Assembly (NCBI GenBank): GCA_958295975.1
Contig: OY282446.1
Location: 845,289-909,288 of the forward strand
DNA: 64,000 nucleotides
From: Tepidiformaceae bacterium
Lineage (GTDB): Bacteria; Chloroflexota; Dehalococcoidia; Tepidiformales; Tepidiformaceae
Direction of reading: 5' to 3'
Positions within the stretch are counted from its first letter, which is position 1; each line of letters begins with the position of its first letter. Under the pieces are notes generated by a model. That model had not been told where the DNA came from, searched no databases, and saw nothing but the letters and a program-made list of their open reading frames with translations. Shown piece after piece: positions 1-64,000 of this stretch. Made by a program: the position numbers and the translations under genes.

Positions 1-629
1 CCACGGCACTCCCCCAGCGGAAGCGAGAGGCTGAACACGAAGGTGCCAGTGTTCTCAATGCGCTCCTGAACGGCCAGCCGCGCCGCATCTTCGTCGGGCC
101 AGGACTGCTGGAGCGTGTCGGTAATGCCGAGCGTGGCCCGCATCCGTTCGCCAAGCGGTTCGATCTCGTCCGCCGAAGTCGAAAGCGGGAGCGTCGCCTT
201 GGGGATCAAGGTCTCCCTCTCGGATTCACCAAGCGCGCCGCTCAGTTCGCGCGCCACCTCGTAGTACGTATCGAAGGTCGAGAGACGCCGCCACGTATCG
301 TAGGAGAGGGTGGATTCCCCGGCGTCGGCGGCCAGGCGAAAGTCGTGGACGGGGCGCTCCGGGAGCGTTCCGAAGAAGGCCGTGAAGGGGATGAGGTACG
401 CCGAGGCGAGCGCCTCCACCTCCGCGAGCGTCGGGCGGTCCGTTCCCGCCTCGAGGATGGCAAGGTGGTCGGGGGGCATCGGCGGATCGCTGGCCGCCTT
501 CAGGGCGGCGTTCACTTTTTCCCATGCCTCGGCGCGGCTGAGGCCCAACCGCTTGCGGGCCTCCTTCAGGATCCCCGGCGCGATGTCCAGCTTGCGGGGC
601 GGCGGCTCAACGGCGCTGATGCTGCTCAC
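1..629 (-). CDS. HTH / ImmA-IrrE family protein, 3' end outside window
   Basis: The minus-strand frame stays open from a GTG at 629 to the window edge, giving about 209 residues without a stop. The N-terminal third reads like an XRE-type helix-turn-helix (LKEARKRLGLSRAEAWEKV, then LAILEAGTDRPTLAEVEALA), and the segment FFGTLPERPVHDFR is typical of the linker in COG2856 proteins. The last visible residues, FVFSLSLPLGECR, match the strand that precedes the ImmA/IrrE metallopeptidase domain, so the HEXXH motif should lie beyond the edge. A TAGACT -10 box sits 6 bases before the GTG. A second gene of this class lies at 13172-14287. The domain call is by pattern and the function as a repressor-cleaving or stress protease is inferred. 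Confidence 0.72.
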   Translation of the reverse strand, partial: MSSISAVEPPPRKLDIAPGILKEARKRLGLSRAEAWEKVNAALKAASDPPMPPDHLAILEAGTDRPTLAEVEALASAYLIPFTAFFGTLPERPVHDFRLAADAGESTLSYDTWRRLSTFDTYYEVARELSGALGESERETLIPKATLPLSTSADEIEPLGERMRATLGITDTLQQSWPDEDAARLAVQERIENTGTFVFSLSLPLGECR

Positions 630-635
630 GCGGGC

Positions 636-641
636 AGTCTA
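636..641 (-). promoter_or_regulatory. -10 element, leaderless promoter of the HTH-ImmA gene
   Basis: TAGACT on the minus strand lies 6 bases upstream of the GTG at 629, so the transcript should begin at or next to the start codon. Confidence 0.5.
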
Positions 642-680
642 CCGCGCCCGTGGGCGCTGGCGCGTGCGGGGCGCCTGTGG

Positions 681-686
681 TAAATT
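681..686 (+). promoter_or_regulatory. Candidate gyrB -10 element
   Basis: TAAATT stands out in GC-rich DNA between the divergent HTH-ImmA gene and gyrB. It would place the transcription start near 693 and give gyrB a leader of about 40 bases. No good -35 was seen. Confidence 0.35.
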
Positions 687-701
687 GCTGATGATTCCTA
701 A

Positions 702-2678
<1,977 letters not shown>

Positions 2679-2681
2679 GCG

Positions 2682-3158
2682 CTACTCCCCCGGCGGCAGG
2701 CCGGGGGGCAGGACGATGCGGGCGCCCTCCGCCAGGCCGCGGCGCGCGAACCAGCCCGCGTTCACCTCCAGGGCGTAGCGGTAGGGCGCGGCGGGCCACA
2801 GCAGGGTCTCGTCGAAGGGCTCGCCGTCGAGCAGGTCGAGCACGCGCCCGTCCGCCGCCAGGAAGGCGATGGTGAGGGGGATGGGCGTGTCCTTCATCCA
2901 GAAGGCGCCGCCGGTCTCGGCGGGAAAGACGAAGAGCATGGCCTCGTCCTCGCCGAGCGACTGGCGGAACATGAGCCCGCGCTGACGCTCTTCGGGCATG
3001 GCCGCCACCTCGGCGGTGAGGGAGGCGACGGCGCGCCCGTCGGCGTCCGCGACGGTGAGCGCGACGGTGCGCAGGGACGGTTCGGCGGGGGCCTCGTCCG
3101 CGCCGGAGCAGGCGGCGAGCAGGAGCACGGCGGCGGCGAGCGAGAGGAGCGCGCGCAT
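2682..3158 (-). CDS. DUF192 lipoprotein
   Basis: This is a 158-residue secreted protein of the DUF192 family, small beta-rich domains of unknown biochemical role common in Gram-positive and Chloroflexota genomes. A lipoprotein signal, MRALLSLAAAVLLLAACSG, has a clear lipobox with the acylated Cys near residue 17. The family core is visible as RQRGLMFRQSL, MLFVFP, FWMKDTPIPLTIAFL and the C-terminal YALEVNAGWF. The start at ATG 3158 is set by the signal peptide and by a TAGGCT -10 box 7 bases upstream. It ends 4 bases past gyrB, convergent with it. Confidence 0.88.
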   Translation of the reverse strand: MRALLSLAAAVLLLAACSGADEAPAEPSLRTVALTVADADGRAVASLTAEVAAMPEERQRGLMFRQSLGEDEAMLFVFPAETGGAFWMKDTPIPLTIAFLAADGRVLDLLDGEPFDETLLWPAAPYRYALEVNAGWFARRGLAEGARIVLPPGLPPGE

Positions 3159-3165
3159 CGGGGCG

Positions 3166-3171
3166 AGCCTA
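3166..3171 (-). promoter_or_regulatory. -10 element, leaderless promoter of DUF192 gene
   Basis: TAGGCT on the minus strand is separated by 7 bases from the ATG at 3158. Confidence 0.45.
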
Positions 3172-3184
3172 CGCGGCGGCGTCC

Positions 3185-3416
3185 GCGCTTGACGGCGCGA
3201 ACCGCATCCCCCAATATCGGGGGTAATCCTCCCCGTCGTCCTCCACCTCGGTGGCGCACTGGCGGGGGTTTTCTTGAGTTTCATGGTGAACCGCGCCGCC
3301 GCGCTTGACACCGCGAATCGTGTCCCCCACGATTAGGCCAATGCTCCCCGTCGTCCTCCACCTCGGTGGCGAACTGGCGGGGTTTTTCTTGAGTTTCATG
3401 GTGAACCGCGTCGCCG
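3185..3416. repeat. Tandem duplication of the NYN gene 5' region (period about 115 bp)
   Basis: Two adjacent copies (about 3185-3300 and 3301-3416) each begin GCGCTTGAC and end CTTGAGTTTCATGGTGAACC. The last 70 bases of each are almost identical. Only the second copy continues into an intact gene (NYN at 3398). The first contains a stub of the same start (ATG 3283) that runs directly into the second copy. The TTGAC near the start of each unit could be a -35 element, so the promoter itself may be duplicated. Confidence 0.8.
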
Positions 3417-4012
3417 TCTTCATGGATGCCCAGAACGTCTACCGGGGCGCACGGGATTGCTTTGCCATGAGGCAGGGACCTCCCCAAGCCGGTCAATTCT
3501 CCCCCCTGCGGTTCGCCAGGCTCCTGTGCGACCGAAAGAACTCGTATCAGCCCTCTTCGACCGTGCGCACGCTCACGCAGGTCCGCATCTACACGGGTCG
3601 CCCCGATTCCTCGAAGGCTCCCCGGACTTATGCGGCGCACATGCGCCAGTGCGCGGCGTGGGAACGCGCGGGGGCAACTGTGATCTCCCGCGCGCTTCGC
3701 TATCCGAGGGACTGGCCCGAGCGACGAGCTGAGGAGAAAGGGATCGACGTGCAGCTCGCCATCGACTTCGTCGCCGGAGCCTTCGACGACGAGTACGATA
3801 CCGGCATCGTCTGCTCGACCGATACCGACCTGCTGCCCGCGCTGGAGTTCGTGGCCACGCGCTACCCGCGCAAGCACGTCGAGACCGCCGCTTGGCAGTC
3901 CGAGGGCTGGCGCAGCGAGCTGCGGTTGTGGGAGCCCGCCACCTGGTGCCATCGTCTGGGCCGTGCGGATTACGAGGCCGTGCGCGATCCCGTCGACTAC
4001 GCCACCGCCTGA
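3398..4012 (+). CDS. NYN domain (PIN-like) ribonuclease
   Basis: This 204-residue protein has the NYN/LabA-like (DUF88) signature: an N-terminal VAVFMDAQNVYRGA with the first acidic metal ligand, a central GIDVQLAIDFV, and IVCSTDTDLLPALEFV with the conserved SxDxD. The family consists of PIN-fold nucleases thought to cut RNA. ATG 3398 gives the canonical N-terminus, and a longer frame upstream only reads the tandem repeat. A second, more distant NYN gene is at 40938. The target RNA is unknown. Confidence 0.85.
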   Translation: MVNRVAVFMDAQNVYRGARDCFAMRQGPPQAGQFSPLRFARLLCDRKNSYQPSSTVRTLTQVRIYTGRPDSSKAPRTYAAHMRQCAAWERAGATVISRALRYPRDWPERRAEEKGIDVQLAIDFVAGAFDDEYDTGIVCSTDTDLLPALEFVATRYPRKHVETAAWQSEGWRSELRLWEPATWCHRLGRADYEAVRDPVDYATA

Positions 4013-4058
4013 GGGGCGCGCTTCCCCCCGAACGCGGCCTGCGGCAGCATGGGGGCCG

Positions 4059-4985
4059 ATGGTCGCGCTTTCGAGCTACTTCTTCTGGAGCGGGCTGGCG
4101 CTGGCGGCGTTGGCCTCCGTCGCCTACGCCGCGTACGCCGCCAGCGCCGCGCTCGCGCCGCGACGGGCGGGCGCTGGCGCGGTCGCGCTGGCGGGCGCGC
4201 CCAACGCCGGGCTAGGGCGGCTGGCGACGGCATTGGCGGCGCTCGCCGCGCTGGCGCTGGCGGGGGCGCTGGCGGCGCGCTGGGCCGCCGTCGGACACGC
4301 CCCCCTCTCCAACCTCTACGAGTACACGACGGCCCTCGCCTGGGCGGTGACGGCCGCCTGGCTGGCCTTCGAGCGCGCCTCCCGCCTGCGCCGCCTGGGG
4401 CTCGTGGCGCTGCCCCTGGCGACGGCGGCGCTGATCGTGGCCACGCGCTTCCCCGACACCGTCACGCCGCTCGTCCCGGCCCTGCAGAACGGCCCCCTGC
4501 TGACGCTGCACGTGAGCGTCATGCTCGTCTCCTACGCGGTGCTCACGGTGGCCTTCGGGGGGGCCGCCGTCTACCTTGCGCAGGGGGGCGAGGGCGGACG
4601 GCGGTTCGCCTTCCTGCCCGGCGGCGCGGCGGCGGGTGACCTCGCCCATCGCGCCGTGCTCGTGGGCTTCCCCCTGCTGGCGCTGGGCATCGCCCTGGGG
4701 GCGTGGTGGGCCAACAGCGCCTGGGGCCGCTACTGGGGCTGGGACCCGAAGGAGACGAGCGCGCTGGTGGTGCTGCTGGCGCTGGCGGCCTACTTCCACG
4801 CGCGCGCGGGCGAGGGCACGGTGGCGAACGCGCCCGTCGTCCGGCGCTTCGTGCCGCGGCGGCTGCGCGGGGGCTGGCGGCCCGACCCCATGTGGTGGCT
4901 GGTGGCCATGTGGGCGCTGATGCTGTTCACCTATTTCGGCGTGAACCTCTGGATCACGGGCCTGCACAGCTACGCGGGCGTGTGA
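4059..4985 (+). CDS. ccsA: Cytochrome c biogenesis protein CcsA/ResC
   Basis: This 308-residue polytopic membrane protein belongs to the system II (Ccs) haem-handling family, which delivers haem for covalent attachment to apocytochrome c outside the membrane. The diagnostic WWD-type motif is present near residue 225 (AWGRYWGWDPKETSALV), flanked by hydrophobic helices. The end WITGLHSYAGV is also family-typical. The start at ATG 4059 leaves an N-terminal helix directly; CAGCAT 8 bases upstream may be a leaderless -10. The CcsB/ResB partner is not in the window. Its last 7 codons lie in a 30-bp direct repeat found again at 7592. Confidence 0.93.
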   Translation: MVALSSYFFWSGLALAALASVAYAAYAASAALAPRRAGAGAVALAGAPNAGLGRLATALAALAALALAGALAARWAAVGHAPLSNLYEYTTALAWAVTAAWLAFERASRLRRLGLVALPLATAALIVATRFPDTVTPLVPALQNGPLLTLHVSVMLVSYAVLTVAFGGAAVYLAQGGEGGRRFAFLPGGAAAGDLAHRAVLVGFPLLALGIALGAWWANSAWGRYWGWDPKETSALVVLLALAAYFHARAGEGTVANAPVVRRFVPRRLRGGWRPDPMWWLVAMWALMLFTYFGVNLWITGLHSYAGV

Positions 4986-4993
4986 GCGCGGCG
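4964..4993. repeat. 30-bp direct repeat, copy 1
   Basis: This segment covers the last codons of ccsA and the bases after its stop. It is repeated exactly at 7592-7621. The two copies bracket a 2.6-kb segment holding one gene. Confidence 0.9.
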
Positions 4994-5020
4994 GTACACT
5001 GCGGAGGCAGGGGGACGCCG

Positions 5021-7577
5021 GTGCGGAACGTCGCCATCGCGATCCTGGCTGGCGCGATCGCGCTGGGCTTGGCGTGTGGCGGTGAAGATCCCTCGGCGCC
5101 CACTCCGACGGGCAGCCCCGCGTCCACGGCAACGGCCATGTCCGTGGCGACCGCAACGCCCACCCCGACCACCGCCACGATGCGCAGTCCAACCCCTCCT
5201 CCCGCCGCAACTGCCGCGCCCAGCCCAACGCCCCTGCCCACGCCAGCCGCAACGGCCACCCCCATGGCCGCAACGTCCGCGACGCTGGCGGTGTTTTCGA
5301 CTCTGGTGAGCGAGGCATACAGGGAAGAGGGGCGGCAATGGACGCGGCGGGTGTCCGTCCTCGACATCGCCGCGGGGACGTACTGGCACGTCTTCGACTA
5401 CCTGAGCGAATGGCCAGCGCGGCTCCTGACCGCGGACGGGAGCATCGTCTTCGGGGACGGAGAGCGCGTGCGCCGCTTCGCTCCCGACGGGCGGGATGAG
5501 ACCACCCTGTTCGAAGGCGAGGGCATTCACAAGATCAGCGTCTCCCCGGACGGCTCGAAGGTCGCGTTCCCGGACGCGGACGGCATTCTGGTCCTGGATG
5601 TCGCATCCGGCGAGCGGCTGCTGCGCGTCAACCGCGACGAACTCACGGCGCTGCTGCCGGATGCATCCGCAACGATCTTCTCGCTTGATCGCTGGAGCAC
5701 CGCTGGCGACGGGATCGCCATCACCGCCACCGACAGGGAGACGGGAAAGAGCCGCCCGGGCATCCTCACGCTCGACGGGAATGTGCAGGCGCTCCCGCAC
5801 AACAGGGGGGAACCTCTCGCCCGACTTCCGGCACGCCATCCGGCTCCGTCGTACCGACACCACGGGCGTGGCCAGCGGGTTCGAGGTGATGGACCTGGAG
5901 CGCGGGAGGGTGGTCCGGACGGTGATAGCGGACGTGGACACGTTCGTCATCCCGTGGCCGGACTGGTGGCTCGACACCGACCGGTTTTCCTGGTTTGAGA
6001 TAAGCCGCAGGCTCAGCGGCGGCCTGTGCCCCTACGATCTGACATCGCGCCCGCGAGAAGCAGGCTCCGTGACCGCCGCGCACTCGTGCGCGGGACCAGT
6101 CAGTATCGCGTACAGCGCCATCGCCTGGTGGGAGGCGGGGTTCGAGGGCGAGAGCGTGGTCGTGGGGCCTCGCATCGTCGACGTCGCATCGGGGGCAATC
6201 CGGAAGCCGACCCAAAGCGAATGGCGCCGGATGCGGGCGGACGCGCCGCGCCTGTCCGCGCGGGGGTTCTGCGGGCTCCGCCGGGGAGGAGCAGCCTGCA
6301 GCCTCTGGTACGAGGGGCGTCCGATCTGGACGGGGCCGGATCTGGAAGTCGTCGGTCTCATCGAACTCGACGCGCCGTTCACGCCGCGAGGCGTCGCCGT
6401 TCACCCCGCCCCGCGCCCGTCCGCCTCTCAATCGCCGCCATCGCGCGAGGAGATGGCGGGGCCGCTCCTCGCCTGGTCCGAGGCTGGCGGCTATGAAGCA
6501 GAAGCGGGGGAGGATGGCGTCGAGCGATTCCACGCGCTGCGGCGCGTCATGGTCCATGACGCGGGCACGGGGCGAAGCTGGCGCGCCTTCGACTACCGGT
6601 ATCCTCCTCCGGACTACGTGGTGGACCTCCATCCGGGCTATGCGGACAACGATGCAGCCGCACAGGTGCAGCTGGCGCGCGCGGGCTTCACCGTCTGGGT
6701 CGAGGACGGCTGGAACGCGGGTACGGTCCGCTACGTCTCGCTGGAAGGGCGCGAAACGACGCTCGTCGAACACCGTGGCATTCGCGGCGTCCTCCTTTCT
6801 CCCAGTGGAGAACGGGCCGTCGTCCGCACTGGACCGGATGGCATGGAGGACGGCGCGCTCCTGATCTTCGATCTGCCTTCGGGGCGGCTGCACCAGCGCG
6901 TCGCTCTCTCCGACCTGCTGGCCCGGTTCCCGGATGAATGGCGGGGCGATGGCGGGCTTCGCTGGATTCGTCTCGATCCTGCGCGCTGGAACACGGATGA
7001 GACCGCGTTCAGCGTCGTCGCCGTCCTCTCTGACTGGGCTGGCGGCATCGGGTACTCTCGCACCGGGCTGCTTTCGTTTGATGGCGTGTTTCGCCTGTTA
7101 CCCCCGGATGTGAACGACGAGCAGGCGCTCTCTCCGGACTTCCGGTACATCGCCCGCGGGCGGGGCAATACCGGCGAGTATGAAGGGTACTACTGGCTCA
7201 GTCTCGACATCGTCGACGCAGCGACCGGGCGCATCGTGCGGAGCGTGCCAGTGGGGGAACGGACCGACGGCCGGGGCATCGTTGACGGGGACCGGGAATG
7301 GGTCGATAACAACCGATTCGCCTGGTCTCCGGGGTACGACCGCTACGACCCGGCCAGCCCACCGGAGGAAGCCCACCCCGTCGAGCTGTTGAATGTTCGC
7401 ACCGGTGAGATCGAGCGCCTCGCGCCCGAGGAGTACTTCGCGCGCTTCCCGGGCGAACGCGCCAGCGCCAGCTGCACCGACGACGACCCGATCGGGCTGT
7501 GCTCCGTCCTGCTCGACGGGGAAGTGGTGGGGCGGGGGCAGTGGGCCGAGGTCATCGGCGTCGTCGCGATCGACTGA
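5021..7577 (+). pseudogene. Large secreted lipoprotein with Thr/Pro-rich linker, frameshifted
   Basis: A lipoprotein signal (RNVAIAILAGAIALGLACGG) starts at GTG 5021 and is followed by a roughly 60-residue Thr/Pro/Ala linker of the kind common in Chloroflexota. About 750 residues of beta-propeller-like repeats follow, with recurrent units such as ISVSPDGSKVAFPDADGILVLD, LSPSGERAVVRTG and LSPDFRYIARG. The frame breaks at a run of six G at 5805-5810. With five G the text reads ...LPHNRGNLSPDFRH, matching the repeat unit, so one extra G explains the break. It may be a pseudogene, a sequencing error or a slippage site. TACACT at 4994-4999 and an AGGCAGGGG site precede the start. No enzyme motif was recognised. 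Confidence 0.75.
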
Positions 7578-7591
7578 CGGCCCCGCGGTCC

Positions 7592-7621
7592 GCACAGCTA
7601 CGCGGGCGTGTGAGCGCGGCG
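7592..7621. repeat. 30-bp direct repeat, copy 2
   Basis: This is an exact copy of 4964-4993. Here it encodes, on the other strand, the last residues (RRAHTPA) and stop of the membrane protein at 7598-8725. Confidence 0.9.
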
Positions 7622-8725
7622 CAGACGGCGTCCGGTGGCGACGAGGATGGCGACCGGGACGGCGTAGAAGAACGCCAGCAGCGCTCCAAAGCCGACGATC
7701 AGGCCCGCGGGCAGGCCCGGGGTGACGGCCGGGAGCACGCCCGGAGTGACGAGGCCGGCGACACCGAGGCCGATCAGCCCCACGCCCGCCAGCAGATGCG
7801 TGGCGTTCAGGGTGCGGACGCCATCGCCCGCGCCGCTTCCGGCGAACCCCGCCCACAGCAGCCCGAGGACCACGAGCACGCCCACGACGGTGATTATCGA
7901 CAGCCCGCCGCCGGTCAGGGCAGTGAGAGCGAACAGCGCGCCGATGGCGATCAGCCCGCTCGGGCCGAGGACGGTGATTATCGACAGCCCGCCGCCGGTC
8001 AGGGCATTGAGAGCGAACAGCGCGCCGATGGCGATCAGCCTGCCCGGGCCGATGGCCGCGCCGGTCCGGCTCCACCAGCCCACGAGGAGCAGGGGCGCGA
8101 ACGCGACGGCGAGGTCCACGGACAGGGAGAGGGTCGAGCCGGTGACGCTGGCGACGCTGTCATCAGGGGCGTACCAGAGAATGGAGTACACGGAGGCCGG
8201 AGCGGCGGCGACGAAGAACATGGCCGTGAGCAGCGCCATGCACATGAGCAGCCGGACGGGGGTGACGGGGTCGGCGGACTGGCGTGAACGTCGCATTCCC
8301 GCGACGGCGAACGCCAGCACCGCGAGCGGGATGGCGAAGGCAACCGCCTGCAGGACCACCGGCGCCGTGATCGACGCATCGCTCTCCCGCGTGAATGCGA
8401 GGAGCGCATGCAGGGTCGTCAGCACGGAGGCGAACAGCGCGGCATTCAGCAGACCGAGCAGCCCGGTCAGGAACAGCAGCCGGGAGAACGTGAGACCATC
8501 GTCCGCATTCGCGCGCGTCCGCGAGCGCAGGGCGGCGGCGGTGAGCGTTGCCAGCGTGATCGCGAAGAAAAGCGCCAGCGCCACCGGCGAGGGAGCGTCG
8601 ATGCGGTCAGGCGGCCCCAGCAGCGCCAGCAGCGCCAGCAGGGGCGCCTGCGTGGAGGTGAAGAACGTGAGGCCAAACAGCCCGACGACGGCGAGCGCCT
8701 GCGTGAACGTGACGGACGACCTCAT
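7598..8725 (-). CDS. Repeat-built polytopic membrane protein, second of pair
   Basis: This 375-residue protein is almost entirely hydrophobic. It is built from repeated units of about 75-85 residues. Each unit starts with a helix such as TQALAVVGLFGLTFF, SRLLFLTGLLGLLN or VRLLMCMALLTAMFF and continues to a second helix such as AIPLAVLAFAVAGMRR. ATG 8725 overlaps the stop of the upstream paralogue by 4 bases (ATGA), so translation is probably coupled. Residues near 225-280 contain a recent 28-residue duplication. I do not recognise the family; four or five two-helix units suggest a paralogous partner of the 8722-9858 product. Confidence 0.75.
   Translation of the reverse strand: MRSSVTFTQALAVVGLFGLTFFTSTQAPLLALLALLGPPDRIDAPSPVALALFFAITLATLTAAALRSRTRANADDGLTFSRLLFLTGLLGLLNAALFASVLTTLHALLAFTRESDASITAPVVLQAVAFAIPLAVLAFAVAGMRRSRQSADPVTPVRLLMCMALLTAMFFVAAAPASVYSILWYAPDDSVASVTGSTLSLSVDLAVAFAPLLLVGWWSRTGAAIGPGRLIAIGALFALNALTGGGLSIITVLGPSGLIAIGALFALTALTGGGLSIITVVGVLVVLGLLWAGFAGSGAGDGVRTLNATHLLAGVGLIGLGVAGLVTPGVLPAVTPGLPAGLIVGFGALLAFFYAVPVAILVATGRRLRRAHTPA
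7887..8052. repeat. 84-bp in-frame tandem repeat
   Basis: Two copies (from 7887 and from 7971) differ at only a few bases. Each encodes 28 residues including IAIGALFAL and GGGLSIITV within the membrane protein. A period of 84 preserves the reading frame. Confidence 0.92.
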
Positions 8726-9858
8726 GGCTGGCGCCGCCTGCGGACGGCGGCCAGGGGCAGGAACGGCAGGACCGCCGCCAGCCCCAGCGTCGCGACTGGC
8801 CAGAGATACGTGGACGACGGGAGGGCAGCGTAGATCCAGTACCGTTCGTTGACCACCCACGCGAGCCTCGTGGCGGGGAATGGTCTGCTGACGTCCGTGG
8901 CGTCGCCCGCAATCAGGGCGACGATGTACGGCATCCACGAAATGATGGCGGCGACGGCGAACACGCCGCCCAGCAGCGCCACACCGGCGGGCAGTCCGCC
9001 AGCGGGACGGTGGGGGGCGGCGTCCGCGTTCCGCCACTGGCCGAGCCAGCCCGGAAGCAGGAGCGCGGGCGGGATGGCGAAGGCGAGCAGCAGCGTGACG
9101 GGGCTGGTGACGACGGCGACGGCGGCGGCCAGGAGAATGAGCGCGACGACGGCGAGCAGCCGCATGGACTCCGCGGGCGTGAACCGCTCCATGCGGCGGG
9201 CCCACGCGATGGCCGCGAGCGGGGCGGCGAAGGGGACCGCCAGCGCGAGCAGCATCCCGACGTTGCGCGCGCCCGTCCAGACCAGGGCGATGTCGTCGGC
9301 GCGGGCCGGAGCGGTGGCGGCGGCGACCATGAGGGCCAGCAGCGCGAGAGCCGTGAGCAGCCGCCCGGCGGTGATGGCGTGGTCGCCGTCCGGATACCAG
9401 CGCTCGCGCACGATCGCGCCGCGCGCCCGCAGCAGGACCGCGAGCGGAATGAGGAACGCGATTACCTGCATCGCGGCCATGAAGGCCCACGTGGAGCCCC
9501 AGTCCGTGGCCGCGCCGACGAGGGCCGTCACGGGCGAACGGGCGGCGACGACGATGAGGCCCAGCAGCCCCACGATGGCGAGCAGCTCGCTCCGGGTGAG
9601 CGGGCGGACGGCGATCGCGTCGTCGCGCTTCCGCATGCGCCACGCGGCGGCGAGGACCGCGAGCGGGATGGCGACCGCCGTCGCCAGCAAGGCGATGGCG
9701 GCCCCGGTCGCGGGAGGCGGGGAGAGGGGATCCAGCGGCCGGAAGACCGACCGGAAGAAGGCGATGGCGAAGATGGCGTCCGCGCCCAGCGTCAGGGCGA
9801 GCGTGAGGCCGAGCAGCCCCACGACGGCGAGCGCTTGCGGGAAGGCGAGGGGACGCAC
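8722..9858 (-). CDS. Repeat-built polytopic membrane protein, first of pair
   Basis: This 378-residue membrane protein has the same repeated two-helix unit as its downstream neighbour: FPQALAVVGLLGLTLAL, RSELLAIVGLLGLIVVA, AGRLLTALALLALMVAA and ESMRLLAVVALILLAAA each open a unit about 85 residues apart, and several second helices carry IPLAVL. GTG 9858 lies 10 bases after the rplL stop on the same strand, so it may be cotranscribed with the ribosomal stalk genes. No catalytic motif was seen and the family was not recognised. Confidence 0.75.
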   Translation of the reverse strand: MRPLAFPQALAVVGLLGLTLALTLGADAIFAIAFFRSVFRPLDPLSPPPATGAAIALLATAVAIPLAVLAAAWRMRKRDDAIAVRPLTRSELLAIVGLLGLIVVAARSPVTALVGAATDWGSTWAFMAAMQVIAFLIPLAVLLRARGAIVRERWYPDGDHAITAGRLLTALALLALMVAAATAPARADDIALVWTGARNVGMLLALAVPFAAPLAAIAWARRMERFTPAESMRLLAVVALILLAAAVAVVTSPVTLLLAFAIPPALLLPGWLGQWRNADAAPHRPAGGLPAGVALLGGVFAVAAIISWMPYIVALIAGDATDVSRPFPATRLAWVVNERYWIYAALPSSTYLWPVATLGLAAVLPFLPLAAVRRRRQP

Positions 9859-9868
9859 GCGCGCGGCG

Positions 9869-10252
9869 CTACTCGATGTCGATGGCGCCGCCCGCTTCCT
9901 CGATTTTGGCCTTGATCTCCTCGGCCTCGTCCTTCGCCACGCCTTCCTTGATGCGGGCGGGGATGCCCTCCACCAGCTCCTTGGCCTCCTTCAGGCCGAG
10001 GCCGCTCACGACCTCGCGCACGGCCTTGATGACGTTCACCTTCTTGGGCCCGAAGTCCTTGAGCACGACCGCGAACTCGGTCTGCTCCTCTTCGGCGGGC
10101 CCGGCGTCGGCGGCGGGCGCGGCGGCGGCCATCATCATGGGCGCGGCGGCGGTGATGTCGAACTCCTCCTCGATCGCCTTGTTCAGGTCGCGGAGTTCGA
10201 GCAGGGTCATGCCCTTGATGATCTCCAGCGCTTCCTCGATTTTGGTGGCCAT
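9869..10252 (-). CDS. rplL: 50S ribosomal protein L7/L12
   Basis: This 127-residue stalk protein binds translation factors and forms dimers on L10. The N-terminal dimerisation segment [25 protein letters not shown] is followed by an Ala-rich hinge ([15 protein letters not shown]). The C-terminal domain carries [21 protein letters not shown] and the conserved [12 protein letters not shown]. It is encoded 30 bases downstream of rplJ, with an AGGGGGG-type ribosome site before ATG 10252. Confidence 0.97.
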
Positions 10253-10282
10253 GGCGGTTCCCCCCTGCGTGTGTGTGGGCGT

Positions 10283-10837
10283 TTAGTCCGGGACGGGCGC
10301 CGCGGGGGCGGCGTCCGGCCCTTCGAGCTGGTTGGCGCGGGCCTCCACGAGGCCGCTGAATTCGCGCAGCGTGGCCCGCAGCAGGCCCGCGAGGTTGCGC
10401 ACGGGCGACTGCAGCTTGCCCGCGATCTGGGCGATGAGTTCGTCGCGCGGGGGCGTCCGCGCGAGCTCCGCCACCTCGGCGGCGCTGAGCACGCGCCCCT
10501 CCAGCCAGCCGCCGTGGATGGGCAGCTCGCGCCGCGCCGCGCGCAGGTGCTCCAGCAGCAGGCGCGCGGGCGCGACCGGATCGCCGAAGCCGAAGGTGAG
10601 CGTGGACGGCCCCCGCAGCAGCTCGGCCAGTTCGGGGCGGCCCGCGTCCCCGGCGGCGCGCCGCGCGAGCGAGTTCTTGACCACGCGCATGCGCGCGTCG
10701 GCGGGACGCAGGGCGCCCCGCAGCGCCTGGAAGGCGGCCACGTCGAGGCCGCTGTGGTCCGTGCCGATGACGACCTCGGCGCGTTCCATGTCCTGCTTGA
10801 TCTCGGCGACGAGCGCCACCTTTTTCGCGGCGGGCAC
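10283..10837 (-). CDS. rplJ: 50S ribosomal protein L10
   Basis: This 184-residue protein anchors L7/L12 dimers to 23S rRNA. Family features are AAKKVALVAEIKQDMERAEVV at the N-terminus, the RMRVVKNSLARRAAG segment, and a C-terminal helix that binds L12. I chose GTG 10837, which gives the usual N-terminus; the open frame extends to 10966 but there it reads the leader RNA. rplK, rplA and rpoBC are absent, so the usual secE-nusG-rplKAJL-rpoBC string is broken up here. Confidence 0.93.
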   Translation of the reverse strand: MPAAKKVALVAEIKQDMERAEVVIGTDHSGLDVAAFQALRGALRPADARMRVVKNSLARRAAGDAGRPELAELLRGPSTLTFGFGDPVAPARLLLEHLRAARRELPIHGGWLEGRVLSAAEVAELARTPPRDELIAQIAGKLQSPVRNLAGLLRATLREFSGLVEARANQLEGPDAAPAAPVPD

Positions 10838-10910
10838 GAACGGGACTCCGATCCGCGACGGGGAGGGAGGGAGAGCGAGCGGCGCGCGCTGGCGCCCGTC
10901 TCGCGCATCG

Positions 10911-10964
10911 CCTCGGCAGGCGCCGCGTGCGGCTTCTTCCCGATGGGAACCTGCGGTCTCCGGC
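10911..10964 (-). ncRNA. Ribosomal protein L10 leader
   Basis: The minus-strand leader of rplJ contains the two conserved halves of the L10 leader family, GGAGACCGCAGG and CCTGCCGAGGC, separated by a variable hairpin. This is the kink-turn-containing site where the L10(L12) complex binds its own mRNA to repress rplJL. The position, 74-127 bases upstream of the rplJ start, is normal. The call rests on motif recognition; a covariance-model search was not run. Confidence 0.75.
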
Positions 10965-10980
10965 AATCGCTTGCCGCGCC

Positions 10981-10986
10981 AGTATG
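10981..10986 (-). promoter_or_regulatory. Candidate -10 element for the rplJL transcript
   Basis: CATACT on the minus strand lies about 17 bases upstream of the L10 leader. It would start a transcript containing the whole leader. The -35 region (CTTTCC, 18 bases upstream) is weak. Confidence 0.35.
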
Positions 10987-11018
10987 GGGCGGCGCGGGCT
11001 TAGGGGAAAGCGCCCCGC

Positions 11019-11606
11019 TCAGGGGCCGCCCGGCAGGGCCGTGGCCAGGCCCGTCACCTGCTCCGGCGCGAGGTGGTCGATGGCCCCCGCCGCCGTCAGC
11101 GCGAACCCGTCCGCCCGCGCCTCCAGCGTCGTCACGGAGGCGTTCGCCAGCTTCACGGGCACGACGCGGTCGTCGTCCATGGCCGCGCCGATGGCGGCGC
11201 AGATGGCGATGTAGTGGCTCACGATGACGGCGTCGCCGCCGCTTCCCAGCTCGCGCAGGGCCGCCAGCGTGCGCTCCCGCCAGCGGCGCAGCTCCGCGGA
11301 CTGCTCGCTCCAGCGACCCTCCATGAACGGCCCGATGATGGCCTTGCGCTCGGCGGGCGGCAGGTCGGGGTCGAAGACCTCGGCCACTTCCGCGCGGATC
11401 TCCGGTTCCAGCCCGAAGGCGCGCGCGAAGGGCTCCGCCGTCTCGCGCGTGCGGCGCAGGGGCGAGACCGCGAGGCGCGCGGGCGCCAGGTGGGCGAGCG
11501 CCCGCGCCGCCGCCTGCGCCTGCTCCCGCCCCAGCGGCGCGAGGCCGGGGTCGAGGTCGTCGAGCCCGGCGGCGGCCAGCCCGTGGCGCACGAGGTGGAG
11601 CGTCAC
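11019..11606 (-). CDS. Histidine phosphatase family protein
   Basis: This 195-residue protein belongs to the phosphoglycerate-mutase-like superfamily. The phosphohistidine motif LHLVRHG is at residues 3-9, VSPLRRTRETAEPFA holds the second Arg, and DAVIVSHYIAICA carries the second catalytic His. GTG 11606 overlaps the stop of the upstream lyase gene by 4 bases, indicating a coupled two-gene operon. The substrate cannot be predicted; the family includes phosphatases of sugars, nucleotides and proteins. Confidence 0.9.
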   Translation of the reverse strand: MTLHLVRHGLAAAGLDDLDPGLAPLGREQAQAAARALAHLAPARLAVSPLRRTRETAEPFARAFGLEPEIRAEVAEVFDPDLPPAERKAIIGPFMEGRWSEQSAELRRWRERTLAALRELGSGGDAVIVSHYIAICAAIGAAMDDDRVVPVKLANASVTTLEARADGFALTAAGAIDHLAPEQVTGLATALPGGP

Positions 11607-12607
11607 GCCGAAGCCGCGTCCCCGCCGAAGAAGGTGCGCTCCGCCTCCTCCGAGAGGGGGATGTTCATGAGGCGGGCGCGCTGCAGCGCCTCCCAGTAGT
11701 AGCGGTAGGTGGCGCGGTCGTGCAGGTCGCCCTCGTGCTGGATGGGCCCCCAGTCGGCCTCGAACGCCTTGAGCATGATGGCCTCGCCCAGCTCCACCTC
11801 CGGGGCCTCGGGCGACATGGCGCGCGTGATGGGCTCGATCTGGGCGGGATAGATGGACCACTGGCGCACGAAGCCGAACTCCTCGCGCGCGCGGCGGGCG
11901 TCGCCGTAGATGACCTCCGGATCGCGCAGCTCGAGCGTGACGTTGTGGGCGGGCACGACGCCGTGGGCCAGCGCCGCCGCCACCACCTCCGCCTTGGCGC
12001 GGCGGATGAGGGCGTGGTCGAACTGCCCCGGCGAGCGCATGGCCGAGGCGGGAATGGCCCCGTGGTGGCCGGAGACGAAGTCCATCAGCCCGAAATCCAG
12101 CACCTGCACCGTCGGCAGCGCCGCCAGCTCCCAGGCGTGGCGCAGCGCCCCGTGCGTCTCGATGAGGATGTGCACGGGAATCTCGCGCCGCGCCCCCGCG
12201 CGCAGGGCGCGTTCGCGGATGTACTCGATCATCTCCGCGCCCTGGTGGGCGTCCGTGCACTTGGGCACGGTGAGGTAGGCCACGCGGTCGCCCGCCTCGC
12301 CCACCACGATGTCGACGTCCGCGCGCCAGTGGTCGTGCGTGTAGTCGTGGATGCGCACGCCCGCCATGTTGAAGCGGTTGCCGGGGTCGTTCTGCATGCG
12401 CGCGGTCATCTCCGCGTGGGCGCGCTCCTCGCCGGTGGGGGCGCCGTCCTCGAGGTCCATGGTGATGTCGAAGACGCCGCCCAGCTCCTGCTGGCGCTCG
12501 AAGGCCTTCTGGATGCGCGACTCCGTGCCCGCGAAGTGCTCGCAGGCGGGGATGACGGGCAGGGGCGGCTCGCCCTCGAAGAGGGCCTCGTTGGGGTGTC
12601 GGGGCAT
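11603..12607 (-). CDS. HpcH/HpaI aldolase - citrate lyase beta family (malyl-CoA-lyase-like)
   Basis: This 334-residue TIM-barrel lyase carries the family landmarks: a metal-binding acidic strand in VFDITMDLEDGAP, IPVHILIETHGALRH and VLDFGLMDFVSGHHGA. The C-terminal IYPAQIEPITRAMSP fits the substrate-binding lid seen in the CitE/malyl-CoA lyase branch. It probably cleaves or forms a C-C bond in a CoA thioester or 2-oxo acid. ATG 12607 has GGGAGG at a good distance, and GATACT about 35 bases upstream may be its -10. It is the first gene of an operon with the histidine phosphatase. Confidence 0.85.
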   Translation of the reverse strand: MPRHPNEALFEGEPPLPVIPACEHFAGTESRIQKAFERQQELGGVFDITMDLEDGAPTGEERAHAEMTARMQNDPGNRFNMAGVRIHDYTHDHWRADVDIVVGEAGDRVAYLTVPKCTDAHQGAEMIEYIRERALRAGARREIPVHILIETHGALRHAWELAALPTVQVLDFGLMDFVSGHHGAIPASAMRSPGQFDHALIRRAKAEVVAAALAHGVVPAHNVTLELRDPEVIYGDARRAREEFGFVRQWSIYPAQIEPITRAMSPEAPEVELGEAIMLKAFEADWGPIQHEGDLHDRATYRYYWEALQRARLMNIPLSEEAERTFFGGDAASA

Positions 12608-12665
12608 GGGGGACGCCTCCCGGTTGGATGTGCGCGGGCAGTATCCCCCGCCCGCCCCCATACGG

Positions 12666-13175
12666 TCACGCGCTACCAGGCGGGAATACCCGCTGGACGA
12701 ACTCAGCCGCCATCACGCACGGGATGCCAAAGTCCTCGCAGGCCTTGCGAATGCCGTGCGTCGCTCGATCGCCGCCATCGTCGGCAACAACGCACACGGC
12801 ATAACCGTCGCTGGCGCGCTCAAGCGCGAGGGCGATGATGTAGGGGTCGGCTGGTTCGCGTCCGGAAGGGCTCTTCATGATGTCCGGATGGCCTCGAACG
12901 ACCATGCTCACGGTGGCATCATCTGGAGCGGGAAGGTGTCCCATCACAGTCCGTGCGTCTCTGGCCCACCGTGCAAGGGCATCAGGTTTCTCGACATCGC
13001 CGATCTCGCTCCAGACCTGCGACGGGAACACGAGTTGTCCTTGCCGCACGAGAGCAAGAAGCCGGCTCCAGAATTCGGGCTGCAACTCCTCAGGCACGAG
13101 CATCTTGATGAAGTTGATGGCGGCGCTGGAATCGAGCACCCACAGGGGACCGCGCTCAAAGCCCGGCAGGGTCAC
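12666..13175 (-). CDS. DUF4411 PIN-like toxin candidate
   Basis: This 169-residue protein has a PIN-fold layout of acidic residues: LWVLDSSAAINF near residue 15, PSQVWSEIGD near 52, PADPYIIALA near 109 and CVVADDGGD near 128. It matches the DUF4411 family, usually encoded next to COG2856 (HTH-ImmA/IrrE) proteins, as here. GTG 13175 overlaps the stop of that gene by 4 bases. By analogy it should be an RNA-cleaving toxin held in check by the upstream protein; this is inference. Confidence 0.82.
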   Translation of the reverse strand: MTLPGFERGPLWVLDSSAAINFIKMLVPEELQPEFWSRLLALVRQGQLVFPSQVWSEIGDVEKPDALARWARDARTVMGHLPAPDDATVSMVVRGHPDIMKSPSGREPADPYIIALALERASDGYAVCVVADDGGDRATHGIRKACEDFGIPCVMAAEFVQRVFPPGSA

Positions 13176-14287
13176 GCGCGCAGCAACTCACTTGCGCCCG
13201 GCAAGAGCGTGCGGTCGAGCCGGAGGCGCCGACTCGCGTCGATCTCGTTGATGCGTTCGGCGTCAAGCGCCCGCAGCACGGTCCCGACCGCGAGTTCGCC
13301 GTACTCGTCGATGCGCTTCCGGGGAGACGTCCTGCCCGCGCCACCGCCACCGCCCTTCTTCTCCCGATCGATATGCGGCCACTCCGTCTCAACCTGAGCG
13401 TAGGCGTTCTCGACGGCCCCGATGTCCTCCAGCGCGATGGCGGCGGCGCGACGGCTGATTCCGAAGCGGCGTGCGGCGTGCTTCACGAGGTCGAGGCCGT
13501 CAAGGGCCGTGCCTGCGGCCAGCGTGCGCAGCTCGGCGCGCGGGATGAGCACGTGGCTGGCGACGAGGTCGCACCAGCGTTCAGTGCCGCCGCCGTTTCG
13601 GGCGGCGCAGGCGCTGTCGGCGGCGCGGGCGAGGTGGGCGAGTTCGTGGAACAGCGTGAAGCTGCGCGCCTCGACGATATCCGCCGTGTTGACCGCGATC
13701 ACGGGGGCGCGTTCGTCGGGGAGCGCGAAGCCCCGGATGCCCCCCTTCCCCAGCGGGAGCGCGAGCACGGCCACGCCGTTCGCCTCGACGGCCTCGCGCC
13801 AGCCGCGGAAGGCCCGCGCGGCATCGTTCCAGCTGCGCCGCCGATCGATGCTCACGCCAGTCCAGCGCTTAAGCCCGACCGCAACGTCTCCTGCATCATC
13901 GTGGGGGTTGGCGACGGGCAGCGTGGGCGCGTCCTCGACGAGCGTCGAAAGGAACTCCTGCAGGTAGCGCGCGCGACGCACCTGAAGGCGCTCATCGAAG
14001 GTGAGCTCGCGCTGGGCCGTCGCGGGTTCACCAGCGGGCCTGCGCAACCCCGGGGAAAGGGAGTCCTCAGTGGGAGCCTCGGGCAGGAAGAACATGGCGC
14101 GCGGGCGCTTGAGCGTCTCCGCGAACTTCGTCAGCTGGCCCCTGGTCGGCTGCTCCGGACCCGTGGCCCACGCGGAGACGGCGGCGGGCTCGACATTCAG
14201 CTTGTCGGCGATCTTCTCCACCGAGAGGCCGCTCTCATCGATGGCCCACGCGACGACCTCGGGGGTGACGGGCGAGTACTCGGTCAT
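13172..14287 (-). CDS. HTH - ImmA/IrrE metallopeptidase (COG2856)
   Basis: This 371-residue protein starts with an XRE-type HTH (SVEKIADKLNVEPAAVSAW, residues 17-35), followed by the FAETLKRPRAMFFLPEAP linker. The ImmA/IrrE peptidase domain shows LPLGKGGIRGFALPDERAP and then the zinc-binding FTLFHELAHL with HEXXH near residue 245. An extra C-terminal region of about 60 residues begins with a poly-Gly stretch. It is encoded just ahead of and overlapping the DUF4411 gene, the usual order for this predicted toxin-antitoxin-like pair. ATG 14287 has GGGAG upstream. Confidence 0.9.
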   Translation of the reverse strand: MTEYSPVTPEVVAWAIDESGLSVEKIADKLNVEPAAVSAWATGPEQPTRGQLTKFAETLKRPRAMFFLPEAPTEDSLSPGLRRPAGEPATAQRELTFDERLQVRRARYLQEFLSTLVEDAPTLPVANPHDDAGDVAVGLKRWTGVSIDRRRSWNDAARAFRGWREAVEANGVAVLALPLGKGGIRGFALPDERAPVIAVNTADIVEARSFTLFHELAHLARAADSACAARNGGGTERWCDLVASHVLIPRAELRTLAAGTALDGLDLVKHAARRFGISRRAAAIALEDIGAVENAYAQVETEWPHIDREKKGGGGGAGRTSPRKRIDEYGELAVGTVLRALDAERINEIDASRRLRLDRTLLPGASELLRA

Positions 14288-14316
14288 GGCGTCTCCCGGG
14301 GAAGGATAGCGGATCG

Positions 14317-14592
14317 CTACGCCCAGGCGGCGAGGGCGGCGGCGGCGGCGGCGCGCACGCGCTCCGCCGTGCCCGGCGGGAGCGACGGCGCGAGCACGGC
14401 CAGCCGCTCGTCCACGTAGGCGCGCGCCGCCTCCACGCTGGCCACGTCGTCGCTGGCGGCGGCCTCCGCCACGAGCGCGCTGGCAAGGCGCTCCGGCGCG
14501 CGTTCGACGGCCCCGCCCGCCGCGGCCAGGTCGGCGAAGGGCTCCCCCAACATGCGGCGGAGCTGCGTGAGGCGGATGGCGTCGCCGGACAC
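14317..14592 (-). CDS. Small hypothetical protein
   Basis: This 91-residue helical, Ala-rich protein (GTG start at 14592) begins SGDAIRLTQLRRMLGEPFADL and has no recognised domain. It ends about 30 bases before the HTH-ImmA gene and starts about 25 bases after the zinc-ribbon gene, all on the same strand. The coding call rests on the intact frame and tight spacing only. Confidence 0.5.
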   Translation of the reverse strand: MSGDAIRLTQLRRMLGEPFADLAAAGGAVERAPERLASALVAEAAASDDVASVEAARAYVDERLAVLAPSLPPGTAERVRAAAAAALAAWA

Positions 14593-14616
14593 GGGCCGCT
14601 CCCGCCGCGCGGGCGG

Positions 14617-14976
14617 CTAGCGCGCGGGCGCTTCCTGCCGCGGCGGCCGGATCTTGTTGTAGCAGATGCTGCAGTAGACGGGGCGGTCGCCGCGCGGCTG
14701 GAAGGGCACCTCCGTCATCTGGCCGCAATCGGCGCAGGCGGCGGGGTGCATCTGGCGCGGGGTCTTGCCCCCGAAGCTGGCGAAATTGCCGTAGCGCACG
14801 TAGCCGTCGATCTCCTCAAGGGAGCTGCGGTTCGAACGGCGCGCCTGGCGGCAGGAGGGGCAGCGCGTGGGCTCGTTCAACAGCCCCTTGTTGGCGTAGA
14901 ACTCCTGCTCGCCCGAGGTGAAGGTGAAGCTGGTGCTGCAATCGCGGCAGACGATCTGTTTGTCGGCGTAGGCCAC
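14617..14976 (-). CDS. zf-trcl-type zinc-ribbon protein
   Basis: This 119-residue protein has three CxxC knuckles typical of the probable zinc-ribbon family common in Chloroflexota: IVCRDCSTSFTFTSGEQEFY, RCPSCRQARR and, near the C-terminus, CADCGQMTEVPFQPRGDRP followed by YCSICYNK. GTG 14976 gives the family N-terminus AYADKQIVC. A TACACT -10 lies about 35 bases upstream with GGGGAAGGAG before the start, so this gene probably has a leader. The function is unknown; nucleic-acid or protein binding is likely. Confidence 0.88.
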   Translation of the reverse strand: MAYADKQIVCRDCSTSFTFTSGEQEFYANKGLLNEPTRCPSCRQARRSNRSSLEEIDGYVRYGNFASFGGKTPRQMHPAACADCGQMTEVPFQPRGDRPVYCSICYNKIRPPRQEAPAR

Positions 14977-15098
14977 GGGCCGGACGCTCCTTCCCCGAAG
15001 GTCTCGCCCCCAGTGTAGCAGCCCGCCGCCGCGGGGGCGCTTGCCGCCGGCGCGCGCGGCGCGCAGCATGGGGCCATCCGCCGACCGGGAGCCCGCCC

Positions 15099-16496
15099 AT
15101 GCGCGCCGTCCACCGTTCCTTCGCCGTTCTCGCCGCCGCGCTCCTGCTGGCGGTCCCCGCGCTGACCGCCGTCGGAAGCGCCGCCGCCGACTCGCACGGG
15201 GACGGCGCGGGCGGCATCGCGCTGCGCGTGTGGCAGGGCGTCGGCAGCGCGGAGCGCCTGCGCGCCCTCTCCGTGAGCGCGCGCCCGGCGGGCGGCTCGT
15301 GGACCGAAGCGGCGCCGGTGGACCTGAGCGGCATGAGCGCATCGGGGCGCCATCGCTACGCCGACGTGGAGTTCGCGGGCACGGAGGCGCGCGTCTGGCA
15401 GGCGGTCGACGATGCGCGACGTGTCTACCTGAGCGCGCGCGCGACGGGCGGCTCGTGGCGCGACTTCGGCACCGTGCGCCTCGACATGAGCGGCATCAAC
15501 CGCGCGGGAACCATCCGCTACGCCGACGTGATCGCGCCCGCGTCCGCGCCCGCCGTCTCCGGCGCGTGCGCGGAGGGCGAGCTGTCGTTCGGCTTCTACG
15601 CCTACTTCGAGCCGGTGAGCGCCAGCGCGGGCGCGGGCCCCGACGATCCCGCCTTCGCCACGCACACCGGCTACGAGGCCGACCTGCTGACGGCGCTGGA
15701 GGCCATGGAGGGCGCGGGCCTGTCCTTCGCGCGCGCCCCCGTCGAACCCTGGGAGGGCATCTGGCTGCGCTCCGCGGGCGAGTTCGACATGGTCGGCGGC
15801 GGCATCACCATCCTCGATTCGCGCCGCCGCGATGCCGCCGGCACGGAGCTGGTGCGCTTCACCTCGGGCCACATCGCCTTCCGCCAGTCGCTGCTGGTGC
15901 GGGCGGAGGACGCCGAACGCCTGCGCGCGCACGCCGACCTCACGAGCGCGGACCGCGTGGGGGCGCTGGCGGGCACCACCGGCGAGGCGCGCCTGCTGCA
16001 GCTGGCGGGGCTGACCGACGCGGACGGCGTGCTCGTCGCGGGGGCGCGCGTGGTCACGCCCGCGGGCGAATTCGAGGCCGACGGCTCCGACCGCTGGTTC
16101 ATCACCGCCGCCGGCTTTTCGCCCGAATTCGAGGGGCGCACGAGCCTCGCGCCGCCCTCCGACGACCTGCCGCGGGTGATCTACCTCGGCTACGACGCGG
16201 GCGAGGCGGAGCTGCTGGAGGCGCTGGCCGCGGGCGACGTCGAGGCCGTCGCGCGGGGCGAAATCGGCAACCGCGACGCGGCCCGCGATTCCGGCGGGGA
16301 GTTCGCCGTCACGGCCCTCGACCCCGCCGTCGAATGGGGCGGCTTCACCGTCTCCGTCGAGCGGCCCGCGCTGGCCGAATGCCTCGACGCCCGCATCGAC
16401 TTCCTCACGAACGATCGCGCCATCGGCTACGCCGAGTGGTCGGCGGACGCGACCGTGTTCCTGCAGCGCGCGCGCCTCTGGAACGCGGAGCGCTGA
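15099..16496 (+). CDS. Secreted solute-binding protein with duplicated N-terminal GGxW domain
   Basis: This 465-residue exported protein has a Sec signal (residues 1-31). Two copies of a short domain follow: LRVWQGVGSAERL...SARPAGGSW and ARVWQAVDDARRVYLSARATGGSW, each ending in a SG-[RT]-[HI]-RYADV strand. The rest is a periplasmic amino-acid-binding-type (SBP_bac_3-like) fold: YEADLLTALEAMEGAG, PWEGIWLRSAGEFDMVGGGI and DRVGALAGTTGEARLL. It is the first of two tandem paralogues, with no permease or ATPase next to them. The same N-terminal domain occurs in the LRR protein at 31307-35011. The ligand is unknown. Confidence 0.8.
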   Translation: MRAVHRSFAVLAAALLLAVPALTAVGSAAADSHGDGAGGIALRVWQGVGSAERLRALSVSARPAGGSWTEAAPVDLSGMSASGRHRYADVEFAGTEARVWQAVDDARRVYLSARATGGSWRDFGTVRLDMSGINRAGTIRYADVIAPASAPAVSGACAEGELSFGFYAYFEPVSASAGAGPDDPAFATHTGYEADLLTALEAMEGAGLSFARAPVEPWEGIWLRSAGEFDMVGGGITILDSRRRDAAGTELVRFTSGHIAFRQSLLVRAEDAERLRAHADLTSADRVGALAGTTGEARLLQLAGLTDADGVLVAGARVVTPAGEFEADGSDRWFITAAGFSPEFEGRTSLAPPSDDLPRVIYLGYDAGEAELLEALAAGDVEAVARGEIGNRDAARDSGGEFAVTALDPAVEWGGFTVSVERPALAECLDARIDFLTNDRAIGYAEWSADATVFLQRARLWNAER

Positions 16497-16501
16497 CGCC
16501 C

Positions 16502-17524
16502 GTGCGCGCCCTCGTGCTCGCCGCGGCGCTGCTGGCGGCGCCCGCGCTGGCCGCCTGCTCCGGCGGCGGGGATGCGGTCGAGCCGTGCGCGGATGGCCCG
16601 CTCACGCTCGGCTTCTACGCCCACTTCCCGCCCGTGAGCGCCAGCGCCGACCCCGACCCGGACTCGCCCGCCTTCAACACGCAGCTCGGCTACGAGGGTG
16701 ATCTGATGACGGCGCTGGAGGCCATGGAGGGCGCGGGCATCGCCTTCGAGCGCCGCGGCATCCCCGTGTGGGAGGGCATCTGGCTGCGCGCGGCGGGCGA
16801 CGGCTACGACGTCATCGGCGGCGGCATCACCATCCTCGATTCGCGCCGCCGCGACGCCTCCGGGAACGAGGTCGTCACCTTCACGAGCGGCCACATCGCC
16901 TTCCCCCAGTCGCTGCTGGCGCGGGCGGGAGACGCCGCGCGCTACGACGGCTACGCCTCCGTGACCGGCGCGGACCGCATCGGGGCCTTCGCGGGGGCCA
17001 CGGGCGAGACGCGCCTGCTGCCGCTGATCGGCCTCGCGGACGCCGACGGCGTGCTCGTCGCGGGCGCGCGCGTGGTCACGCCCGCGGGCGAATTCGAGGC
17101 CGACGGCTCCGACCGCTGGTTCATCACGGCGGGCGGCGCCTCGCCCGAATTCGCGGGGCGCACGCGCCTGCTCCCGCCCCCCGGCGGCTCGCCGCGCGTG
17201 GTCTACGTCACGGACGCGACGGGGACGCCGGAGGAGCGGCTGGTCGAGCTGCTGCTGGTGGGCGACATCGACCTCGCCTCCATGAGCGAGGTCAGCAGCC
17301 TCGGCTACGCGCGCGACTCCGGCGGGGAGCTGGCCGTCGTCGCGGTCGAGGAGGAGCGCCCCCTCGGCGGCCTCGCCCTCGCCATCGGGGACGCCGCGCT
17401 GGCGCGCTGCCTGAGCGCCCGCATCGACGAGCTCACGGACGATCGCGGCATCGGCTTCGCGCAGTGGGCGGACGATCCGTCCGTGTTCATGGAGCGCGCG
17501 CGGCGCTGGAACGCGGAGCGCTAG
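16502..17524 (+). CDS. Solute-binding lipoprotein, paralogue of upstream gene
   Basis: This 340-residue lipoprotein (VRALVLAAALLAAPALAAC signal, GTG 16502) is a tandem duplicate of the upstream binding protein without the GGxW domains. The two share long near-identical segments, for example DSRRRDASGNEVVTFTSGHI and VVTPAGEFEADGSDRWFIT. It begins 5 bases after the previous stop. Substrate contacts such as GYDVIGGGITI are kept in both. It lacks an adjacent transporter, so sensing or an orphan binding role is possible. Confidence 0.82.
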   Translation: MRALVLAAALLAAPALAACSGGGDAVEPCADGPLTLGFYAHFPPVSASADPDPDSPAFNTQLGYEGDLMTALEAMEGAGIAFERRGIPVWEGIWLRAAGDGYDVIGGGITILDSRRRDASGNEVVTFTSGHIAFPQSLLARAGDAARYDGYASVTGADRIGAFAGATGETRLLPLIGLADADGVLVAGARVVTPAGEFEADGSDRWFITAGGASPEFAGRTRLLPPPGGSPRVVYVTDATGTPEERLVELLLVGDIDLASMSEVSSLGYARDSGGELAVVAVEEERPLGGLALAIGDAALARCLSARIDELTDDRGIGFAQWADDPSVFMERARRWNAER

Positions 17525-17868
17525 CCGCTGAAGCGCACCACCGGCGCGCTCCGCCCCCAGAGCTCCTCAAGCCGGTAACGGTCGCGCTGCTCCGGGGAAA
17601 AGAGGTGAACGATGACGTCGCCGCAGTCGATCAGCACCCAGCCGCTCTCGCGGCGGCCTTCCTGGCGGCGCGGGGGCGCGCCCGCGCGCTTGAGTTCCAG
17701 CCCCAACCGTTCGACGATGGCGGAGAACTGGAGCGGCGAGTGCGCCGTGGCCAGCACGAAATAGTCGGCGAAACCGGAGGCGCGGGCGATGTCGAGCAGG
17801 GCGATGTCCCCGGCCTGCAGTTCGGAAAGCAGGTCGATGATGCGGTGGGCCAGGGGCTCCGGTTCCAG
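17521..17868 (-). CDS. rsfS: Ribosomal silencing factor RsfS (Iojap/DUF143)
   Basis: About 115 residues with the RsfS core: LSELQAGDIALLDI, GFADYFVLATAHSPLQFSAI, then GWVLIDCGDVIVHLFSPEQR and YRLEELWG at the end. The family binds L14 on the 50S subunit and blocks subunit joining in starvation. No ATG, GTG or TTG start fits the frame. CTG 17868, with CGGAG upstream, is the best guess, so the N-terminus is uncertain. Its stop shares the tetramer CTAG with the stop of the convergent binding-protein gene. It is divergent from mnmA, with overlapping -10 boxes. Confidence 0.9.
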   Translation of the reverse strand: MEPEPLAHRIIDLLSELQAGDIALLDIARASGFADYFVLATAHSPLQFSAIVERLGLELKRAGAPPRRQEGRRESGWVLIDCGDVIVHLFSPEQRDRYRLEELWGRSAPVVRFSG

Positions 17869-17907
17869 CGCGCGCGCTCCGTTCCGCCCGTCCGCGGGCG
17901 CGCGGGG

Positions 17908-17917
17908 ATGGTAGCAC
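17908..17917. promoter_or_regulatory. Overlapping divergent -10 elements of rsfS and mnmA
   Basis: TACCAT (minus strand, 17908-17913) and TAGCAC (plus strand, 17912-17917) overlap by two bases in the short rsfS-mnmA gap. The plus-strand box is 5 bases before the mnmA ATG, so mnmA should be leaderless, while rsfS would have a leader of about 30 bases. Confidence 0.45.
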
Positions 17918-17922
17918 GGCCC

Positions 17923-19023
17923 ATGCGCGCCACGCGCGTCCTCTGCGCCATGTCCGGCGGCGTCGACAGCGCCGCCGCCGCCGCCCTGCTGCTCGACCGC
18001 GGTTACGAGGTGGTGGGCCTCACCATGCGCCTCTGGACCGACGAGCGGCCCGACGCCCCCAGCGGCCAGCGGCGCTGCTGCGGCGTGGAGGACGTGGACG
18101 ACGCGCGCCGCGCCGCGGGCCAGCTCGGCATCCGCCACTACGTGCTCAACTTCGAGGACGCCTTCCGCGAGCGCGTGGTCGATCCCTTCGTGGCCGGCTA
18201 CGCGGCGGGGCGCACGCCCAACCCCTGCGTCCGCTGCAACGAGCACATCAAGTACCGCGCCCTGCTCGACCGCCTGCCCGCCTTCGGGGCCCGCTTCCTC
18301 GCCACCGGCCACTACGCGCGCGTGGAGCACGGCGCGGACGGCGCCCCCCACCGCCTGTTGCGCGGCGCGGACCCCGCCAAGGACCAGTCCTACGTGCTCT
18401 ACATGCTGGGGCAGGAACAGCTGGGGCGGCTGCTGCTGCCCGTGGGCGGGCTGCGCAAGGACGAGGTGCGGGCGGCGGCGCGGCGCGCGGGCCTCGACCT
18501 CGCGGAGAAGCGCGACAGCGTGGACCTCTGTTTCGTGCCCGACGGCGACTACCGCGCCTTCGTGGCCGGGCGCGTCGAGCCGCGCGCGGGCGAGCTGCGC
18601 GACCGCGACGGGACCGCGCTGGGCCGCCACGCGGGCGTGAGCGGCTTCACCGTGGGCCAGCGCAAGGGCCTCGGCGTGGCCCTCGGCGAGCGCCGCTACG
18701 TGACCGCCCTCGACGCCGCCGCCAACGTGGTGGTGGTGGGCGACGAGGAGGACCTGTTCGCGGACACGGTCGAGGCGGCGGAATTCTCCTGGGTGGCGGG
18801 CGCGCCGCCGGAGACGGGCGCGGCCATCGAGGCGAAGGCCCGCTACGGCGCGAAGGCCGCCCCCGCGCGCCTGCTGGAGGCCGCCGGAGAGCGCGCCGTC
18901 ATGCGCTTCGAGCGTCCCTGGCGCGCCCTCGCGCCCGGCCAGGCCGTCGTCGTCTATCGTGGCGACGAGGTGCTGGGCGGCGGCGTCATCGAGCGCGCCC
19001 ACCGTGAAGGGAGCGCGCCGTGA
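17923..19023 (+). CDS. mnmA: tRNA-specific 2-thiouridylase MnmA
   Basis: This 366-residue enzyme thiolates U34 of Lys, Glu and Gln tRNAs using ATP and a persulfide relay. The PP-loop AMSGGVDSAAAAALL is at residues 9-23. The first catalytic Cys lies in TPNPCVRCNEHIKY and the second in DSVDLCFVPDGDYR, and ATGHYARV and VGQRKGLGVALGERRYV are family-specific. ATG 17923 is preceded by TAGCAC. The stop overlaps the next gene's GTG by 4 bases. Confidence 0.96.
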   Translation: MRATRVLCAMSGGVDSAAAAALLLDRGYEVVGLTMRLWTDERPDAPSGQRRCCGVEDVDDARRAAGQLGIRHYVLNFEDAFRERVVDPFVAGYAAGRTPNPCVRCNEHIKYRALLDRLPAFGARFLATGHYARVEHGADGAPHRLLRGADPAKDQSYVLYMLGQEQLGRLLLPVGGLRKDEVRAAARRAGLDLAEKRDSVDLCFVPDGDYRAFVAGRVEPRAGELRDRDGTALGRHAGVSGFTVGQRKGLGVALGERRYVTALDAAANVVVVGDEEDLFADTVEAAEFSWVAGAPPETGAAIEAKARYGAKAAPARLLEAAGERAVMRFERPWRALAPGQAVVVYRGDEVLGGGVIERAHREGSAP

Positions 19024-20177
19024 GCGAGCGCATCTACCGACTCGACGGGGGCGAACCGCAGCCCCTCGAGGAAACCCCGTTCCGCCGCGAGGCGGACATC
19101 CAGTGGCTCATCGCCGCCCACCCCGAGGTGCTGGCGGGCGAGGCCATGACGCCCGATGCGCCGCGCCGCTGGCTGCTCGTGGGCGTCGAGGTGCCCGTGC
19201 CCGACAGCGCCGGGGGCGCCCGCTGGTCCCTCGACATCCTGCTGATCGATCAGGACGCCCGCCCCACGCTCGTCGAGGTCAAGCGCGGCTCGAACCCGGA
19301 GGTGCGGCGCGAGGTGCTGGGGCAGATGCTCGACTACGTGGCCCACGCCGAACGCTACTGGCCGGCGGAGATGCTGCGGGAGCGCTGCGAGGCGGCGCAC
19401 GCGGATCGCGAGGGCGGCTTCGAGGGCGCGCTCGCCGCCCTGCTCAATGAGGAGGAGCCCGACGCGGACAAATTCTGGGATAACGTCGACGCCAACCTCC
19501 GCGCCCCCAACCTGCGCCTGCTCTTCGCCGCCGACGGCATCCCCGACGAGCTGGCGCGCGTGGTCGAGTTCCTGAACGCGCAGATGGCGACGGTGGAGGT
19601 GCTGGCGGTGGACCTCCGGCGCTTTGAGGGCGAGGGCGCCGCCACGCTCGTTCCGCGCGTCATCGGGCGCGGGGACAAGGCGGCGCGCGCCCCCCGTTCC
19701 GGGGCGGTGAAGAGCCGCGACGAATGGCTCGCCGCCCTGCCGGAGGGCGCATTCCGCGAAACCGCGCGCACCCTGCTGGAGCGCGCCGTGGCGGCTGGCG
19801 CAAAGGTTGATCGGACTGACGGCGGGGCGCGCGAAGGCCTGCGCATCCGCGCGCCCTGTGCGCTTGGCCCGTCGTCGGTGATCGTCGCCTGGCTCTATCC
19901 GCCGCACGGATTGACCGGGGACGGGCTGCGCGACTTCTCGTTCGGCTCGACTTCGTACCCCAGGACGCTGACGCGCGCTTTCCCCGCCGAGGTTCTTGCC
20001 GCGCTGGACGACTACCTCAGGGAGTTCGAGGCCGACCCCTTCGAGAAGGGGAACGTGACGTCCGGGGATCCGCCCCGGCAGATCGGCTGGGCCGTCGGCC
20101 CCGAGGACGCCGCCGCCAACATCGACCTGCTGGCCGCGCGCGTGGAGGCCATCATCCGGCGGCTCGCGGCCCTCTAG
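19020..20177 (+). CDS. NucS-like PD-(D/E)XK nuclease-domain protein
   Basis: This 385-residue protein contains a restriction-endonuclease-like core near residues 60-100: RWSLDILLIDQDARPTLVEV followed by KRGSN, which fits the D...E-x-K pattern of NucS/DUF91 and related nucleases. Helices DADKFWDNVDANLRAPNLRLL and a C-terminal domain of unknown fold follow. It is translationally coupled to mnmA (GTGA overlap). Its stop shares CTAG with the convergent kinase gene. A role in mismatch or DNA-end processing is possible but not shown. Confidence 0.72.
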   Translation: MSERIYRLDGGEPQPLEETPFRREADIQWLIAAHPEVLAGEAMTPDAPRRWLLVGVEVPVPDSAGGARWSLDILLIDQDARPTLVEVKRGSNPEVRREVLGQMLDYVAHAERYWPAEMLRERCEAAHADREGGFEGALAALLNEEEPDADKFWDNVDANLRAPNLRLLFAADGIPDELARVVEFLNAQMATVEVLAVDLRRFEGEGAATLVPRVIGRGDKAARAPRSGAVKSRDEWLAALPEGAFRETARTLLERAVAAGAKVDRTDGGAREGLRIRAPCALGPSSVIVAWLYPPHGLTGDGLRDFSFGSTSYPRTLTRAFPAEVLAALDDYLREFEADPFEKGNVTSGDPPRQIGWAVGPEDAAANIDLLAARVEAIIRRLAAL

Positions 20178-21010
20178 CGCTGGCGGCTCGCCCTGCGCGA
20201 GCGCGCGAAGGCCTTGCGCGCGAACGGCTCCACCTCGTCCTTCGGGCTGGGGTCGGGGTCGATCAGGTGGTCGCAGGCGCGCACCGCCGTCCAGCGCCAG
20301 AGGCGGGCCTCGTCCAGCGCGCGCAGGCTGCGGTAGCCGCGCAGGTAGAGGGCGGCGGCGAGCGGGCGGAAGAAGCGCGTGAAGACGCGCAGTGCGGGCT
20401 GGGGGTTGATGGGCTCGCCCAGCAGGATGAGGGAGAGGGTGCGCGCCACGTCGCCCTCGATCGGGCCCGCCGACGCCAGCCCCCAGTCGATGACCACGCG
20501 CCGCCCGCCGCGTTCCCGCAGGATGTTCCCCGGGTGGAAGTCGCCGTGGCAGAGGCGGTCGCCCGCGGGCAGCTCGGCCAGCGCGCGCTCCACGGCGGGG
20601 CGCAGGGGCGGCGGCGTCTCCACCTGCGTCAGCCGCTCGCGCACGTGCTCGTGCAGCGGCGCCAGCCCGGCGGGGGCGGGGATGGCGTGCAGGCGGGCGT
20701 GCAGCCGCCCCGTCTCCCAGGCCTCGCGCGGCATCGTCCAGGGCAGGCGCCCCACGCGGTCGAGCAGGTTCTCGCCGTCGATGCGCTCGAAGAGGTCGCC
20801 CGCGCGCCCGTACGCGTTCAGGGGCTCGCCCATGCGGGGGGCGGGGATGCCCGCGGCGATGGCGGCGTCGATGGCGATGTGCTCGGCCTCCACGCCGCGT
20901 TCCAGCCCCTCGCGGAAGAGGCGCAGCACGCGGCCCTCGCCCCAGGCGAGGATTTCGGCCTCGTAGCCCTCGCCCACCTTCTCCGGGCGCTCCGCGTCGG
21001 GGGCGTTCAT
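20174..21010 (-). CDS. APH/choline kinase family phosphotransferase
   Basis: This 278-residue kinase-fold protein has the catalytic loop LCHGDFHPGNIL (Brenner motif HxDxxxxN) and the metal-binding VVIDWG. The N-terminal lobe contains EGYEAEILAWGEGRVLRLFR. It belongs to the aminoglycoside phosphotransferase superfamily, whose members also phosphorylate sugars, homoserine or choline; a resistance role should not be assumed. ATG 21010 overlaps the cca stop by 4 bases, making a two-gene operon. Confidence 0.88.
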   Translation of the reverse strand: MNAPDAERPEKVGEGYEAEILAWGEGRVLRLFREGLERGVEAEHIAIDAAIAAGIPAPRMGEPLNAYGRAGDLFERIDGENLLDRVGRLPWTMPREAWETGRLHARLHAIPAPAGLAPLHEHVRERLTQVETPPPLRPAVERALAELPAGDRLCHGDFHPGNILRERGGRRVVIDWGLASAGPIEGDVARTLSLILLGEPINPQPALRVFTRFFRPLAAALYLRGYRSLRALDEARLWRWTAVRACDHLIDPDPSPKDEVEPFARKAFARSRRASRQR

Positions 21011-22368
21011 GGCCGCGCGCCGCCCATGCGGCGGGCCACGGCGGCGGCGCCATCCTTGTCCCCGGGGGCCAGCTCGCCGTCGAGCACGAGCGTGCTCAGG
21101 CGCTCCTTGACGCGCGCGATCCAGGGCCCCGGCGGGCGTTCGAGCAGGGCCATGAGCTCGCGCCCGTCGAGCGGGCTTTCCGCGCGCAGGAGCGCGGCCT
21201 CCTCCGCCTCCGCGCGCGCGCAGGCGGCCTCGAGGCGGTCGTGGTAGGCGCGGTCGTCGTAGGTGTGGCTGGCGTTGTCCGCGCGCTTGAGCGCGAGCAG
21301 GTCGCGCCAGCGGCCCTCGAGGCGGCGCATGAAGCGGCGCACGAGGCGGCCGTCGTCGGGGTCGGGGCGGTCCATGTGGCGGCGCACGAGCAGGGCCAGC
21401 AGCTCGCCCTCGCGCGCGCCCAGCCGCAGCCGCGCGGTGAGGGCGGCGGCCAGCTCCGCCCCCACGATCTCGTGGCGGTAGAAGCCCCACTCGCCGTTCG
21501 GCTTCACGTGGCGCACGGCGGGCTTGCCCAGGTCGTGCAGCAGGGCGGCCCAGCGGCGGAAGGAGCGCCGCCCGTCCGCGCCGTCCGCGGCGATGGCCGC
21601 CACCGTGGCCGTCGTGTGCCCCCACACGTCGAAGCGGTGGAAGCGGTTCTGCGCGCAGCCGGGCATGGCGGCCAGCTCGGGCAGGACGAGCGGGAGCGCG
21701 CCCGTCTCGCGCAGCGCCTCCAGCCCCTCGGCGGGATGGTCGCCGCCCAGCAGGCGGTCGAGCTCGGCGGTCACGCGCTCCTGCGAGAGCGTCCCCAGCA
21801 GGTCCGCCGAGTCCGCCATGGCCGCGCGCGTGTCCGCCTCGATGGCGAAGCCGAGCTGGCTCACGAAGCGCACGCCGCGCAGGACGCGCAGGGGGTCCTC
21901 GGCGAAGCGCGCGCGCGGGTCGCCCACGGCGCGCAGGATGCCGCGTTCGAGGTCGGCGCGCCCCCCGAAGGGATCGCGCAGCTCGCCCGTGACCGTGTGC
22001 TCGGCCAGGGCGTTGACGGTGAAATCGCGCCGCGCGAGGTCCTCGTCGATGGAGCGCCCGAAGGTCACCTGCGGCCAGCGGCTGCCCGCCGCGTAGCTCT
22101 CGCCGCGGAAGGTCGTGATCTCGGCCCAGCCCTCGGCGAGGCGCACGCCCGTGGTGCCGTAGCGCTGGCCCACGGCGTTCACGGTCGCGCCCAGCGCGCG
22201 CGCGATGCGCTCCACCTCATCGGGCGCGGCGTCGGTGGCGAAGTCTGCGTCGGCGCTGGCGGGGGCGGTTGCGCCGCGCAGGCGGTCGCGCAGCTCGCCG
22301 CCCGCCAGCCACAGCTCGTGGCCGGCGCCGTCGAAGGCATCGACGAGCGCCTGTCGCGCGGGCGTCAT
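21007..22368 (-). CDS. cca: CCA tRNA nucleotidyltransferase / poly(A) polymerase-type with HD domain
   Basis: This 453-residue class II nucleotidyltransferase has the head motif LAGGELRDRLRG and catalytic acidic pair SADADFATDA near residue 40. RDFTVNALAEH, the DPFGGRADLERGILRAVGDP segment and DPLRVLRGVRFVSQL are characteristic. A C-terminal HD phosphohydrolase region shows LLHDLGKP and HE. It adds or repairs the tRNA 3' CCA. ATG 22368 is 6 bases from a TACAAT -10 box. Confidence 0.93.
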   Translation of the reverse strand: MTPARQALVDAFDGAGHELWLAGGELRDRLRGATAPASADADFATDAAPDEVERIARALGATVNAVGQRYGTTGVRLAEGWAEITTFRGESYAAGSRWPQVTFGRSIDEDLARRDFTVNALAEHTVTGELRDPFGGRADLERGILRAVGDPRARFAEDPLRVLRGVRFVSQLGFAIEADTRAAMADSADLLGTLSQERVTAELDRLLGGDHPAEGLEALRETGALPLVLPELAAMPGCAQNRFHRFDVWGHTTATVAAIAADGADGRRSFRRWAALLHDLGKPAVRHVKPNGEWGFYRHEIVGAELAAALTARLRLGAREGELLALLVRRHMDRPDPDDGRLVRRFMRRLEGRWRDLLALKRADNASHTYDDRAYHDRLEAACARAEAEEAALLRAESPLDGRELMALLERPPGPWIARVKERLSTLVLDGELAPGDKDGAAAVARRMGGARP

Positions 22369-22374
22369 GCGCCG

Positions 22375-22380
22375 ATTGTA
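22375..22380 (-). promoter_or_regulatory. -10 element, leaderless promoter of cca
   Basis: TACAAT on the minus strand ends 6 bases before the cca ATG. Confidence 0.55.
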
Positions 22381-22405
22381 GAAGAGCGAGCGGCTGGGGG
22401 GCGGT

Positions 22406-22434
22406 TTGCCTTGCGAACGGTATGGCCGTACACT
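22406..22434 (+). promoter_or_regulatory. Promoter of higBA
   Basis: This is the best two-box promoter in the window: TTGCCT (22406-22411), a 17-bp spacer and TACACT (22429-22434), followed 7 bases later by the higB GTG. Transcription should start at the start codon. Confidence 0.6.
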
Positions 22435-22441
22435 CCAGCGC

Positions 22442-22732
22442 GTGGACGTTTACTCCATCCGCCACCGCGGGCTGCGCCGCCTGATCGAGAATGACAACCC
22501 TCAGTTCCTGCGGCCCGACCTTGTTGACCGGGTGCGGAAGATCGTGGCGGCGCTCGTTCTGGCGAAGGAAATGGACGACTTCCGCGCTGCGGCCTCGCCC
22601 GGCTGGCGCGTTCACCAGCTTGTGGGTGAGCGGCAAGGCGAATGGAGTGTTTCGGTATCGGGGAACTGGCGAATCACGTTTGTGGAAGAGGACAGCGGCG
22701 TCGCCCAACTCAACCTGGAGGACTACCACTGA
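22442..22732 (+). CDS. higB: HigB-type toxin (RelE superfamily mRNA interferase)
   Basis: This 96-residue protein matches the HigB/plasmid-maintenance killer family: SIRHRGLRRLIE, then GWRVHQLVGERQGEWSVSVS, and the C-terminal WRITFVEEDSG...LNLEDYH. Such toxins cleave mRNA on the ribosome. Placement of the toxin before its antitoxin is the usual higBA order. GTG 22442 is fixed by a leaderless promoter. The stop overlaps the higA ATG by one base (TGATG). Confidence 0.92.
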   Translation: MDVYSIRHRGLRRLIENDNPQFLRPDLVDRVRKIVAALVLAKEMDDFRAAASPGWRVHQLVGERQGEWSVSVSGNWRITFVEEDSGVAQLNLEDYH

Positions 22733-23064
22733 TGGCTACCCTGGCCCCCGTGAAAGTGAACATGACGCCGCCCCATCCGGGCGACTTCATCCGCACGGAG
22801 CTGCTTGAGGAGCTGGGCATCAGCGTGACGCGCGCGGCGGAGATTCTGGGCGTGCGGCGCGCGACGCTCTCCGCCCTGCTGAACGGCAGGGCCGCGCTCT
22901 CGCCCGAAATGGCGCTGCGCGTGGAGAAGGCGTTCGGCCTCGGCATGGACATCATGCTGCGGATGCAGGCCTGGCACGACGCCGTGCGGATGCGCGCGCG
23001 CGCGGACGAGATCGCGGTCGAGCGCTACGAGCCCGAGGCCGCTCACTCCACCACCAGCGTGTAG
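22732..23064 (+). CDS. higA: HigA-type antitoxin
   Basis: This 110-residue HTH protein has the HigA signature NMTPPHPGDFIRTELLEELG, the helix-turn-helix TRAAEILGVRRATLSALLNG and the downstream RVEKAFGLGMDIMLRMQAWHD. It neutralises HigB and probably represses the higBA promoter. The C-terminus overlaps the end of the convergent cupredoxin gene by 22 bases. Confidence 0.93.
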   Translation: MATLAPVKVNMTPPHPGDFIRTELLEELGISVTRAAEILGVRRATLSALLNGRAALSPEMALRVEKAFGLGMDIMLRMQAWHDAVRMRARADEIAVERYEPEAAHSTTSV

Positions 23065-23540
23065 TACATGCCGCCCTCGTAGTGGCCCGCGATGTCGCAG
23101 TAGAGCACGTAGCGGCCCGGCGGCAGGTGGAAGGTGCGCGCGCCCGCCTCGCCCGGCGCGACCGCCTCCACGCTCCCCACGACCTCGCCCGCGCGCTCCA
23201 GCTCGCGCCGCAGGGCGGGCGCGGCGGCATCGCCGTCGGGGGCGCGCAGCAGCACGAAGTCGTGCGCCACGCCGTCGGCGTTGGAGAGCTCGAAGCGCAG
23301 CTCGCCGCTGGCCACGGCGGGCAGTTCGCCGCCCGCGGAGGCGCCCAGCCGCCACGCGCCGAGCGCGAGCACGTTGCCCGCGGCGTCGGTGACGCGCAGG
23401 TCGCCGTGGGCGTGCGTGTGGGCGTGGAAGCCGACGACGGCCACGGCGGCGGCCACGGCCAGCGCGAGCCCGCCGGAGACGAGCAGCCGTCGCGTGGGTC
23501 GGAAGCGCATGGGGCCGCGCGACGGGAGCAGCAGGGCCAT
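23043..23540 (-). CDS. Secreted cupredoxin-like (plastocyanin-type) protein
   Basis: This 165-residue exported protein has an N-terminal hydrophobic helix (residues 18-36) and a His-rich HAHTHAHG just after it. The C-terminal PPGRYVLYCDIAGHYEGGMY holds the Cys-x4-His-x4-Met arrangement of type I copper sites, and VAHDF provides the second His. It probably binds copper and transfers electrons outside the membrane. ATG 23540 overlaps the stop of the restriction gene (TAATG). An in-frame ATG at 23510 would give a more standard signal peptide. Confidence 0.82.
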   Translation of the reverse strand: MALLLPSRGPMRFRPTRRLLVSGGLALAVAAAVAVVGFHAHTHAHGDLRVTDAAGNVLALGAWRLGASAGGELPAVASGELRFELSNADGVAHDFVLLRAPDGDAAAPALRRELERAGEVVGSVEAVAPGEAGARTFHLPPGRYVLYCDIAGHYEGGMYYTLVVE

Positions 23541-24124
23541 TACCCCGTCCCGAACTCCGTTCCCGTCAACGGCAGAATCGGCTTCACTGCAGTCAGACCC
23601 GCCCCTTTCATGCGCTCGACGAACGAATCAAATTCATCTCGATCTGCCAGATAGATTTCATCGATACCAGTAACTGTCCCATCGTCGATTCCTCGACGAC
23701 GAAGATTGGCTTCTTTCTCATGGAGTGTGATGAGGTATGATTCCGCCTTAGGGTACTTCAACTTCAGAAGCCTTCCTTCCAGCTCGGCTTGCTTCCATCG
23801 CTCGCGGAGACTGGTCTTACAGGAAATAATAATCGGGGAACCACTTTCAGTCCAGGACGCCAAATCGTAAGTATCATGCTCCAAACCGTAGAAGCGAGAC
23901 TGGAAATAGAGCGGACCAACCCCGAAATGAACCAAGCATTCACACACGATGAATTCAAACATTTTTCCATTCAAATTATTGCTCCTAGTGGTCTGTTCAT
24001 AGATTTCCCAGAATTTTTTGACCAGTTCATGAGGCGTCATCTGCCTCTCGACCATCTCAAGGATAGAGCGATACTTCGACCCAGAGGAATGTTTCTTAGT
24101 GATCTCGCTAATCCTGGATTCCAT
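23540..24124 (-). CDS. Predicted type II restriction endonuclease
   Basis: This 194-residue low-GC gene lies directly after two DNA methyltransferases. A PD-(D/E)XK-type centre is suggested by the acidic HDTYDLASW and by the segment PIIISCKTSLRERWKQAELE; the KTSLRERWKQ element recurs in several type II endonucleases. It overlaps the methyltransferase gene by 17 bases. Its recognition sequence cannot be read from the protein. AT-rich composition unlike the flanks indicates recent transfer. Confidence 0.7.
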   Translation of the reverse strand: MESRISEITKKHSSGSKYRSILEMVERQMTPHELVKKFWEIYEQTTRSNNLNGKMFEFIVCECLVHFGVGPLYFQSRFYGLEHDTYDLASWTESGSPIIISCKTSLRERWKQAELEGRLLKLKYPKAESYLITLHEKEANLRRRGIDDGTVTGIDEIYLADRDEFDSFVERMKGAGLTAVKPILPLTGTEFGTG

Positions 24125-24935
24125 TCCTCATTCCCCTTTCGTTGGCAAGACGTTTTTCGAACATACCCTTATATTCTTCAGTTTTGTCGTTCAGATAGTA
24201 AGAGTATCCGAGTCGCTCCGCTGCAATCCCAATAGTTCCGCTACCTGCGAACGGATCCAGAACCACACCATCGATCAATTTGACCATTCTTTCTGCAAGC
24301 GCAAGAGGAAACGGGGCAGGATGAGGGTTACCTGTTTCAAATTTGATGTGCCAAACGTCACCCCACTTTCTCATTTCCGACAAATACTGCTGTGGAATCC
24401 TCCATTTCTTTCCCGCGATGATGTAAATCAATTCATAAATAGGCGGGAGTATAGTAGGGTGCTTTCCGCCTTGATTATTGCTAGATCCACGATTCCAGAT
24501 AACCGTCTGCCGGATAGGGAAATCTTTAACGATTTTCTCGCGTCGATCTTCATTGAGATTTTTGATGCTCCGTCCAATATTGTACAGAATGACGCCATCC
24601 TCTCCGACCAACCTCTGGGCCTCCCTCAAAAAACGCCTTTGCCATCGAATGTATTTCTCCGGAGGGAGGTCATCGTCAAATTCAGCATAATTTGCCGCCA
24701 TCAGTTTACTATTCGGCCAGTTCGACTTGTGCCCCCCACGATTACGGAAAGCCTTGTTGTAGGGGGGAGAAGTCGCGATACCGTCAACCGATCCTTTCGG
24801 GAGGGATCGCATGAATTGGATCGCATCGCCAACGTGGTAGGTGTTCATCTCGGGGATGACACGCACCAACCACTTCTTGGGGGTCTCATCGACCTCGAGC
24901 AGCATGGGGCGAAAACCGAGCCGGCTCTCCTTCAT
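24108..24935 (-). CDS. DNA methyltransferase (N4-cytosine/N6-adenine, beta class), low GC
   Basis: This 275-residue methyltransferase has the catalytic motif IV as ATSPPYNKAF near residue 58 and the SAM-binding motif I late in the chain as VVLDPFAGSGTIGIAAERLG. This order (IV before I) defines the beta class. ATG 24935 overlaps the stop of the next methyltransferase by 4 bases; a shorter start at 24848 is possible. Its composition is AT-rich like the endonuclease. Confidence 0.9.
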   Translation of the reverse strand: MKESRLGFRPMLLEVDETPKKWLVRVIPEMNTYHVGDAIQFMRSLPKGSVDGIATSPPYNKAFRNRGGHKSNWPNSKLMAANYAEFDDDLPPEKYIRWQRRFLREAQRLVGEDGVILYNIGRSIKNLNEDRREKIVKDFPIRQTVIWNRGSSNNQGGKHPTILPPIYELIYIIAGKKWRIPQQYLSEMRKWGDVWHIKFETGNPHPAPFPLALAERMVKLIDGVVLDPFAGSGTIGIAAERLGYSYYLNDKTEEYKGMFEKRLANERGMRNGIQD

Positions 24936-25786
24936 CGGGACGGCTCCAACGCAAGCGAGATCTGGCGGCGACCATTGTGCGTCTGCTCAATGCGCGCCTT
25001 CGCCAGCTCCACGTACTCCGCCGACTTCTCGACGCCGATCCACTCCAGGCCCAGCTGCTCGGCGGCGATGGCGGTGGTGCCGCTGCCGAGGAAGGGGTCG
25101 AGCACGGGGCCCGCGCCCACGGCCTCGATGCAGCGCGCCGCCAGTTCCACGGGGAAGGGCGCGGGGTGCGGGTTGCCGCTCGTCTGCGGAATCCTCCAGA
25201 CGTCGCCGAGGCCGCGCGCCCCGCTCGTCAGGCGCGTCTCACGGCTGCCGGGGATGTAGTAGACGACCTCGTAGGTGGGCAGGAAGTAGCCGGGGTTGTG
25301 GTTGAAGCCGCCAGCGCGCTGCCAGACGATGATCTGGCGCACGCCGAAGCCGTCCGTGATCTCGTCGCCGAGGCGCTGCAGCAGGCCGCCCTGCACGCGC
25401 CACTTGTGGTTGTAGAAGACGGCGCCGTCGGGATGGACGAGGCGCGTCATCTCCGCCAGACACTGGCGCTGCCACGCGACGTACTCGTCGTGGGGCATGG
25501 CGTCGCCGTGGCCGTCGTAGCCGTCCTGCAGGGCGGCGTTGGGCCACTTGCCGCCGCGCCCGTCCCTGAGGCCGTTGCCGGTGCTGTTGCGGATGTTGTA
25601 GGGCGGCGAGGTGACGACCACGCGCACGGACGCGGCGTCCAGGGCGCGCATCACGTCAAGGCAGTCGCCGTGGTGGAGGAGGCCGCGGGAGACCTGGGCC
25701 GCGGCTGGCGGCTGGCGGCTGGCCCCGTCCGTCACTTTACGCGAAGGCCCGGCATCGGGATAGCGCGCCGCATCCGGTCCCGCCAT
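24932..25786 (-). CDS. DNA methyltransferase (beta class), GC-rich paralogue
   Basis: This 284-residue methyltransferase has VVVTSPPYNIRNSTGNG near residue 60 and VLDPFLGSGTTAIAAEQLGL near the C-terminus. It is clearly related to the downstream enzyme (both contain GNPHPAPFP before motif I) but is GC-rich. It is the first gene of the restriction operon, with TAGGCT 6 bases before ATG 25786. Two methyltransferases often accompany an endonuclease with an asymmetric site, one per strand. Confidence 0.92.
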   Translation of the reverse strand: MAGPDAARYPDAGPSRKVTDGASRQPPAAAQVSRGLLHHGDCLDVMRALDAASVRVVVTSPPYNIRNSTGNGLRDGRGGKWPNAALQDGYDGHGDAMPHDEYVAWQRQCLAEMTRLVHPDGAVFYNHKWRVQGGLLQRLGDEITDGFGVRQIIVWQRAGGFNHNPGYFLPTYEVVYYIPGSRETRLTSGARGLGDVWRIPQTSGNPHPAPFPVELAARCIEAVGAGPVLDPFLGSGTTAIAAEQLGLEWIGVEKSAEYVELAKARIEQTHNGRRQISLALEPSR

Positions 25787-25792
25787 GCGCGC

Positions 25793-25798
25793 AGCCTA
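25793..25798 (-). promoter_or_regulatory. -10 element, leaderless promoter of the restriction operon
   Basis: TAGGCT on the minus strand ends 6 bases before ATG 25786. Confidence 0.5.
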
Positions 25799-25838
25799 CC
25801 GCCCCGGCCCCGCGCCGGGAAGCGCCAGGGCGGCGTGG

Positions 25839-25844
25839 TAGCAT
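25839..25844 (+). promoter_or_regulatory. -10 element, leaderless promoter of the RHH antitoxin
   Basis: TAGCAT ends 6 bases before ATG 25851. The same box precedes the partial duplicate gene at 26468. Confidence 0.5.
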
Positions 25845-25850
25845 GGCGGC

Positions 25851-26093
25851 ATGAAGCTGAGCATCTCGCTGCCGGACAAGGATGTCGCGTACATCGACCG
25901 CCACCTCGCGGATCACGACGAGCCGTCCCGCTCGGCGGTCATCCGCAAGGCCATCGAGCGGCTGCGCTCCGAGGAGTTGCGCGAGGCCTATGGCGAGCTC
26001 TGCAAGGAGTGGGGCACGGAGGACGACCTGCTCTGGGAGACGACCGTGGGCGACGGCATTGAGGACGAAGAGTGGCCCAATGCGCCGCGGTGA
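25851..26093 (+). CDS. Ribbon-helix-helix antitoxin (MazE/ParD-like)
   Basis: This 80-residue protein starts with an RHH strand and helices, MKLSISLPDKDVAYIDRHLA then SRSAVIRKAIERLR. Its acidic tail (EDDLLWETTVGDGIEDEEW) is typical of the toxin-binding end of such antitoxins. It overlaps the start of a MazF-like gene by 14 bases. The tail is duplicated almost exactly in the ORF at 26468. Confidence 0.85.
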   Translation: MKLSISLPDKDVAYIDRHLADHDEPSRSAVIRKAIERLRSEELREAYGELCKEWGTEDDLLWETTVGDGIEDEEWPNAPR

Positions 26094-26426
26094 CATCGCC
26101 TGGACCCAGTTCGACCCGGCGCTGGGAACGGAGGCCGCGAAGCTGCGGCCCGCCGTGGTCGTGAGCAACGATACCTTCAACGCCCGCGTGACGGAGATCG
26201 GGCGAGGGCTCGTTACGGTCGTCCCGCTCCAAGCAGGATCGGTCGGCTTTACCCTTCCCAGGTGCTCATCCCCGAAGGCGCGACCGATCTGCCGCTGCTG
26301 TCCAAGGTGCAGGCGGAGCAGATTCGGGCGCTCTCCATCGAGCGCATCGCCGAGCCGATTGGGCGTATGCCGGACGACCTGATGGCGGCCATCGACGACG
26401 CCATCCGCATCCACCTGGCGCTCTGA
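26080..26426 (+). pseudogene. MazF-like toxin, frameshifted
   Basis: The N-terminus RRGDIAWTQFDPALGTEAAK and RPAVVVSNDTFNARV are typical of the MazF/PemK endoribonuclease family. After VTVVPLQ the frame shifts, and the family C-terminus (YPSQVLIPEGATDLPLLSK, then AEQIRALSIERI) continues in another frame to the stop at 26426. A single base is missing within 26230-26246. The toxin is therefore dead, or the base is a sequencing error. Confidence 0.8.
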
Positions 26427-26454
26427 CGCGCCCCGCGCCCGCGTTCGCCTCTGG

Positions 26455-26460
26455 TAGCAT
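26455..26460 (+). promoter_or_regulatory. -10 element upstream of the duplicated antitoxin-tail gene
   Basis: TAGCAT ends 7 bases before ATG 26468, giving the same leaderless arrangement as the parental antitoxin. Confidence 0.4.
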
Positions 26461-26467
26461 TCGCGCC

Positions 26468-26659
26468 ATGCTGCGAACCATCGCGCGGAAGGCGCTTGCC
26501 CGCTGGCGCTCCCGCCGCTTGGGCGAGGACTACGCCGCCGCCTGGGAAGAGTGGGAAGGCAGCGAGGACGACCTGCTCTGGGAGACGACCGTGGGCGACG
26601 GCATTGAGGACGAGGAATGGCCCAATGCGCCGCGCCGCCACGGGGAGGCCCGCCCGTGA
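26468..26659 (+). CDS. Orphan antitoxin-tail protein
   Basis: This 63-residue product carries residues SEDDLLWETTVGDGIEDEEW followed by PNAPR, a near-exact copy of the C-terminus of the upstream RHH antitoxin, on a new N-terminus (LRTIARKALARWRSRRLGED) without an RHH fold. About 75 bases of DNA are duplicated, from 26018 onward. Its stop overlaps the GTG of the LLM oxidoreductase gene by 4 bases. It could still bind a toxin as an anti-addiction fragment or be a relic. Confidence 0.6.
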   Translation: MLRTIARKALARWRSRRLGEDYAAAWEEWEGSEDDLLWETTVGDGIEDEEWPNAPRRHGEARP

Positions 26660-27618
26660 AGTTCGGCGTCGTCCTGCCCATGATCGGCTCCATCGCGGAC
26701 ACGGACGCCATCGACGCCGTCTGCGACAAGGCCGAGGCGGTCGGGCTCGACTCCGTCTGGGTGATCGACCACATCCTCCTGCCCTACAGCATCGGCGCGC
26801 GCTACCCCTACAACCTCACGGGCGAATGGATGGCCGGACAGGGCCCCTGGTGGGACGCCCTCTCCGTGCTCGCCTACGCCGCCGCGCGCACGCGCACGGT
26901 GGGCCTCGGCAGCTGCGTCATCGTGCTCCCCTACCGCCACCCCGTGCACACGGCCAAGACCATCGCCACCATCGACCAGCTCTCGCGCGGGCGCGTGCAA
27001 TTCGGCGTGGGCGTGGGCTGGATGGAGGACGAGTTCGAGAACCTGCAGCTCGATTCCTTCCACCACCGCGGCGCGCTCGTGGACGAGCAGCTGGCCGTGT
27101 TCCGGGAGGTGTGGGCCAACGACCCGGCCTCCTTCGACGGGCGCTTCTACCGCTTCCATGAGGTGAGCGTGACGCCGAAGCCGCGCCAGCGCCCGCATCC
27201 GCCCATCCTCGTGGGCGGCAACACGGACGCCGCGCTGGAGCGCACGGCGGCGCTGGCCGACGGCTGGCTCGGCATCAGCCTGCGCCCGTCGGGGCTGGCG
27301 GAGCGCCGCGCCGAGCTGCTGCGCCGCTTCGAGGCGCACGGGCGCGACGGCGCGGACGCCCCCGTCGCCATGCTCCACGCCATCCAGCTGACGGACGACC
27401 CCGACCATCGCGCCACGCTGGCGGACCACGAGCGCGCGCAGGGCGTGACGGGCACGCTGGAGCAGGTGGTCGAAGAGCTGCGCGAGTTCGAGGAAGCGGG
27501 GCTGACGCACGTGATCGCGTCGGCGCGGCGGCTGGGGCGTCGGGGCGGGGGCCTGGAGGCGGTGCTGGAGGGCCTCGACGCGCTGGCCCGCGACATCATC
27601 CCGGCGGTGAACGGGTAG
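26656..27618 (+). CDS. LLM class (F420/FMN-type) oxidoreductase
   Basis: This 320-residue luciferase-like monooxygenase-fold enzyme has the typical strand-helix start VKFGVVLPM, SVWVIDHILLPY, the core GLGSCVIVLPYRHPV and GVGVGWMEDEFENL, and PILVGGNTDAALERTAALADGW. The fold binds F420 or FMN. The cofactor cannot be assigned here, although such genes are usually F420-linked in this type of organism. GTG 26656 fits the usual N-terminus. The substrate is unknown. Confidence 0.88.
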   Translation: MKFGVVLPMIGSIADTDAIDAVCDKAEAVGLDSVWVIDHILLPYSIGARYPYNLTGEWMAGQGPWWDALSVLAYAAARTRTVGLGSCVIVLPYRHPVHTAKTIATIDQLSRGRVQFGVGVGWMEDEFENLQLDSFHHRGALVDEQLAVFREVWANDPASFDGRFYRFHEVSVTPKPRQRPHPPILVGGNTDAALERTAALADGWLGISLRPSGLAERRAELLRRFEAHGRDGADAPVAMLHAIQLTDDPDHRATLADHERAQGVTGTLEQVVEELREFEEAGLTHVIASARRLGRRGGGLEAVLEGLDALARDIIPAVNG

Positions 27619-27740
27619 TGGGCTGGCTCGCCGAGGTGCGCGCAGCGAAAGAGGTCGTGCTATTATCCACAGATAGGCAGAGCCAACGCGTGGATCGGGC
27701 CACATCAGCGTCTAACACTGAGGGCGAGGTGGTAGCGGGC

Positions 27741-30326
27741 ATGTACGGAGCGATGAGGAGCATCCTTCGGGAAGGCGCGTTCCCTGTCGTCGAGTCCTTC
27801 CATATCCCGGCCCAGCCCGCCCGCCACGCGCCGATCCCCGCTTTCCTCTTCGGAACCGGGATTGGCCCTGCCCTCCAAAAGCGGCTGGGCACGGCAGGCA
27901 TGTGGGCGCATCAGGCGCTGGCGCTGGAAATGCTGGGGCGTGGTGAGAATGTGGTTGTGTCGACCGGGACCGCTTCGGGGAAGAGCCTTGTCTTTCAGTC
28001 CTTGGCCCTGCACAAAATCCTGGAAGATCCGTCCGGCCGCGTGATCGTGTTTTACCCCCTCCGGGCGTTGGTGGAAGATCAGGTTCGCAGCTGGAAAGAA
28101 CTGGCTGTCGAGACAGGCCTCCCTGACGACACCGTTGGTTTGATCTACGGGCCAACTCCCGTCGACGAGCGTGAGGAGACGCTACGACGGTCGAGGATTC
28201 TCGTGATGACTCCGGATGTTTGTCATGCTTGGCTCATGCCGCGCTTGGCCATGCCTGCTTTCAGAGAATTTGTACGATCCCTGTCCACGCTCGTAATTGA
28301 TGAAGCGCACACGATGGAAGGGGTGTTTGGGAGCAATTCTGCCTTTCTTTTGCGAAGACTAATCGCTGCGAGAAATCATATCATCAGCTCGGATTCCAGA
28401 GATCGGATTCTGCAAGTTGTTGCTTCCACGGCCACAATTTCCGACCCCGGGAAACATATGAAGCTGCTCACTGGAGCGGACTTCTCGGTTGTGGACCATG
28501 AAGAAGATGGAGCCGAGCATTACGACCGTGTGGTCGCACACATCGCTTCCCCCGCAGGAGATGAACTCTCTGTTCTGAGGGAAGTGCATCGCCGTCTGCT
28601 CTCCGAAGGGAAGAATGGCGGATTTATCACGTTCGTGGACTCAAGGAAGGGCGTGGAAACCTTGGCAATCGCCACAGAGAGCGATATGGCCGATCTGTTC
28701 AAAAATCCGGCGGTAGTGGCGTATCGATCAGGATTCGATCAGGAGGACAGGCGTAACATTGAAAACCAGCTGCGCACGGGCAAACGCCGTGGTGTTGTTT
28801 CAACGTCCGCGCTTGAGCTGGGCATTGACTTTCCCCACCTTCGCGTGGGGTTGAATGCCGGCGTTCCTCCTTCGCGCAAAGCGTACCGTCAACGCCTTGG
28901 TCGCGTTGGCCGCCGTGCTCAAGGGGCTTTTGTCGTGATCGGTCCAGAGGATGCTTTCCGCCGCTTTGGTATGTCCTTTCGTGAATATCACGACATGTCT
29001 GTGGAACCGTCTTATCTCTATCTCGATAATCGCTTCATGCAATTTGCCCACGGTCGCTGTCTTGCTGAAGAACGTGAATCCCTTGGCGCACCCCCGAGCC
29101 TGCCACCCCACATGAATTGGCCGAAAGATTTCGGCGATAACTACAAAGCTGCTCGACCCGGTGGACAGCGTGCTCCGGAATTCGATGCTATTGCGGAAAT
29201 TGGTCGAGATAACCCTCACTATAACTACCCGCTTCGCAATATCGGAGATAACGGTTTCGACATCAAATTTCATGAGAATAGCGACAGGATAGGATATGTT
29301 ACCCATTCTCAAGCTCTTAGGGAATGCTACCCTGGGGGGACTTACTTTCACCAGATGCAGGCATACGAGATTGTTGCTTGGAATGCAAGCGCCTTTCCTT
29401 CGTATATCATTATCAAAAAAAGGAAAAAGCGGGCAACTCGCCCTCAGATCACGACATGGATCAATACTGCGATAGAGCGTGAGGAACTTATCGACGGGAA
29501 TCTTCTTCAAAGCAGTAAGGGGTTCTTGGCGGAATGTAGGATGCATATTACCGAACGTGTCGACGGATATAAGGACTCCTCCGGGAAGTTTTTTTCGTAT
29601 CAAGAACTTCGGAAGCGTGATCCGAGCAAAAAGCCTAGGACAAGAGACTTCCGAACGACCGGGATTGTCTTCTTCCTTGACGAGGAGTGGTTTCGAGAAC
29701 CGAGCGTGAAACTTCGCTTCGCAGACAGAATTCGAGAAATTTTTCTTCACGAGTATAGCATTCTCCCAAACGATGTCGGAAGTTCCGCTACTAAAATTGC
29801 TGTCTATAGCGGTGATGGCAAGGTCTGGAGGGGAGGCTGTATCGCGATCTTTGACGAAAATTATGGAAGCCTGAGACTGACTGAAAAATTGTTCACCGAA
29901 TTCGAGCATGTGCTGGAGCGCCTTCGTACTTCTGCGCGCGGGGAAGAAGATGAATGGGCTGAGATCCTTGACAGGATTCATCAATCCTATATGGAATTCT
30001 CTTCTGCACGAGGGATCAAGGGACCTGAGATGACAGAGGGTTCTACAGGAGAATTGCGAGTCTTTTCTGAAGGTTCTCGTGTCGTTTGGAGGCAGCGAGG
30101 TTCCAGTGGAGAAGAGGTTGAAGTGATCGAGCCTACAATGCGGGATGATACCCTCATGTATCGAGTGAAACATTACGGCAGACCCGGGCAGCCCGAGACC
30201 CGCCGCTTCGTCCCGGCTGCACAAGTTGGACCCTCCGCTGAGGCCGGTGCCTGGAGTTATGCTTGGTGGAGTAGCGAGACAGAAACCTACGTGACCCCGA
30301 GCGAAGCCGAGGATATGGACGACTAA
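27741..30326 (+). CDS. SF2 DEAD/DEAH helicase, YprA/MrfA-like with DUF1998-type C-terminus
   Basis: This 861-residue helicase has Walker A STGTASGKS, DEAH in LVIDEAHTMEG, motif III ASTATIS, an STSALELGIDFP segment and motif VI RQRLGRVGRRAQG. The region near residues 700-760 resembles DUF1998 (RGGCIAIFDENYGSLRLTEK) but lacks the cysteine cluster found in MrfA. A further C-terminal extension of about 110 residues is unassigned. ATG 27741 has GAGGTGG 8 bases upstream; the frame is open from 27618. The second half is AT-rich, suggesting transfer. Repair and phage-defence roles are both plausible. Confidence 0.85.
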   Translation: MYGAMRSILREGAFPVVESFHIPAQPARHAPIPAFLFGTGIGPALQKRLGTAGMWAHQALALEMLGRGENVVVSTGTASGKSLVFQSLALHKILEDPSGRVIVFYPLRALVEDQVRSWKELAVETGLPDDTVGLIYGPTPVDEREETLRRSRILVMTPDVCHAWLMPRLAMPAFREFVRSLSTLVIDEAHTMEGVFGSNSAFLLRRLIAARNHIISSDSRDRILQVVASTATISDPGKHMKLLTGADFSVVDHEEDGAEHYDRVVAHIASPAGDELSVLREVHRRLLSEGKNGGFITFVDSRKGVETLAIATESDMADLFKNPAVVAYRSGFDQEDRRNIENQLRTGKRRGVVSTSALELGIDFPHLRVGLNAGVPPSRKAYRQRLGRVGRRAQGAFVVIGPEDAFRRFGMSFREYHDMSVEPSYLYLDNRFMQFAHGRCLAEERESLGAPPSLPPHMNWPKDFGDNYKAARPGGQRAPEFDAIAEIGRDNPHYNYPLRNIGDNGFDIKFHENSDRIGYVTHSQALRECYPGGTYFHQMQAYEIVAWNASAFPSYIIIKKRKKRATRPQITTWINTAIEREELIDGNLLQSSKGFLAECRMHITERVDGYKDSSGKFFSYQELRKRDPSKKPRTRDFRTTGIVFFLDEEWFREPSVKLRFADRIREIFLHEYSILPNDVGSSATKIAVYSGDGKVWRGGCIAIFDENYGSLRLTEKLFTEFEHVLERLRTSARGEEDEWAEILDRIHQSYMEFSSARGIKGPEMTEGSTGELRVFSEGSRVVWRQRGSSGEEVEVIEPTMRDDTLMYRVKHYGRPGQPETRRFVPAAQVGPSAEAGAWSYAWWSSETETYVTPSEAEDMDD

Positions 30327-30346
30327 CTATTCCATCCCCCGACCGC

Positions 30347-31260
30347 TCAGTCCCCGACCGCCAGGTCCGCCAGCGCCTCCAGGTGCTCGTCGTGGTCGAA
30401 GGGCGGGTGCAGGAGCAGGTGCCCCGCGCCCAGCGCCACCGTCTCCGCGATGCGCTCGCGCACGTACGCCTCCGGACCCCAGACGGCCACGGCGCTGGCC
30501 ATGTCGGGCGCGCCGTAGACGTGGCCGAACCAGCGGCGCAGGCGCGCTTCGGCGCGGGCGCGGTCGTCGTCGATGGCCAGGTAGAGGCGCTTGGAGACGG
30601 TGAAGGCGGCGGGGTCGCGGCCCGCCTCCTCGAGGGCGCGGCGCAGGACGGCCACGTGCCCGCCGAAGTCCGCGATGCTGGAGGAGCCCGCCCCCATCCA
30701 GCCGTCGCCGAGGCGGCGGCGCGGCGCAGGGCGGCCTCCGCGCGCCCGCCGAACCACACCGGCGGCCCCGGGCGCTGCACGGGCTTCGGCTCCATGCGCT
30801 CGCCCTCCAGCCGGAAGAATTCGCCGGAGAAGCTGGCCTCGCGCTCGGCCCAGAGGGCGCGCATGACGGCCAGCGACTCCGTGAAGCGCCGCACGCGCCG
30901 CCCCTTGGGCACGCCGAAGGCGGGGTTGCGCGACTCGTCGTTGCCGATGCCGAAGCCGGCGATGACGCGCCCGCCGCTGAGCACGTCGAGCGTGGCCAGC
31001 GCCTTCGCCAGCTGCACGGGGTTGCGCTGGGGCAGCACGAAGACGGCGGTGCCCAGCCGCGCGCGCTCGGTGACGGCGGCCACCCAGGAGAGGAGGCTGA
31101 CGGGTTCGAGGTTGCGGCTGCCGCCGAGCACCTGGTCGAGCGTCCACAGGCTCTCGAAGCCGAGGGCCTCGGCGCGGCGCGCCACGCGGGCGACGGCCGC
31201 GACGTCGACGGGCGTCTCCAGCGACACCTGCGGCAGGGCGAACCCGACGGGCACGTTCAC
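30347..31260 (-). pseudogene. LLM class oxidoreductase, frameshifted
   Basis: The N-terminal two thirds (VPVGFALPQVSLETPVDV, LGTAVFVLPQRNPVQLA, GRVIAGFGIGNDESRNPAFG) and the last third (GDGWMGAGSSSIADFGGH to the stop) lie in different frames. One base is missing within a GCC-rich run at 30711-30729; joining gives AALRRAA-RLGDGWMGAGSS, as expected for the family. GTG 31260 is preceded by TAGACT. Either the gene is inactive or the run is mis-sequenced. Confidence 0.8.
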
Positions 31261-31267
31261 GGGCGCA

Positions 31268-31273
31268 AGTCTA
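31268..31273 (-). promoter_or_regulatory. -10 element, leaderless promoter of the frameshifted LLM gene
   Basis: TAGACT on the minus strand ends 7 bases before GTG 31260. Confidence 0.5.
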
Positions 31274-31306
31274 GCGCGCGGCGCCACAGCGGCGCAGGCC
31301 GGATGG

Positions 31307-34300
31307 TCATTTCCCGTCGCAGCGATACAGACCGGGGTTGCCATCCAGTTGAACGTAGAGTCTCTCCGGCCAGACGGGGATACATCCTTCAAGGCGATTA
31401 TTATCGAGCCACAAGCTTTCCAGATGCGGCAGCGAGGCTAGCCCGGGCGGGATCGGGCCTGTGAATCGATTGCCGGAGAGGTATAGGTCCCGCAGATTCG
31501 TGAGGGACCCAATTTCAGCCGGAATCGCGCCCTCCAGCTGGTTGTCATGCAACTCCAGAATCTCCAGCCCCGTGAGTTTGCGCAGCGTTGACGGGATCGG
31601 GCCTGTCAGGCGGTTGCCTTGCAGCCAGAGGCTCTTCAGTGCCGCGAGCTGGCCCAGAATTGGTGGAATCTTTCCCGTCAGCTGGTTGCCGAAGAGCGAC
31701 AGTTGTTGCAGGTTCGTGAGGCTGCCGAGCTCGGAAGGAATCGTGCCAGTTAACCGGTTGCCTCCGATCCAGAGGTCCTCCAGCCCCACGAGTTGGCCCA
31801 GAACCGGCGGAATCTCCCCCATCAACTGATTCTCGGAGAGTAGCAAGCTGCGCAAGTTCGTGAGGCTGCCGAGGTCGGAGGGAATCAGGCCGGTTAACCT
31901 GTTGCTGTCGATCCAGAGGTACTCCAGCGCCATCAGCTGACCCAGCTCCGGGGGGATCTCACCCGTCAACTGATTGTCGGAGAGCAACAGTCCACGCAGA
32001 TTCGTGAGGCTACCGAGCTCGGAAGGAATCGTGCCAGTCAACCGATTGCCACCGATCGAAAGTCTTTCCAGTGCTGTAATCTGGCCAAGCACTGGTGGAA
32101 TTTCTCCTGTAATCTGATTACTGGTAAGAAACAGTTCCCGCAAATTCGTGAGCGTTCCGAGCGCGGGCGGTACTTCCCCCGCCAGCTGGTTGTCGTACAA
32201 CCACAACTGCCTTAGCCCCGCGAGCTGACCGAGCGCTGGCGGTATCTCGCCTGTCAGGCCCGCGTCCGCCAGGTGCAGCTCCGCGACGCGGCCCGTCTCC
32301 GCGTCCACCGTCACACCCTGCCAGTCCGCGAGCGGGACCGTGGCGCTCCAGTTGAGGGTGGCGGTTCCGGCGAGGGTGTCGCGCGCCTCCAGCAGGACGG
32401 CGCAGTCGGGCGCGGTCTCGGGGCGCGCGCAGGTCGGCGGGCCGCTCCCGTCGCAGCGGCGCAGGCCGGGGTTGCTGTCGGTCTCGCCGTAGTCCCCGAT
32501 GTTGGTGAGCCCGGCGGGAATGCAGCCCTCGAGGCGGTTGCCGGAGAGGTCCAGCCACAGGTCGGGGACGGCGGCCAGCTGCGGCGGGATGGTGCCGGTG
32601 AGCCGGTTGTGTTCGAGGTGGAGAGAGCGCAGGCCGGGGATGTTAGCGATCTCCGGCGGGATGGGGCCGGTGAGGCGGTTGCCGTTCAGGCCCAGCACCT
32701 CCAGCCGCGAGAGGCCGCCCAACGACGGCGGAATGCGGCCCGTGAGGCCCGCATCGGGCAGGTCCAGCCAGGCGATCCGCACCGTGCGCCGGTCCACGAC
32801 GACGCCGTCCCAGTCCTCCAGCGGGACGTCGCGGCTCCAGTTGAGGGCGGCGTCTCCCGCGAGCGTGGCCTTCGCCCCCAGCAGGATGGCGCAATCGGGG
32901 GCGATGGCGGCCATTTCGCAGGATGGCGGCGGGCCCTCGCGCGCGGAGGCGGCGATGCGGTCGAACAGCGCGTCCACGCCACGCGCCTCCCCCGCCTCGG
33001 TGACGATGCGCCGCCATTCCTCACCGATCGCGGCGTAGTCGGTGGTCCACCCGAACAGGGTAAGCACCGAACCGCTCGTCTCGTCGCGGAAGCCCACGGG
33101 GATCGTGGCGTTACCGTTGATGACGATGGAGATTCGATCAAGGGTGAGGCGCATGCCCTCGGGTACGTCGATGACAAGGCTGGTCCCGTGTTGGGGACCG
33201 TCGCCAAAGCCCACGGGCACGCGCCACGATCCGCCGTCTCCCGTCACCGGTTCGAGCCAGGGCATGCGCCGCGCGCCGTCCGGGTCGGGGGGGATGGCGA
33301 GCGGCTGCGCGCGCGCGGAGGCGGCGATGCGGTCGAGCAGCGCGGAGGGATTGCCCGCGCAGTCCGCCGGCCCATCGACGACCACGCGCCCGTGCTCCTC
33401 GCCCGTGAACGGGTCGATCTCGAGGTACGACTGGCTGGCCTCCTCCACAATGCGGGTGCGGATGTCCCCGTCGTCGGTCCGCCAGCGCCGCCCCAGCTTG
33501 TACAGGCCCCCGTCCGGCAGGTCGACGACGAGCGAATACGAGACGCGCCAGGTTCCCGCGATGCTGGTGTAGCCGTCGTAGCCAGCGGGCAGGAAGGGGA
33601 CGCCGTCGGCCCCGACGGTGAGCGTGGACGAGCCCTGCTCCTCCGGCAGCAGCGACGACGGGCACTGGCAGAAGCGGAGCCCGAGTGTCTGGCGGTCGTA
33701 GAGGACTTCGCGCAGGTCCAGCGGCAGGCAGCCCGTGAAGTCGTTGCCGCCGAGCCAAAGCGCCCAGAAATGCGGAGACGCGCTCAACTGCGCGGGGAGT
33801 TGGCCCGTCAGCCGGTTGTCGCGGAGGTCCAGCTCGCGCAGGTCGGCGAAGGCGAACTCCTGTGGTATCGCGCCCGTGAGCTGGTTCCCACGGAGCTTCA
33901 GCCTCTGCAGTCGGGGGAGTCGCGCCAGTTCCGGGGGAATGGCGCCCGTGAGCTGGTTGCCGTCCAGCTCCAGCGAGTACAGGTTCGCGAGCGAACCGAG
34001 TTCCGGCGGAATCGCGCCCGTGAGTCGGTTGTGACCGAGCAGCAGATTGGTCAGGTTCGCCAGTGCGCCGAGCTCCGGCGGGATGTCTCCCCTCAACTGG
34101 TTGCCGCCCAGCTCGAGATCCTCCAGCGACGAGAGCGAGCCGAGCTCCGGTGGGATCGAGCCCGTGAGGTCACCGTGCAGCGACAGGTCCCGCAGGTTTG
34201 CAAGCTGGCCGAGTTCGGGAGGAATCGGCCCCGTCAGCGCACCCCGGATCGATAGTTCCCGCAGGCGCGAGAGGCCAGCGAGTGCGGATGGCACCTGCCC

Positions 34301-35011
34301 GCGAAGATCGAGGCGGTACCCTGGCGACACCCTTGTGACGCGAGGCGGCGCCCCCTCGACCGTGACGCCGCGCCAGCCGCCCACGGGCCGGTCCGCGCTC
34401 CAGCCCAGGGGCGCGCCTTCGCCGACGATGATGTCGTGCGCCTCCAGCAGGAGGGCGCAGTCGCTGATGAGGCCCGGGTTGGCATCCGGATCGGGGACGG
34501 CCACGCCGTTCGAGCACGCCTCCGCCCGCCGCGGGTCCGGCTGCGGCGCGATGAACGGCAGCGGCACGCGCACGGCCACGGCGGCGCTCCGGTGGAAGCG
34601 CCCCGATTCGCTCAGCGTGGACAGGTCCAGCGGCTCGTCCTCCGTGCGCCAGTTCCCGCCCGCCGCGCGCGTGCTCACGTGCAGCCGCGAGGGGTCCGCC
34701 ACGGAGCGCCAGACCGTCACCTCCACCGTCGCCATGCCGCCATCCGCCAGCGGGACCGCCACCGATACGGCGTTGCTCCGGTGGAAGCGCCCCGATTCGC
34801 CCGGCGCGGACAGGTCCAGCGGCTCGTTCTCCGTGCGCCAGCGCCCGCCCGCCGCGCGCGTGCTCACGTACAGCCGCGCGGGGTCCGCCACGGAGCGCCA
34901 GACCGTCACCTCCACCGTGGCCGCGACGCCGCCCTGCGCGGCGACGTGCGCGAGGGCCGCGCCGAGGGCGATCACACCCGCCAGGACCGCGAGGGCGAGG
35001 TTTCGCGCCAT
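31307..35011 (-). CDS. Secreted giant leucine-rich-repeat protein with duplicated GGxW domain
   Basis: This 1234-residue exported protein has a signal peptide (residues 1-25). Two copies of a roughly 50-residue domain follow (VEVTVWRSVADPARLYVST and ...DPSRLHVST, each with RAAGG-x-WRTE and LDLS). Three modules of the type CA-[VI]-LL-x-A-[RHK]-D/T-...-LNWS-...-W-x-GV each introduce LRR blocks of the plant-like LxxLxLxxNxLTGxIPxxLG type: about 8 repeats near residues 230-460, a few near 790-860 and about 12 near 920-1230. The centre (about 480-740) is non-LRR with two DRIAASAR elements. TATGCT and GGAGGAGG precede ATG 35011. It is probably a surface adhesion or recognition protein; no C-terminal anchor was seen. 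Confidence 0.85.
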   Translation of the reverse strand: MARNLALAVLAGVIALGAALAHVAAQGGVAATVEVTVWRSVADPARLYVSTRAAGGRWRTENEPLDLSAPGESGRFHRSNAVSVAVPLADGGMATVEVTVWRSVADPSRLHVSTRAAGGNWRTEDEPLDLSTLSESGRFHRSAAVAVRVPLPFIAPQPDPRRAEACSNGVAVPDPDANPGLISDCALLLEAHDIIVGEGAPLGWSADRPVGGWRGVTVEGAPPRVTRVSPGYRLDLRGQVPSALAGLSRLRELSIRGALTGPIPPELGQLANLRDLSLHGDLTGSIPPELGSLSSLEDLELGGNQLRGDIPPELGALANLTNLLLGHNRLTGAIPPELGSLANLYSLELDGNQLTGAIPPELARLPRLQRLKLRGNQLTGAIPQEFAFADLRELDLRDNRLTGQLPAQLSASPHFWALWLGGNDFTGCLPLDLREVLYDRQTLGLRFCQCPSSLLPEEQGSSTLTVGADGVPFLPAGYDGYTSIAGTWRVSYSLVVDLPDGGLYKLGRRWRTDDGDIRTRIVEEASQSYLEIDPFTGEEHGRVVVDGPADCAGNPSALLDRIAASARAQPLAIPPDPDGARRMPWLEPVTGDGGSWRVPVGFGDGPQHGTSLVIDVPEGMRLTLDRISIVINGNATIPVGFRDETSGSVLTLFGWTTDYAAIGEEWRRIVTEAGEARGVDALFDRIAASAREGPPPSCEMAAIAPDCAILLGAKATLAGDAALNWSRDVPLEDWDGVVVDRRTVRIAWLDLPDAGLTGRIPPSLGGLSRLEVLGLNGNRLTGPIPPEIANIPGLRSLHLEHNRLTGTIPPQLAAVPDLWLDLSGNRLEGCIPAGLTNIGDYGETDSNPGLRRCDGSGPPTCARPETAPDCAVLLEARDTLAGTATLNWSATVPLADWQGVTVDAETGRVAELHLADAGLTGEIPPALGQLAGLRQLWLYDNQLAGEVPPALGTLTNLRELFLTSNQITGEIPPVLGQITALERLSIGGNRLTGTIPSELGSLTNLRGLLLSDNQLTGEIPPELGQLMALEYLWIDSNRLTGLIPSDLGSLTNLRSLLLSENQLMGEIPPVLGQLVGLEDLWIGGNRLTGTIPSELGSLTNLQQLSLFGNQLTGKIPPILGQLAALKSLWLQGNRLTGPIPSTLRKLTGLEILELHDNQLEGAIPAEIGSLTNLRDLYLSGNRFTGPIPPGLASLPHLESLWLDNNRLEGCIPVWPERLYVQLDGNPGLYRCDGK

Positions 35012-35078
35012 CGGCCTCCTCCGGGGGGCGCAGCATAGCGCGTCCGGCGGACGTGGAGCGGCGGCGCGCGCGAAGGCG

Positions 35079-35084
35079 TAGGAT
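35079..35084 (+). promoter_or_regulatory. -10 element, leaderless promoter of dinB-like gene
   Basis: TAGGAT ends 7 bases before GTG 35092, which supports that start over the in-frame ATG at 35083 lying inside the box. Confidence 0.45.
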
Positions 35085-35091
35085 GGCGGGC

Positions 35092-35583
35092 GTGAACGCG
35101 ACCGGGCTGCGCGAGCTGTACGACCACCACGCCTGGGCCACGGGCGTGGTGCTGGCGCGCGCCGCCGCGCTCCCGCCCGAGCGCACGGATGGCCCCGCGC
35201 GCGACGCGCTGGCGCACATCCTCACCGCCGAGCGCTTCTGGCTGGCGCGCTGGCGCGGGGAGGAGCGCCCCGACTGGCGCGACCTCGGACGCCTGCCCGT
35301 GACCGCCTCGGCGGAGCGCTGGCCGCTGCTGCAGGCGCTCACGCGCTCCTTCCTCGCGGATCTGGACGACGCCGCGCTGGAACGCCTCTACTCCCTGCAC
35401 ACGCCCATGGGGCGGCAGGAGGCCATCCCCCTGTGGCAGATGGTGACGCACGTCATCCAGCACGGGGCCCAGCACCGCGCGGAAGCGGCGGCGCTGCTCA
35501 CGGCGGCGGGCCATTCGCCCGGCGAGCTCGACTACATCGACTTCCTCGGGGCGCGCGACGACGCCATGGGCAGCCCCCGGTGA
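35092..35583 (+). CDS. DinB family protein
   Basis: This 163-residue four-helix protein has the DinB/DUF664 metal-binding layout: LRELYDHHAWATG near residue 5-15, LAHILTAERFWLARW near 40-52 and a terminal THVIQHGAQHRAEAA with two His. Members include putative thiol-dependent transferases. The stop overlaps the next gene by 4 bases (GTGA). Confidence 0.88.
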   Translation: MNATGLRELYDHHAWATGVVLARAAALPPERTDGPARDALAHILTAERFWLARWRGEERPDWRDLGRLPVTASAERWPLLQALTRSFLADLDDAALERLYSLHTPMGRQEAIPLWQMVTHVIQHGAQHRAEAAALLTAAGHSPGELDYIDFLGARDDAMGSPR

Positions 35584-36206
35584 CGCTCCTCGACCGCATC
35601 CGCGCACGGCTGCGCGGCCCCGCGCGCCCGCGCCCAGCCGCCGTGCGCCACTCCGACTACGTGGAGCTGATGCAGCTGCCCATCCGCTACGGGCACGCGC
35701 TCGACATGATCGGGCGGGCGCGCAACCGTGGCGACGACGCCCTGCGCGCGGAGGGCGAGGCCCTGCTGCGCGACGCCTTCACCGAGGACTTCGTGTTCGA
35801 GAACCTGAGCGCCGACCCCGTGAACGTGCGCGGGGCGGACGGCTGGGCCGGGTTCTGCGCGAACGCGCTGGGGGCCTTCGGGGGCACGCAGCACCTCGTC
35901 GCGCCGCCGCTCGTGCTCATCGACGAGCCGCCGGTGGAGCGCAATGGGGCGCGCACGGGCGGACGCGCGCGGCTGCGCAGCTACCTGCAGGCCACGCACA
36001 CGACGCCGCCCGCGGACGGGGAGACGCCGCCGGACGCCGCCGACGTCACGCCCACGCTGGCGGCGGGCGTGAACGTCGTCATCCACGGCACCTATCGCGA
36101 CGAGTGCGTGCGCACGGAGGCGGGCTGGCGCATCCGCCGCCGCTCGCTCGACTACACGCACATCGAGTCGCGCCCCTTCGGCGCGGCGGCCGCGGACGAC
36201 GCCTGA
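35580..36206 (+). CDS. SnoaL/NTF2-like domain protein
   Basis: This 208-residue protein has an NTF2-like cone: LMQLPIRYGHALDMI helix, LRDAFTEDFVFEN strand, VNVVIHGTYRDECVRTEAGW and the final WRIRRRSLDYTHIE. The family covers small-molecule binding proteins and isomerases with no common activity. It is coupled to the DinB-like gene by overlap. Confidence 0.78.
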   Translation: MTLLDRIRARLRGPARPRPAAVRHSDYVELMQLPIRYGHALDMIGRARNRGDDALRAEGEALLRDAFTEDFVFENLSADPVNVRGADGWAGFCANALGAFGGTQHLVAPPLVLIDEPPVERNGARTGGRARLRSYLQATHTTPPADGETPPDAADVTPTLAAGVNVVIHGTYRDECVRTEAGWRIRRRSLDYTHIESRPFGAAAADDA

Positions 36207-36317
36207 CGGGAGCCGCCGCCGAAGGCCGATCCGGATGCGGCCACGCAGGCGCTCGCGCCCCGGCTCACGCTCCCACCGGCGCGATGGCGGCGGTGATTCC
36301 GGCGGGCTGCGCCGCCC

Positions 36318-36698
36318 TCATCCGTTCGGAGCGGCGGGCGCGAGGTCGAGCGCGCCGCCTTCGAGCGCCATGGCCACGATGCCGGCCCGGGACGCGCTGC
36401 GCGCGAACTCTTCCGGCGTGAGCGCCACCGGCTCGATGTCCACGGGGCCGTCCCAGCGGTCGTAGAGGGCGTTCCAGCGCTCGAAGCGGTCCATGTCCGC
36501 GAAGCGCGCGGAGACGGCGATGACGTCGCAGTCGCTGCCGCGCCGCCAGTCGCCGCGCGCCCGCGAGCCGAAGAGGAGCACGCGCGTGGCGCCGAGCTCG
36601 GCCACGGCGCGTTCGGCCAGTCGGCGGGCGGCGGCGAGCGCGGCCTCGTGTTCGGCCAGCGCCTCGCGCCTCAGTTCCGCAGGCGGGCGGAGCACCAT
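36318..36698 (-). CDS. MNT-type nucleotidyltransferase (antitoxin candidate)
   Basis: This 126-residue minimal nucleotidyltransferase has an exact GSx10DxD motif in LLFGSRARGDWRRGSDCDVI. In MntA-HepT systems the MNT protein modifies the HEPN toxin with AMP to silence it. Its start lies 28 bases inside the end of the HEPN gene, the usual tight arrangement. Activity is inferred from the motif. Confidence 0.88.
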   Translation of the reverse strand: MVLRPPAELRREALAEHEAALAAARRLAERAVAELGATRVLLFGSRARGDWRRGSDCDVIAVSARFADMDRFERWNALYDRWDGPVDIEPVALTPEEFARSASRAGIVAMALEGGALDLAPAAPNG

Positions 36699-37054
36699 GC
36701 GTGCACCTCCTCCGCGCGCGCCAGCGCCTCGCCCGCGATGGCCGCGTCGTAGTTGTCGGCGGGGTTGCCGTTGGCCGCGTCGGGGGAGCGGCTGATGGTA
36801 TAGCAGGGATTGAGGCGGCGGCTGGCGGCGATTACCGCTTCGGGTGCGGCGAGCCCCCGCGCCAGCTCGACGAGGTTGTGGGTATGCGGCGGCAGCCCGT
36901 CGCCCTCGCGCGCCCAGAGCGCCTTGAACGCGACCTCGGCGATCTGGTGGGAGAAGAACGCGGTCATCGCGTACGCGCCCGCGTCGAGCGCGCCGCGAGC
37001 CTCGCGCAGATGGTTGTCCGCGAACCGCAGCCAGTCCTCCCACGCCTCCGGCAT
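36671..37054 (-). CDS. HEPN domain protein (toxin candidate)
   Basis: This 127-residue helical protein of the COG2250-like HEPN group starts EAWEDWLRFADNHLREARGA and has FFSHQIAEVAFKALWARE in the middle. Near the C-terminus CYTISRSPDAAN replaces the RX4-6H nuclease motif of classic HepT, as in the YxPTRYPD subgroup. It pairs with the MNT gene. Whether it cuts RNA is open. TACACT lies 6 bases upstream of ATG 37054. Confidence 0.85.
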   Translation of the reverse strand: MPEAWEDWLRFADNHLREARGALDAGAYAMTAFFSHQIAEVAFKALWAREGDGLPPHTHNLVELARGLAAPEAVIAASRRLNPCYTISRSPDAANGNPADNYDAAIAGEALARAEEVHAWCSARLRN

Positions 37055-37060
37055 GGCCCC

Positions 37061-37066
37061 AGTGTA
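37061..37066 (-). promoter_or_regulatory. -10 element, leaderless promoter of HEPN-MNT
   Basis: TACACT on the minus strand ends 6 bases before ATG 37054. Confidence 0.5.
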
Positions 37067-37108
37067 GCGCGGTGCGGCGCGCAGGCTGGCTTGGGCCCCG
37101 CCGCGCCC

Positions 37109-37960
37109 CTAGCCCCGCGCGGCGGCGGACTCGACGGCGCGGCGCGCCATGACCGCCACCATCGCGCGGCGGTACTCCTCGCTGCCGTGCAGGTCCGCGT
37201 TCACGAAGTCGAGGGCGTCGCCCGCGCCTTCGCAGGCCGCCGCCGCGCCCTCCGGCAGGCGCGCGCCAACGAGCGCGGACTCGACGGCGGGCAGGCGCTG
37301 GGCGTGGCTGGCCGCGCCCGTGACGGCCACGCGCGCGGCGCGGCAGACGCCGTCCTCCATCTCCAGCGCGACGGCCACGCCCGCGAGGGCGAAGCGCGAG
37401 GCGCGCTGCGGCAGCTTGGCGTAGGCGGCGGAGCGCACGGGCCGGAAGGACACGTCCGTGAGGATTTCGCCGTCCTCCAGATCGACCGTGAGGATGTCGC
37501 GGAAGAAGTCCGCGGCGGGCACGGTGCGGCTGCCGTCGGCGCCCGTGATGGAGATGGCGGCGTCGAGGGCGATGAGCACGGCGGGCAGGTCCGCGCCGGG
37601 GTCGGCGTGGGCGAGGGAGCCGCCGATGGTGCCGCGGTTGCGGACCTGAGCGTCGCCGATTTCGGCGGCGGCCTCGGCGAGGATGGGCGCGCGCTCGCGC
37701 AGCAGGGCGGAGGCGGCGAGGTCGGCGTGCGTGGTGGTCGCGCCGACCTCGATGGCGTCGCCGACGGCGTGGACGCCGCACAGTTCGAGCAGGCCGCCGA
37801 TGTCGATGAGCAGCTCGGGCTCGGCCAGGCGCTGCTTCATCATGGGGATGAGGCTGTGGCCGCCGGCGAGCAGCTTCGCGCCGGGGCCGCCCTCGCGCAG
37901 GAGGGCGAGGGCCTCGGCGACGCTGCCCGCGCGGCGGTACCGGAAGGCGGTGGGGATCAC
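37109..37960 (-). CDS. coxM: FAD-binding subunit of a CO-dehydrogenase-type molybdenum hydroxylase (CoxM-like)
   Basis: This 283-residue flavoprotein passes electrons from the 2Fe-2S subunit to an acceptor. It has the FAD pyrophosphate motif KLLAGGHSLIPMMKQRL near residue 30 and the second motif RNRGTIGGSLAHADPGADLP near residue 108. GTG 37960 overlaps the large-subunit stop by 4 bases. It is the last gene of the S-L-M operon. Confidence 0.92.
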   Translation of the reverse strand: MIPTAFRYRRAGSVAEALALLREGGPGAKLLAGGHSLIPMMKQRLAEPELLIDIGGLLELCGVHAVGDAIEVGATTTHADLAASALLRERAPILAEAAAEIGDAQVRNRGTIGGSLAHADPGADLPAVLIALDAAISITGADGSRTVPAADFFRDILTVDLEDGEILTDVSFRPVRSAAYAKLPQRASRFALAGVAVALEMEDGVCRAARVAVTGAASHAQRLPAVESALVGARLPEGAAAACEGAGDALDFVNADLHGSEEYRRAMVAVMARRAVESAAARG

Positions 37961-40356
37961 GGCTGGCCTCCGTTCTGGTCGCGGTCGTGGATGAGGCGCC
38001 AGAGCCGCTCGGGGCGCAGGGGCATGTCCACGTGGCGCACGCCGAAGGGGGCGAGCGCGTCCACGGCGGCGTTGACCACGCAGGGGGAGGACCCGATGGT
38101 GCCGGCCTCGCCCACGCCCTTGGCCCCCAGCGGGTTGACGGGCGTGGGCGTGACCGTGCGCTCCAGCTCGAAGGCGGGCAGGTCCGCCGCGCGCGGCATC
38201 ACGTAGTCCATGAAGGAGGCCGTGAGGGGCTGGCCGTCCTCGTCGTAGACGACTTCCTCGAACATGGCCTGGCCGATGCCCTGGGCGAGCCCGCCGTGCA
38301 CCTGGCCCTCGACGATGAGGGGGTTGATGACGTTGCCGCAGTCGTCCACGGCGATGAGGCGGAGGAGGCGCGGCTCGCCCGTGTCGCGGTCGATCTCGAC
38401 CATGGAGATGTGGCAGCCGAAGGGGTAGGTGTTGTTTTCGGGCTCGAAGAAAGCTTCCTCGGAGAGGCCGGGTTCGAGGCCCGCGGGCAGGGGCACGGGC
38501 ACGTAGGCGAAGTCGGCCACCTCGGCGAAGGAGCGGCTGACCTCGGGCGCGCCCGCCACCTGGATGCGGCCGCTCTCGAAGACGAGGTCGTCGGGGCTGG
38601 CCTCGTGGTCGGCCATGAGGGCGGCGGCGAAGCGCTTCATCTTGTCGCCCGCCCGGCCCGCGGCCAGCATGAGGGCGGCCCCGCCCACGGCCTGCGAGCG
38701 GCTGCCGAAGGTGCCGATGCCCTGCTTCACCACGCCCGTGTCGCCGTGCAGGATGGCGATGTCCCCGATGGGCACGGAGAAGTGGTCGGCCAGCATCTGC
38801 GCGAAGGTGGTCTCGTTGCCCTGGCCGTGGGGCGAGGCGCCGGTGGTGGCGGTCACCTTGCCGCCGCGCTCGATGGTCACGCCGGAGTGCTCCCAGCCGC
38901 CGGTGGGCACCACGGAGGAGGGGCCGAGGCCGCACACCTCCACGTAGAAGGCCATGCCCACGCCCACGATGCGGCCCTCGGCGCGGGCGGCGTCGCGCTC
39001 CGCCTTCAGGCTCTCCCAGTCCGCCGCGGCCAGCGCCGTGTCCAGCGCGGCCTCGTAGTCGCCGGAGTCGTAGACGAGCCCGCTCTGCGTGGGGAAGGGG
39101 AATTCGGCGGCGGGGATGAAGTTGCGGCGGCGGAGTTCGGCGGGGTCCATGTCCAGCTCGCGCGCCAGCATGTCCACGGCGCGCTCCACGAAGTAGAGCC
39201 CCTCGGGGCGGCCCGCGCCGCGGTAGGCGTCCGTGGGCGTCTTGTTGGTGAACACCTCGGTCAGCTCGTGGCGCACGACGGGGATGCGGTAGACGCCGTT
39301 CATCATCATGCCCGTGAGCGTGGGGATGAGCGCCGTGAGCAGCACCTCGTAGGCCCCGATGTCGGCCAGCAGCTGCGCGCGCAGGGCGAGGATGGTACCG
39401 TCGCGTTTGGCCGCGATCTCGACGTCGCCGAGGATGTCGCGCCCGTGCGTGGTGGCGAGGAAGGCCTCGGTGCGGTCCTCGATCCATTTCACGGGCGCGC
39501 CCGTGAGGCGGGAGAGGGCGGCGGCGGCGTACTCCTCGCCGTAGATGTTGATCTTGCAGCCGAAGCCGCCCCCCACCTCGGGGGCGATGGCGCGCACCTG
39601 GTGTTCGCCCAGCCCCAGCATGCCCGCCGCCAGCGTGCGCAGGATGTGCGGGTTCTGCGTGGCGCTCCAGATGGTCAGGTAGTCGCTCCCCGCCTCGTAG
39701 CGGGCGACCACGCCGCGCGGCTCCATGGCGTTGGGCGCGAGGCGCTGGTTCAGCATGCACTGGGAGATGACCACGTCGGCTTCGGCGAAGGCCGCATCCA
39801 TGGCGCTGTCATCCTCGGCCTGCGCGGTTTCGGCGTTGACGCCGGTGCCGCCCTGGTAGCCGCCGACGGCGACGTTGCGCGCGAAGCCCTCGTGCAGCGT
39901 GGCCGAGCCGTCCGCCATGGCGGCCTCGGGGTCGACCACGGCGGGCAGCTCGTCGTACTCGACCTCGATGGCGTCGGCGGCGTCGCGCGCGAGGTAGCGG
40001 TCGGCGGCGGCGACCACGGCCACGGGCTCGCCCACGTAGCGCACGCGGTCGACGGCCACGGAGTAGTGGTCGGGCGCGGGGAAGGGCGTGCCGATGGGCA
40101 TGGGGCCGAGGTGTTCGGCCAGCTCCGCGCCCGTGAGCGCGAGCTCGACGCCCTCCATGGCCGCCGCCGCGCTCACGTCGATGCGGCGGATGACGCCGTG
40201 GGCGATGTCGGCGCGCCGGAAGGCCAGGTGCAGCATCCCCGGCAGCTTGAGGTCGTCCACGTAGGTGGCGAGCCCGCGGATGAGGCGCGGATCCTCGCGG
40301 CGCTTCACGCGCTCGCCGATGAGCTTGGGCAGCAGGGGGGCGTTCGCGCTGGTCAT
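37957..40356 (-). CDS. Molybdenum hydroxylase large subunit, form II CoxL-like
   Basis: This 799-residue xanthine-oxidase-family subunit holds the Mo-pterin site. It begins [15 protein letters not shown] and contains [17 protein letters not shown]. The active-site loop is [10 protein letters not shown], the form II signature rather than the AYxCSFR of true CO dehydrogenases, so CO is not a safe substrate call. The catalytic Glu is in GVGEAGTIG near the C-terminus. It overlaps coxS and coxM by 4 bases each. Confidence 0.93.
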
Positions 40357-40832
40357 GCGGGCGCCATCCTTTCCGCCGCGTTGCGGATCGCGTTGACGAT
40401 GTGCTGGTAGCCGGTGCAGCGGCAGATGTTGCCGGAGATGCCCTCGCGGATCCGGGCGTCGTCGGGCGACGGGTTCTCGCGCAGCAGGTTGAGGGCGGAC
40501 ATGATCATGCCCGGCGTGCAGTAGCCGCACTGCAGGCCGTGCTCCTCCCAGAAGCCGTCCTGCAGGGGGTGGAGGTCGTCGCCGGCGGCGAGCCCCTCGA
40601 TGGTCTGCACCTCCTCGCCGTCGGCCTGCACGGCGAAGACGGTACAGGACTTGACGCTGCGTCCGTCGAGCAGGACGGTGCAGGCGCCGCACTGGCTGGT
40701 GTCGCAGCCCACGTGCGTGCCCGTGAGGTTGAGGGACTCGCGCAGGAAGTGGACGAGCAGCAGGCGCGGGGCCACCGCCGCCGTGCGTTCGCGCCCGTTG
40801 ACGCGAACCGTGATGGGGACCGTCTCGGACAT
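40353..40832 (-). CDS. coxS: 2Fe-2S subunit of the molybdenum hydroxylase (CoxS-like)
   Basis: This 159-residue iron-sulfur subunit has the plant-ferredoxin-type site [16 protein letters not shown] near residue 42 and the second cluster site in QCGYCTPGM and CRCTGYQ. It is the first gene of the operon. ATG 40832 has GGGAGG 7 bases upstream; an ATG at 40838 is less well spaced. TACCAT about 60 bases upstream may be the -10. Confidence 0.95.
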
Positions 40833-40925
40833 CGGCATGCCTCCCGTCCGTTCGCGGGGCCGCGGCGGGCGGCCCGCTCGCGCGATGGTACCACCGCGGA
40901 CGGCGCGCGTGAGCGGGCAAGGGGG

Positions 40926-40931
40926 TACACT
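40926..40931 (+). promoter_or_regulatory. -10 element, leaderless promoter of NYN gene
   Basis: TACACT ends 6 bases before ATG 40938. Confidence 0.55.
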
Positions 40932-40937
40932 CGATCT

Positions 40938-41579
40938 ATGGACAGCGTTTTCATCTATTGGGACACCTCGAACATCTTCCACGAGGCGCAGAGGCTCGCG
41001 GAGGAACGCGAGGGCACGCCCGGCGCGCGCTACCTCGTGCGCATCAACTTCGAGGCCATCCTGTCCCTCGCCCACGCCGAGCGCGACGTGCGTCATGCCG
41101 TGGCCGCCGGTTCCGTGCCGCCGGAGATGCGCCAGCTCTGGAACCGCCTGGAAAACAGTGGCGTCGAGGTCAAGCTGTTCGACCGTGGCGGGGCGGAGCG
41201 TGGCGAGCAGGAAGTGCCCGATCAGATTCTTCAGAAGCGGATGCTGGAAGACGCCCTCGACTACAATGGCGATCCGGGTATCGCTGTGCTCCTGACGGGT
41301 GATGGCGCGGGCTACATTGAGGGTGAGGGCTTCCACCGGACGCTGGAGCGGATGCACCGCAAGGGCTGGCGCATCGAAATCCTGTCGTGGGCGCATTCCT
41401 GCAACCGGCGCATGCGTCGCTGGGCCGAGGAGAACGGCGTGTTCGTGGCGCTCGACGACTTCTACGAGGCCGTCACCTTCCGCGAGCCGTCGCGCCCCGG
41501 GCACGAGCTCGCGCCCGCGCGCGATTCCGCGCCGCTCGACCTGTCGCGGCGGAAGATGTCGCGACAGGAGACGGCATAG
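40938..41579 (+). CDS. NYN domain (PIN-like) protein
   Basis: This 213-residue NYN/LabA-like protein has [14 protein letters not shown] at the N-terminus, [12 protein letters not shown] in the middle and [18 protein letters not shown] near the end, the usual three-part acidic pattern of the fold. It lies divergent from coxS and convergent with coxG, with no functional link to them visible. It probably acts on RNA. Confidence 0.85.
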
Positions 41580-41582
41580 GCC

Positions 41583-42029
41583 TCAGGCGGCGCGGGCGTT
41601 CACCTGCTCCTCGATGGCGCGGAAGAACTGGCCGATGAGCAGGCGCGCGACGCCGCCCAGCAGCCGTCCCCCCAGGCGCGCGATGGCGCCGCGCGCGCGC
41701 ACCTCGGCGGCGTAGCGCACGATTGTCCCCGCGCCCGCTTCCTCCAGCGTCACGAGCGCCTCGGCGCGCGCCCCGCCGGGCTTGCCCGCCCCGTCGATGC
41801 GAAGGCGGTAGGACTCGACGGGGACGCGATCGGAGACCTCGACGCGCCCCGCGTAGAGGCCGCGCACGGCGGCGATGCCCGCGCGCATGGTCACGTCGTA
41901 GGCATCGGGCGCGGTCTCCTCGAAGCGCTCCACGCCGGGCAGCGCGGCGGCCAGCACGGCGGGGTCGAGCAGCAGCTCCCAGAGGAGCTCCCGCGATCCC
42001 GCGAAGGAGCGCTCGCCCTCGATCTTCAC
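41583..42029 (-). CDS. coxG: CoxG-like SRPBCC protein
   Basis: This 148-residue protein of the carbon monoxide dehydrogenase subunit G family shows the SRPBCC start GERSFAGSRELLWELLLDPAVLAAALPGVE and a C-terminal amphipathic helix (GGVARLLIGQFFRAI) likely to touch the membrane. CoxG-type proteins are thought to recruit molybdenum hydroxylases or their quinone acceptor to the membrane. It lies about 750 bases upstream of coxS, separated from it by an NYN gene on the other strand. GTG 42029 fits the family start. Confidence 0.85.
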   Translation of the reverse strand: MKIEGERSFAGSRELLWELLLDPAVLAAALPGVERFEETAPDAYDVTMRAGIAAVRGLYAGRVEVSDRVPVESYRLRIDGAGKPGGARAEALVTLEEAGAGTIVRYAAEVRARGAIARLGGRLLGGVARLLIGQFFRAIEEQVNARAA

Positions 42030-42058
42030 GGCGCTCGTCCGCGCGCGACGCGACGGCG

Positions 42059-43003
42059 TCAGACGCCGTTCGCGTTCACGTCCTTCAGGAACTCGTAGGT
42101 GCGGCGCGGCGCGTCCGGGTCCTCGGGCACGGGCAGGATGGCGCCGTTGTAGTCGGTCACGCCGATCTCCGCGAGCCGCTTCAGCTGGGCGCGCACGGAC
42201 GCCTCGTCGCCCACGATGGCCATGTCGGCCACGCCGCTGGCGCCCTCCGCCTCGATCACCTTGCGGTAGGAGTAGATGCGCCCGTAGACCTCCCACACCC
42301 TCGCGCAGGCGGCGCGCGCGGCCTCCTCGTCGGCGGTCACGGAGAGGGGGATGCCGGCGACGATGCGCGGCGCGGGCCGTCCCGCCGCGTCCGCCGCCTT
42401 CGTGATGGCGGGCACGGCGGTGCGCTCGATGTAGTTCGGCCCGCACCAGAACATGCTCGTGCCGTCGGAGAGCTCGCCCGCCACCTTCAACATGCCCGGG
42501 CCGAGGGCCGCGATGAGCACCTGCGGACGCCCGCCGCCGGGCACGTCCAGCTGCGTGAAGGGCGCGTTGTTGAGGTGGACGCGGTACTCCTCGCCGTCGT
42601 GGTTCACCAGCTCGCTGTCGAGCAGGGCGTTGAGCACCTGCAGGTATTCGCGCAGGTGGCGCACGGGCGTGGCCCAGCGCAGCCCCTGCCAGCCTTCCAC
42701 GATGAACTTGTGGCTGAGGCCCAGGCCCAGCGTGAAGCGCCCGCCGCAGGCCATGTTGGTGGTGAGCGCCTGCTGCGCCATGACCATGGGGTGGCGCGGG
42801 TAGGTGGGCACGACGGCGGTGCCCAGCTCGAGCGTGCCGGTGGCCTGTCCGGCCAGCGCGCAGACGGTCATGGCGTCGTGGTTGAGGTGGTTGCCGGTCC
42901 AGCCGGAGGGGAAGCCGTCGGCCTCGAGCTGGCGGAAGGGAGCGACGAGCGCCTCGACGGAAGCGTCGCGCGCGCCCCCCGGCGGCCTGGTGATGATGCG
43001 CAT
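42059..43003 (-). CDS. LLM class (F420/FMN-type) oxidoreductase
   Basis: This 314-residue luciferase-fold enzyme has GFPSGWTGNHLNHDAMTVC, LELGTAVVPTYPRHPMVMAQ and GRFTLGLGLSHKFIVEG, followed by PQVLIAALGPGMLKVAGELSDG. It belongs with the F420-dependent TIGR03564-like group by pattern, but the cofactor is inferred. TAGGAT and AGGAGA precede ATG 43003. It ends 29 bases before coxG on the same strand. Confidence 0.87.
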   Translation of the reverse strand: MRIITRPPGGARDASVEALVAPFRQLEADGFPSGWTGNHLNHDAMTVCALAGQATGTLELGTAVVPTYPRHPMVMAQQALTTNMACGGRFTLGLGLSHKFIVEGWQGLRWATPVRHLREYLQVLNALLDSELVNHDGEEYRVHLNNAPFTQLDVPGGGRPQVLIAALGPGMLKVAGELSDGTSMFWCGPNYIERTAVPAITKAADAAGRPAPRIVAGIPLSVTADEEAARAACARVWEVYGRIYSYRKVIEAEGASGVADMAIVGDEASVRAQLKRLAEIGVTDYNGAILPVPEDPDAPRRTYEFLKDVNANGV

Positions 43004-43113
43004 GTGGGCGGTCTCCTGCTGCGCCCCGTCGGCGGGGCCGCGCGCGCATCCTACGCCCGCCGCGCCCGCAGCGGGAAGGGGGTGGCCGAGTAGACAGGCA
43101 CACCCATCCCTGC

Positions 43114-43119
43114 TAGCCT
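43114..43119 (+). promoter_or_regulatory. Candidate -10 of the ubiquitin-like operon
   Basis: TAGCCT lies 54 bases upstream of the first ATG of the operon. With GAGAGAG just before that ATG, this operon appears to use a leader and ribosome site, unlike most host genes. Confidence 0.35.
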
Positions 43120-43172
43120 CAGTGGGAGTGCTGGGCATCCCGCGAATTTCGCCCAAGCCGTGAGAGAGTGAA

Positions 43173-43409
43173 ATGCCCGAATTCAAGGTCAACGGAAAAG
43201 AGTTCAAGACCGACAACCCCAAGCCTACGGCTACTGAGCTGCTGGAAATTGCCAAAGAAGTGGTCCCGGATGTGAAGGATACGGAGTGGGCGCTCATGGG
43301 CCAGAAAAGGGAGTACAAAAAGAGCGACACTATCGACCTCAGTGAAGACAACCAGTTCACCACCATTCCGACGGGGCCTACTCGCGTTTCGTGGAGGGAA
43401 AATGTCTGA
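43173..43409 (+). CDS. Ubiquitin-like beta-grasp protein (multiubiquitin-type domain)
   Basis: This 78-residue protein is a single beta-grasp domain resembling the bacterial multiubiquitin family (PF14452-like). The pattern is FKVNGKEFKTDNPKPTATEL, a helix TELLEIAKEVVPD, then TEWALMG, a KSDTIDLSEDNQ loop and a FTTIP end strand. The tail after the domain is TGPTRVSWRENV, with no terminal Gly-Gly; Gly68 is the only Gly in it, so trimming by the JAMM enzyme may be needed. The stop overlaps the E2 start by 8 bases. It is the presumed modifier of the conjugation system. Confidence 0.8.
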   Translation: MPEFKVNGKEFKTDNPKPTATELLEIAKEVVPDVKDTEWALMGQKREYKKSDTIDLSEDNQFTTIPTGPTRVSWRENV

Positions 43410-43773
43410 AGATCTCGAGAAGATCCGACAAGAACTTGAAGATCTGGGCTATGTCGTCTCGACTCATCAACATCAGCAAGGGCAGGTGGTCGACTTCGAC
43501 TATCAAGTCAAAACTGGCCCACACGCAGGCGAAACTTATAAAATGGGGATTAGCATGAACAGTCCCGGATATCCGGAGTATCCTCCCCATTGGATCCATG
43601 TGAGTCCGCCGGTTTCTGACGAACATGGTGGGGAAGAGTACTTCACTGATGATGGATGCCAGTGGGTCGCTATGAGTCGCCCACCTGCCGATATATGGGA
43701 TCAACTCCCTGAGAAAAACATGAAACACTACATCGAGATGCATCTCGGAAGATTCTGGATGCACGTCAAATGA
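43402..43773 (+). CDS. E2-like (prokaryotic UBC-fold) conjugating protein
   Basis: This 123-residue protein has the order of a UBC fold: N-terminal helix SEDLEKIRQELEDLG, strands VVDFDYQVKTG and TYKMGISMN, and the proline-rich turn GYPEYPPHWIHVSPP. Next comes a loop with the only cysteine, Cys86 in DDGCQWVAM, where an E2 active site is expected, and a C-terminal helix KNMKHYIEMHLGRFW. It is sandwiched between the UBL and JAMM-E1 genes, overlapping both. It is assigned by fold pattern and context; HHpred or structure prediction would settle it. Confidence 0.75.
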   Translation: MSEDLEKIRQELEDLGYVVSTHQHQQGQVVDFDYQVKTGPHAGETYKMGISMNSPGYPEYPPHWIHVSPPVSDEHGGEEYFTDDGCQWVAMSRPPADIWDQLPEKNMKHYIEMHLGRFWMHVK

Positions 43774-45203
43774 GTTTCAAGATTTCGTTGACCTCGCAGG
43801 CAGAAGAGCAGGCGAGACGACACTTGCTGCAACACTTCAGTAGGGGTGATTATCAGGAGGAATTGTGCTTCGCTCTGTGGCGACCTTCTACTGGGCAAAG
43901 GAATCGTACTGGTTTGATCGACAGGATTATTTTGCCCGAAGCCGAAGAACGTGAGTTGCATGGCAATGCAAGTTTTCAGCCTAGCTATATGGCCCGATCC
44001 ATTGACTTGGCCTGTCAGGAAAAAAGTGGACTCGTGTTCATTCATAGTCATCCGGGAGAAGGGTGGCAAGGTCTTAGTGCCGATGATACAGTGGCGGAAC
44101 GAGATATCTTGGCCTATCCCGCTGGGACAACTGGGCTCCCGCTGGTCGGAATGACCATTGGAAGTGACGGCTACTGGAGTGCTCGTTTCTGGGAAAATCT
44201 GGGTAATGGTATGCATTATTCCCCTTGTGAGAAAATTTGCGTTGTTGGACCCAATAAATTGTCGATCTACTTTGATGATAAGATCTTTCCTCCTCCCGAT
44301 CATGCAGAGACATTGCAGCGTACTTTTGAAACCCTTGGTATCAAAAATCAACAAAATATTACCAGAATGAAAGTTGGTGTTGTTGGTCTTGGTAGTGTTG
44401 GCTCTATTGTTGGAGAGTCTCTGGCACGACTAGGGATCGAACAGATAGTCTTGATTGATAATGATGTTATCAAAAAAGTCAACCTTGATCGGAGTTTGCA
44501 TGCTTCTAAGTCGGATATTGGGAAATTGAAAGTCGAGGTTTCGAAGCGAGAAATTATGCATCACTCGACGGCAAAAAACCTAAAGGTGGATGCAATCCCT
44601 CTGTCTATCGCCAATATTTCTGCATATAAAGCAGCATTGGACTGTGATATTCTCTTTAGCTGTGTTGACAAACCAGTTGCGCGAGACGTGGTGAGTTATA
44701 TCGCTCATGCCCATCTTATCCCTGTTATTGATGGAGGTATTTCGGTTACTATTCACGAAAATCGATTCTATAACGCTCACTGGCGTGTCCACATTGCAGC
44801 TCCAGATGCTCAGTGTTTGCGCTGTAATCTTCAGTACGATACGAGTATGGTCAGTGCTGAATTGGACGGATCTCTGGAAGATCCCCTGTACATCTCCAAT
44901 GTTCCAGAAAATCAATTGGTGGGAAACCAGAATGTCTTTCCTTTCAGCTTGGGAATCGCCGGAATGCAGATTAACCGTATGCTCCAATATATTATGTCTG
45001 AGGAATGGTGGCCAGAACTTCATCAGCAAGACTATATTTTTGCACAAAGTATTTTGAAGACAATCGAAAGTACGTGTCGCTGTGAATTCCGTGCACGTCG
45101 AGCACGAGGAGATCTTGAATTTCCCCCCTATCTTGCACAAGAGATTCTTGTGTCTAAGTGGCAAGCATTTCGGAGAAAAATGTCATCCCTTTGGCCTATC
45201 TGA
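43770..45203 (+). CDS. JAMM deconjugase - E1 activating enzyme fusion
   Basis: This 477-residue protein starts with a JAB/MPN metallopeptidase domain (residues 1-150): a Glu in EELCFALW, then LVFIHSHPGEGW with His92 and His94, and LSADD giving S103 and D106. A ThiF/UBA-type E1 domain follows from residue 200: VGVVGLGSVGSIVGESLARLG nucleotide loop, LIDNDVIKKVNLDRS, GKLKVEV and CDILFSCVDK. Zinc pairs are Cys349/Cys352 and Cys436/Cys438. No cysteine lies between them, where a catalytic Cys normally sits. It should adenylate the UBL and also trim or remove it. Last gene of the operon. Confidence 0.88.
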   Translation: MSFKISLTSQAEEQARRHLLQHFSRGDYQEELCFALWRPSTGQRNRTGLIDRIILPEAEERELHGNASFQPSYMARSIDLACQEKSGLVFIHSHPGEGWQGLSADDTVAERDILAYPAGTTGLPLVGMTIGSDGYWSARFWENLGNGMHYSPCEKICVVGPNKLSIYFDDKIFPPPDHAETLQRTFETLGIKNQQNITRMKVGVVGLGSVGSIVGESLARLGIEQIVLIDNDVIKKVNLDRSLHASKSDIGKLKVEVSKREIMHHSTAKNLKVDAIPLSIANISAYKAALDCDILFSCVDKPVARDVVSYIAHAHLIPVIDGGISVTIHENRFYNAHWRVHIAAPDAQCLRCNLQYDTSMVSAELDGSLEDPLYISNVPENQLVGNQNVFPFSLGIAGMQINRMLQYIMSEEWWPELHQQDYIFAQSILKTIESTCRCEFRARRARGDLEFPPYLAQEILVSKWQAFRRKMSSLWPI

Positions 45204-45206
45204 TAA

Positions 45207-45242
45207 GAGGATACGATGATCGATATTCTCTGAACTTTTTTT
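45207..45242 (+). terminator. Intrinsic terminator of the ubiquitin-like operon
   Basis: A hairpin from GAGGATACGAT to ATATTCTC (45207-45230) begins 4 bases after the E1 stop and is followed by seven T. It is the clearest rho-independent terminator in the window. Confidence 0.65.
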
Positions 45243-45473
45243 CATTTCTGCTCCGTCTGGATGATTACGACAGTTCTTGGATAACACGCTGATGTAGCAA
45301 CGGAGCGCGCCTATGTCGCGCCCTAACGTCGTGCGCACGGCCTCGATCCGCGCCACTGCCACGCCGATGCCGTCGCCGACGGCCGAGCGCGGACGTGGTA
45401 CCAACCCGCGCTCACCGCCCGCGTTCCGGCAGAGCTGCGGTAGGGCGGGCGGCCCGCCCTGCGCCAGCCGCGC
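45243..45473. other. Non-coding gap at right edge of the AT-rich island
   Basis: Composition returns from AT-rich to GC-rich near 45300. I see no gene, tRNA or convincing attachment site here; reading frames across it are short or shadow-like. Confidence 0.4.
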
Positions 45474-45479
45474 TAGACT
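45474..45479 (+). promoter_or_regulatory. -10 element, leaderless promoter of the amidase gene
   Basis: TAGACT ends 6 bases before GTG 45486. Confidence 0.55.
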
Positions 45480-45485
45480 GGCGCG

Positions 45486-46882
45486 GTGACGGACGGCCTC
45501 GACTACGCGCCCGCGCACGAACTGGCGGCGCTGGTGCGCGCCCGCGAGCTCTCGCCCGTGGCGCTCATGGAGCGCTCGCTGGCGCGCATCGCGGCGCTCA
45601 ACCCCGCGCTCAACGCCTTCGTGGCCATCGACGCGGAGGCGGCGCTGCGCGAGGCGCGGGCGCTGGAGACGCGGCTGGCGCGGGGCGAGACGGCGGGGCC
45701 GCTGGCGGGGCTGCCGCTGGGCGTGAAGGACCTGGAGAACGCGGCGGGCTTCGTCACCACGAAGGGGTCGCGGCTGTACCGCGACAACCGCGTCGACTTC
45801 GACGACGCGCGGTGGCGCGGCTGAAGGCGGCGGGCGCGATCGTGGCGGGCAAGACGAACACGCCCGAGTTCGGCCACATCCCCTTCACCGACAACGACCT
45901 CTTCGGGCCGTCGCGCAATCCCTGGAACCGCGAACGCACGCCGGGCGGCTCGAGCGGCGGCTCGTCGGCGGCGCTGGCGGCGGGCATGGTGCCGCTGGCC
46001 ACGGCCACGGACGGGGGCGGCTCCATCCGCATCCCCGCCTGCCATACGGGGCTGTACGGGCTGAAGCCGTCGCAGGGGCGCGTGCCCATCGCGCCGCGGC
46101 CCCTGCCGCCCTGGCTGGCCGTGAGCTGCCACGGCCCCCTCACGCGCTGCGTGCGCGACGCCGCCCTCTACCTCGACGCGACGGCGGGGCCGCACGCGCG
46201 GGATCCGGAATCGCTGCCCCCGCCGGACCGCTCCTTCGCGGAGACGCTGGAGGAGCCGCTGCCGAGGCTTCGCATCGCCTTCAACGAGACGCTGGGCGTG
46301 ACGCGCGTGCGGGGCGACGTGCTGCGCGCGGCGCGCGCGGCGGCGGCGGCCTTCGCGGACATGGGCCACGAGGTGGAGGAGAACGCGGACGCCATCCCCG
46401 AGATGGGCGGCTGGTGGGCGCGCATCTCCGCCTTCCAGACGCTGGGGCTGGAGTGGGACAACTACCTCGCCCGCCGCGACGAATTCACGGAGCGGTACGC
46501 GCGCCAGCTGGACCGCGCGCTCGACGTGGGGCCGGAGGATTTCCGCGAGTTCCTGACGCGGCGCGGCCAGCTGGTGGCGTGGACGGCGCGGCTCTTCGGG
46601 GAGTACGACCTGCTGCTCACGCCCACGCTGCCGACGGACGCCTTTCCGGCGTCGGGCCCCATCCCGAGCGAGGTCGAGGGGGAGCGCGTGAACGGCATCG
46701 CCTTCACCTACCCGTTCAACTTCACGGGGCATCCGGCGGCCTCGGTTCCGGCGGGACTGACGGACGCGGGGCTGCCCTGCGGGCTGCAGATCGTGGGGCC
46801 GCGCCACGGCGACGCGCTGGTGCTGCGCGCCTCCCGCGCGTACGAACGGGCGCGCCCCTTCCCGCCGCTGCCGCGGCTGTGA
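45486..46882 (+). pseudogene. Amidase signature family enzyme, frameshifted
   Basis: This GatA-like amidase of about 465 residues contains the whole Ser-cisSer-Lys apparatus: Lys in GLPLGVKDLENAAGF, then TPGGSSGGSSAALAAG and TATDGGGSIRIPA. The frame from GTG 45486 hits a stop at 45824, while the rest continues one base over. One base is missing near 45805-45812 (DFDD then AVARLKAAGAIVAGK). The remaining frame is intact to 46882. It hydrolyses an amide, substrate unknown; a transamidosome role is unlikely because gatB is far away and no gatC is near. It is frameshifted or mis-sequenced. Confidence 0.82.
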
Positions 46883-47097
46883 GGAGAGCGCCGCGCGGGG
46901 GCGCGGCTGAGGGGCGAGGAGCGCGCGCCGCTTCGCGCCGCTGAGGGGAGAGTGGGGGCGGTATGCTGGGTGCCGGAGGGGCGATGTCGAAGATCGCGCG
47001 GCTGATCACGCCCGCGACGGTGGCGGGGCGGGCGGGATCGCCTGCCGGGGAGAACGAATCCGGCCAGAGCGACGCGCCAGCGGCAGGGGGAGGCGTG
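46883..47097. other. Gap with an orphan start region
   Basis: TATGCT (46961-46966) and a GGAGGGG site precede an ATG at 46984 (MSKIARLITPATVAGRAG). The frame then runs into antisense hicA sequence, so it looks like a gene start cut off by the hicBA duplication. Confidence is low. Confidence 0.3.
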
Positions 47098-47325
47098 CTA
47101 CCGCATGGCGAGGTAGTCGTCGCGGGAGAGGTCGATATCGCGCCGGACCTTAGTGATGAAGTTGGGGCCGATGTCACGCGGATGGTTGGGAACGCTCGTG
47201 CCGCGCCCGTCCGGGTGGCGGTAGGCAACATTGCTCCCCTTGCCCCGATCGGGGATCGCCTCAAAGCCCAGCTGGCGGAGGATGCGGTCGAGCTTGCGGA
47301 AGGTGGTGGGCGGGATGCGGCTCAT
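47098..47325 (-). CDS. hicA: HicA-type toxin, copy 1
   Basis: This 75-residue dsRBD-like mRNA interferase has the HicA pattern KLDRILRQLGFEAIPDRGKG and the catalytic His in SVPNHPRDIGP, ending SRDDYLAMR. ATG 47325 lies about 120 bases downstream of its hicB. It is about two-thirds identical by eye to the second copy at 47870. Confidence 0.9.
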   Translation of the reverse strand: MSRIPPTTFRKLDRILRQLGFEAIPDRGKGSNVAYRHPDGRGTSVPNHPRDIGPNFITKVRRDIDLSRDDYLAMR

Positions 47326-47446
47326 GACAGGACACCTCGATGTCAAAAGATTGGAGCGCCGTCTATCTGTATCGGTAGCCTGCGCGATCCTCGGATGGGC
47401 CGCGCTTAGGGTCAAGCCTCGCGGCCTGGGCGAGGATGCGTCCGGC

Positions 47447-47695
47447 TCACACGGTGACCTTGATCTGCTGCAGCCCGACGAAGCACGGGAGCTCGTCCTG
47501 CTCAATCATGCCGTTCTCGGCAAGCAGCTCGATCACCTCGCGCAGGTTCTCGCGGAGTTCGTCGAGGGTCGCGGCCTGGGTGTGCGCGCCGGGGACGCCC
47601 GGCACCGACCCGACGTAGCAACGCACGCACTCGTCCCACTCGACGTAGGCGGTAAGGGTCACTTCCTTGCTGGTGGAACGCTCGGCGACGGTCAT
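47447..47695 (-). CDS. hicB: HicB-type antitoxin, copy 1
   Basis: This 82-residue partial-RNase-H-fold antitoxin has the HicB signature YVEWDECVRCYVGSVPGVPG and HTQAATLDELRENLREVIEL. It lacks an obvious DNA-binding tail, so regulation may rely on the operator-like palindrome upstream. It precedes hicA on the minus strand. Confidence 0.9.
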   Translation of the reverse strand: MTVAERSTSKEVTLTAYVEWDECVRCYVGSVPGVPGAHTQAATLDELRENLREVIELLAENGMIEQDELPCFVGLQQIKVTV

Positions 47696-47855
47696 CGGAG
47701 TCTCCCCCCGCGGGCGGGCCAGCGGCGCGCCTCCTCCGGATATGCCGTGTCCACCTTAAGGGATGGGGTGGCGCAGCGTCACCGTGGGGAACGCGGAGCG
47801 GTATCGGGGCTTGGCGTTGCGGGGGCGCGGGGGGCGGGCCGTACGCTCGCGCGCG
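47675..47855. repeat. hic upstream repeat, copy 1
   Basis: This copy covers the first codons of hicB and its upstream region. It matches 48399-48578 with only a few mismatches and one single-base indel. It includes the palindrome CCTTAAGG (47754-47761), a candidate operator, and a TACGCT -10 pointing right that here has no gene to drive. Confidence 0.88.
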
Positions 47856-47869
47856 GCGGGGGAGGCGTG

Positions 47870-48097
47870 CTAGCGCATGGCGAGATAGTCGTCGCGGGAG
47901 ACGCCGATCTGTTTGAGGATGGAGCGGATGACTTTGGGGTTGATATCGCCTGGATGGTTGGGGATGGTGGTCGTGCGCCCATCGGGATGGCTGTAGAAGA
48001 CATGGCCACCCTTGCCACGACCGGGGATCGGCGCGAATCCCTGCTGGCGGAGGAAGCGGTCCACCTCGCGGAAGCGGGCGGGCGGGATACGGGCCAT
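47870..48097 (-). CDS. hicA: HicA-type toxin, copy 2
   Basis: This 75-residue protein has REVDRFLRQQGFAPIPGRGKG and catalytic TIPNHPGDINP, ending GVSRDDYLAMR, as in copy 1. The start is set at ATG 48097. It follows its own hicB by about 55 bases. Confidence 0.9.
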   Translation of the reverse strand: MARIPPARFREVDRFLRQQGFAPIPGRGKGGHVFYSHPDGRTTTIPNHPGDINPKVIRSILKQIGVSRDDYLAMR

Positions 48098-48152
48098 GAC
48101 AAAGACTCCAGAGAGGCCAGGATTCGCTGGAATCACATGTCAGGCAGGCGGT

Positions 48153-48419
48153 TCACACGGTGATTTCGAGCTGCTGCAGGCCGACGAAACAGGCGAGTTC
48201 GTCGGGCTCGATCTCGCCCGACTCCACGAGCAGCTCGAGCACGTCCCGCAGGTTCTCACGCATTTCGTCGAGCGTCGCGGCCTGGGTATGCGCGCCGGGG
48301 ATGCCGGGCACGCTGCCGAAGTAGAGCCGGCACTCCTCGTCCCACTCGATGTAGGCGGTGACGGTCAGCGTCCTGCGGTCGGGATGTTCGGCGGTGACGG
48401 AACGCTCGGCGACGGTCAT
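48153..48419 (-). CDS. hicB: HicB-type antitoxin, copy 2
   Basis: This 88-residue antitoxin has YIEWDEECRLYFGSVPGIPG and HTQAATLDEMRENLRDVLEL. Its first seven residues are identical to copy 1; the rest has diverged, including a six-residue insertion near residue 10. Confidence 0.9.
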   Translation of the reverse strand: MTVAERSVTAEHPDRRTLTVTAYIEWDEECRLYFGSVPGIPGAHTQAATLDEMRENLRDVLELLVESGEIEPDELACFVGLQQLEITV

Positions 48420-48578
48420 CGGAGTCTCCCCCCGCGGGCGGGCCAGCGGCGCGCCTCCTCCGGATATGCCGTGTCCACCTTAAGGGATGGGGCGGCGCAG
48501 CGTCACCGTGGGGAACGCGGAGCGGCGTCGGGGCTCAGCGTTGCGGGGGCGCGGGGGGCGGGCGTACGCTCGCGCGCG
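48399..48578. repeat. hic upstream repeat, copy 2
   Basis: Second copy of the repeat at 47675, offset by 724 bases. Here the rightward TACGCT box (48565-48570) drives the TPR-like gene at 48578, and the CCTTAAGG palindrome is at 48478-48485. The intergenic region is thus bidirectional. Confidence 0.88.
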
Positions 48579-48901
48579 TGGACGACGCCGCCCTGCGCCG
48601 CGAACTGGGCCTCAGCGAGGGGCTCGACCACCCCGGCGTGGCGGCCCTCCTCCACGCCCACCGCCTGCTGGCCGAGGGCAAGCCCGGGCTGGCCATGCAC
48701 GCGCTGGAGACGGAGCTGGCGGAGCCGGACGAGCCGCAGCCGATGGAGATCGGGGCCGCCGCCTTCGCCCTGCGCGGGCGCGCGCACGAGGCCCAGGGGC
48801 GCTTCTACCACGCGCGCATCGACTACGACCTCGCGCTCAAGATGAACCCGCGCCACGCCTTCGCCGCCGAGGCCATGCGCCGCATCGACCGATCGGGGTA
48901 G
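48578..48901 (+). CDS. Small TPR-like protein
   Basis: This 107-residue helical protein contains two tetratricopeptide-like hairpins, ALLHAHRLLAEGKPGLAMHAL and AAFALRGRAHEAQGRFYHAR with DLALKMNPRHAFA. GTG 48578 lies 7 bases after TACGCT, so it should be leaderless. Its promoter, but not its coding region, is part of the hic duplication. Confidence 0.72.
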   Translation: MDDAALRRELGLSEGLDHPGVAALLHAHRLLAEGKPGLAMHALETELAEPDEPQPMEIGAAAFALRGRAHEAQGRFYHARIDYDLALKMNPRHAFAAEAMRRIDRSG

Positions 48902-48904
48902 ACT
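48899..48904 (+). promoter_or_regulatory. -10 element upstream of the flavoenzyme gene
   Basis: TAGACT lies 9 bases before ATG 48914 and overlaps the stop codon of the TPR-like gene. Confidence 0.45.
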
Positions 48905-48913
48905 GGGCGCGTC

Positions 48914-50140
48914 ATGGTGCGGACCGAGATTCTCGAACGCAGCGAACGGCTGGCCGCCGAGGGGCCGCCGCTGGAGCGACTGCGGGCCCTGCGCGAGGCG
49001 CTGCTGGCGGCGGGCGACGAGGCCCAGCGGCTGCGCCACCTGCCCGCCTGGGCCTCCGACGAGATCGCCGACCAGGGGCTCTACCGCTTCGCCCTGCCGC
49101 GCGAGCTGGGGGGCGAGGACCTGCGCGCCGAGGGCCAGATCGAGATCGTGGAGGCGGCCTCCGCCATCGACGGCTCGGTGGGCTGGTGCCTGCACATCAA
49201 TTCCGAGATCAACAGCCTCATCCTGCGGCGCATGGCGCTGGAGTTCGCGCACGAGTACTACGACGACTGGCGCGTGCTCACCTGCGCGGGCGTGGGGCCC
49301 GGGCTGCAGGATGCGCGCGCGCGGCCCGTGGACGGCGGCTGGCGGCTCTGGTGCCAGGGGTCCTTCGGCAGCGGCTGCCACAACGCCACGTGGACGCTCG
49401 TGCACACGCACCACGTGGGCGTGCCCGCCGAGGGCGGCGGCTCCTCCGAGCGCGCCTTCCTGCTGCCGCGCGGCGATTTCGGGATCGTGGACACGTGGGA
49501 CGCGGCCGGGCTGCGCGGCAGCGGCAGCCACGACGTGAAGGTGGACGGCGCCTTCATCCCCGAACGGGCGACGCTGCCGATGGAGCTGTTCGGGCCGTGC
49601 GAGACGTTCGCCAACCCCACCTTCCGCAACCCCCTGCAGGCGCACTACAACAAGTCCGCCGTGGCCATGGGCATCTGCCGCGGGGCCATCGACGACCTGG
49701 CGGAGCTGGCGCGCACGAAGACGCCGTGGACGTCGGGCTCGCTGCTGGCGGACCAGCCGGAGCTGCAGTACCGCCTGGGCGAGGCGGAGGCCACGCTGCG
49801 CGCCGCCCGCGCCTTCCTGCTGGAGGCGCTGGCGGAACTGGAGGCGAACCTCGGCCCGCTGCCCGCCGACGGGGGCCGCGCGCGCCCCGACTGGCCCGTG
49901 CTGCGCCGCGCCTTCCTCGCCTGCGTGCACGCCGCCCAGGCCACCCGCCACGTGGTGGACGTCGCGCACAACACGGCGGGCACGACCGCCAGCCGCATGG
50001 ACCACCCGCTGGAGCGGCGGCTGCGGGACGCGCATCAGGCGGCGGCGCACGCGGCCATCAGCTGGCGGCACTACCGCAACCTGGGCAGCACCTGGCTGGG
50101 CCACGAGCCGGGGGCGCTGGCCCGCCTGTCGCGCGCCTGA
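48914..50140 (+). CDS. Acyl-CoA dehydrogenase-fold flavoprotein (HsaA-like monooxygenase or dehydrogenase)
   Basis: This 408-residue protein follows the acyl-CoA dehydrogenase fold: ELGGEDLRAEGQIEIVEAAS, SIDGSVGWCLHINSE-like segment, beta domain GWRLWCQGSFGSGCHNA and TWDAAGLRGSGSHDVKVDGAF. The GLRGSGSHD strand and the C-terminal ATRHVVDVAHNTAGTTAS fit the group D flavin monooxygenases of aromatic or steroid breakdown better than classical dehydrogenases. The catalytic Glu of dehydrogenases was not identified. The partner reductase is not seen. Confidence 0.8.
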   Translation: MVRTEILERSERLAAEGPPLERLRALREALLAAGDEAQRLRHLPAWASDEIADQGLYRFALPRELGGEDLRAEGQIEIVEAASAIDGSVGWCLHINSEINSLILRRMALEFAHEYYDDWRVLTCAGVGPGLQDARARPVDGGWRLWCQGSFGSGCHNATWTLVHTHHVGVPAEGGGSSERAFLLPRGDFGIVDTWDAAGLRGSGSHDVKVDGAFIPERATLPMELFGPCETFANPTFRNPLQAHYNKSAVAMGICRGAIDDLAELARTKTPWTSGSLLADQPELQYRLGEAEATLRAARAFLLEALAELEANLGPLPADGGRARPDWPVLRRAFLACVHAAQATRHVVDVAHNTAGTTASRMDHPLERRLRDAHQAAAHAAISWRHYRNLGSTWLGHEPGALARLSRA

Positions 50141-50146
50141 CGTCCG

Positions 50147-50152
50147 TACACT
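50147..50152 (+). promoter_or_regulatory. -10 element, leaderless promoter of gatB
   Basis: TACACT ends 6 bases before GTG 50159. Confidence 0.55.
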
Positions 50153-50158
50153 GCGCCC

Positions 50159-51643
50159 GTGACCGCGCCCGCCGAAAGCGAAACCGCCCTTGAGCCCGTC
50201 ATCGGGCTTGAGGTGCACGTGCAGCCCATCACGCGCGCCAAGATGTTCTGCGGCTGCAGCGCCGACTACGCCGGGGCCGAGCCCAACACGCACGTCTGCC
50301 CCGTCTGCCTGGGGCTGCCCGGCGTGCTGCCGGTGGTCAACGAGGAGGCCATCCGCCTGATCGTGCGCACGGGGCTGGCCCTCAACTGCGGGATCGCCGC
50401 CTTCTCCAAGTTCGACCGCAAGAACTACCCCTACCCCGACCTCATGAAGGGCTACCAGGTGAGCCAGTACGATCTGCCCCTCTGCAGCGGCGGCTGGCTG
50501 GAGGCGGAGGCGGAAGGCGAGCCCTTCCGCGCGGGCATCACGCGCGTGCACATGGAGGAGGACACGGCCCGCCTGCTGCATCGCACGGACGCCGCCACGG
50601 GCGAGGGCTACAGCCTCATCGACGTGAACCGCTCGGGCACGCCGCTCATGGAGATCGTGGGCGAACCCGACCTGCGCTCCCCCGAGCAGGCGCGCGCCTT
50701 CCTCGTGGAGCTGCGCGCCATCCTGCGGACCATCGAGGCCAGCCGCGCCAACATGGAGGAGGGGAACTTCCGCTGCGACGCCAACGTGAGCCTGCGCCCG
50801 CGCGGCGCGGAGGCGCTGGGCGTGAAGGTGGAGATCAAGAACATGAACAGCTTCCGCGCCGTGCACGAGGCCCTGCGCTTCGAGATCGGGCGGCAGACGG
50901 CCATCCTCGAGGGGGGCGGAACGATCAGGCAGGAGACGCGCGGCTGGGACCAGCAGCGGCGCGAAACCGCCGCCCAGCGCTCCAAGGAAGAGGCCGACGA
51001 CTACCGCTACTTCCCCGAGCCGGACCTGCCGCCGCTGGCGCCGGGGCGCGCCTTCGTGGAGGAGATCCGCGCGGGCCTGCCGGAGCTGCCCGCGGCACGC
51101 CGCCGCCGCTACCGCGCGCTCGGCCTCTCCGCCTTCGAGGCCGCCACGCTGGCGGAGGCGCGCGACCGCTCGGAGTTCGCCGACGCCGTGGCCGCGGCCC
51201 TGCCCTTCCCCCCCGCGCGCGCCGCCAAGCTGGCCGCCAACTGGACGCTGGGCGAGGCGGCGCGCTGGAGCAACGAGCACGACGGCGAACGCCTCGACCG
51301 CTTCCCCCTGACGCCCGCCGCCCTCGCCGAACTGATCGCGCTGGCCGAGGACGGGACCATCACCGGACAGGTCGCCGCGGGGGTGTTCGCGCGCATGGTG
51401 GAGGAGGGCGGGAGCGCCGCCGGGATCGTGGAGCGCGAGGGCCTCGCGCGGGTGGACGCGGGCGACGAGCTGGCCGCCGTGGTGCGCCGCGTCGTGGCCG
51501 AAAACGGGAAGGCCGCGGCCGACTACCGCGCGGGCAAGACCGCCGCCATCAAGCGGCTGCTGGGGGGCGTCATGCGCGAGACGCGGGGGCGCGCCGACCC
51601 GAACACGGCGCGCGAGCTGCTGGAGCGCGAATTGGGGGCGTGA
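50159..51643 (+). CDS. gatB: Asp/Glu-tRNA amidotransferase subunit B
   Basis: This 494-residue subunit of GatCAB selects mischarged Glu-tRNA(Gln) or Asp-tRNA(Asn) and phosphorylates it for amidation. Motifs are VIGLEVHVQPIT, the zinc-site CGCSAD and VCPVCLGLPGVLPV, FDRKNYPYPDLMKGYQVSQY, and the C-terminal YqeY-like tail. gatA and gatC are not adjacent. Confidence 0.96.
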   Translation: MTAPAESETALEPVIGLEVHVQPITRAKMFCGCSADYAGAEPNTHVCPVCLGLPGVLPVVNEEAIRLIVRTGLALNCGIAAFSKFDRKNYPYPDLMKGYQVSQYDLPLCSGGWLEAEAEGEPFRAGITRVHMEEDTARLLHRTDAATGEGYSLIDVNRSGTPLMEIVGEPDLRSPEQARAFLVELRAILRTIEASRANMEEGNFRCDANVSLRPRGAEALGVKVEIKNMNSFRAVHEALRFEIGRQTAILEGGGTIRQETRGWDQQRRETAAQRSKEEADDYRYFPEPDLPPLAPGRAFVEEIRAGLPELPAARRRRYRALGLSAFEAATLAEARDRSEFADAVAAALPFPPARAAKLAANWTLGEAARWSNEHDGERLDRFPLTPAALAELIALAEDGTITGQVAAGVFARMVEEGGSAAGIVEREGLARVDAGDELAAVVRRVVAENGKAAADYRAGKTAAIKRLLGGVMRETRGRADPNTARELLERELGA

Positions 51644-51662
51644 CCGCAGCGGCGTTTGCCGC

Positions 51663-51668
51663 TAGACT
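51663..51668 (+). promoter_or_regulatory. -10 element for yvcK
   Basis: TAGACT lies 10 bases before ATG 51679 and starts 19 bases after the gatB stop. It supports this start over the in-frame GTG at 51640. Confidence 0.45.
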
Positions 51669-51678
51669 GCCGAAGCGT

Positions 51679-53034
51679 ATGCCGCGCCGGATGCGGAATC
51701 ACCGTCTCCTCACCTGGTTGTATCCGGGGATGCACATCAAGCGCTGGCTGCTGCTCCTCGTGATCGGCATGTCCCTGCTCAGCCTGGGCGTGGCCTACCT
51801 GCTGCGCGAGGCCTACCTGACCTACGATTTTCCGGGCGCGGCGTGGTACCTCACGCTGCAGTTCATCCCGCGCTGGGGGCGCGGCGCCATCTTCGTGCTG
51901 GCGGCGCTGGGGGCGGTCTGCCTCGCCTTCTGGAAGCTGAACGCCTCGCTGCTCTACGCCTTCATGCGGCCCGCCGACGAGAAGCGCGACATGGCGCGTT
52001 CGCTCTACGCGCGGCGCGTGCTGAGCCGCGGGCCGCGCATCGTGGCGATGGGCGGGGGCACGGGGCTGTCCGTGCTGCTGCGGGGGCTGAAGGAGTACTC
52101 CAGCAACCTCACGGCCATCGTCACGGTGGCCGACGACGGCGGCTCCTCGGGGCGGCTGCGGCAGGAGTTCAACGTGGTCGCGCCCGGCGACATCCGCCAG
52201 TGCATCGCCGCGCTGGCCGAATCCGAGCCGCTCATGACGCGCCTGTTCCAGTACCGCTTCCAGACCGGCGACGGCCTCGAGGGGCACTCCTTCGGCAACC
52301 TCTTCATCGTGGCCATGGCCAGCGTCACGGGCAGCTTCGAGACCGCCGTGCACGAGGTGGGGCGCGTGCTCAACGTGCGCGGGGCCATCCTGCCCTCCAC
52401 GGTGGTGGACGTGACGCTCTCGGCGCGCACGCAGGACGGCGAGCTGGTGCACGGGGAGCACACCATCACGGAGCAGGGGGCCTGCATCCGCGAGCTCTAC
52501 CTGAACCCGCCGCACGCGGAGGCGCACCCCGACGCGGTGCGCGCCATCCTCGACGCGGACCTCGTGGTGATCGGGCCGGGCAGCCTCTACACGAGCGTGC
52601 TGCCGAACCTGCTGGTGGAGGACCTGCGGCAGGCGCTGCTGGCCACGAGCGCGCAGCGCCTGTTCGTGTGCAACGTGGCCACGGAGCACGGCGAGACGGA
52701 CGAGTTCGGCGTGGCCGAGCACATCGAGGCGGTGCTGCGGCACACGGCCCCGGGCATCCTCGACGCGGTGGTGGCCAACGACAACATCGCCAGCCTGCCG
52801 GAAGCGTGGCGCTCCGATCCGGTGGCCCTCGCCCAGCCCGACGCGCGCGTCTTCCGCGACCTGCGCGTGGTGCAGGCGGACGTGGTGGCGGACGCGAACC
52901 GCTACCGCCACGATTTCACCAAGCTCGCCGCCACCGTGCTCGACGTGTACCATGGGCGGGAGAACGGCGCGCCCGCGCCCGCGGCGCTGCCCGCGAACGA
53001 GCCCGCCGAGGAGGCCGTGCTGGCCGCACGCTGA
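51679..53034 (+). CDS. yvcK: Gluconeogenesis factor YvcK/GlmR, membrane-anchored
   Basis: This 451-residue protein has two N-terminal membrane helices (about residues 20-40 and 60-80) ahead of the CofD-like Rossmann domain: IVAMGGGTGLSVLLRGLKEY, VADDGGSSGRLRQEF and PGDIRQCIAAL. GPGSLYTSVLPNLLV is also typical. The family regulates peptidoglycan precursor supply and binds UDP-GlcNAc. The stop overlaps secG by one base (TGATG). Confidence 0.93.
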   Translation: MPRRMRNHRLLTWLYPGMHIKRWLLLLVIGMSLLSLGVAYLLREAYLTYDFPGAAWYLTLQFIPRWGRGAIFVLAALGAVCLAFWKLNASLLYAFMRPADEKRDMARSLYARRVLSRGPRIVAMGGGTGLSVLLRGLKEYSSNLTAIVTVADDGGSSGRLRQEFNVVAPGDIRQCIAALAESEPLMTRLFQYRFQTGDGLEGHSFGNLFIVAMASVTGSFETAVHEVGRVLNVRGAILPSTVVDVTLSARTQDGELVHGEHTITEQGACIRELYLNPPHAEAHPDAVRAILDADLVVIGPGSLYTSVLPNLLVEDLRQALLATSAQRLFVCNVATEHGETDEFGVAEHIEAVLRHTAPGILDAVVANDNIASLPEAWRSDPVALAQPDARVFRDLRVVQADVVADANRYRHDFTKLAATVLDVYHGRENGAPAPAALPANEPAEEAVLAAR

Positions 53035-53252
53035 TGCTGAACGCGATCCAGATCATCGTCTCCATCCTGCTCGTGACCGCGGTGCTGCTGCAGGTCAAGG
53101 GCTCGGGCTTCGGGGCGGCCCTCGGCGGCCTCTCCGGCGGCTCCGTGTACCGCACCAAGCGGGGCCTCGAAAAGACCCTCTTCCAGGCGACGATCGTGCT
53201 GGTCATCGTCTTCCTCTTCGTGTCCTTCCTGAGCGTTCAGTCGCAACGCTAG
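53034..53252 (+). CDS. secG: Preprotein translocase subunit SecG
   Basis: This 72-residue protein has two membrane helices, IQIIVSILLVTAVLLQ and TIVLVIVFLFVSFLS, around the conserved loop VKGSGFGAALGGLSGG...TKRGLEK. It stimulates the SecYEG channel. Coupled to yvcK. Confidence 0.93.
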   Translation: MLNAIQIIVSILLVTAVLLQVKGSGFGAALGGLSGGSVYRTKRGLEKTLFQATIVLVIVFLFVSFLSVQSQR

Positions 53253-53262
53253 GCCGCGCCGC

Positions 53263-54924
53263 ATGACTCGGGCGGTTGCGAACACGCGGCGCGCCTGGCT
53301 TCCCATCGCCGCGCTGCTGGCCGGGGCCGCTGCCGTGGGCGCGCTCGCGCTGCTGCTGCTGGGCCGCGACGGCGTCGCGCCCGCCGCCCCGCCCGCCACG
53401 TCCGCCGCCGGCAGCCGCTACGTGGAGGGCGTGATCGGGGCGTGGCGGCGCGTCAATCCCCTCTTCGCCGCGGGCAACCCCGCCGACGAGGATCTGTCGC
53501 GGCTCGTGTTCGCGGGGCTGTTGCGCGTGGACCACGACGGGCGGCTGCTGCCGGACCTCGCCCCCCTGCCCGCGGTCAGCGACGACGGCCTCACCTACAC
53601 CTTCCGCCTGCACCCCGGCCTGCGCTGGCACGACGGCGCGCCGCTGCGCTCCCTCGACGTGGCCTTCACGGTGGCGCGCATCGTGGCGCCGGACTTCCGC
53701 GGCCCGCCGGAGCTGGCCGCGGCGTGGTCGGACGTGGAGGTGCTGACGCCGGACCTGGGCACGGTCGTCTTCCGCCTGTCCGCGCCGAACGCGCCCTTCC
53801 TCGCGCGCTACGCCACCATCGGCATCCTGCCCGAGCACCTGCTGCAGGGGCTGGACGGGGCGGCGCTCTACGACGCGCCCTTCAACGCGCGTCCAGTGGG
53901 GACCGGCCCCTACCGCCTCGAATCGCTCACGACGCTCGACGCCACGCTGCGGGCGTGGCCGCGCTACCACCTCGGACGGCCGGGCATCGAGACCATCGCC
54001 TTCCGCTTCCTGCCCGATTTCCCGGCGGCGCGCGAGGCGCTGGAGGCGGGCGCGATCGACGGCGTGCTGCTGCGCCGCGCGCCCGAGGCCGCGCAGGCCG
54101 CCGCCCTCGACGGCATCGCGGGGTACGCGCGCATGGACCTGCAGCGCTCCGCCGCCTTCACGCTCTACCTGAACAACGCCGAGGCCGAGCTGTTCCGCGA
54201 CGCGCGCGTGCGCGAGGCCATCTCGCGGGCCATCGACCGCGACGCGCTGGCGGAGTCGCCCCTGCTGGGGCTGGCCACGCCGTCGGCGTCGGCCATCGCG
54301 CCGGGCGTGTGGGCCCACGACCCCGCGCTCGACGGGCGGCACGGCGATCCCGCGGAGGCCGCCGCGCTGCTGGCCGAGGCGGGCTGGGAGCGCAGCCCCG
54401 CCACGGGCGCGCTCGTGCGCGACGGGGCCGAGTTCCGCTTCACCATCCGCACGGGCGACGATCCGCTGCACGTGGCCCTCGCCCTGGCCGTGGCCGGGCA
54501 GCTCGAGGCGCTCGGCATCCGCGCCGCCGTGGCCAGCACCAGCTTCACCGTGCTGCGCCGCGACTTCCTCGACGCGCGCGGCTACGACGCCGCCCTCACG
54601 GGCTGGGACCAGGGCCCCGATCCCGACCCCTACTTCGCCTGGCACAGCTCGCAGGCGCGCCCCCCCGGCGGCAACGTGGCCAGCTACGGCGGCATCGTCA
54701 TCGACGCCCTGCTGGAGCGCGGGCGCACCACGCTGGACCCGCTCGTGCGGCGCGACGCCTACGCGCAGTTCCAGGAGCTGTGGCGGCGCGAGGTTCCCAG
54801 CGTCGTCCTCGCCTATCCGCGCCTGCGCTACCTGCGCGCGGAGACGGTGCGCGCGCCCGCCATCGGCGTGCTCTTCAGCCCCGCCGACCGCTTCCTCAAC
54901 GTGCATCAGTGGCGGATCGCATGA
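53263..54924 (+). CDS. ABC transporter substrate-binding protein (family 5)
   Basis: This 553-residue exported protein has an N-terminal helix and a family 5 peptide/nickel-type binding fold: VNPLFAAGNPADEDLSRLVF, TYTFRLHPGLRWHDGAPL, PVGTGPYRLE and YDAALTGWDQGPDPDPYFAWHSSQ. It has no lipobox, so it is anchored by its N-terminal helix or released. No permease genes flank it. It is coupled to the SAM hydrolase gene by a 4-base overlap. Confidence 0.9.
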   Translation: MTRAVANTRRAWLPIAALLAGAAAVGALALLLLGRDGVAPAAPPATSAAGSRYVEGVIGAWRRVNPLFAAGNPADEDLSRLVFAGLLRVDHDGRLLPDLAPLPAVSDDGLTYTFRLHPGLRWHDGAPLRSLDVAFTVARIVAPDFRGPPELAAAWSDVEVLTPDLGTVVFRLSAPNAPFLARYATIGILPEHLLQGLDGAALYDAPFNARPVGTGPYRLESLTTLDATLRAWPRYHLGRPGIETIAFRFLPDFPAAREALEAGAIDGVLLRRAPEAAQAAALDGIAGYARMDLQRSAAFTLYLNNAEAELFRDARVREAISRAIDRDALAESPLLGLATPSASAIAPGVWAHDPALDGRHGDPAEAAALLAEAGWERSPATGALVRDGAEFRFTIRTGDDPLHVALALAVAGQLEALGIRAAVASTSFTVLRRDFLDARGYDAALTGWDQGPDPDPYFAWHSSQARPPGGNVASYGGIVIDALLERGRTTLDPLVRRDAYAQFQELWRREVPSVVLAYPRLRYLRAETVRAPAIGVLFSPADRFLNVHQWRIA

Positions 54925-55754
54925 GCGCGCCGATGCCGGTTTTCCTGCTCACGGACTTCGGCGCGCGCGACGCCTACGCGGGCCAGGTGCGGGCCGTGCT
55001 CGCCGCGCTCGCGCCGGGGGCGCCCGTGTTCGACCTCACGCACGAGGTGGAGCCGTACGCCATCGGGGAGGGCGCGTGGCTGCTCGAAACCTGCCTGCCC
55101 GTCCTGCCCGCGCCGTCGGTGGCGCTGGCGGTCGTCGATCCGGGCGTGGGCGGCGAGCGCCTGCCCGTGGCCGTGCGCGTTCCCGACGGTGCGGGCGCGG
55201 CGCGCTATCTCGTGGGCCCCGACAACGGCCTGCTCTCGGCGCTCGCGCCCGACGACGCGCGCCCCGAGCGCCCCGCCGCGCGTCCCCTGCCCGCGGGCGT
55301 CGAGGCGCGCCGCATCGAGAGTCCGCGGGCGCGGCGCGCGTCCGTGAGCGCCACCTTCCACGGGCGCGACCTGTTCGCGCCCGCCGCCGCCCTCATCGCG
55401 CGCGAGGGGGGCATCGAGGGGCTCGGCCCCGCGCTCGACGCGCTCACGCTGCTGCCGCCCTTCGCGGGCGTCCCCGACGGCGCGGGCGGGCTACGCGGAA
55501 CGGTCGCGCACGTGGACCGCTACGGGAACCTGGTCACGACCGTGCGCGCGGAGCAGGCACCGCCCGCCTTCACGCTGGAGGCGGGCGGCCACCGCATCGG
55601 GCGTCTGGTCCGCACCTTCGGCGACGTTCCCCGCGGAACGCTCGCCTGCCACGTCGATTCCAGCGGCTTCCTCGCCATCGCCGAGCGCGAGGGCTCCGCC
55701 GCCGCCCGCACGGGCCTGCGCCGCGGCGACGGCGTGCGCCTCAGGCCGCGATGA
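54921..55754 (+). CDS. SAM hydroxide adenosyltransferase (SAM hydrolase, DUF62)
   Basis: This 277-residue protein belongs to the chlorinase/fluorinase superfamily but, like most members, should use water to hydrolyse SAM to adenosine and methionine. Motifs are FLLTDFGARDAYAGQ, VFDLTHEVEPY, VALAVVDPGVGGER, LVGPDNGLLS and ATFHGRDLFAPAAA. It overlaps fmt by 4 bases. Confidence 0.93.
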   Translation: MSAPMPVFLLTDFGARDAYAGQVRAVLAALAPGAPVFDLTHEVEPYAIGEGAWLLETCLPVLPAPSVALAVVDPGVGGERLPVAVRVPDGAGAARYLVGPDNGLLSALAPDDARPERPAARPLPAGVEARRIESPRARRASVSATFHGRDLFAPAAALIAREGGIEGLGPALDALTLLPPFAGVPDGAGGLRGTVAHVDRYGNLVTTVRAEQAPPAFTLEAGGHRIGRLVRTFGDVPRGTLACHVDSSGFLAIAEREGSAAARTGLRRGDGVRLRPR

Positions 55755-56700
55755 GCGAAGCCGCCGCCGCGCGCACGGTCTTCATGGGCACGCCGCCGTT
55801 CGCCGTGCCCGCCCTGCGCGCGCTGGCGGAGGCGGGCCACGACGTGCGCCTCGTGGTGGCGCGTCCCGACCGTCCCGCCGGGCGCGGGGGACGCGCGCGC
55901 GCGCCCGCGGTCAAGGCGGAGGCCGAACGCCTCGGCGCGCCCGTCTTCCAGCCGGAGTCGTTCGCGGACGCCGACGCGGTGGCGACGCTCGCCGCCGTCG
56001 AGCCGGACCTCATCGTGGTGGCGGCCTACGGGCGCATCCTGCCGCGCGCGGTGCTGGCGCTGCCCCGCCGCGGCATCCTCAACGTGCATCCCTCGCTGCT
56101 GCCGCGCTGGCGGGGCCCCTCGCCCGTGGCCACCGCCATCCTCGCGGGCGACGAGCGCACGGGCGTCTCCATCATGGAGCCGACGGCGCGCATGGACGCC
56201 GGTCCGGTCGTGGCCGCGCGCGCGTTCCCCATCGGGCCCGCGGAGAGCGCGGGCGCGCTGGAGGCGCGGCTGGCGGAGGCGGGCGCGGACCTGCTCGTGG
56301 AAACCCTGCCCGGCTGGCTCGCGGGCGAAACGCGGGCCGCGCCCCAGGACGAGTCCCGCGCCACCGTCTGCCGCCTGCTGGCGAAAAGCGACGGCCACCT
56401 GCGCGCGGCGATGACCGCCGTCGAGGCCGAACGCGCCGTGCGCGCCTGCGACCCGTGGCCGGGCGCCTTCGTGCGCTACGCGGGCGCACGGCTGGCCGTC
56501 TGGCGCGCGCACGTGGAACCCGCCAGCGCCGGGGGGCTCGCGCCGGGCACCCTCACGCGCGCGGGGACGGCGCCCGCCATCGCCTTCCGCGAGGGGCTGC
56601 TCGCGCTCGACGAGGTGCAGCGCGCGGGCGGACGGCGCGTCTCCGGCGAGGCCTTCCTGAACGGCGAGCGGGGCCGTCTGGCCGCCGCCGCGGGCCTCGC

Positions 56701-56704
<4 letters not shown>
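55751..56704 (+). CDS. fmt: Methionyl-tRNA formyltransferase
   Basis: This 317-residue enzyme formylates initiator Met-tRNA. It has VFMGTPPFAVPALRAL at the N-terminus, the catalytic Asn-His region GILNVHPSLLPRWRGPSPV near residue 105 and TGVSIMEPTARMDAGPV. The C-terminal domain begins near 210 (ATVCRLLAKSDG). It overlaps both neighbours (ATGA and GTGA). Confidence 0.96.
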
Positions 56705-57742
<1,038 letters not shown>

Positions 57743-57771
<29 letters not shown>

Positions 57772-58096
57772 GCGCGAAGCTCCCCAGCGCCAGCCCCAGC
57801 CCCAGCGCGAAGGCCGCGCGCAGGTCGATCCAGGCGTGCACGTCGCCGCGCACGACGGGCGCGGCCAGCACGCCCACGCGCGCGCCGTCGATGGCCGCGT
57901 CCCGCGCCGCCAGGGCCGCCACCGCGCTCCCCCGCACGGTCGCCCGCCGCGCCCGCAACGCGCCGATGGCGGCGCGCCCGGCGTCGACCGTCTCCGCCTC
58001 CAGGCGCAGCACCGCCGACTGCCCGACCGTCGCCGTCCCGGCGCGCACCTCGTCCACGCGCGCGCGCTCGATCGTGACCCGGTCCGGCGGCGTCAT
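57743..58096 (-). CDS. Short repeat protein with C-terminal membrane helix
   Basis: This 117-residue protein is built of roughly 8-residue repeats of the type A-x-[VI]-x-A-x-x-A/V (ARVDEVRAGTATVGQS, ETVDAGRAAIGALRARRATV), suggesting a small beta-helix. It ends in one membrane helix, AAFALGLGLALGSFALSLAR. Similar small repeat-plus-anchor proteins are common in Chloroflexota. It overlaps the convergent rlmN end by 29 bases. The function is unknown. Confidence 0.65.
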
Positions 58097-58133
58097 GTGC
58101 GCACCCACGCTAGACGGCGGCACGGGGAAGGGC

Positions 58134-58139
58134 AATGCT
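58134..58139 (+). promoter_or_regulatory. -10 element, leaderless promoter of queA
   Basis: AATGCT ends 6 bases before GTG 58146. Confidence 0.4.
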
Positions 58140-58145
58140 GCGCGC

Positions 58146-59162
58146 GTGCGGACCGCCGATTTCGACTACGCGCTGCCGCCCGATCTGATCGCCCAGCAGC
58201 CGCTGGAGCCGCGCGACGCCGCCCGCCTGATGGTCGTCTCCCGCAGGGCGCGCGCCTTCGCCCACCACCACGTGCGCGACCTCCCCGCGCTGCTGCGGGC
58301 GGGCGACCTGCTGGTGCTGAACGACACGCGCGTGATGGCCGCGCGGCTCACGGGGGCGCGCGCCGACACGGGCGGGCGCGTCGAGCTGCTGCTCCTGCGC
58401 GAACGCGACGGCGGCGGCTGGGATGCGCTCGTGCGTCCGCTGCGCGCGGCGCGCCCGGGGCGGCGCTTCCGGCTGGACGCCAGCGACGGCCCCCTGGGCG
58501 CGACCGTGATCGAGCGCGCGGGCGAGACCGCCGCCGTGGCCTTCGAGCGGCCCATCGATCCGGCCAGCGCCGGAAGCGTGCCCCTGCCGCCCTACGTGCG
58601 CGGCTTCCGCGGCGACCCTGAGCGCTACCAGACCGTCTTCGCGCGCGAGGCCCGCAGCGCCGCCGCCCCCACGGCGGGGCTGCACTTCACGCCCGCCCTG
58701 TTCGCGCGGCTGGCGGCGGCGGGCGTCGAACGCGCCTTCCTCACGCTCGAGGTGGGGGCGGGCACCTTCCGCCCGGTGCGCGTCGAGGACCCCGCCGGGC
58801 ACGAGCTGCCGCCCGAACGCTACCGCCTGCCGCCCGCAACCGCCGCCGCCATCCGCGCCGCCCGCGCCGGGGGTCGCCGCGTGGTGGCCGTGGGCACGAC
58901 CGTGACGCGCACGCTGGAGCACGCCCTCGGCGAGACGGGCGGCGGGCAGACGGAGGGCGAGACCGCACTCTTCATCCGGCCCGGCCACCGCTTCGCCGCC
59001 GTGGACGCGCTGCTCACGAACTTCCACCTGCCGCGCTCGACGCTGCTCATGCTCGTGGCCGCCTTCGCCGGGCGCGAGCTGATCCTCGACGCCTACGCGG
59101 AGGCCGTGCGCGAGCGCTACCGCTTCTACAGCTTCGGCGACGCCATGCTGCTGGTTCCCTGA
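58146..59162 (+). CDS. queA: tRNA preQ1(34) S-adenosylmethionine ribosyltransferase-isomerase
   Basis: This 338-residue enzyme makes epoxyqueuosine in tRNA. Motifs are FDYALPPDLIAQQPLEPRD, LLVLNDTRVMAARLTG, AAPTAGLHFTPALFARL and the end FYSFGDAMLLVP. No tgt is in the window. It overlaps the convergent mutY end by 37 bases. Confidence 0.95.
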   Translation: MRTADFDYALPPDLIAQQPLEPRDAARLMVVSRRARAFAHHHVRDLPALLRAGDLLVLNDTRVMAARLTGARADTGGRVELLLLRERDGGGWDALVRPLRAARPGRRFRLDASDGPLGATVIERAGETAAVAFERPIDPASAGSVPLPPYVRGFRGDPERYQTVFAREARSAAAPTAGLHFTPALFARLAAAGVERAFLTLEVGAGTFRPVRVEDPAGHELPPERYRLPPATAAAIRAARAGGRRVVAVGTTVTRTLEHALGETGGGQTEGETALFIRPGHRFAAVDALLTNFHLPRSTLLMLVAAFAGRELILDAYAEAVRERYRFYSFGDAMLLVP

Positions 59163-60028
59163 GCGGCGCCCTCCCCGGCCAGCTCCCAGCGCCCCTCCCG
59201 CGGGGCCGCGAGGCCGTCGCGCGCGAGCGCGTCGAGGTAGCGTTCGCAGTGGGGGCGGTGCCGCGCGGGCAGGCGCGCCACGATCTCCTCCGTCCGCAGG
59301 GGCGCGCCCTCCGCCAGCATGGCCACGATCCGCCCCCGCGCGAAGCGGGCGGTGAGCGGGAACGGCGCGGCGGGGGCCTTCGCGGGCGGCTCCGGCGGCG
59401 CGGGACGGCCCGCGGCCAGCCAGGCGCACTCCCCCGCCAGCGGGCACTCCCCACAGGCGGGCGCGGAGGCGCGGCAGACGAGCGCGCCCAGGTCCATCAC
59501 GGCCAGCTGGTGGTCGCGCGCGCCGCGCGAGGGCAGCCAGTCCGTGGCGACGGCCCGCAGGCGCGCGTTCGGGAGCGTGGGCGCGACGGCCTCGCCCAGC
59601 AGCGCGCGCGCCGTCACGCGCGCCACGTTCGTGTCCAGCGCCGCCGTGCGCCGCCCGCCCGCGAAGCAGGCCACGGCGGCGGCGGTGTAGGGCCCCACGC
59701 CGGGCAGCGCGCGCAGCTCCCGTTCGTCGGCGGGGACGGCGCCGAAGCGCTCCAGCGACTCCGCCGCCGCGCGCCAGAGGTTCACGGCGCGGCGGTTGTA
59801 GCCCAGGCCCGACCACGCGCGGATGACCGCCGCGCGCGGGGCCCGCGTCAGGCTGGCGGCGTCCGGCCAGCGCGCCAGCCAGGCTTCGTAGCGCGGACGC
59901 ACGCGCGCGACCTGCGTCTGCTGCAGCATCACCTCGGAGACGAGCACGGCGTAGGGGTCGCGCGTCAGCCGCCAGGGGAGGTCGTGCCGCCCGTGCGCGC
60001 GATGCCAGCGGCCCAGCGCCCGCCGCAT
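59126..60028 (-). CDS. mutY: Adenine DNA glycosylase MutY-like
   Basis: This 300-residue HhH-GPD glycosylase removes A opposite 8-oxoG. It has PWRLTRDPYAVLVSEVMLQQ with the catalytic Glu and TQVARV after it, LPGVGPYTAAAVACFAGG, the catalytic Asp in ALDTNVARV, and a 4Fe-4S loop CRASAPACGECPLAGEC. It lacks the C-terminal MutT-like domain that reads 8-oxoG; instead about 70 residues form a winged-helix-like tail (GRIVAMLAEGAPLRTEEIVARL). ATG 60028. Confidence 0.92.
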   Translation of the reverse strand: MRRALGRWHRAHGRHDLPWRLTRDPYAVLVSEVMLQQTQVARVRPRYEAWLARWPDAASLTRAPRAAVIRAWSGLGYNRRAVNLWRAAAESLERFGAVPADERELRALPGVGPYTAAAVACFAGGRRTAALDTNVARVTARALLGEAVAPTLPNARLRAVATDWLPSRGARDHQLAVMDLGALVCRASAPACGECPLAGECAWLAAGRPAPPEPPAKAPAAPFPLTARFARGRIVAMLAEGAPLRTEEIVARLPARHRPHCERYLDALARDGLAAPREGRWELAGEGAAQGTSSMASPKL

Positions 60029-60047
60029 GCGCGCGGGGCGCTCCGCC

Positions 60048-60791
60048 TCAGTCGTCGTCGTCGCGCTCCCCGTCGCCGTCCGCGCCGCGCGCCGCGGGCA
60101 CGAGCGCGATGCCGTCCTCGTCGCGCCGCCGCGCGCGCTTGCGCGGGGGGACGGTCTCGATGCGCTCGATCAGGCGCGCGAGCGCGTCGGCGGACGTTCC
60201 CGCGGGGACGACCACGCCGCCCGCGCCGCCGTCGCGCAGCGCCGTCAGGTCCGCGCTGGCGGCGTCCGGCTCGACGGCCACGAGCAGGGGCGCGCCGCAG
60301 AGCATGGCCACGCGCGTGAGCGAGATGCGCCGCGCCAGCGTGAGCGCCCCGACCGGCGCGCGCACGAGCGCGGCGTCCAGGCCGAGCGTCGCCAGCGCAC
60401 GCAGCCGCGCCTCCTCCCACGCCTCGTCCGCCGCCAGCACGAGCCCGGGCTCGCCCCCGGCGACGTCGGCGGCGGAGGCCTGCGGGTCGGCGATGACGAA
60501 ATCGAGGCCCGCCTCGCGCAGGGCCGGGGCGCTGCCCGCGGCCAGCGACGCCACGTCCGCGCCGAGCAGCCCCTCGACGCCGCGCGCGGCCTCGACCGCG
60601 GATTCCGCGTCGGGGGCGGAGACGATGGCGAAGTCGGCGCCAGCGGCGAGCGCAGCGGCCGCTTCCTCCGCGCCGCCGCCGAGCGCGCCGAGCAGGAGCG
60701 CGCGACGCCGTTCGCGCGCGGGCGTTCCGAAGCCGAGCCGTCCGCCCTCGCTCCGCTGCTTCCGCCGGAGCGTCTCGCCGAGCCTGCCCAC
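60048..60791 (-). CDS. Hypothetical TIM-barrel-like protein
   Basis: This 247-residue protein alternates strands and helices as in a small alpha/beta barrel (GADFAIVSAPDAESAVEAAR, GLDFVIADPQASAADVAGG, APLLVAVEPDAASADL, GGAGGVVVPAGTS). It ends in a basic and then acidic low-complexity tail (PPRKRARRRDE, then DGDGERDDDD). The gene starts 4 bases after the dppC stop and ends about 20 bases before mutY. No catalytic residues were assigned. Confidence 0.65.
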   Translation of the reverse strand: MGRLGETLRRKQRSEGGRLGFGTPARERRRALLLGALGGGAEEAAAALAAGADFAIVSAPDAESAVEAARGVEGLLGADVASLAAGSAPALREAGLDFVIADPQASAADVAGGEPGLVLAADEAWEEARLRALATLGLDAALVRAPVGALTLARRISLTRVAMLCGAPLLVAVEPDAASADLTALRDGGAGGVVVPAGTSADALARLIERIETVPPRKRARRRDEDGIALVPAARGADGDGERDDDD

Positions 60792-60795
60792 GGTG

Positions 60796-61734
60796 CTAGA
60801 TGAGCCCGCTGCCGCGCAGCCGCGGGTCCAGCGTGTCGCGGATCGAGTCGCCGAGGAAGTTGAAGGCCAGCACCGTGAGCGCGAGCGCCGCGCCCGGGAA
60901 CACCGGCAGCCACCAGGCGCGGGTGAGGTACTCGCGCGCGTTCGGCCCGATGTCCACGCCCCACGAGGGCTCCGTGGGGTCGAGCCCCAGCCCGAGGAAG
61001 GACAGCCCCGCCTCGGCGAGGATGGCCGCGGGGATGATGATGCTGGCGTTGACGATGGCCAGCGGCAGCAGGTTCGGCAGGATGTGGCGGAACATGATGC
61101 GGACGCTCGAAGCGCCCACGACGCGCGCCGATTCCGCGTAGGTGGAGGCCGATTCCTGGATCACGTTGCCGCGCAACACGAGCGTCGTGAGGGGTGAGAA
61201 GGTGAAGGCGAGGGCGAACATGATGACCGTGACGCTTCGTTCGAACGCCGCCGTGAAGAGGATGAGCCAGAGCAGACCGGGTACGGCGATGATGATCTCG
61301 ATCATGCGTGAGAAGAACGTATCGACGAACCCTTTCAGGAAGCCCATCGCCAGCGAGAGGGCGGTGGCCACGACGATGGAGATGCCGACGGCGCCGATGC
61401 CGATCATGAGCGCCGGGCGCGCCCCGTAGAGCACGCGCGACCACATGTCCAGGCCCCCGCGGTTCGTGCCCATCCACCAGTTGGGACCGGGCTCCTGCAG
61501 GAAGACCCTGGTCACGCCCTCCGGCTTCTCCACGCGGCTCTTCCCCGCGCCGGTGGTATTGAGCCAGGGCGCGAAGGCGGCGGCGACGACGACGATCAGG
61601 ATGAAGAGAATGCTGAGCGTGCCCAGCGGCTGCAGGCGCATGAAACGCCAGATTGCCCGCCACCCCTTCGCGAGGCGGCTCTCCTCGGGCTCGAGGCTGA
61701 ATTCCTGTTCCGTGGCGGTGGCGGCGACGGCCAT
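60796..61734 (-). CDS. Dipeptide-type ABC transporter permease, DppC-like
   Basis: This 312-residue inner-membrane permease has an N-terminal OppC-type helix (LGTLSILFILIVVVAAAFAPW), GTNRGGLDMWSRVLYGARPAL and the EAA loop ESARVVGASSVRIMFRHILPN that docks the ATPase. The end is FNFLGDSIRDTLDPRLRG. Cotranscribed after dppB; the ATPase genes are not in the window. Confidence 0.93.
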   Translation of the reverse strand: MAVAATATEQEFSLEPEESRLAKGWRAIWRFMRLQPLGTLSILFILIVVVAAAFAPWLNTTGAGKSRVEKPEGVTRVFLQEPGPNWWMGTNRGGLDMWSRVLYGARPALMIGIGAVGISIVVATALSLAMGFLKGFVDTFFSRMIEIIIAVPGLLWLILFTAAFERSVTVIMFALAFTFSPLTTLVLRGNVIQESASTYAESARVVGASSVRIMFRHILPNLLPLAIVNASIIIPAAILAEAGLSFLGLGLDPTEPSWGVDIGPNAREYLTRAWWLPVFPGAALALTVLAFNFLGDSIRDTLDPRLRGSGLI

Positions 61735-61748
61735 ATCGGTATCCCCGC

Positions 61749-62735
61749 CTAGTACCGGATTCTCGGGTCGATGTAGGCGTAGCCGACGTCGACGGCGAGC
61801 CTGACGACGAGGAACCAGGTGGCCATCAGCAGCACCACCGCCTGGATGACCTGGAAGTCGCGCTCGCCGACCTTGTTGACGATCCAGTACCCGATCCCCT
61901 GGATGGAGAAGAGCGACTCGATGATGACCGATCCGCCGAGGATCAGCCCGAACTGAAGGCCCGCGATGGTGAAGACGGTGATCATGGAGGGGCGGAAGGT
62001 GTGCCGCATGATGACGGGCAGCTCGCGCAGGCCCTTCGCGCGCGCCGTGCGCACGTAGTCGCTGCGCAGCACCTCGAGCATGGAGGAGCGCGCGATGCGG
62101 GCGATGTAGCCCGCGCTGGAGAGCCCCAGCACCGCCGCCGCGATGCCCATGATCTGGATGTGCGTGAGCGGCTCCGCCCAGCCCGTCCAGTCGGGCACCC
62201 AGCGTTGCTGCCAGAAGAAGGCGGGCAGGGCGATGATCAGCGTGCCGATCCAGAAGTTGGGCACGCTCAGGGCGAGGATAGCGAAGAAGCGCGCGGCGTA
62301 GTCCGAGAGCTTGCCCGCGCGTATGGCTGAGAGTACCCCCACGGGGATGCCGATGGCCAGGCTGAAGAAGATGCTCAACATGCCCAGCTGCAGCGTGTTC
62401 CCCAAGCGCCACCAGAGCTGATTGGTGATGGGCCGCTGCGTGGTGGTCTCGGTTCCGAGGTTCCCCTGGAAGATATCCGAGACCCACTTCCAGTACTGCT
62501 CGGCACGACAGCCGGTGTTCTCGAAGAAGCCGTTCGCGTCGTCGCAGATGGTGAGTCCGAGCCGCTCGCGCAGCCCCTCGATGCAGGTCTGATCGGCCAT
62601 GCCCGAGGCCCCGCAGCGCACATTCGCGGAGTCGCCGGGGATGATGCGCATGAACAGGAACACCAGCACCGTCACCACCAGCAGGGTGAAGGGCAGCAGC
62701 AACAGGCGCTGGATGACGTAGGCTCGCACGATCAA
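61749..62735 (-). CDS. Dipeptide-type ABC transporter permease, DppB-like
   Basis: This 328-residue permease has RLLLLPFTLLVVTVLVFLF and RIIPGD at the start, the EAA loop YVRTARAKGLRELPVIMRHT and a C-terminal VVLLMATWFLVVRLAVDVGY with IDPRIRY. A periplasmic insert with three Cys (residues 41-76) is longer than usual. The start is TTG 62735 or GTG 62729. It follows the binding protein across a hairpin-containing gap. Confidence 0.92.
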   Translation of the reverse strand: MIVRAYVIQRLLLLPFTLLVVTVLVFLFMRIIPGDSANVRCGASGMADQTCIEGLRERLGLTICDDANGFFENTGCRAEQYWKWVSDIFQGNLGTETTTQRPITNQLWWRLGNTLQLGMLSIFFSLAIGIPVGVLSAIRAGKLSDYAARFFAILALSVPNFWIGTLIIALPAFFWQQRWVPDWTGWAEPLTHIQIMGIAAAVLGLSSAGYIARIARSSMLEVLRSDYVRTARAKGLRELPVIMRHTFRPSMITVFTIAGLQFGLILGGSVIIESLFSIQGIGYWIVNKVGERDFQVIQAVVLLMATWFLVVRLAVDVGYAYIDPRIRY

Positions 62736-62760
62736 TCACCTGCCCGGGACTGGGGGTGGG

Positions 62761-62802
62761 GAGGGGGCTTCCGGGCGGACGATTCCGTCCGGAAGCCCCC
62801 TC
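62761..62802 (-). promoter_or_regulatory. Strong intergenic hairpin between dppA-like and dppB-like genes
   Basis: Arms GAGGGGGCTTCCGG and CCGGAAGCCCCCTC form a 14-bp stem, with an inner CGGAC/GTCCG extension. No T-run follows on the minus strand, so it is better read as an mRNA-stabilising or attenuating stem after the binding-protein gene than as a full terminator. Confidence 0.6.
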
Positions 62803-62823
62803 GTCGCGTTCAGGCCGCGGGGG

Positions 62824-64000
62824 CTAGCCCTCCAGCCAGACGTTGTGGGCGCGCCAGTGGCCGAAGGCGGCCGTCTCGTTGCCGTCCGGCGGCGGGGGCA
62901 CGTTCTTCAGGCGCGAACCCACCGCCAGGTAGGCCTTGGAGCCCGCCGGCAGGGGGAAAGTGCAGCAGTAGCGGGTGAAGATGAGCCGCTGCATCTCCTT
63001 CAGGATTTCGGCCCGCTCCTCCTCGTCGAAGGTGGCCGCCTGCCGGTCCGCGTAGTCCTGCAGCTGACGCGCGTAGGGGTGCGTGATCTCCAGCGCCGCG
63101 CGCACGGTATCACCCTGCGGCCCGCCGCCGAGCTCGGCGTAGTTCGGGTGGTCGGGGTCCGTCCAGGGGTCGGAGATGTTGACGCCCTTGTACCAGTTGC
63201 CGCCCCAGATGGCGCCGTAGCCGTCGGGGGTGTAGCCGACGAGCGCGTTCCAGTCGGGCATGGTGGCGATGGCGTTGTTGCCCGCCACGAAGAAATGCCA
63301 GTCCTTCGTGCCGGTGTAGCCGTTGGCGGAGGCGATGAAGGTGGCCAGCTCCAGCGGGTTGTAGTTCACCTGCACGCCGAGCGAGTCCTCGAAACTCTGG
63401 CCGATGAACTGCACTTCCGTCGTGGCCGGCGTCCAGGAGGGGATGGTGGTGTCCAGCTCGGGGAAGATGTCCGGGCCGTTGTTGTTCTCCCAGAGCGTGC
63501 GCGCGCCCTGGGGGTCGTAGACCTGGTAGCTGCGGATCTCCTCCTGCGAGAGCGCATAGCGCGGGAAGGCCGTGGGGCTCACGGGAGCGCTGCGCCGTCC
63601 CTGTCCGCCGTGGATGATGTCGATGTAACCGTCCCAGTCCATGGCCATGGAGAGGGCCTGGGAGAGCTCGGGGTAGGGCGTCCACTTGGCTGCCGCCAGC
63701 TGGATCATGCTGGAGCCGTCGAGGATGTTGTCGCCTTCGAGGATCTGGACGTTGGGCTGGCCCGACCACTCTTCCGCCTTGATCGTGTCGACCAGGCCGT
63801 AGTAGTCGGCGTCGCCCGCGAGGAAGCGCGCGTCCGCCGCCGCCCCGTCCGTGATGATGACCGACTCCTGCGTGTCGATGTAGGGCATGTCCACGTTGAA
63901 GCGGGTGCCCGGCAGCATCTCCGGATGGGTGTAGTAGTTGGGGTTGCGCCTCAGCGAGAAGCCCGTGTCGCTGGTCGAGTCGACCATGTAGGGGCCGGTG
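62824..64000 (-). CDS. ABC transporter substrate-binding protein (family 5), 5' end outside window
   Basis: About 391 C-terminal residues of a peptide-type binding protein. The frame is open to the window edge and reads TGPYMVDS there, the family GTGPY strand. Further landmarks are ELSQALSMAMDWDGYIDII (the A-x-D-R-like segment) and ERAEILKEMQRLIFTRYCCTFPLP near the end. It lies upstream of the two permease genes and should supply their substrate. The signal peptide lies outside the window. Confidence 0.9.
   Translation of the reverse strand, partial: TGPYMVDSTSDTGFSLRRNPNYYTHPEMLPGTRFNVDMPYIDTQESVIITDGAAADARFLAGDADYYGLVDTIKAEEWSGQPNVQILEGDNILDGSSMIQLAAAKWTPYPELSQALSMAMDWDGYIDIIHGGQGRRSAPVSPTAFPRYALSQEEIRSYQVYDPQGARTLWENNNGPDIFPELDTTIPSWTPATTEVQFIGQSFEDSLGVQVNYNPLELATFIASANGYTGTKDWHFFVAGNNAIATMPDWNALVGYTPDGYGAIWGGNWYKGVNISDPWTDPDHPNYAELGGGPQGDTVRAALEITHPYARQLQDYADRQAATFDEEERAEILKEMQRLIFTRYCCTFPLPAGSKAYLAVGSRLKNVPPPPDGNETAAFGHWRAHNVWLEG

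Follow-up and report, generated by a model that had tools for sequence, protein, structure and literature searches.

The locus and its three genes

The locus lies within a 64,000-nucleotide stretch of DNA from a Tepidiformaceae bacterium, which was analysed as a whole and is called the window here. Three plus-strand open reading frames follow each other at 43173-43409, 43402-43773 and 43770-45203, and encode products of 78, 123 and 477 aa. The first two overlap by 8 bp and the last two by 4 bp, so the ORF coordinates bear out the original prediction of three overlapping genes, in both place and length. The features discussed in this work are listed below with the evidence for each.

43063..45477, strand not assigned: low-GC segment, putative horizontally acquired insert (no DNA homology in same-genus genomes)
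43173..43409, plus: UBL modifier, BubA-like, single beta-grasp domain, 78 aa (Foldseek, AF2, weak Pfam)
43386..43391, plus: V72-S73 codons, V-[S/A] motif at the C-terminus of the family's modifiers, here as GPTRVS (family C-termini)
43392..43406, plus: codons of the tail WRENV behind the motif (DNA comparison with loci L009, L010 and L016-L018)
43402..43773, plus: E2-like protein (UBC/UEV fold), BubB-like, 123 aa, without conserved Cys (AF2, Foldseek, profile)
43657..43659, plus: Cys86 codon, the catalytic candidate of the original prediction, not conserved (column counts, alignment)
43675..43677, plus: Ser92 codon, sole invariant residue of the E2-like family (alignment counts)
43770..45203, plus: JAMM-E1 fusion, BubCD-like, 477 aa (BubCD profile match, ThiF)
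43770..44204, plus: JAMM peptidase domain, about aa 1-145, with E30, H92, H94, S103 and D106 (conservation)
44316..45041, plus: E1/ThiF adenylation domain, aa 183-424 (ThiF match, conservation)
45206..45242, plus: weak terminator-like hairpin, then seven T (fold -9.7 kcal/mol, z -0.79)

The Bub proteins of Citrobacter (BubA, BubB and BubCD) are the top PDB matches for all three window proteins. The identification of the 78-aa protein as a beta-grasp UBL holds: its AF2 model (pLDDT 82.3) has BubA (9ea8_B) as the top Foldseek match, with a probability of 1.00. The Pfam Multi_ubiq match is weak (E 0.0016, below Pfam's cut-off), and this Pfam family recognizes 11 of 80 family members. The 123-aa protein is indeed UBC-like. 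Its AlphaFold2 model reaches a pLDDT of 94.8, with BubB (9eae_C) as the top Foldseek match and Ubc12 and TSG101-UEV among the first ten; the E-values are weak throughout, 0.07 or higher. A profile of the family matches Citrobacter BubB at E 5e-5. Of 79 E2-like relatives, 24 match Pfam Prok-E2_E, a family that also includes the Synechocystis type 6e E2-like protein (8.7e-56).

The assignment of the 477-aa protein as a JAMM-E1 fusion stands. Pfam ThiF matches it at 2.6e-32; the Citrobacter BubCD profile match covers positions 6-396, near full length, at E 6e-33, and a single-sequence comparison with BubCD gives E 6e-23. The window protein itself has no match to Pfam Prok-JAB. In the alignment the JAMM residues E30, H92, H94 and D106 are invariant in 38/38 sequences and S103 is conserved in at least 90%; in the E1 domain D232, N238, R241, K254 and D300 are invariant. 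The picture of a compact, mobile UBL/E2-like/JAMM-E1 operon whose JAMM and adenylation residues are intact is supported. Among the cysteines, C298, C349, C352, C436 and C438 are conserved, together with C292 and, to a lesser degree, C33 and C153. The CxxC pair C349/C352, inside the E1 domain, and the CxC pair C436/C438, just downstream of it, look like a zinc site. Beyond these zinc-type residues and C298, inspection of the conserved cysteines revealed no obvious transfer Cys after the adenylation core.

The three genes have a GC content of 0.45-0.53 against 0.71 in the window, and the insert of about 2.4 kb that carries them has 0.495 against 0.708. On the left, same-genus DNA homology stops at 43003 or 43062; it restarts on the right at 45478-45497. 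Both the JAMM-E1 gene and the triplet are absent from 8/8 other same-genus genomes. Given the low GC, the homology breaks and this absence, the insert is most simply read as foreign and as recent at the genus level; this agrees with the horizontal transfer first proposed from composition. No clear mobility repeats or integrase were seen at the insert ends. We give homology breaks and not a clean empty site, since the genes that flank the insert, for a luciferase-like monooxygenase and an amidase, are located apart in relatives. The predicted intrinsic terminator fares less well: the hairpin and its seven T exist, but 41/200 shuffles fold equally well and a pattern scan for terminators found none.

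The surroundings contain other features worth recording. The amidase gene beside the insert (45486-46882) is split across two frames near 45.8 kb, while its homologues in the same genus have long open frames, so the window copy is a pseudogene or carries a sequencing error. A NYN-domain (PF01936) gene at 40938-41579 lies in a segment from 40835 to about 41580 that is missing from same-genus relatives, a second small insertion about 1.6 kb from the Bub insert. Two HicA/HicB-like toxin-antitoxin pairs stand side by side on the minus strand at 47101-48419.

Distribution of the triplet and its neighbours

Relatives were collected via similarity to the JAMM-E1 protein, so the sample covers that protein's own branch. 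Searching genome contigs with a profile yielded 80 of them, and plasmid and phylum loci brought the set to 92 other loci; a single-sequence scan of the contigs with the window protein P0003 had returned nothing. All three components occur in the order UBL, E2-like, JAMM-E1 in 90/92 of these loci, the exceptions being L015, with no E2-like match, and L027, at a contig edge. The linkage that the original prediction proposed to look for in other genomes is therefore present, and at this frequency chance is excluded. The phyla with the triplet include Actinomycetota, Bacteroidota, Chloroflexota, Acidobacteriota, Pseudomonadota, Planctomycetota, Nitrospirota and Latescibacterota, and one archaeal assembly has it as well. 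Within a sample of 400 genomes from the window's own phylum, eight had a match, the window's genome among them. No relatives were found in phage records, or in viral contigs by a pattern-based search, the latter being a weak negative.

As to the role of the operon, the neighbours offer some hints. Among 121 clade neighbours there are 14 HTH_3 genes, 11 ImmA/IrrE peptidases and 7 CapP model matches, as raw counts among immediate neighbours; restriction and abortive-infection genes stand beside a clade operon in single loci. These HTH, ImmA/IrrE and CapP neighbours resemble the stress-linked regulation described in Bub operons (PMC13373217). No CapH/CapP-type, HTH or ImmA/IrrE regulator lies beside the window operon, and, as predicted, the operon has no separate effector gene. 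It is probably a mobile system for regulatory modification with a link to stress or phage. An anti-phage role for the window operon itself is what we would infer from its relatives; according to a 2026 paper, phage protection by Bub operons was not demonstrated (PMC13373217).

The modifier, the E2-like protein and a possible mechanism

The ubiquitin-like modifiers studied so far almost all use a C-terminal glycine for their reaction and are transferred via cysteines. The modifiers of this clade end differently. Of 92 UBL proteins counted, 76 have V-S or V-A as their exact C-terminal end, and 9 are fused to the E2-like protein, with V[SA] at the junction in 9/9. The remaining 7 deviate; they include a few with short tails, the window's being one of these, and two single clade members, L024 and L077, of which one has PVG and the other PVE in place of PVS or PVA. 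Two-domain UBL proteins make up 36/92 of those counted, while the window protein has a single domain. In a Latescibacteria genome (L016:4083-4618), two tandem UBL genes, both ending in V-A, stand upstream of a single E2-like gene.

The short tail in the window is one point against the mechanism we favour. Where the nearest relatives (L009, L010 and L016-L018) have a stop codon, the window UBL has TGG, and WRENV could be a damaging stop-loss. One may then regard the operon as a degenerate, non-functional copy, a decaying insert with a run-through modifier and no regulator, next to a frameshifted amidase gene. We consider this quite improbable: the three frames are open, the catalytic motifs are intact, and other members also extend behind V[SA], either by tails (L043 and L014) or by fusion, so the window is not the only member with a removable extension.

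Another reading would do without protein conjugation. The E1 belongs to the ThiF/MoeB/MccB superfamily, which would suit a sulfur carrier, as in ThiS/MoaD pathways, or the modification of a peptide, as by MccB. Such a pathway is very improbable here, as the modifier lacks a C-terminal Gly-Gly, genes for sulfurtransferases or cofactors are absent nearby, the E2-like and JAMM components are conserved, and the nearest structures are those of Bub.

The original prediction had named Cys86 as the catalytic residue of the E2, in effect a classical Cys-thioester cascade. There is a Cys at residue 86 of the window protein; yet among five close orthologues of 48-53% identity the same column is R, P or Q (G-R-E-W, G-R-P-W, G-Q-Q-W and G-R-Q-W), and in farther relatives it holds assorted residues. 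Moreover, no column of the family alignment, in this region or elsewhere, has a conserved Cys, and by spacing from Gly85 it is, in our reading of the sequence, Trp88 and not Cys86 that would lie near the canonical Cys position. The alignment refutes a Cys86 thioester as the family mechanism, and such a cascade is scarcely credible for the window operon; dropping the assignment avoids misdirected mutagenesis. The residue that is conserved is Ser92, invariant in 39/39 and in 79/79 E2-like proteins. It sits in a W-S-R motif that recurs in canonical BubB, including that of Citrobacter.

These results do not support the view that the operon covers the whole chemistry of conjugation: the E2-like protein has no conserved Cys, the E1 no evident catalytic Cys, and the modifier no Gly end. 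A Ser/Ala-ended tag together with a Cys-less E2-like protein makes an unusual chemistry probable. We think it probable, with a fair amount of room for doubt, that the operon is a Bub-type (type 6e) sister-clade conjugation module working by E1 adenylation, Cys-free transfer and JAMM reversal. One point against this module is that the JAMM peptidases found in ubiquitin systems usually cleave behind Gly. In the window, the JAMM domain would first trim WRENV behind Ser73, a cut after Ser/Ala that we infer from the fusion junctions. The E1 domain would then adenylate the C-terminal Ser/Ala carboxylate, and the activated modifier would reach its target by a Cys-free route that involves the E2-like protein and the invariant Ser92, with Ser92 as either an oxyester acceptor or a positioning element. 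For Bub, an oxyester route has reportedly been proposed. Finally, the JAMM domain may reverse the linkage or split UBL-E2 fusions. We see this as the simplest scheme.

A rival scheme would do without an E2 altogether: the E2-like protein would be a catalytically inactive UEV/RWD adaptor for binding modifier or substrate, and the E1 would transfer directly, as in E1-only systems. The type 6e E2-like domain was in fact described as inactive and RWD-like, and proposed to only bind the modifier in the way of eukaryotic UEV/RWD domains (Iyer et al. 2006, PMC1779556); the lack of a conserved Cys in the family and the place of TSG101-UEV among the top fold matches point the same way. Nevertheless, a strictly invariant Ser92 that is common to canonical BubB exceeds the needs of a pure binding surface, and the E2-like gene adjoins or is fused to the modifier in nearly every locus. 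We regard direct transfer as rather unlikely, and keep Cys-free transfer through the E2-like protein as the preferred reading. The broader proposal, of a widespread branch in which modifiers end in Ser/Ala, the E1 lacks an evident transfer Cys, the Cys-less E2-like protein has an invariant Ser and the JAMM domain cuts after Ser/Ala, is more tentative, and we would not yet lean towards it. The Ser/Ala terminus deserves further study, as a Ser/Ala-ended modifier and a Cys-less, invariant-Ser E2-like protein found in many phyla would probe which parts of ubiquitin chemistry are indispensable; the operon offers a minimal 2-kb module for doing this.

Comparison with known systems

The logic of E1, E2-like protein and JAMM is shared with Cap2 and Cap3 of type II CBASS. 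The likeness ends there: Cap2 is an E1-E2 fusion acting on a CD-NTase, in a system without a UBL gene, while the window operon has neither a CD-NTase gene nor an E1-E2 fusion, and the PADLOC E1-E2 models match its E1 domain only. The Bil operons (BilABCD) likewise have UBL, E1, E2 and JAMM all within one operon. In Bil, however, the E1 and JAMM are separate, the E2 has an active-site Cys138 and BilA is Gly-ended (PMC11354881), whereas the window has a fused JAMM-E1, no separate JAMM, an E2-like protein without catalytic Cys and a modifier that is not Gly-ended.

The closest relative with known structures is Citrobacter Bub (PDB 9ea4, 9ea5, 9ea8, 9eae, 9eav and 9d59), which has the same UBL, E2-like and JAMM-E1 components, the W-S-R motif, the modifier/E2 boundary as a processing site, and HTH/ImmA-type genes near many members. 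The fused JAMM-E1 with a free E2 had been taken to set the window operon apart from Bub. This contrast was mistaken, as BubCD is itself a JAMM-E1 on one chain; moreover, the E2 of Bub operons is free in some and fused in others, as among the loci collected here. The fusion was accordingly rejected as a novelty. The true differences lie elsewhere: the BubCD-like proteins share about 25% identity, the window has one UBL domain against several, and the processing point has Gly in canonical Bub but Ser/Ala in the window clade (Ser73 in the window). In the PDB constructs, Citrobacter BubA ends in ...TPKDVNNG229 and BubB begins at or beside that point; the constructs thus take Gly229 as the last residue before the split of the native A-B fusion. 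Of 16 canonical-type loci, 15 have a Gly in or close to the corresponding position, either terminal (TTTEG) or before a tail or fusion; in several of them it was picked by eye, and L128 has no obvious Gly. In a 52-row E1 tree the Ser/Ala clade falls on one side of a branch with support 100/99; here all 16 canonical rows, L128 among them, were labelled Gly, and every window-clade row, exceptions included, Ser/Ala. The window E1 is placed in this sister clade and not inside canonical Bub. In view of these labels and of three long-branched canonical rows, we claim only the unity of the window clade.

A DUF6527 gene (the Y Zn-finger) is frequent in canonical operons but absent from the window and from all family loci searched but one, where it is on the opposite strand. 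It is also missing from some canonical-clade loci (L099 and L121), that is, common but not universal, and its absence weakens the claim to canonical Bub and not the claim to type 6e. In two canonical-type Bradyrhizobium loci (L118:3807-5396 and L124:3738-5342), a further gene lies between JAMM-E1 and DUF6527; its product, about 530 aa long, is annotated as a hypothetical protein or phosphotransferase.

Operon type 6e was defined by a polyUbl, a Cys-less inactive E2/RWD-like protein, a JAB-E1 fusion and the Zn-finger protein Y; its mobile distribution and one solo-UBL member were already noted, and for the other UBL families first detected in that study no conserved C-terminal residue was reported (Iyer et al. 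2006, PMC1779556). The window agrees with type 6e in gene content and order and in mobile distribution: a JAMM domain is fused N-terminally to E1/ThiF, the adjacent UBC-fold protein has no catalytic Cys (in type 6e it is adjacent or fused), and the operon has a UBL gene, with one domain where two or three are usual. It differs in having no Y (DUF6527) and in the V-[S/A] motif, which is absent from the description by Iyer et al. We conclude that the locus genuinely belongs to Bub / Iyer type 6e, within a sister clade of canonical Bub that has a distinctive C-terminal V-[S/A].
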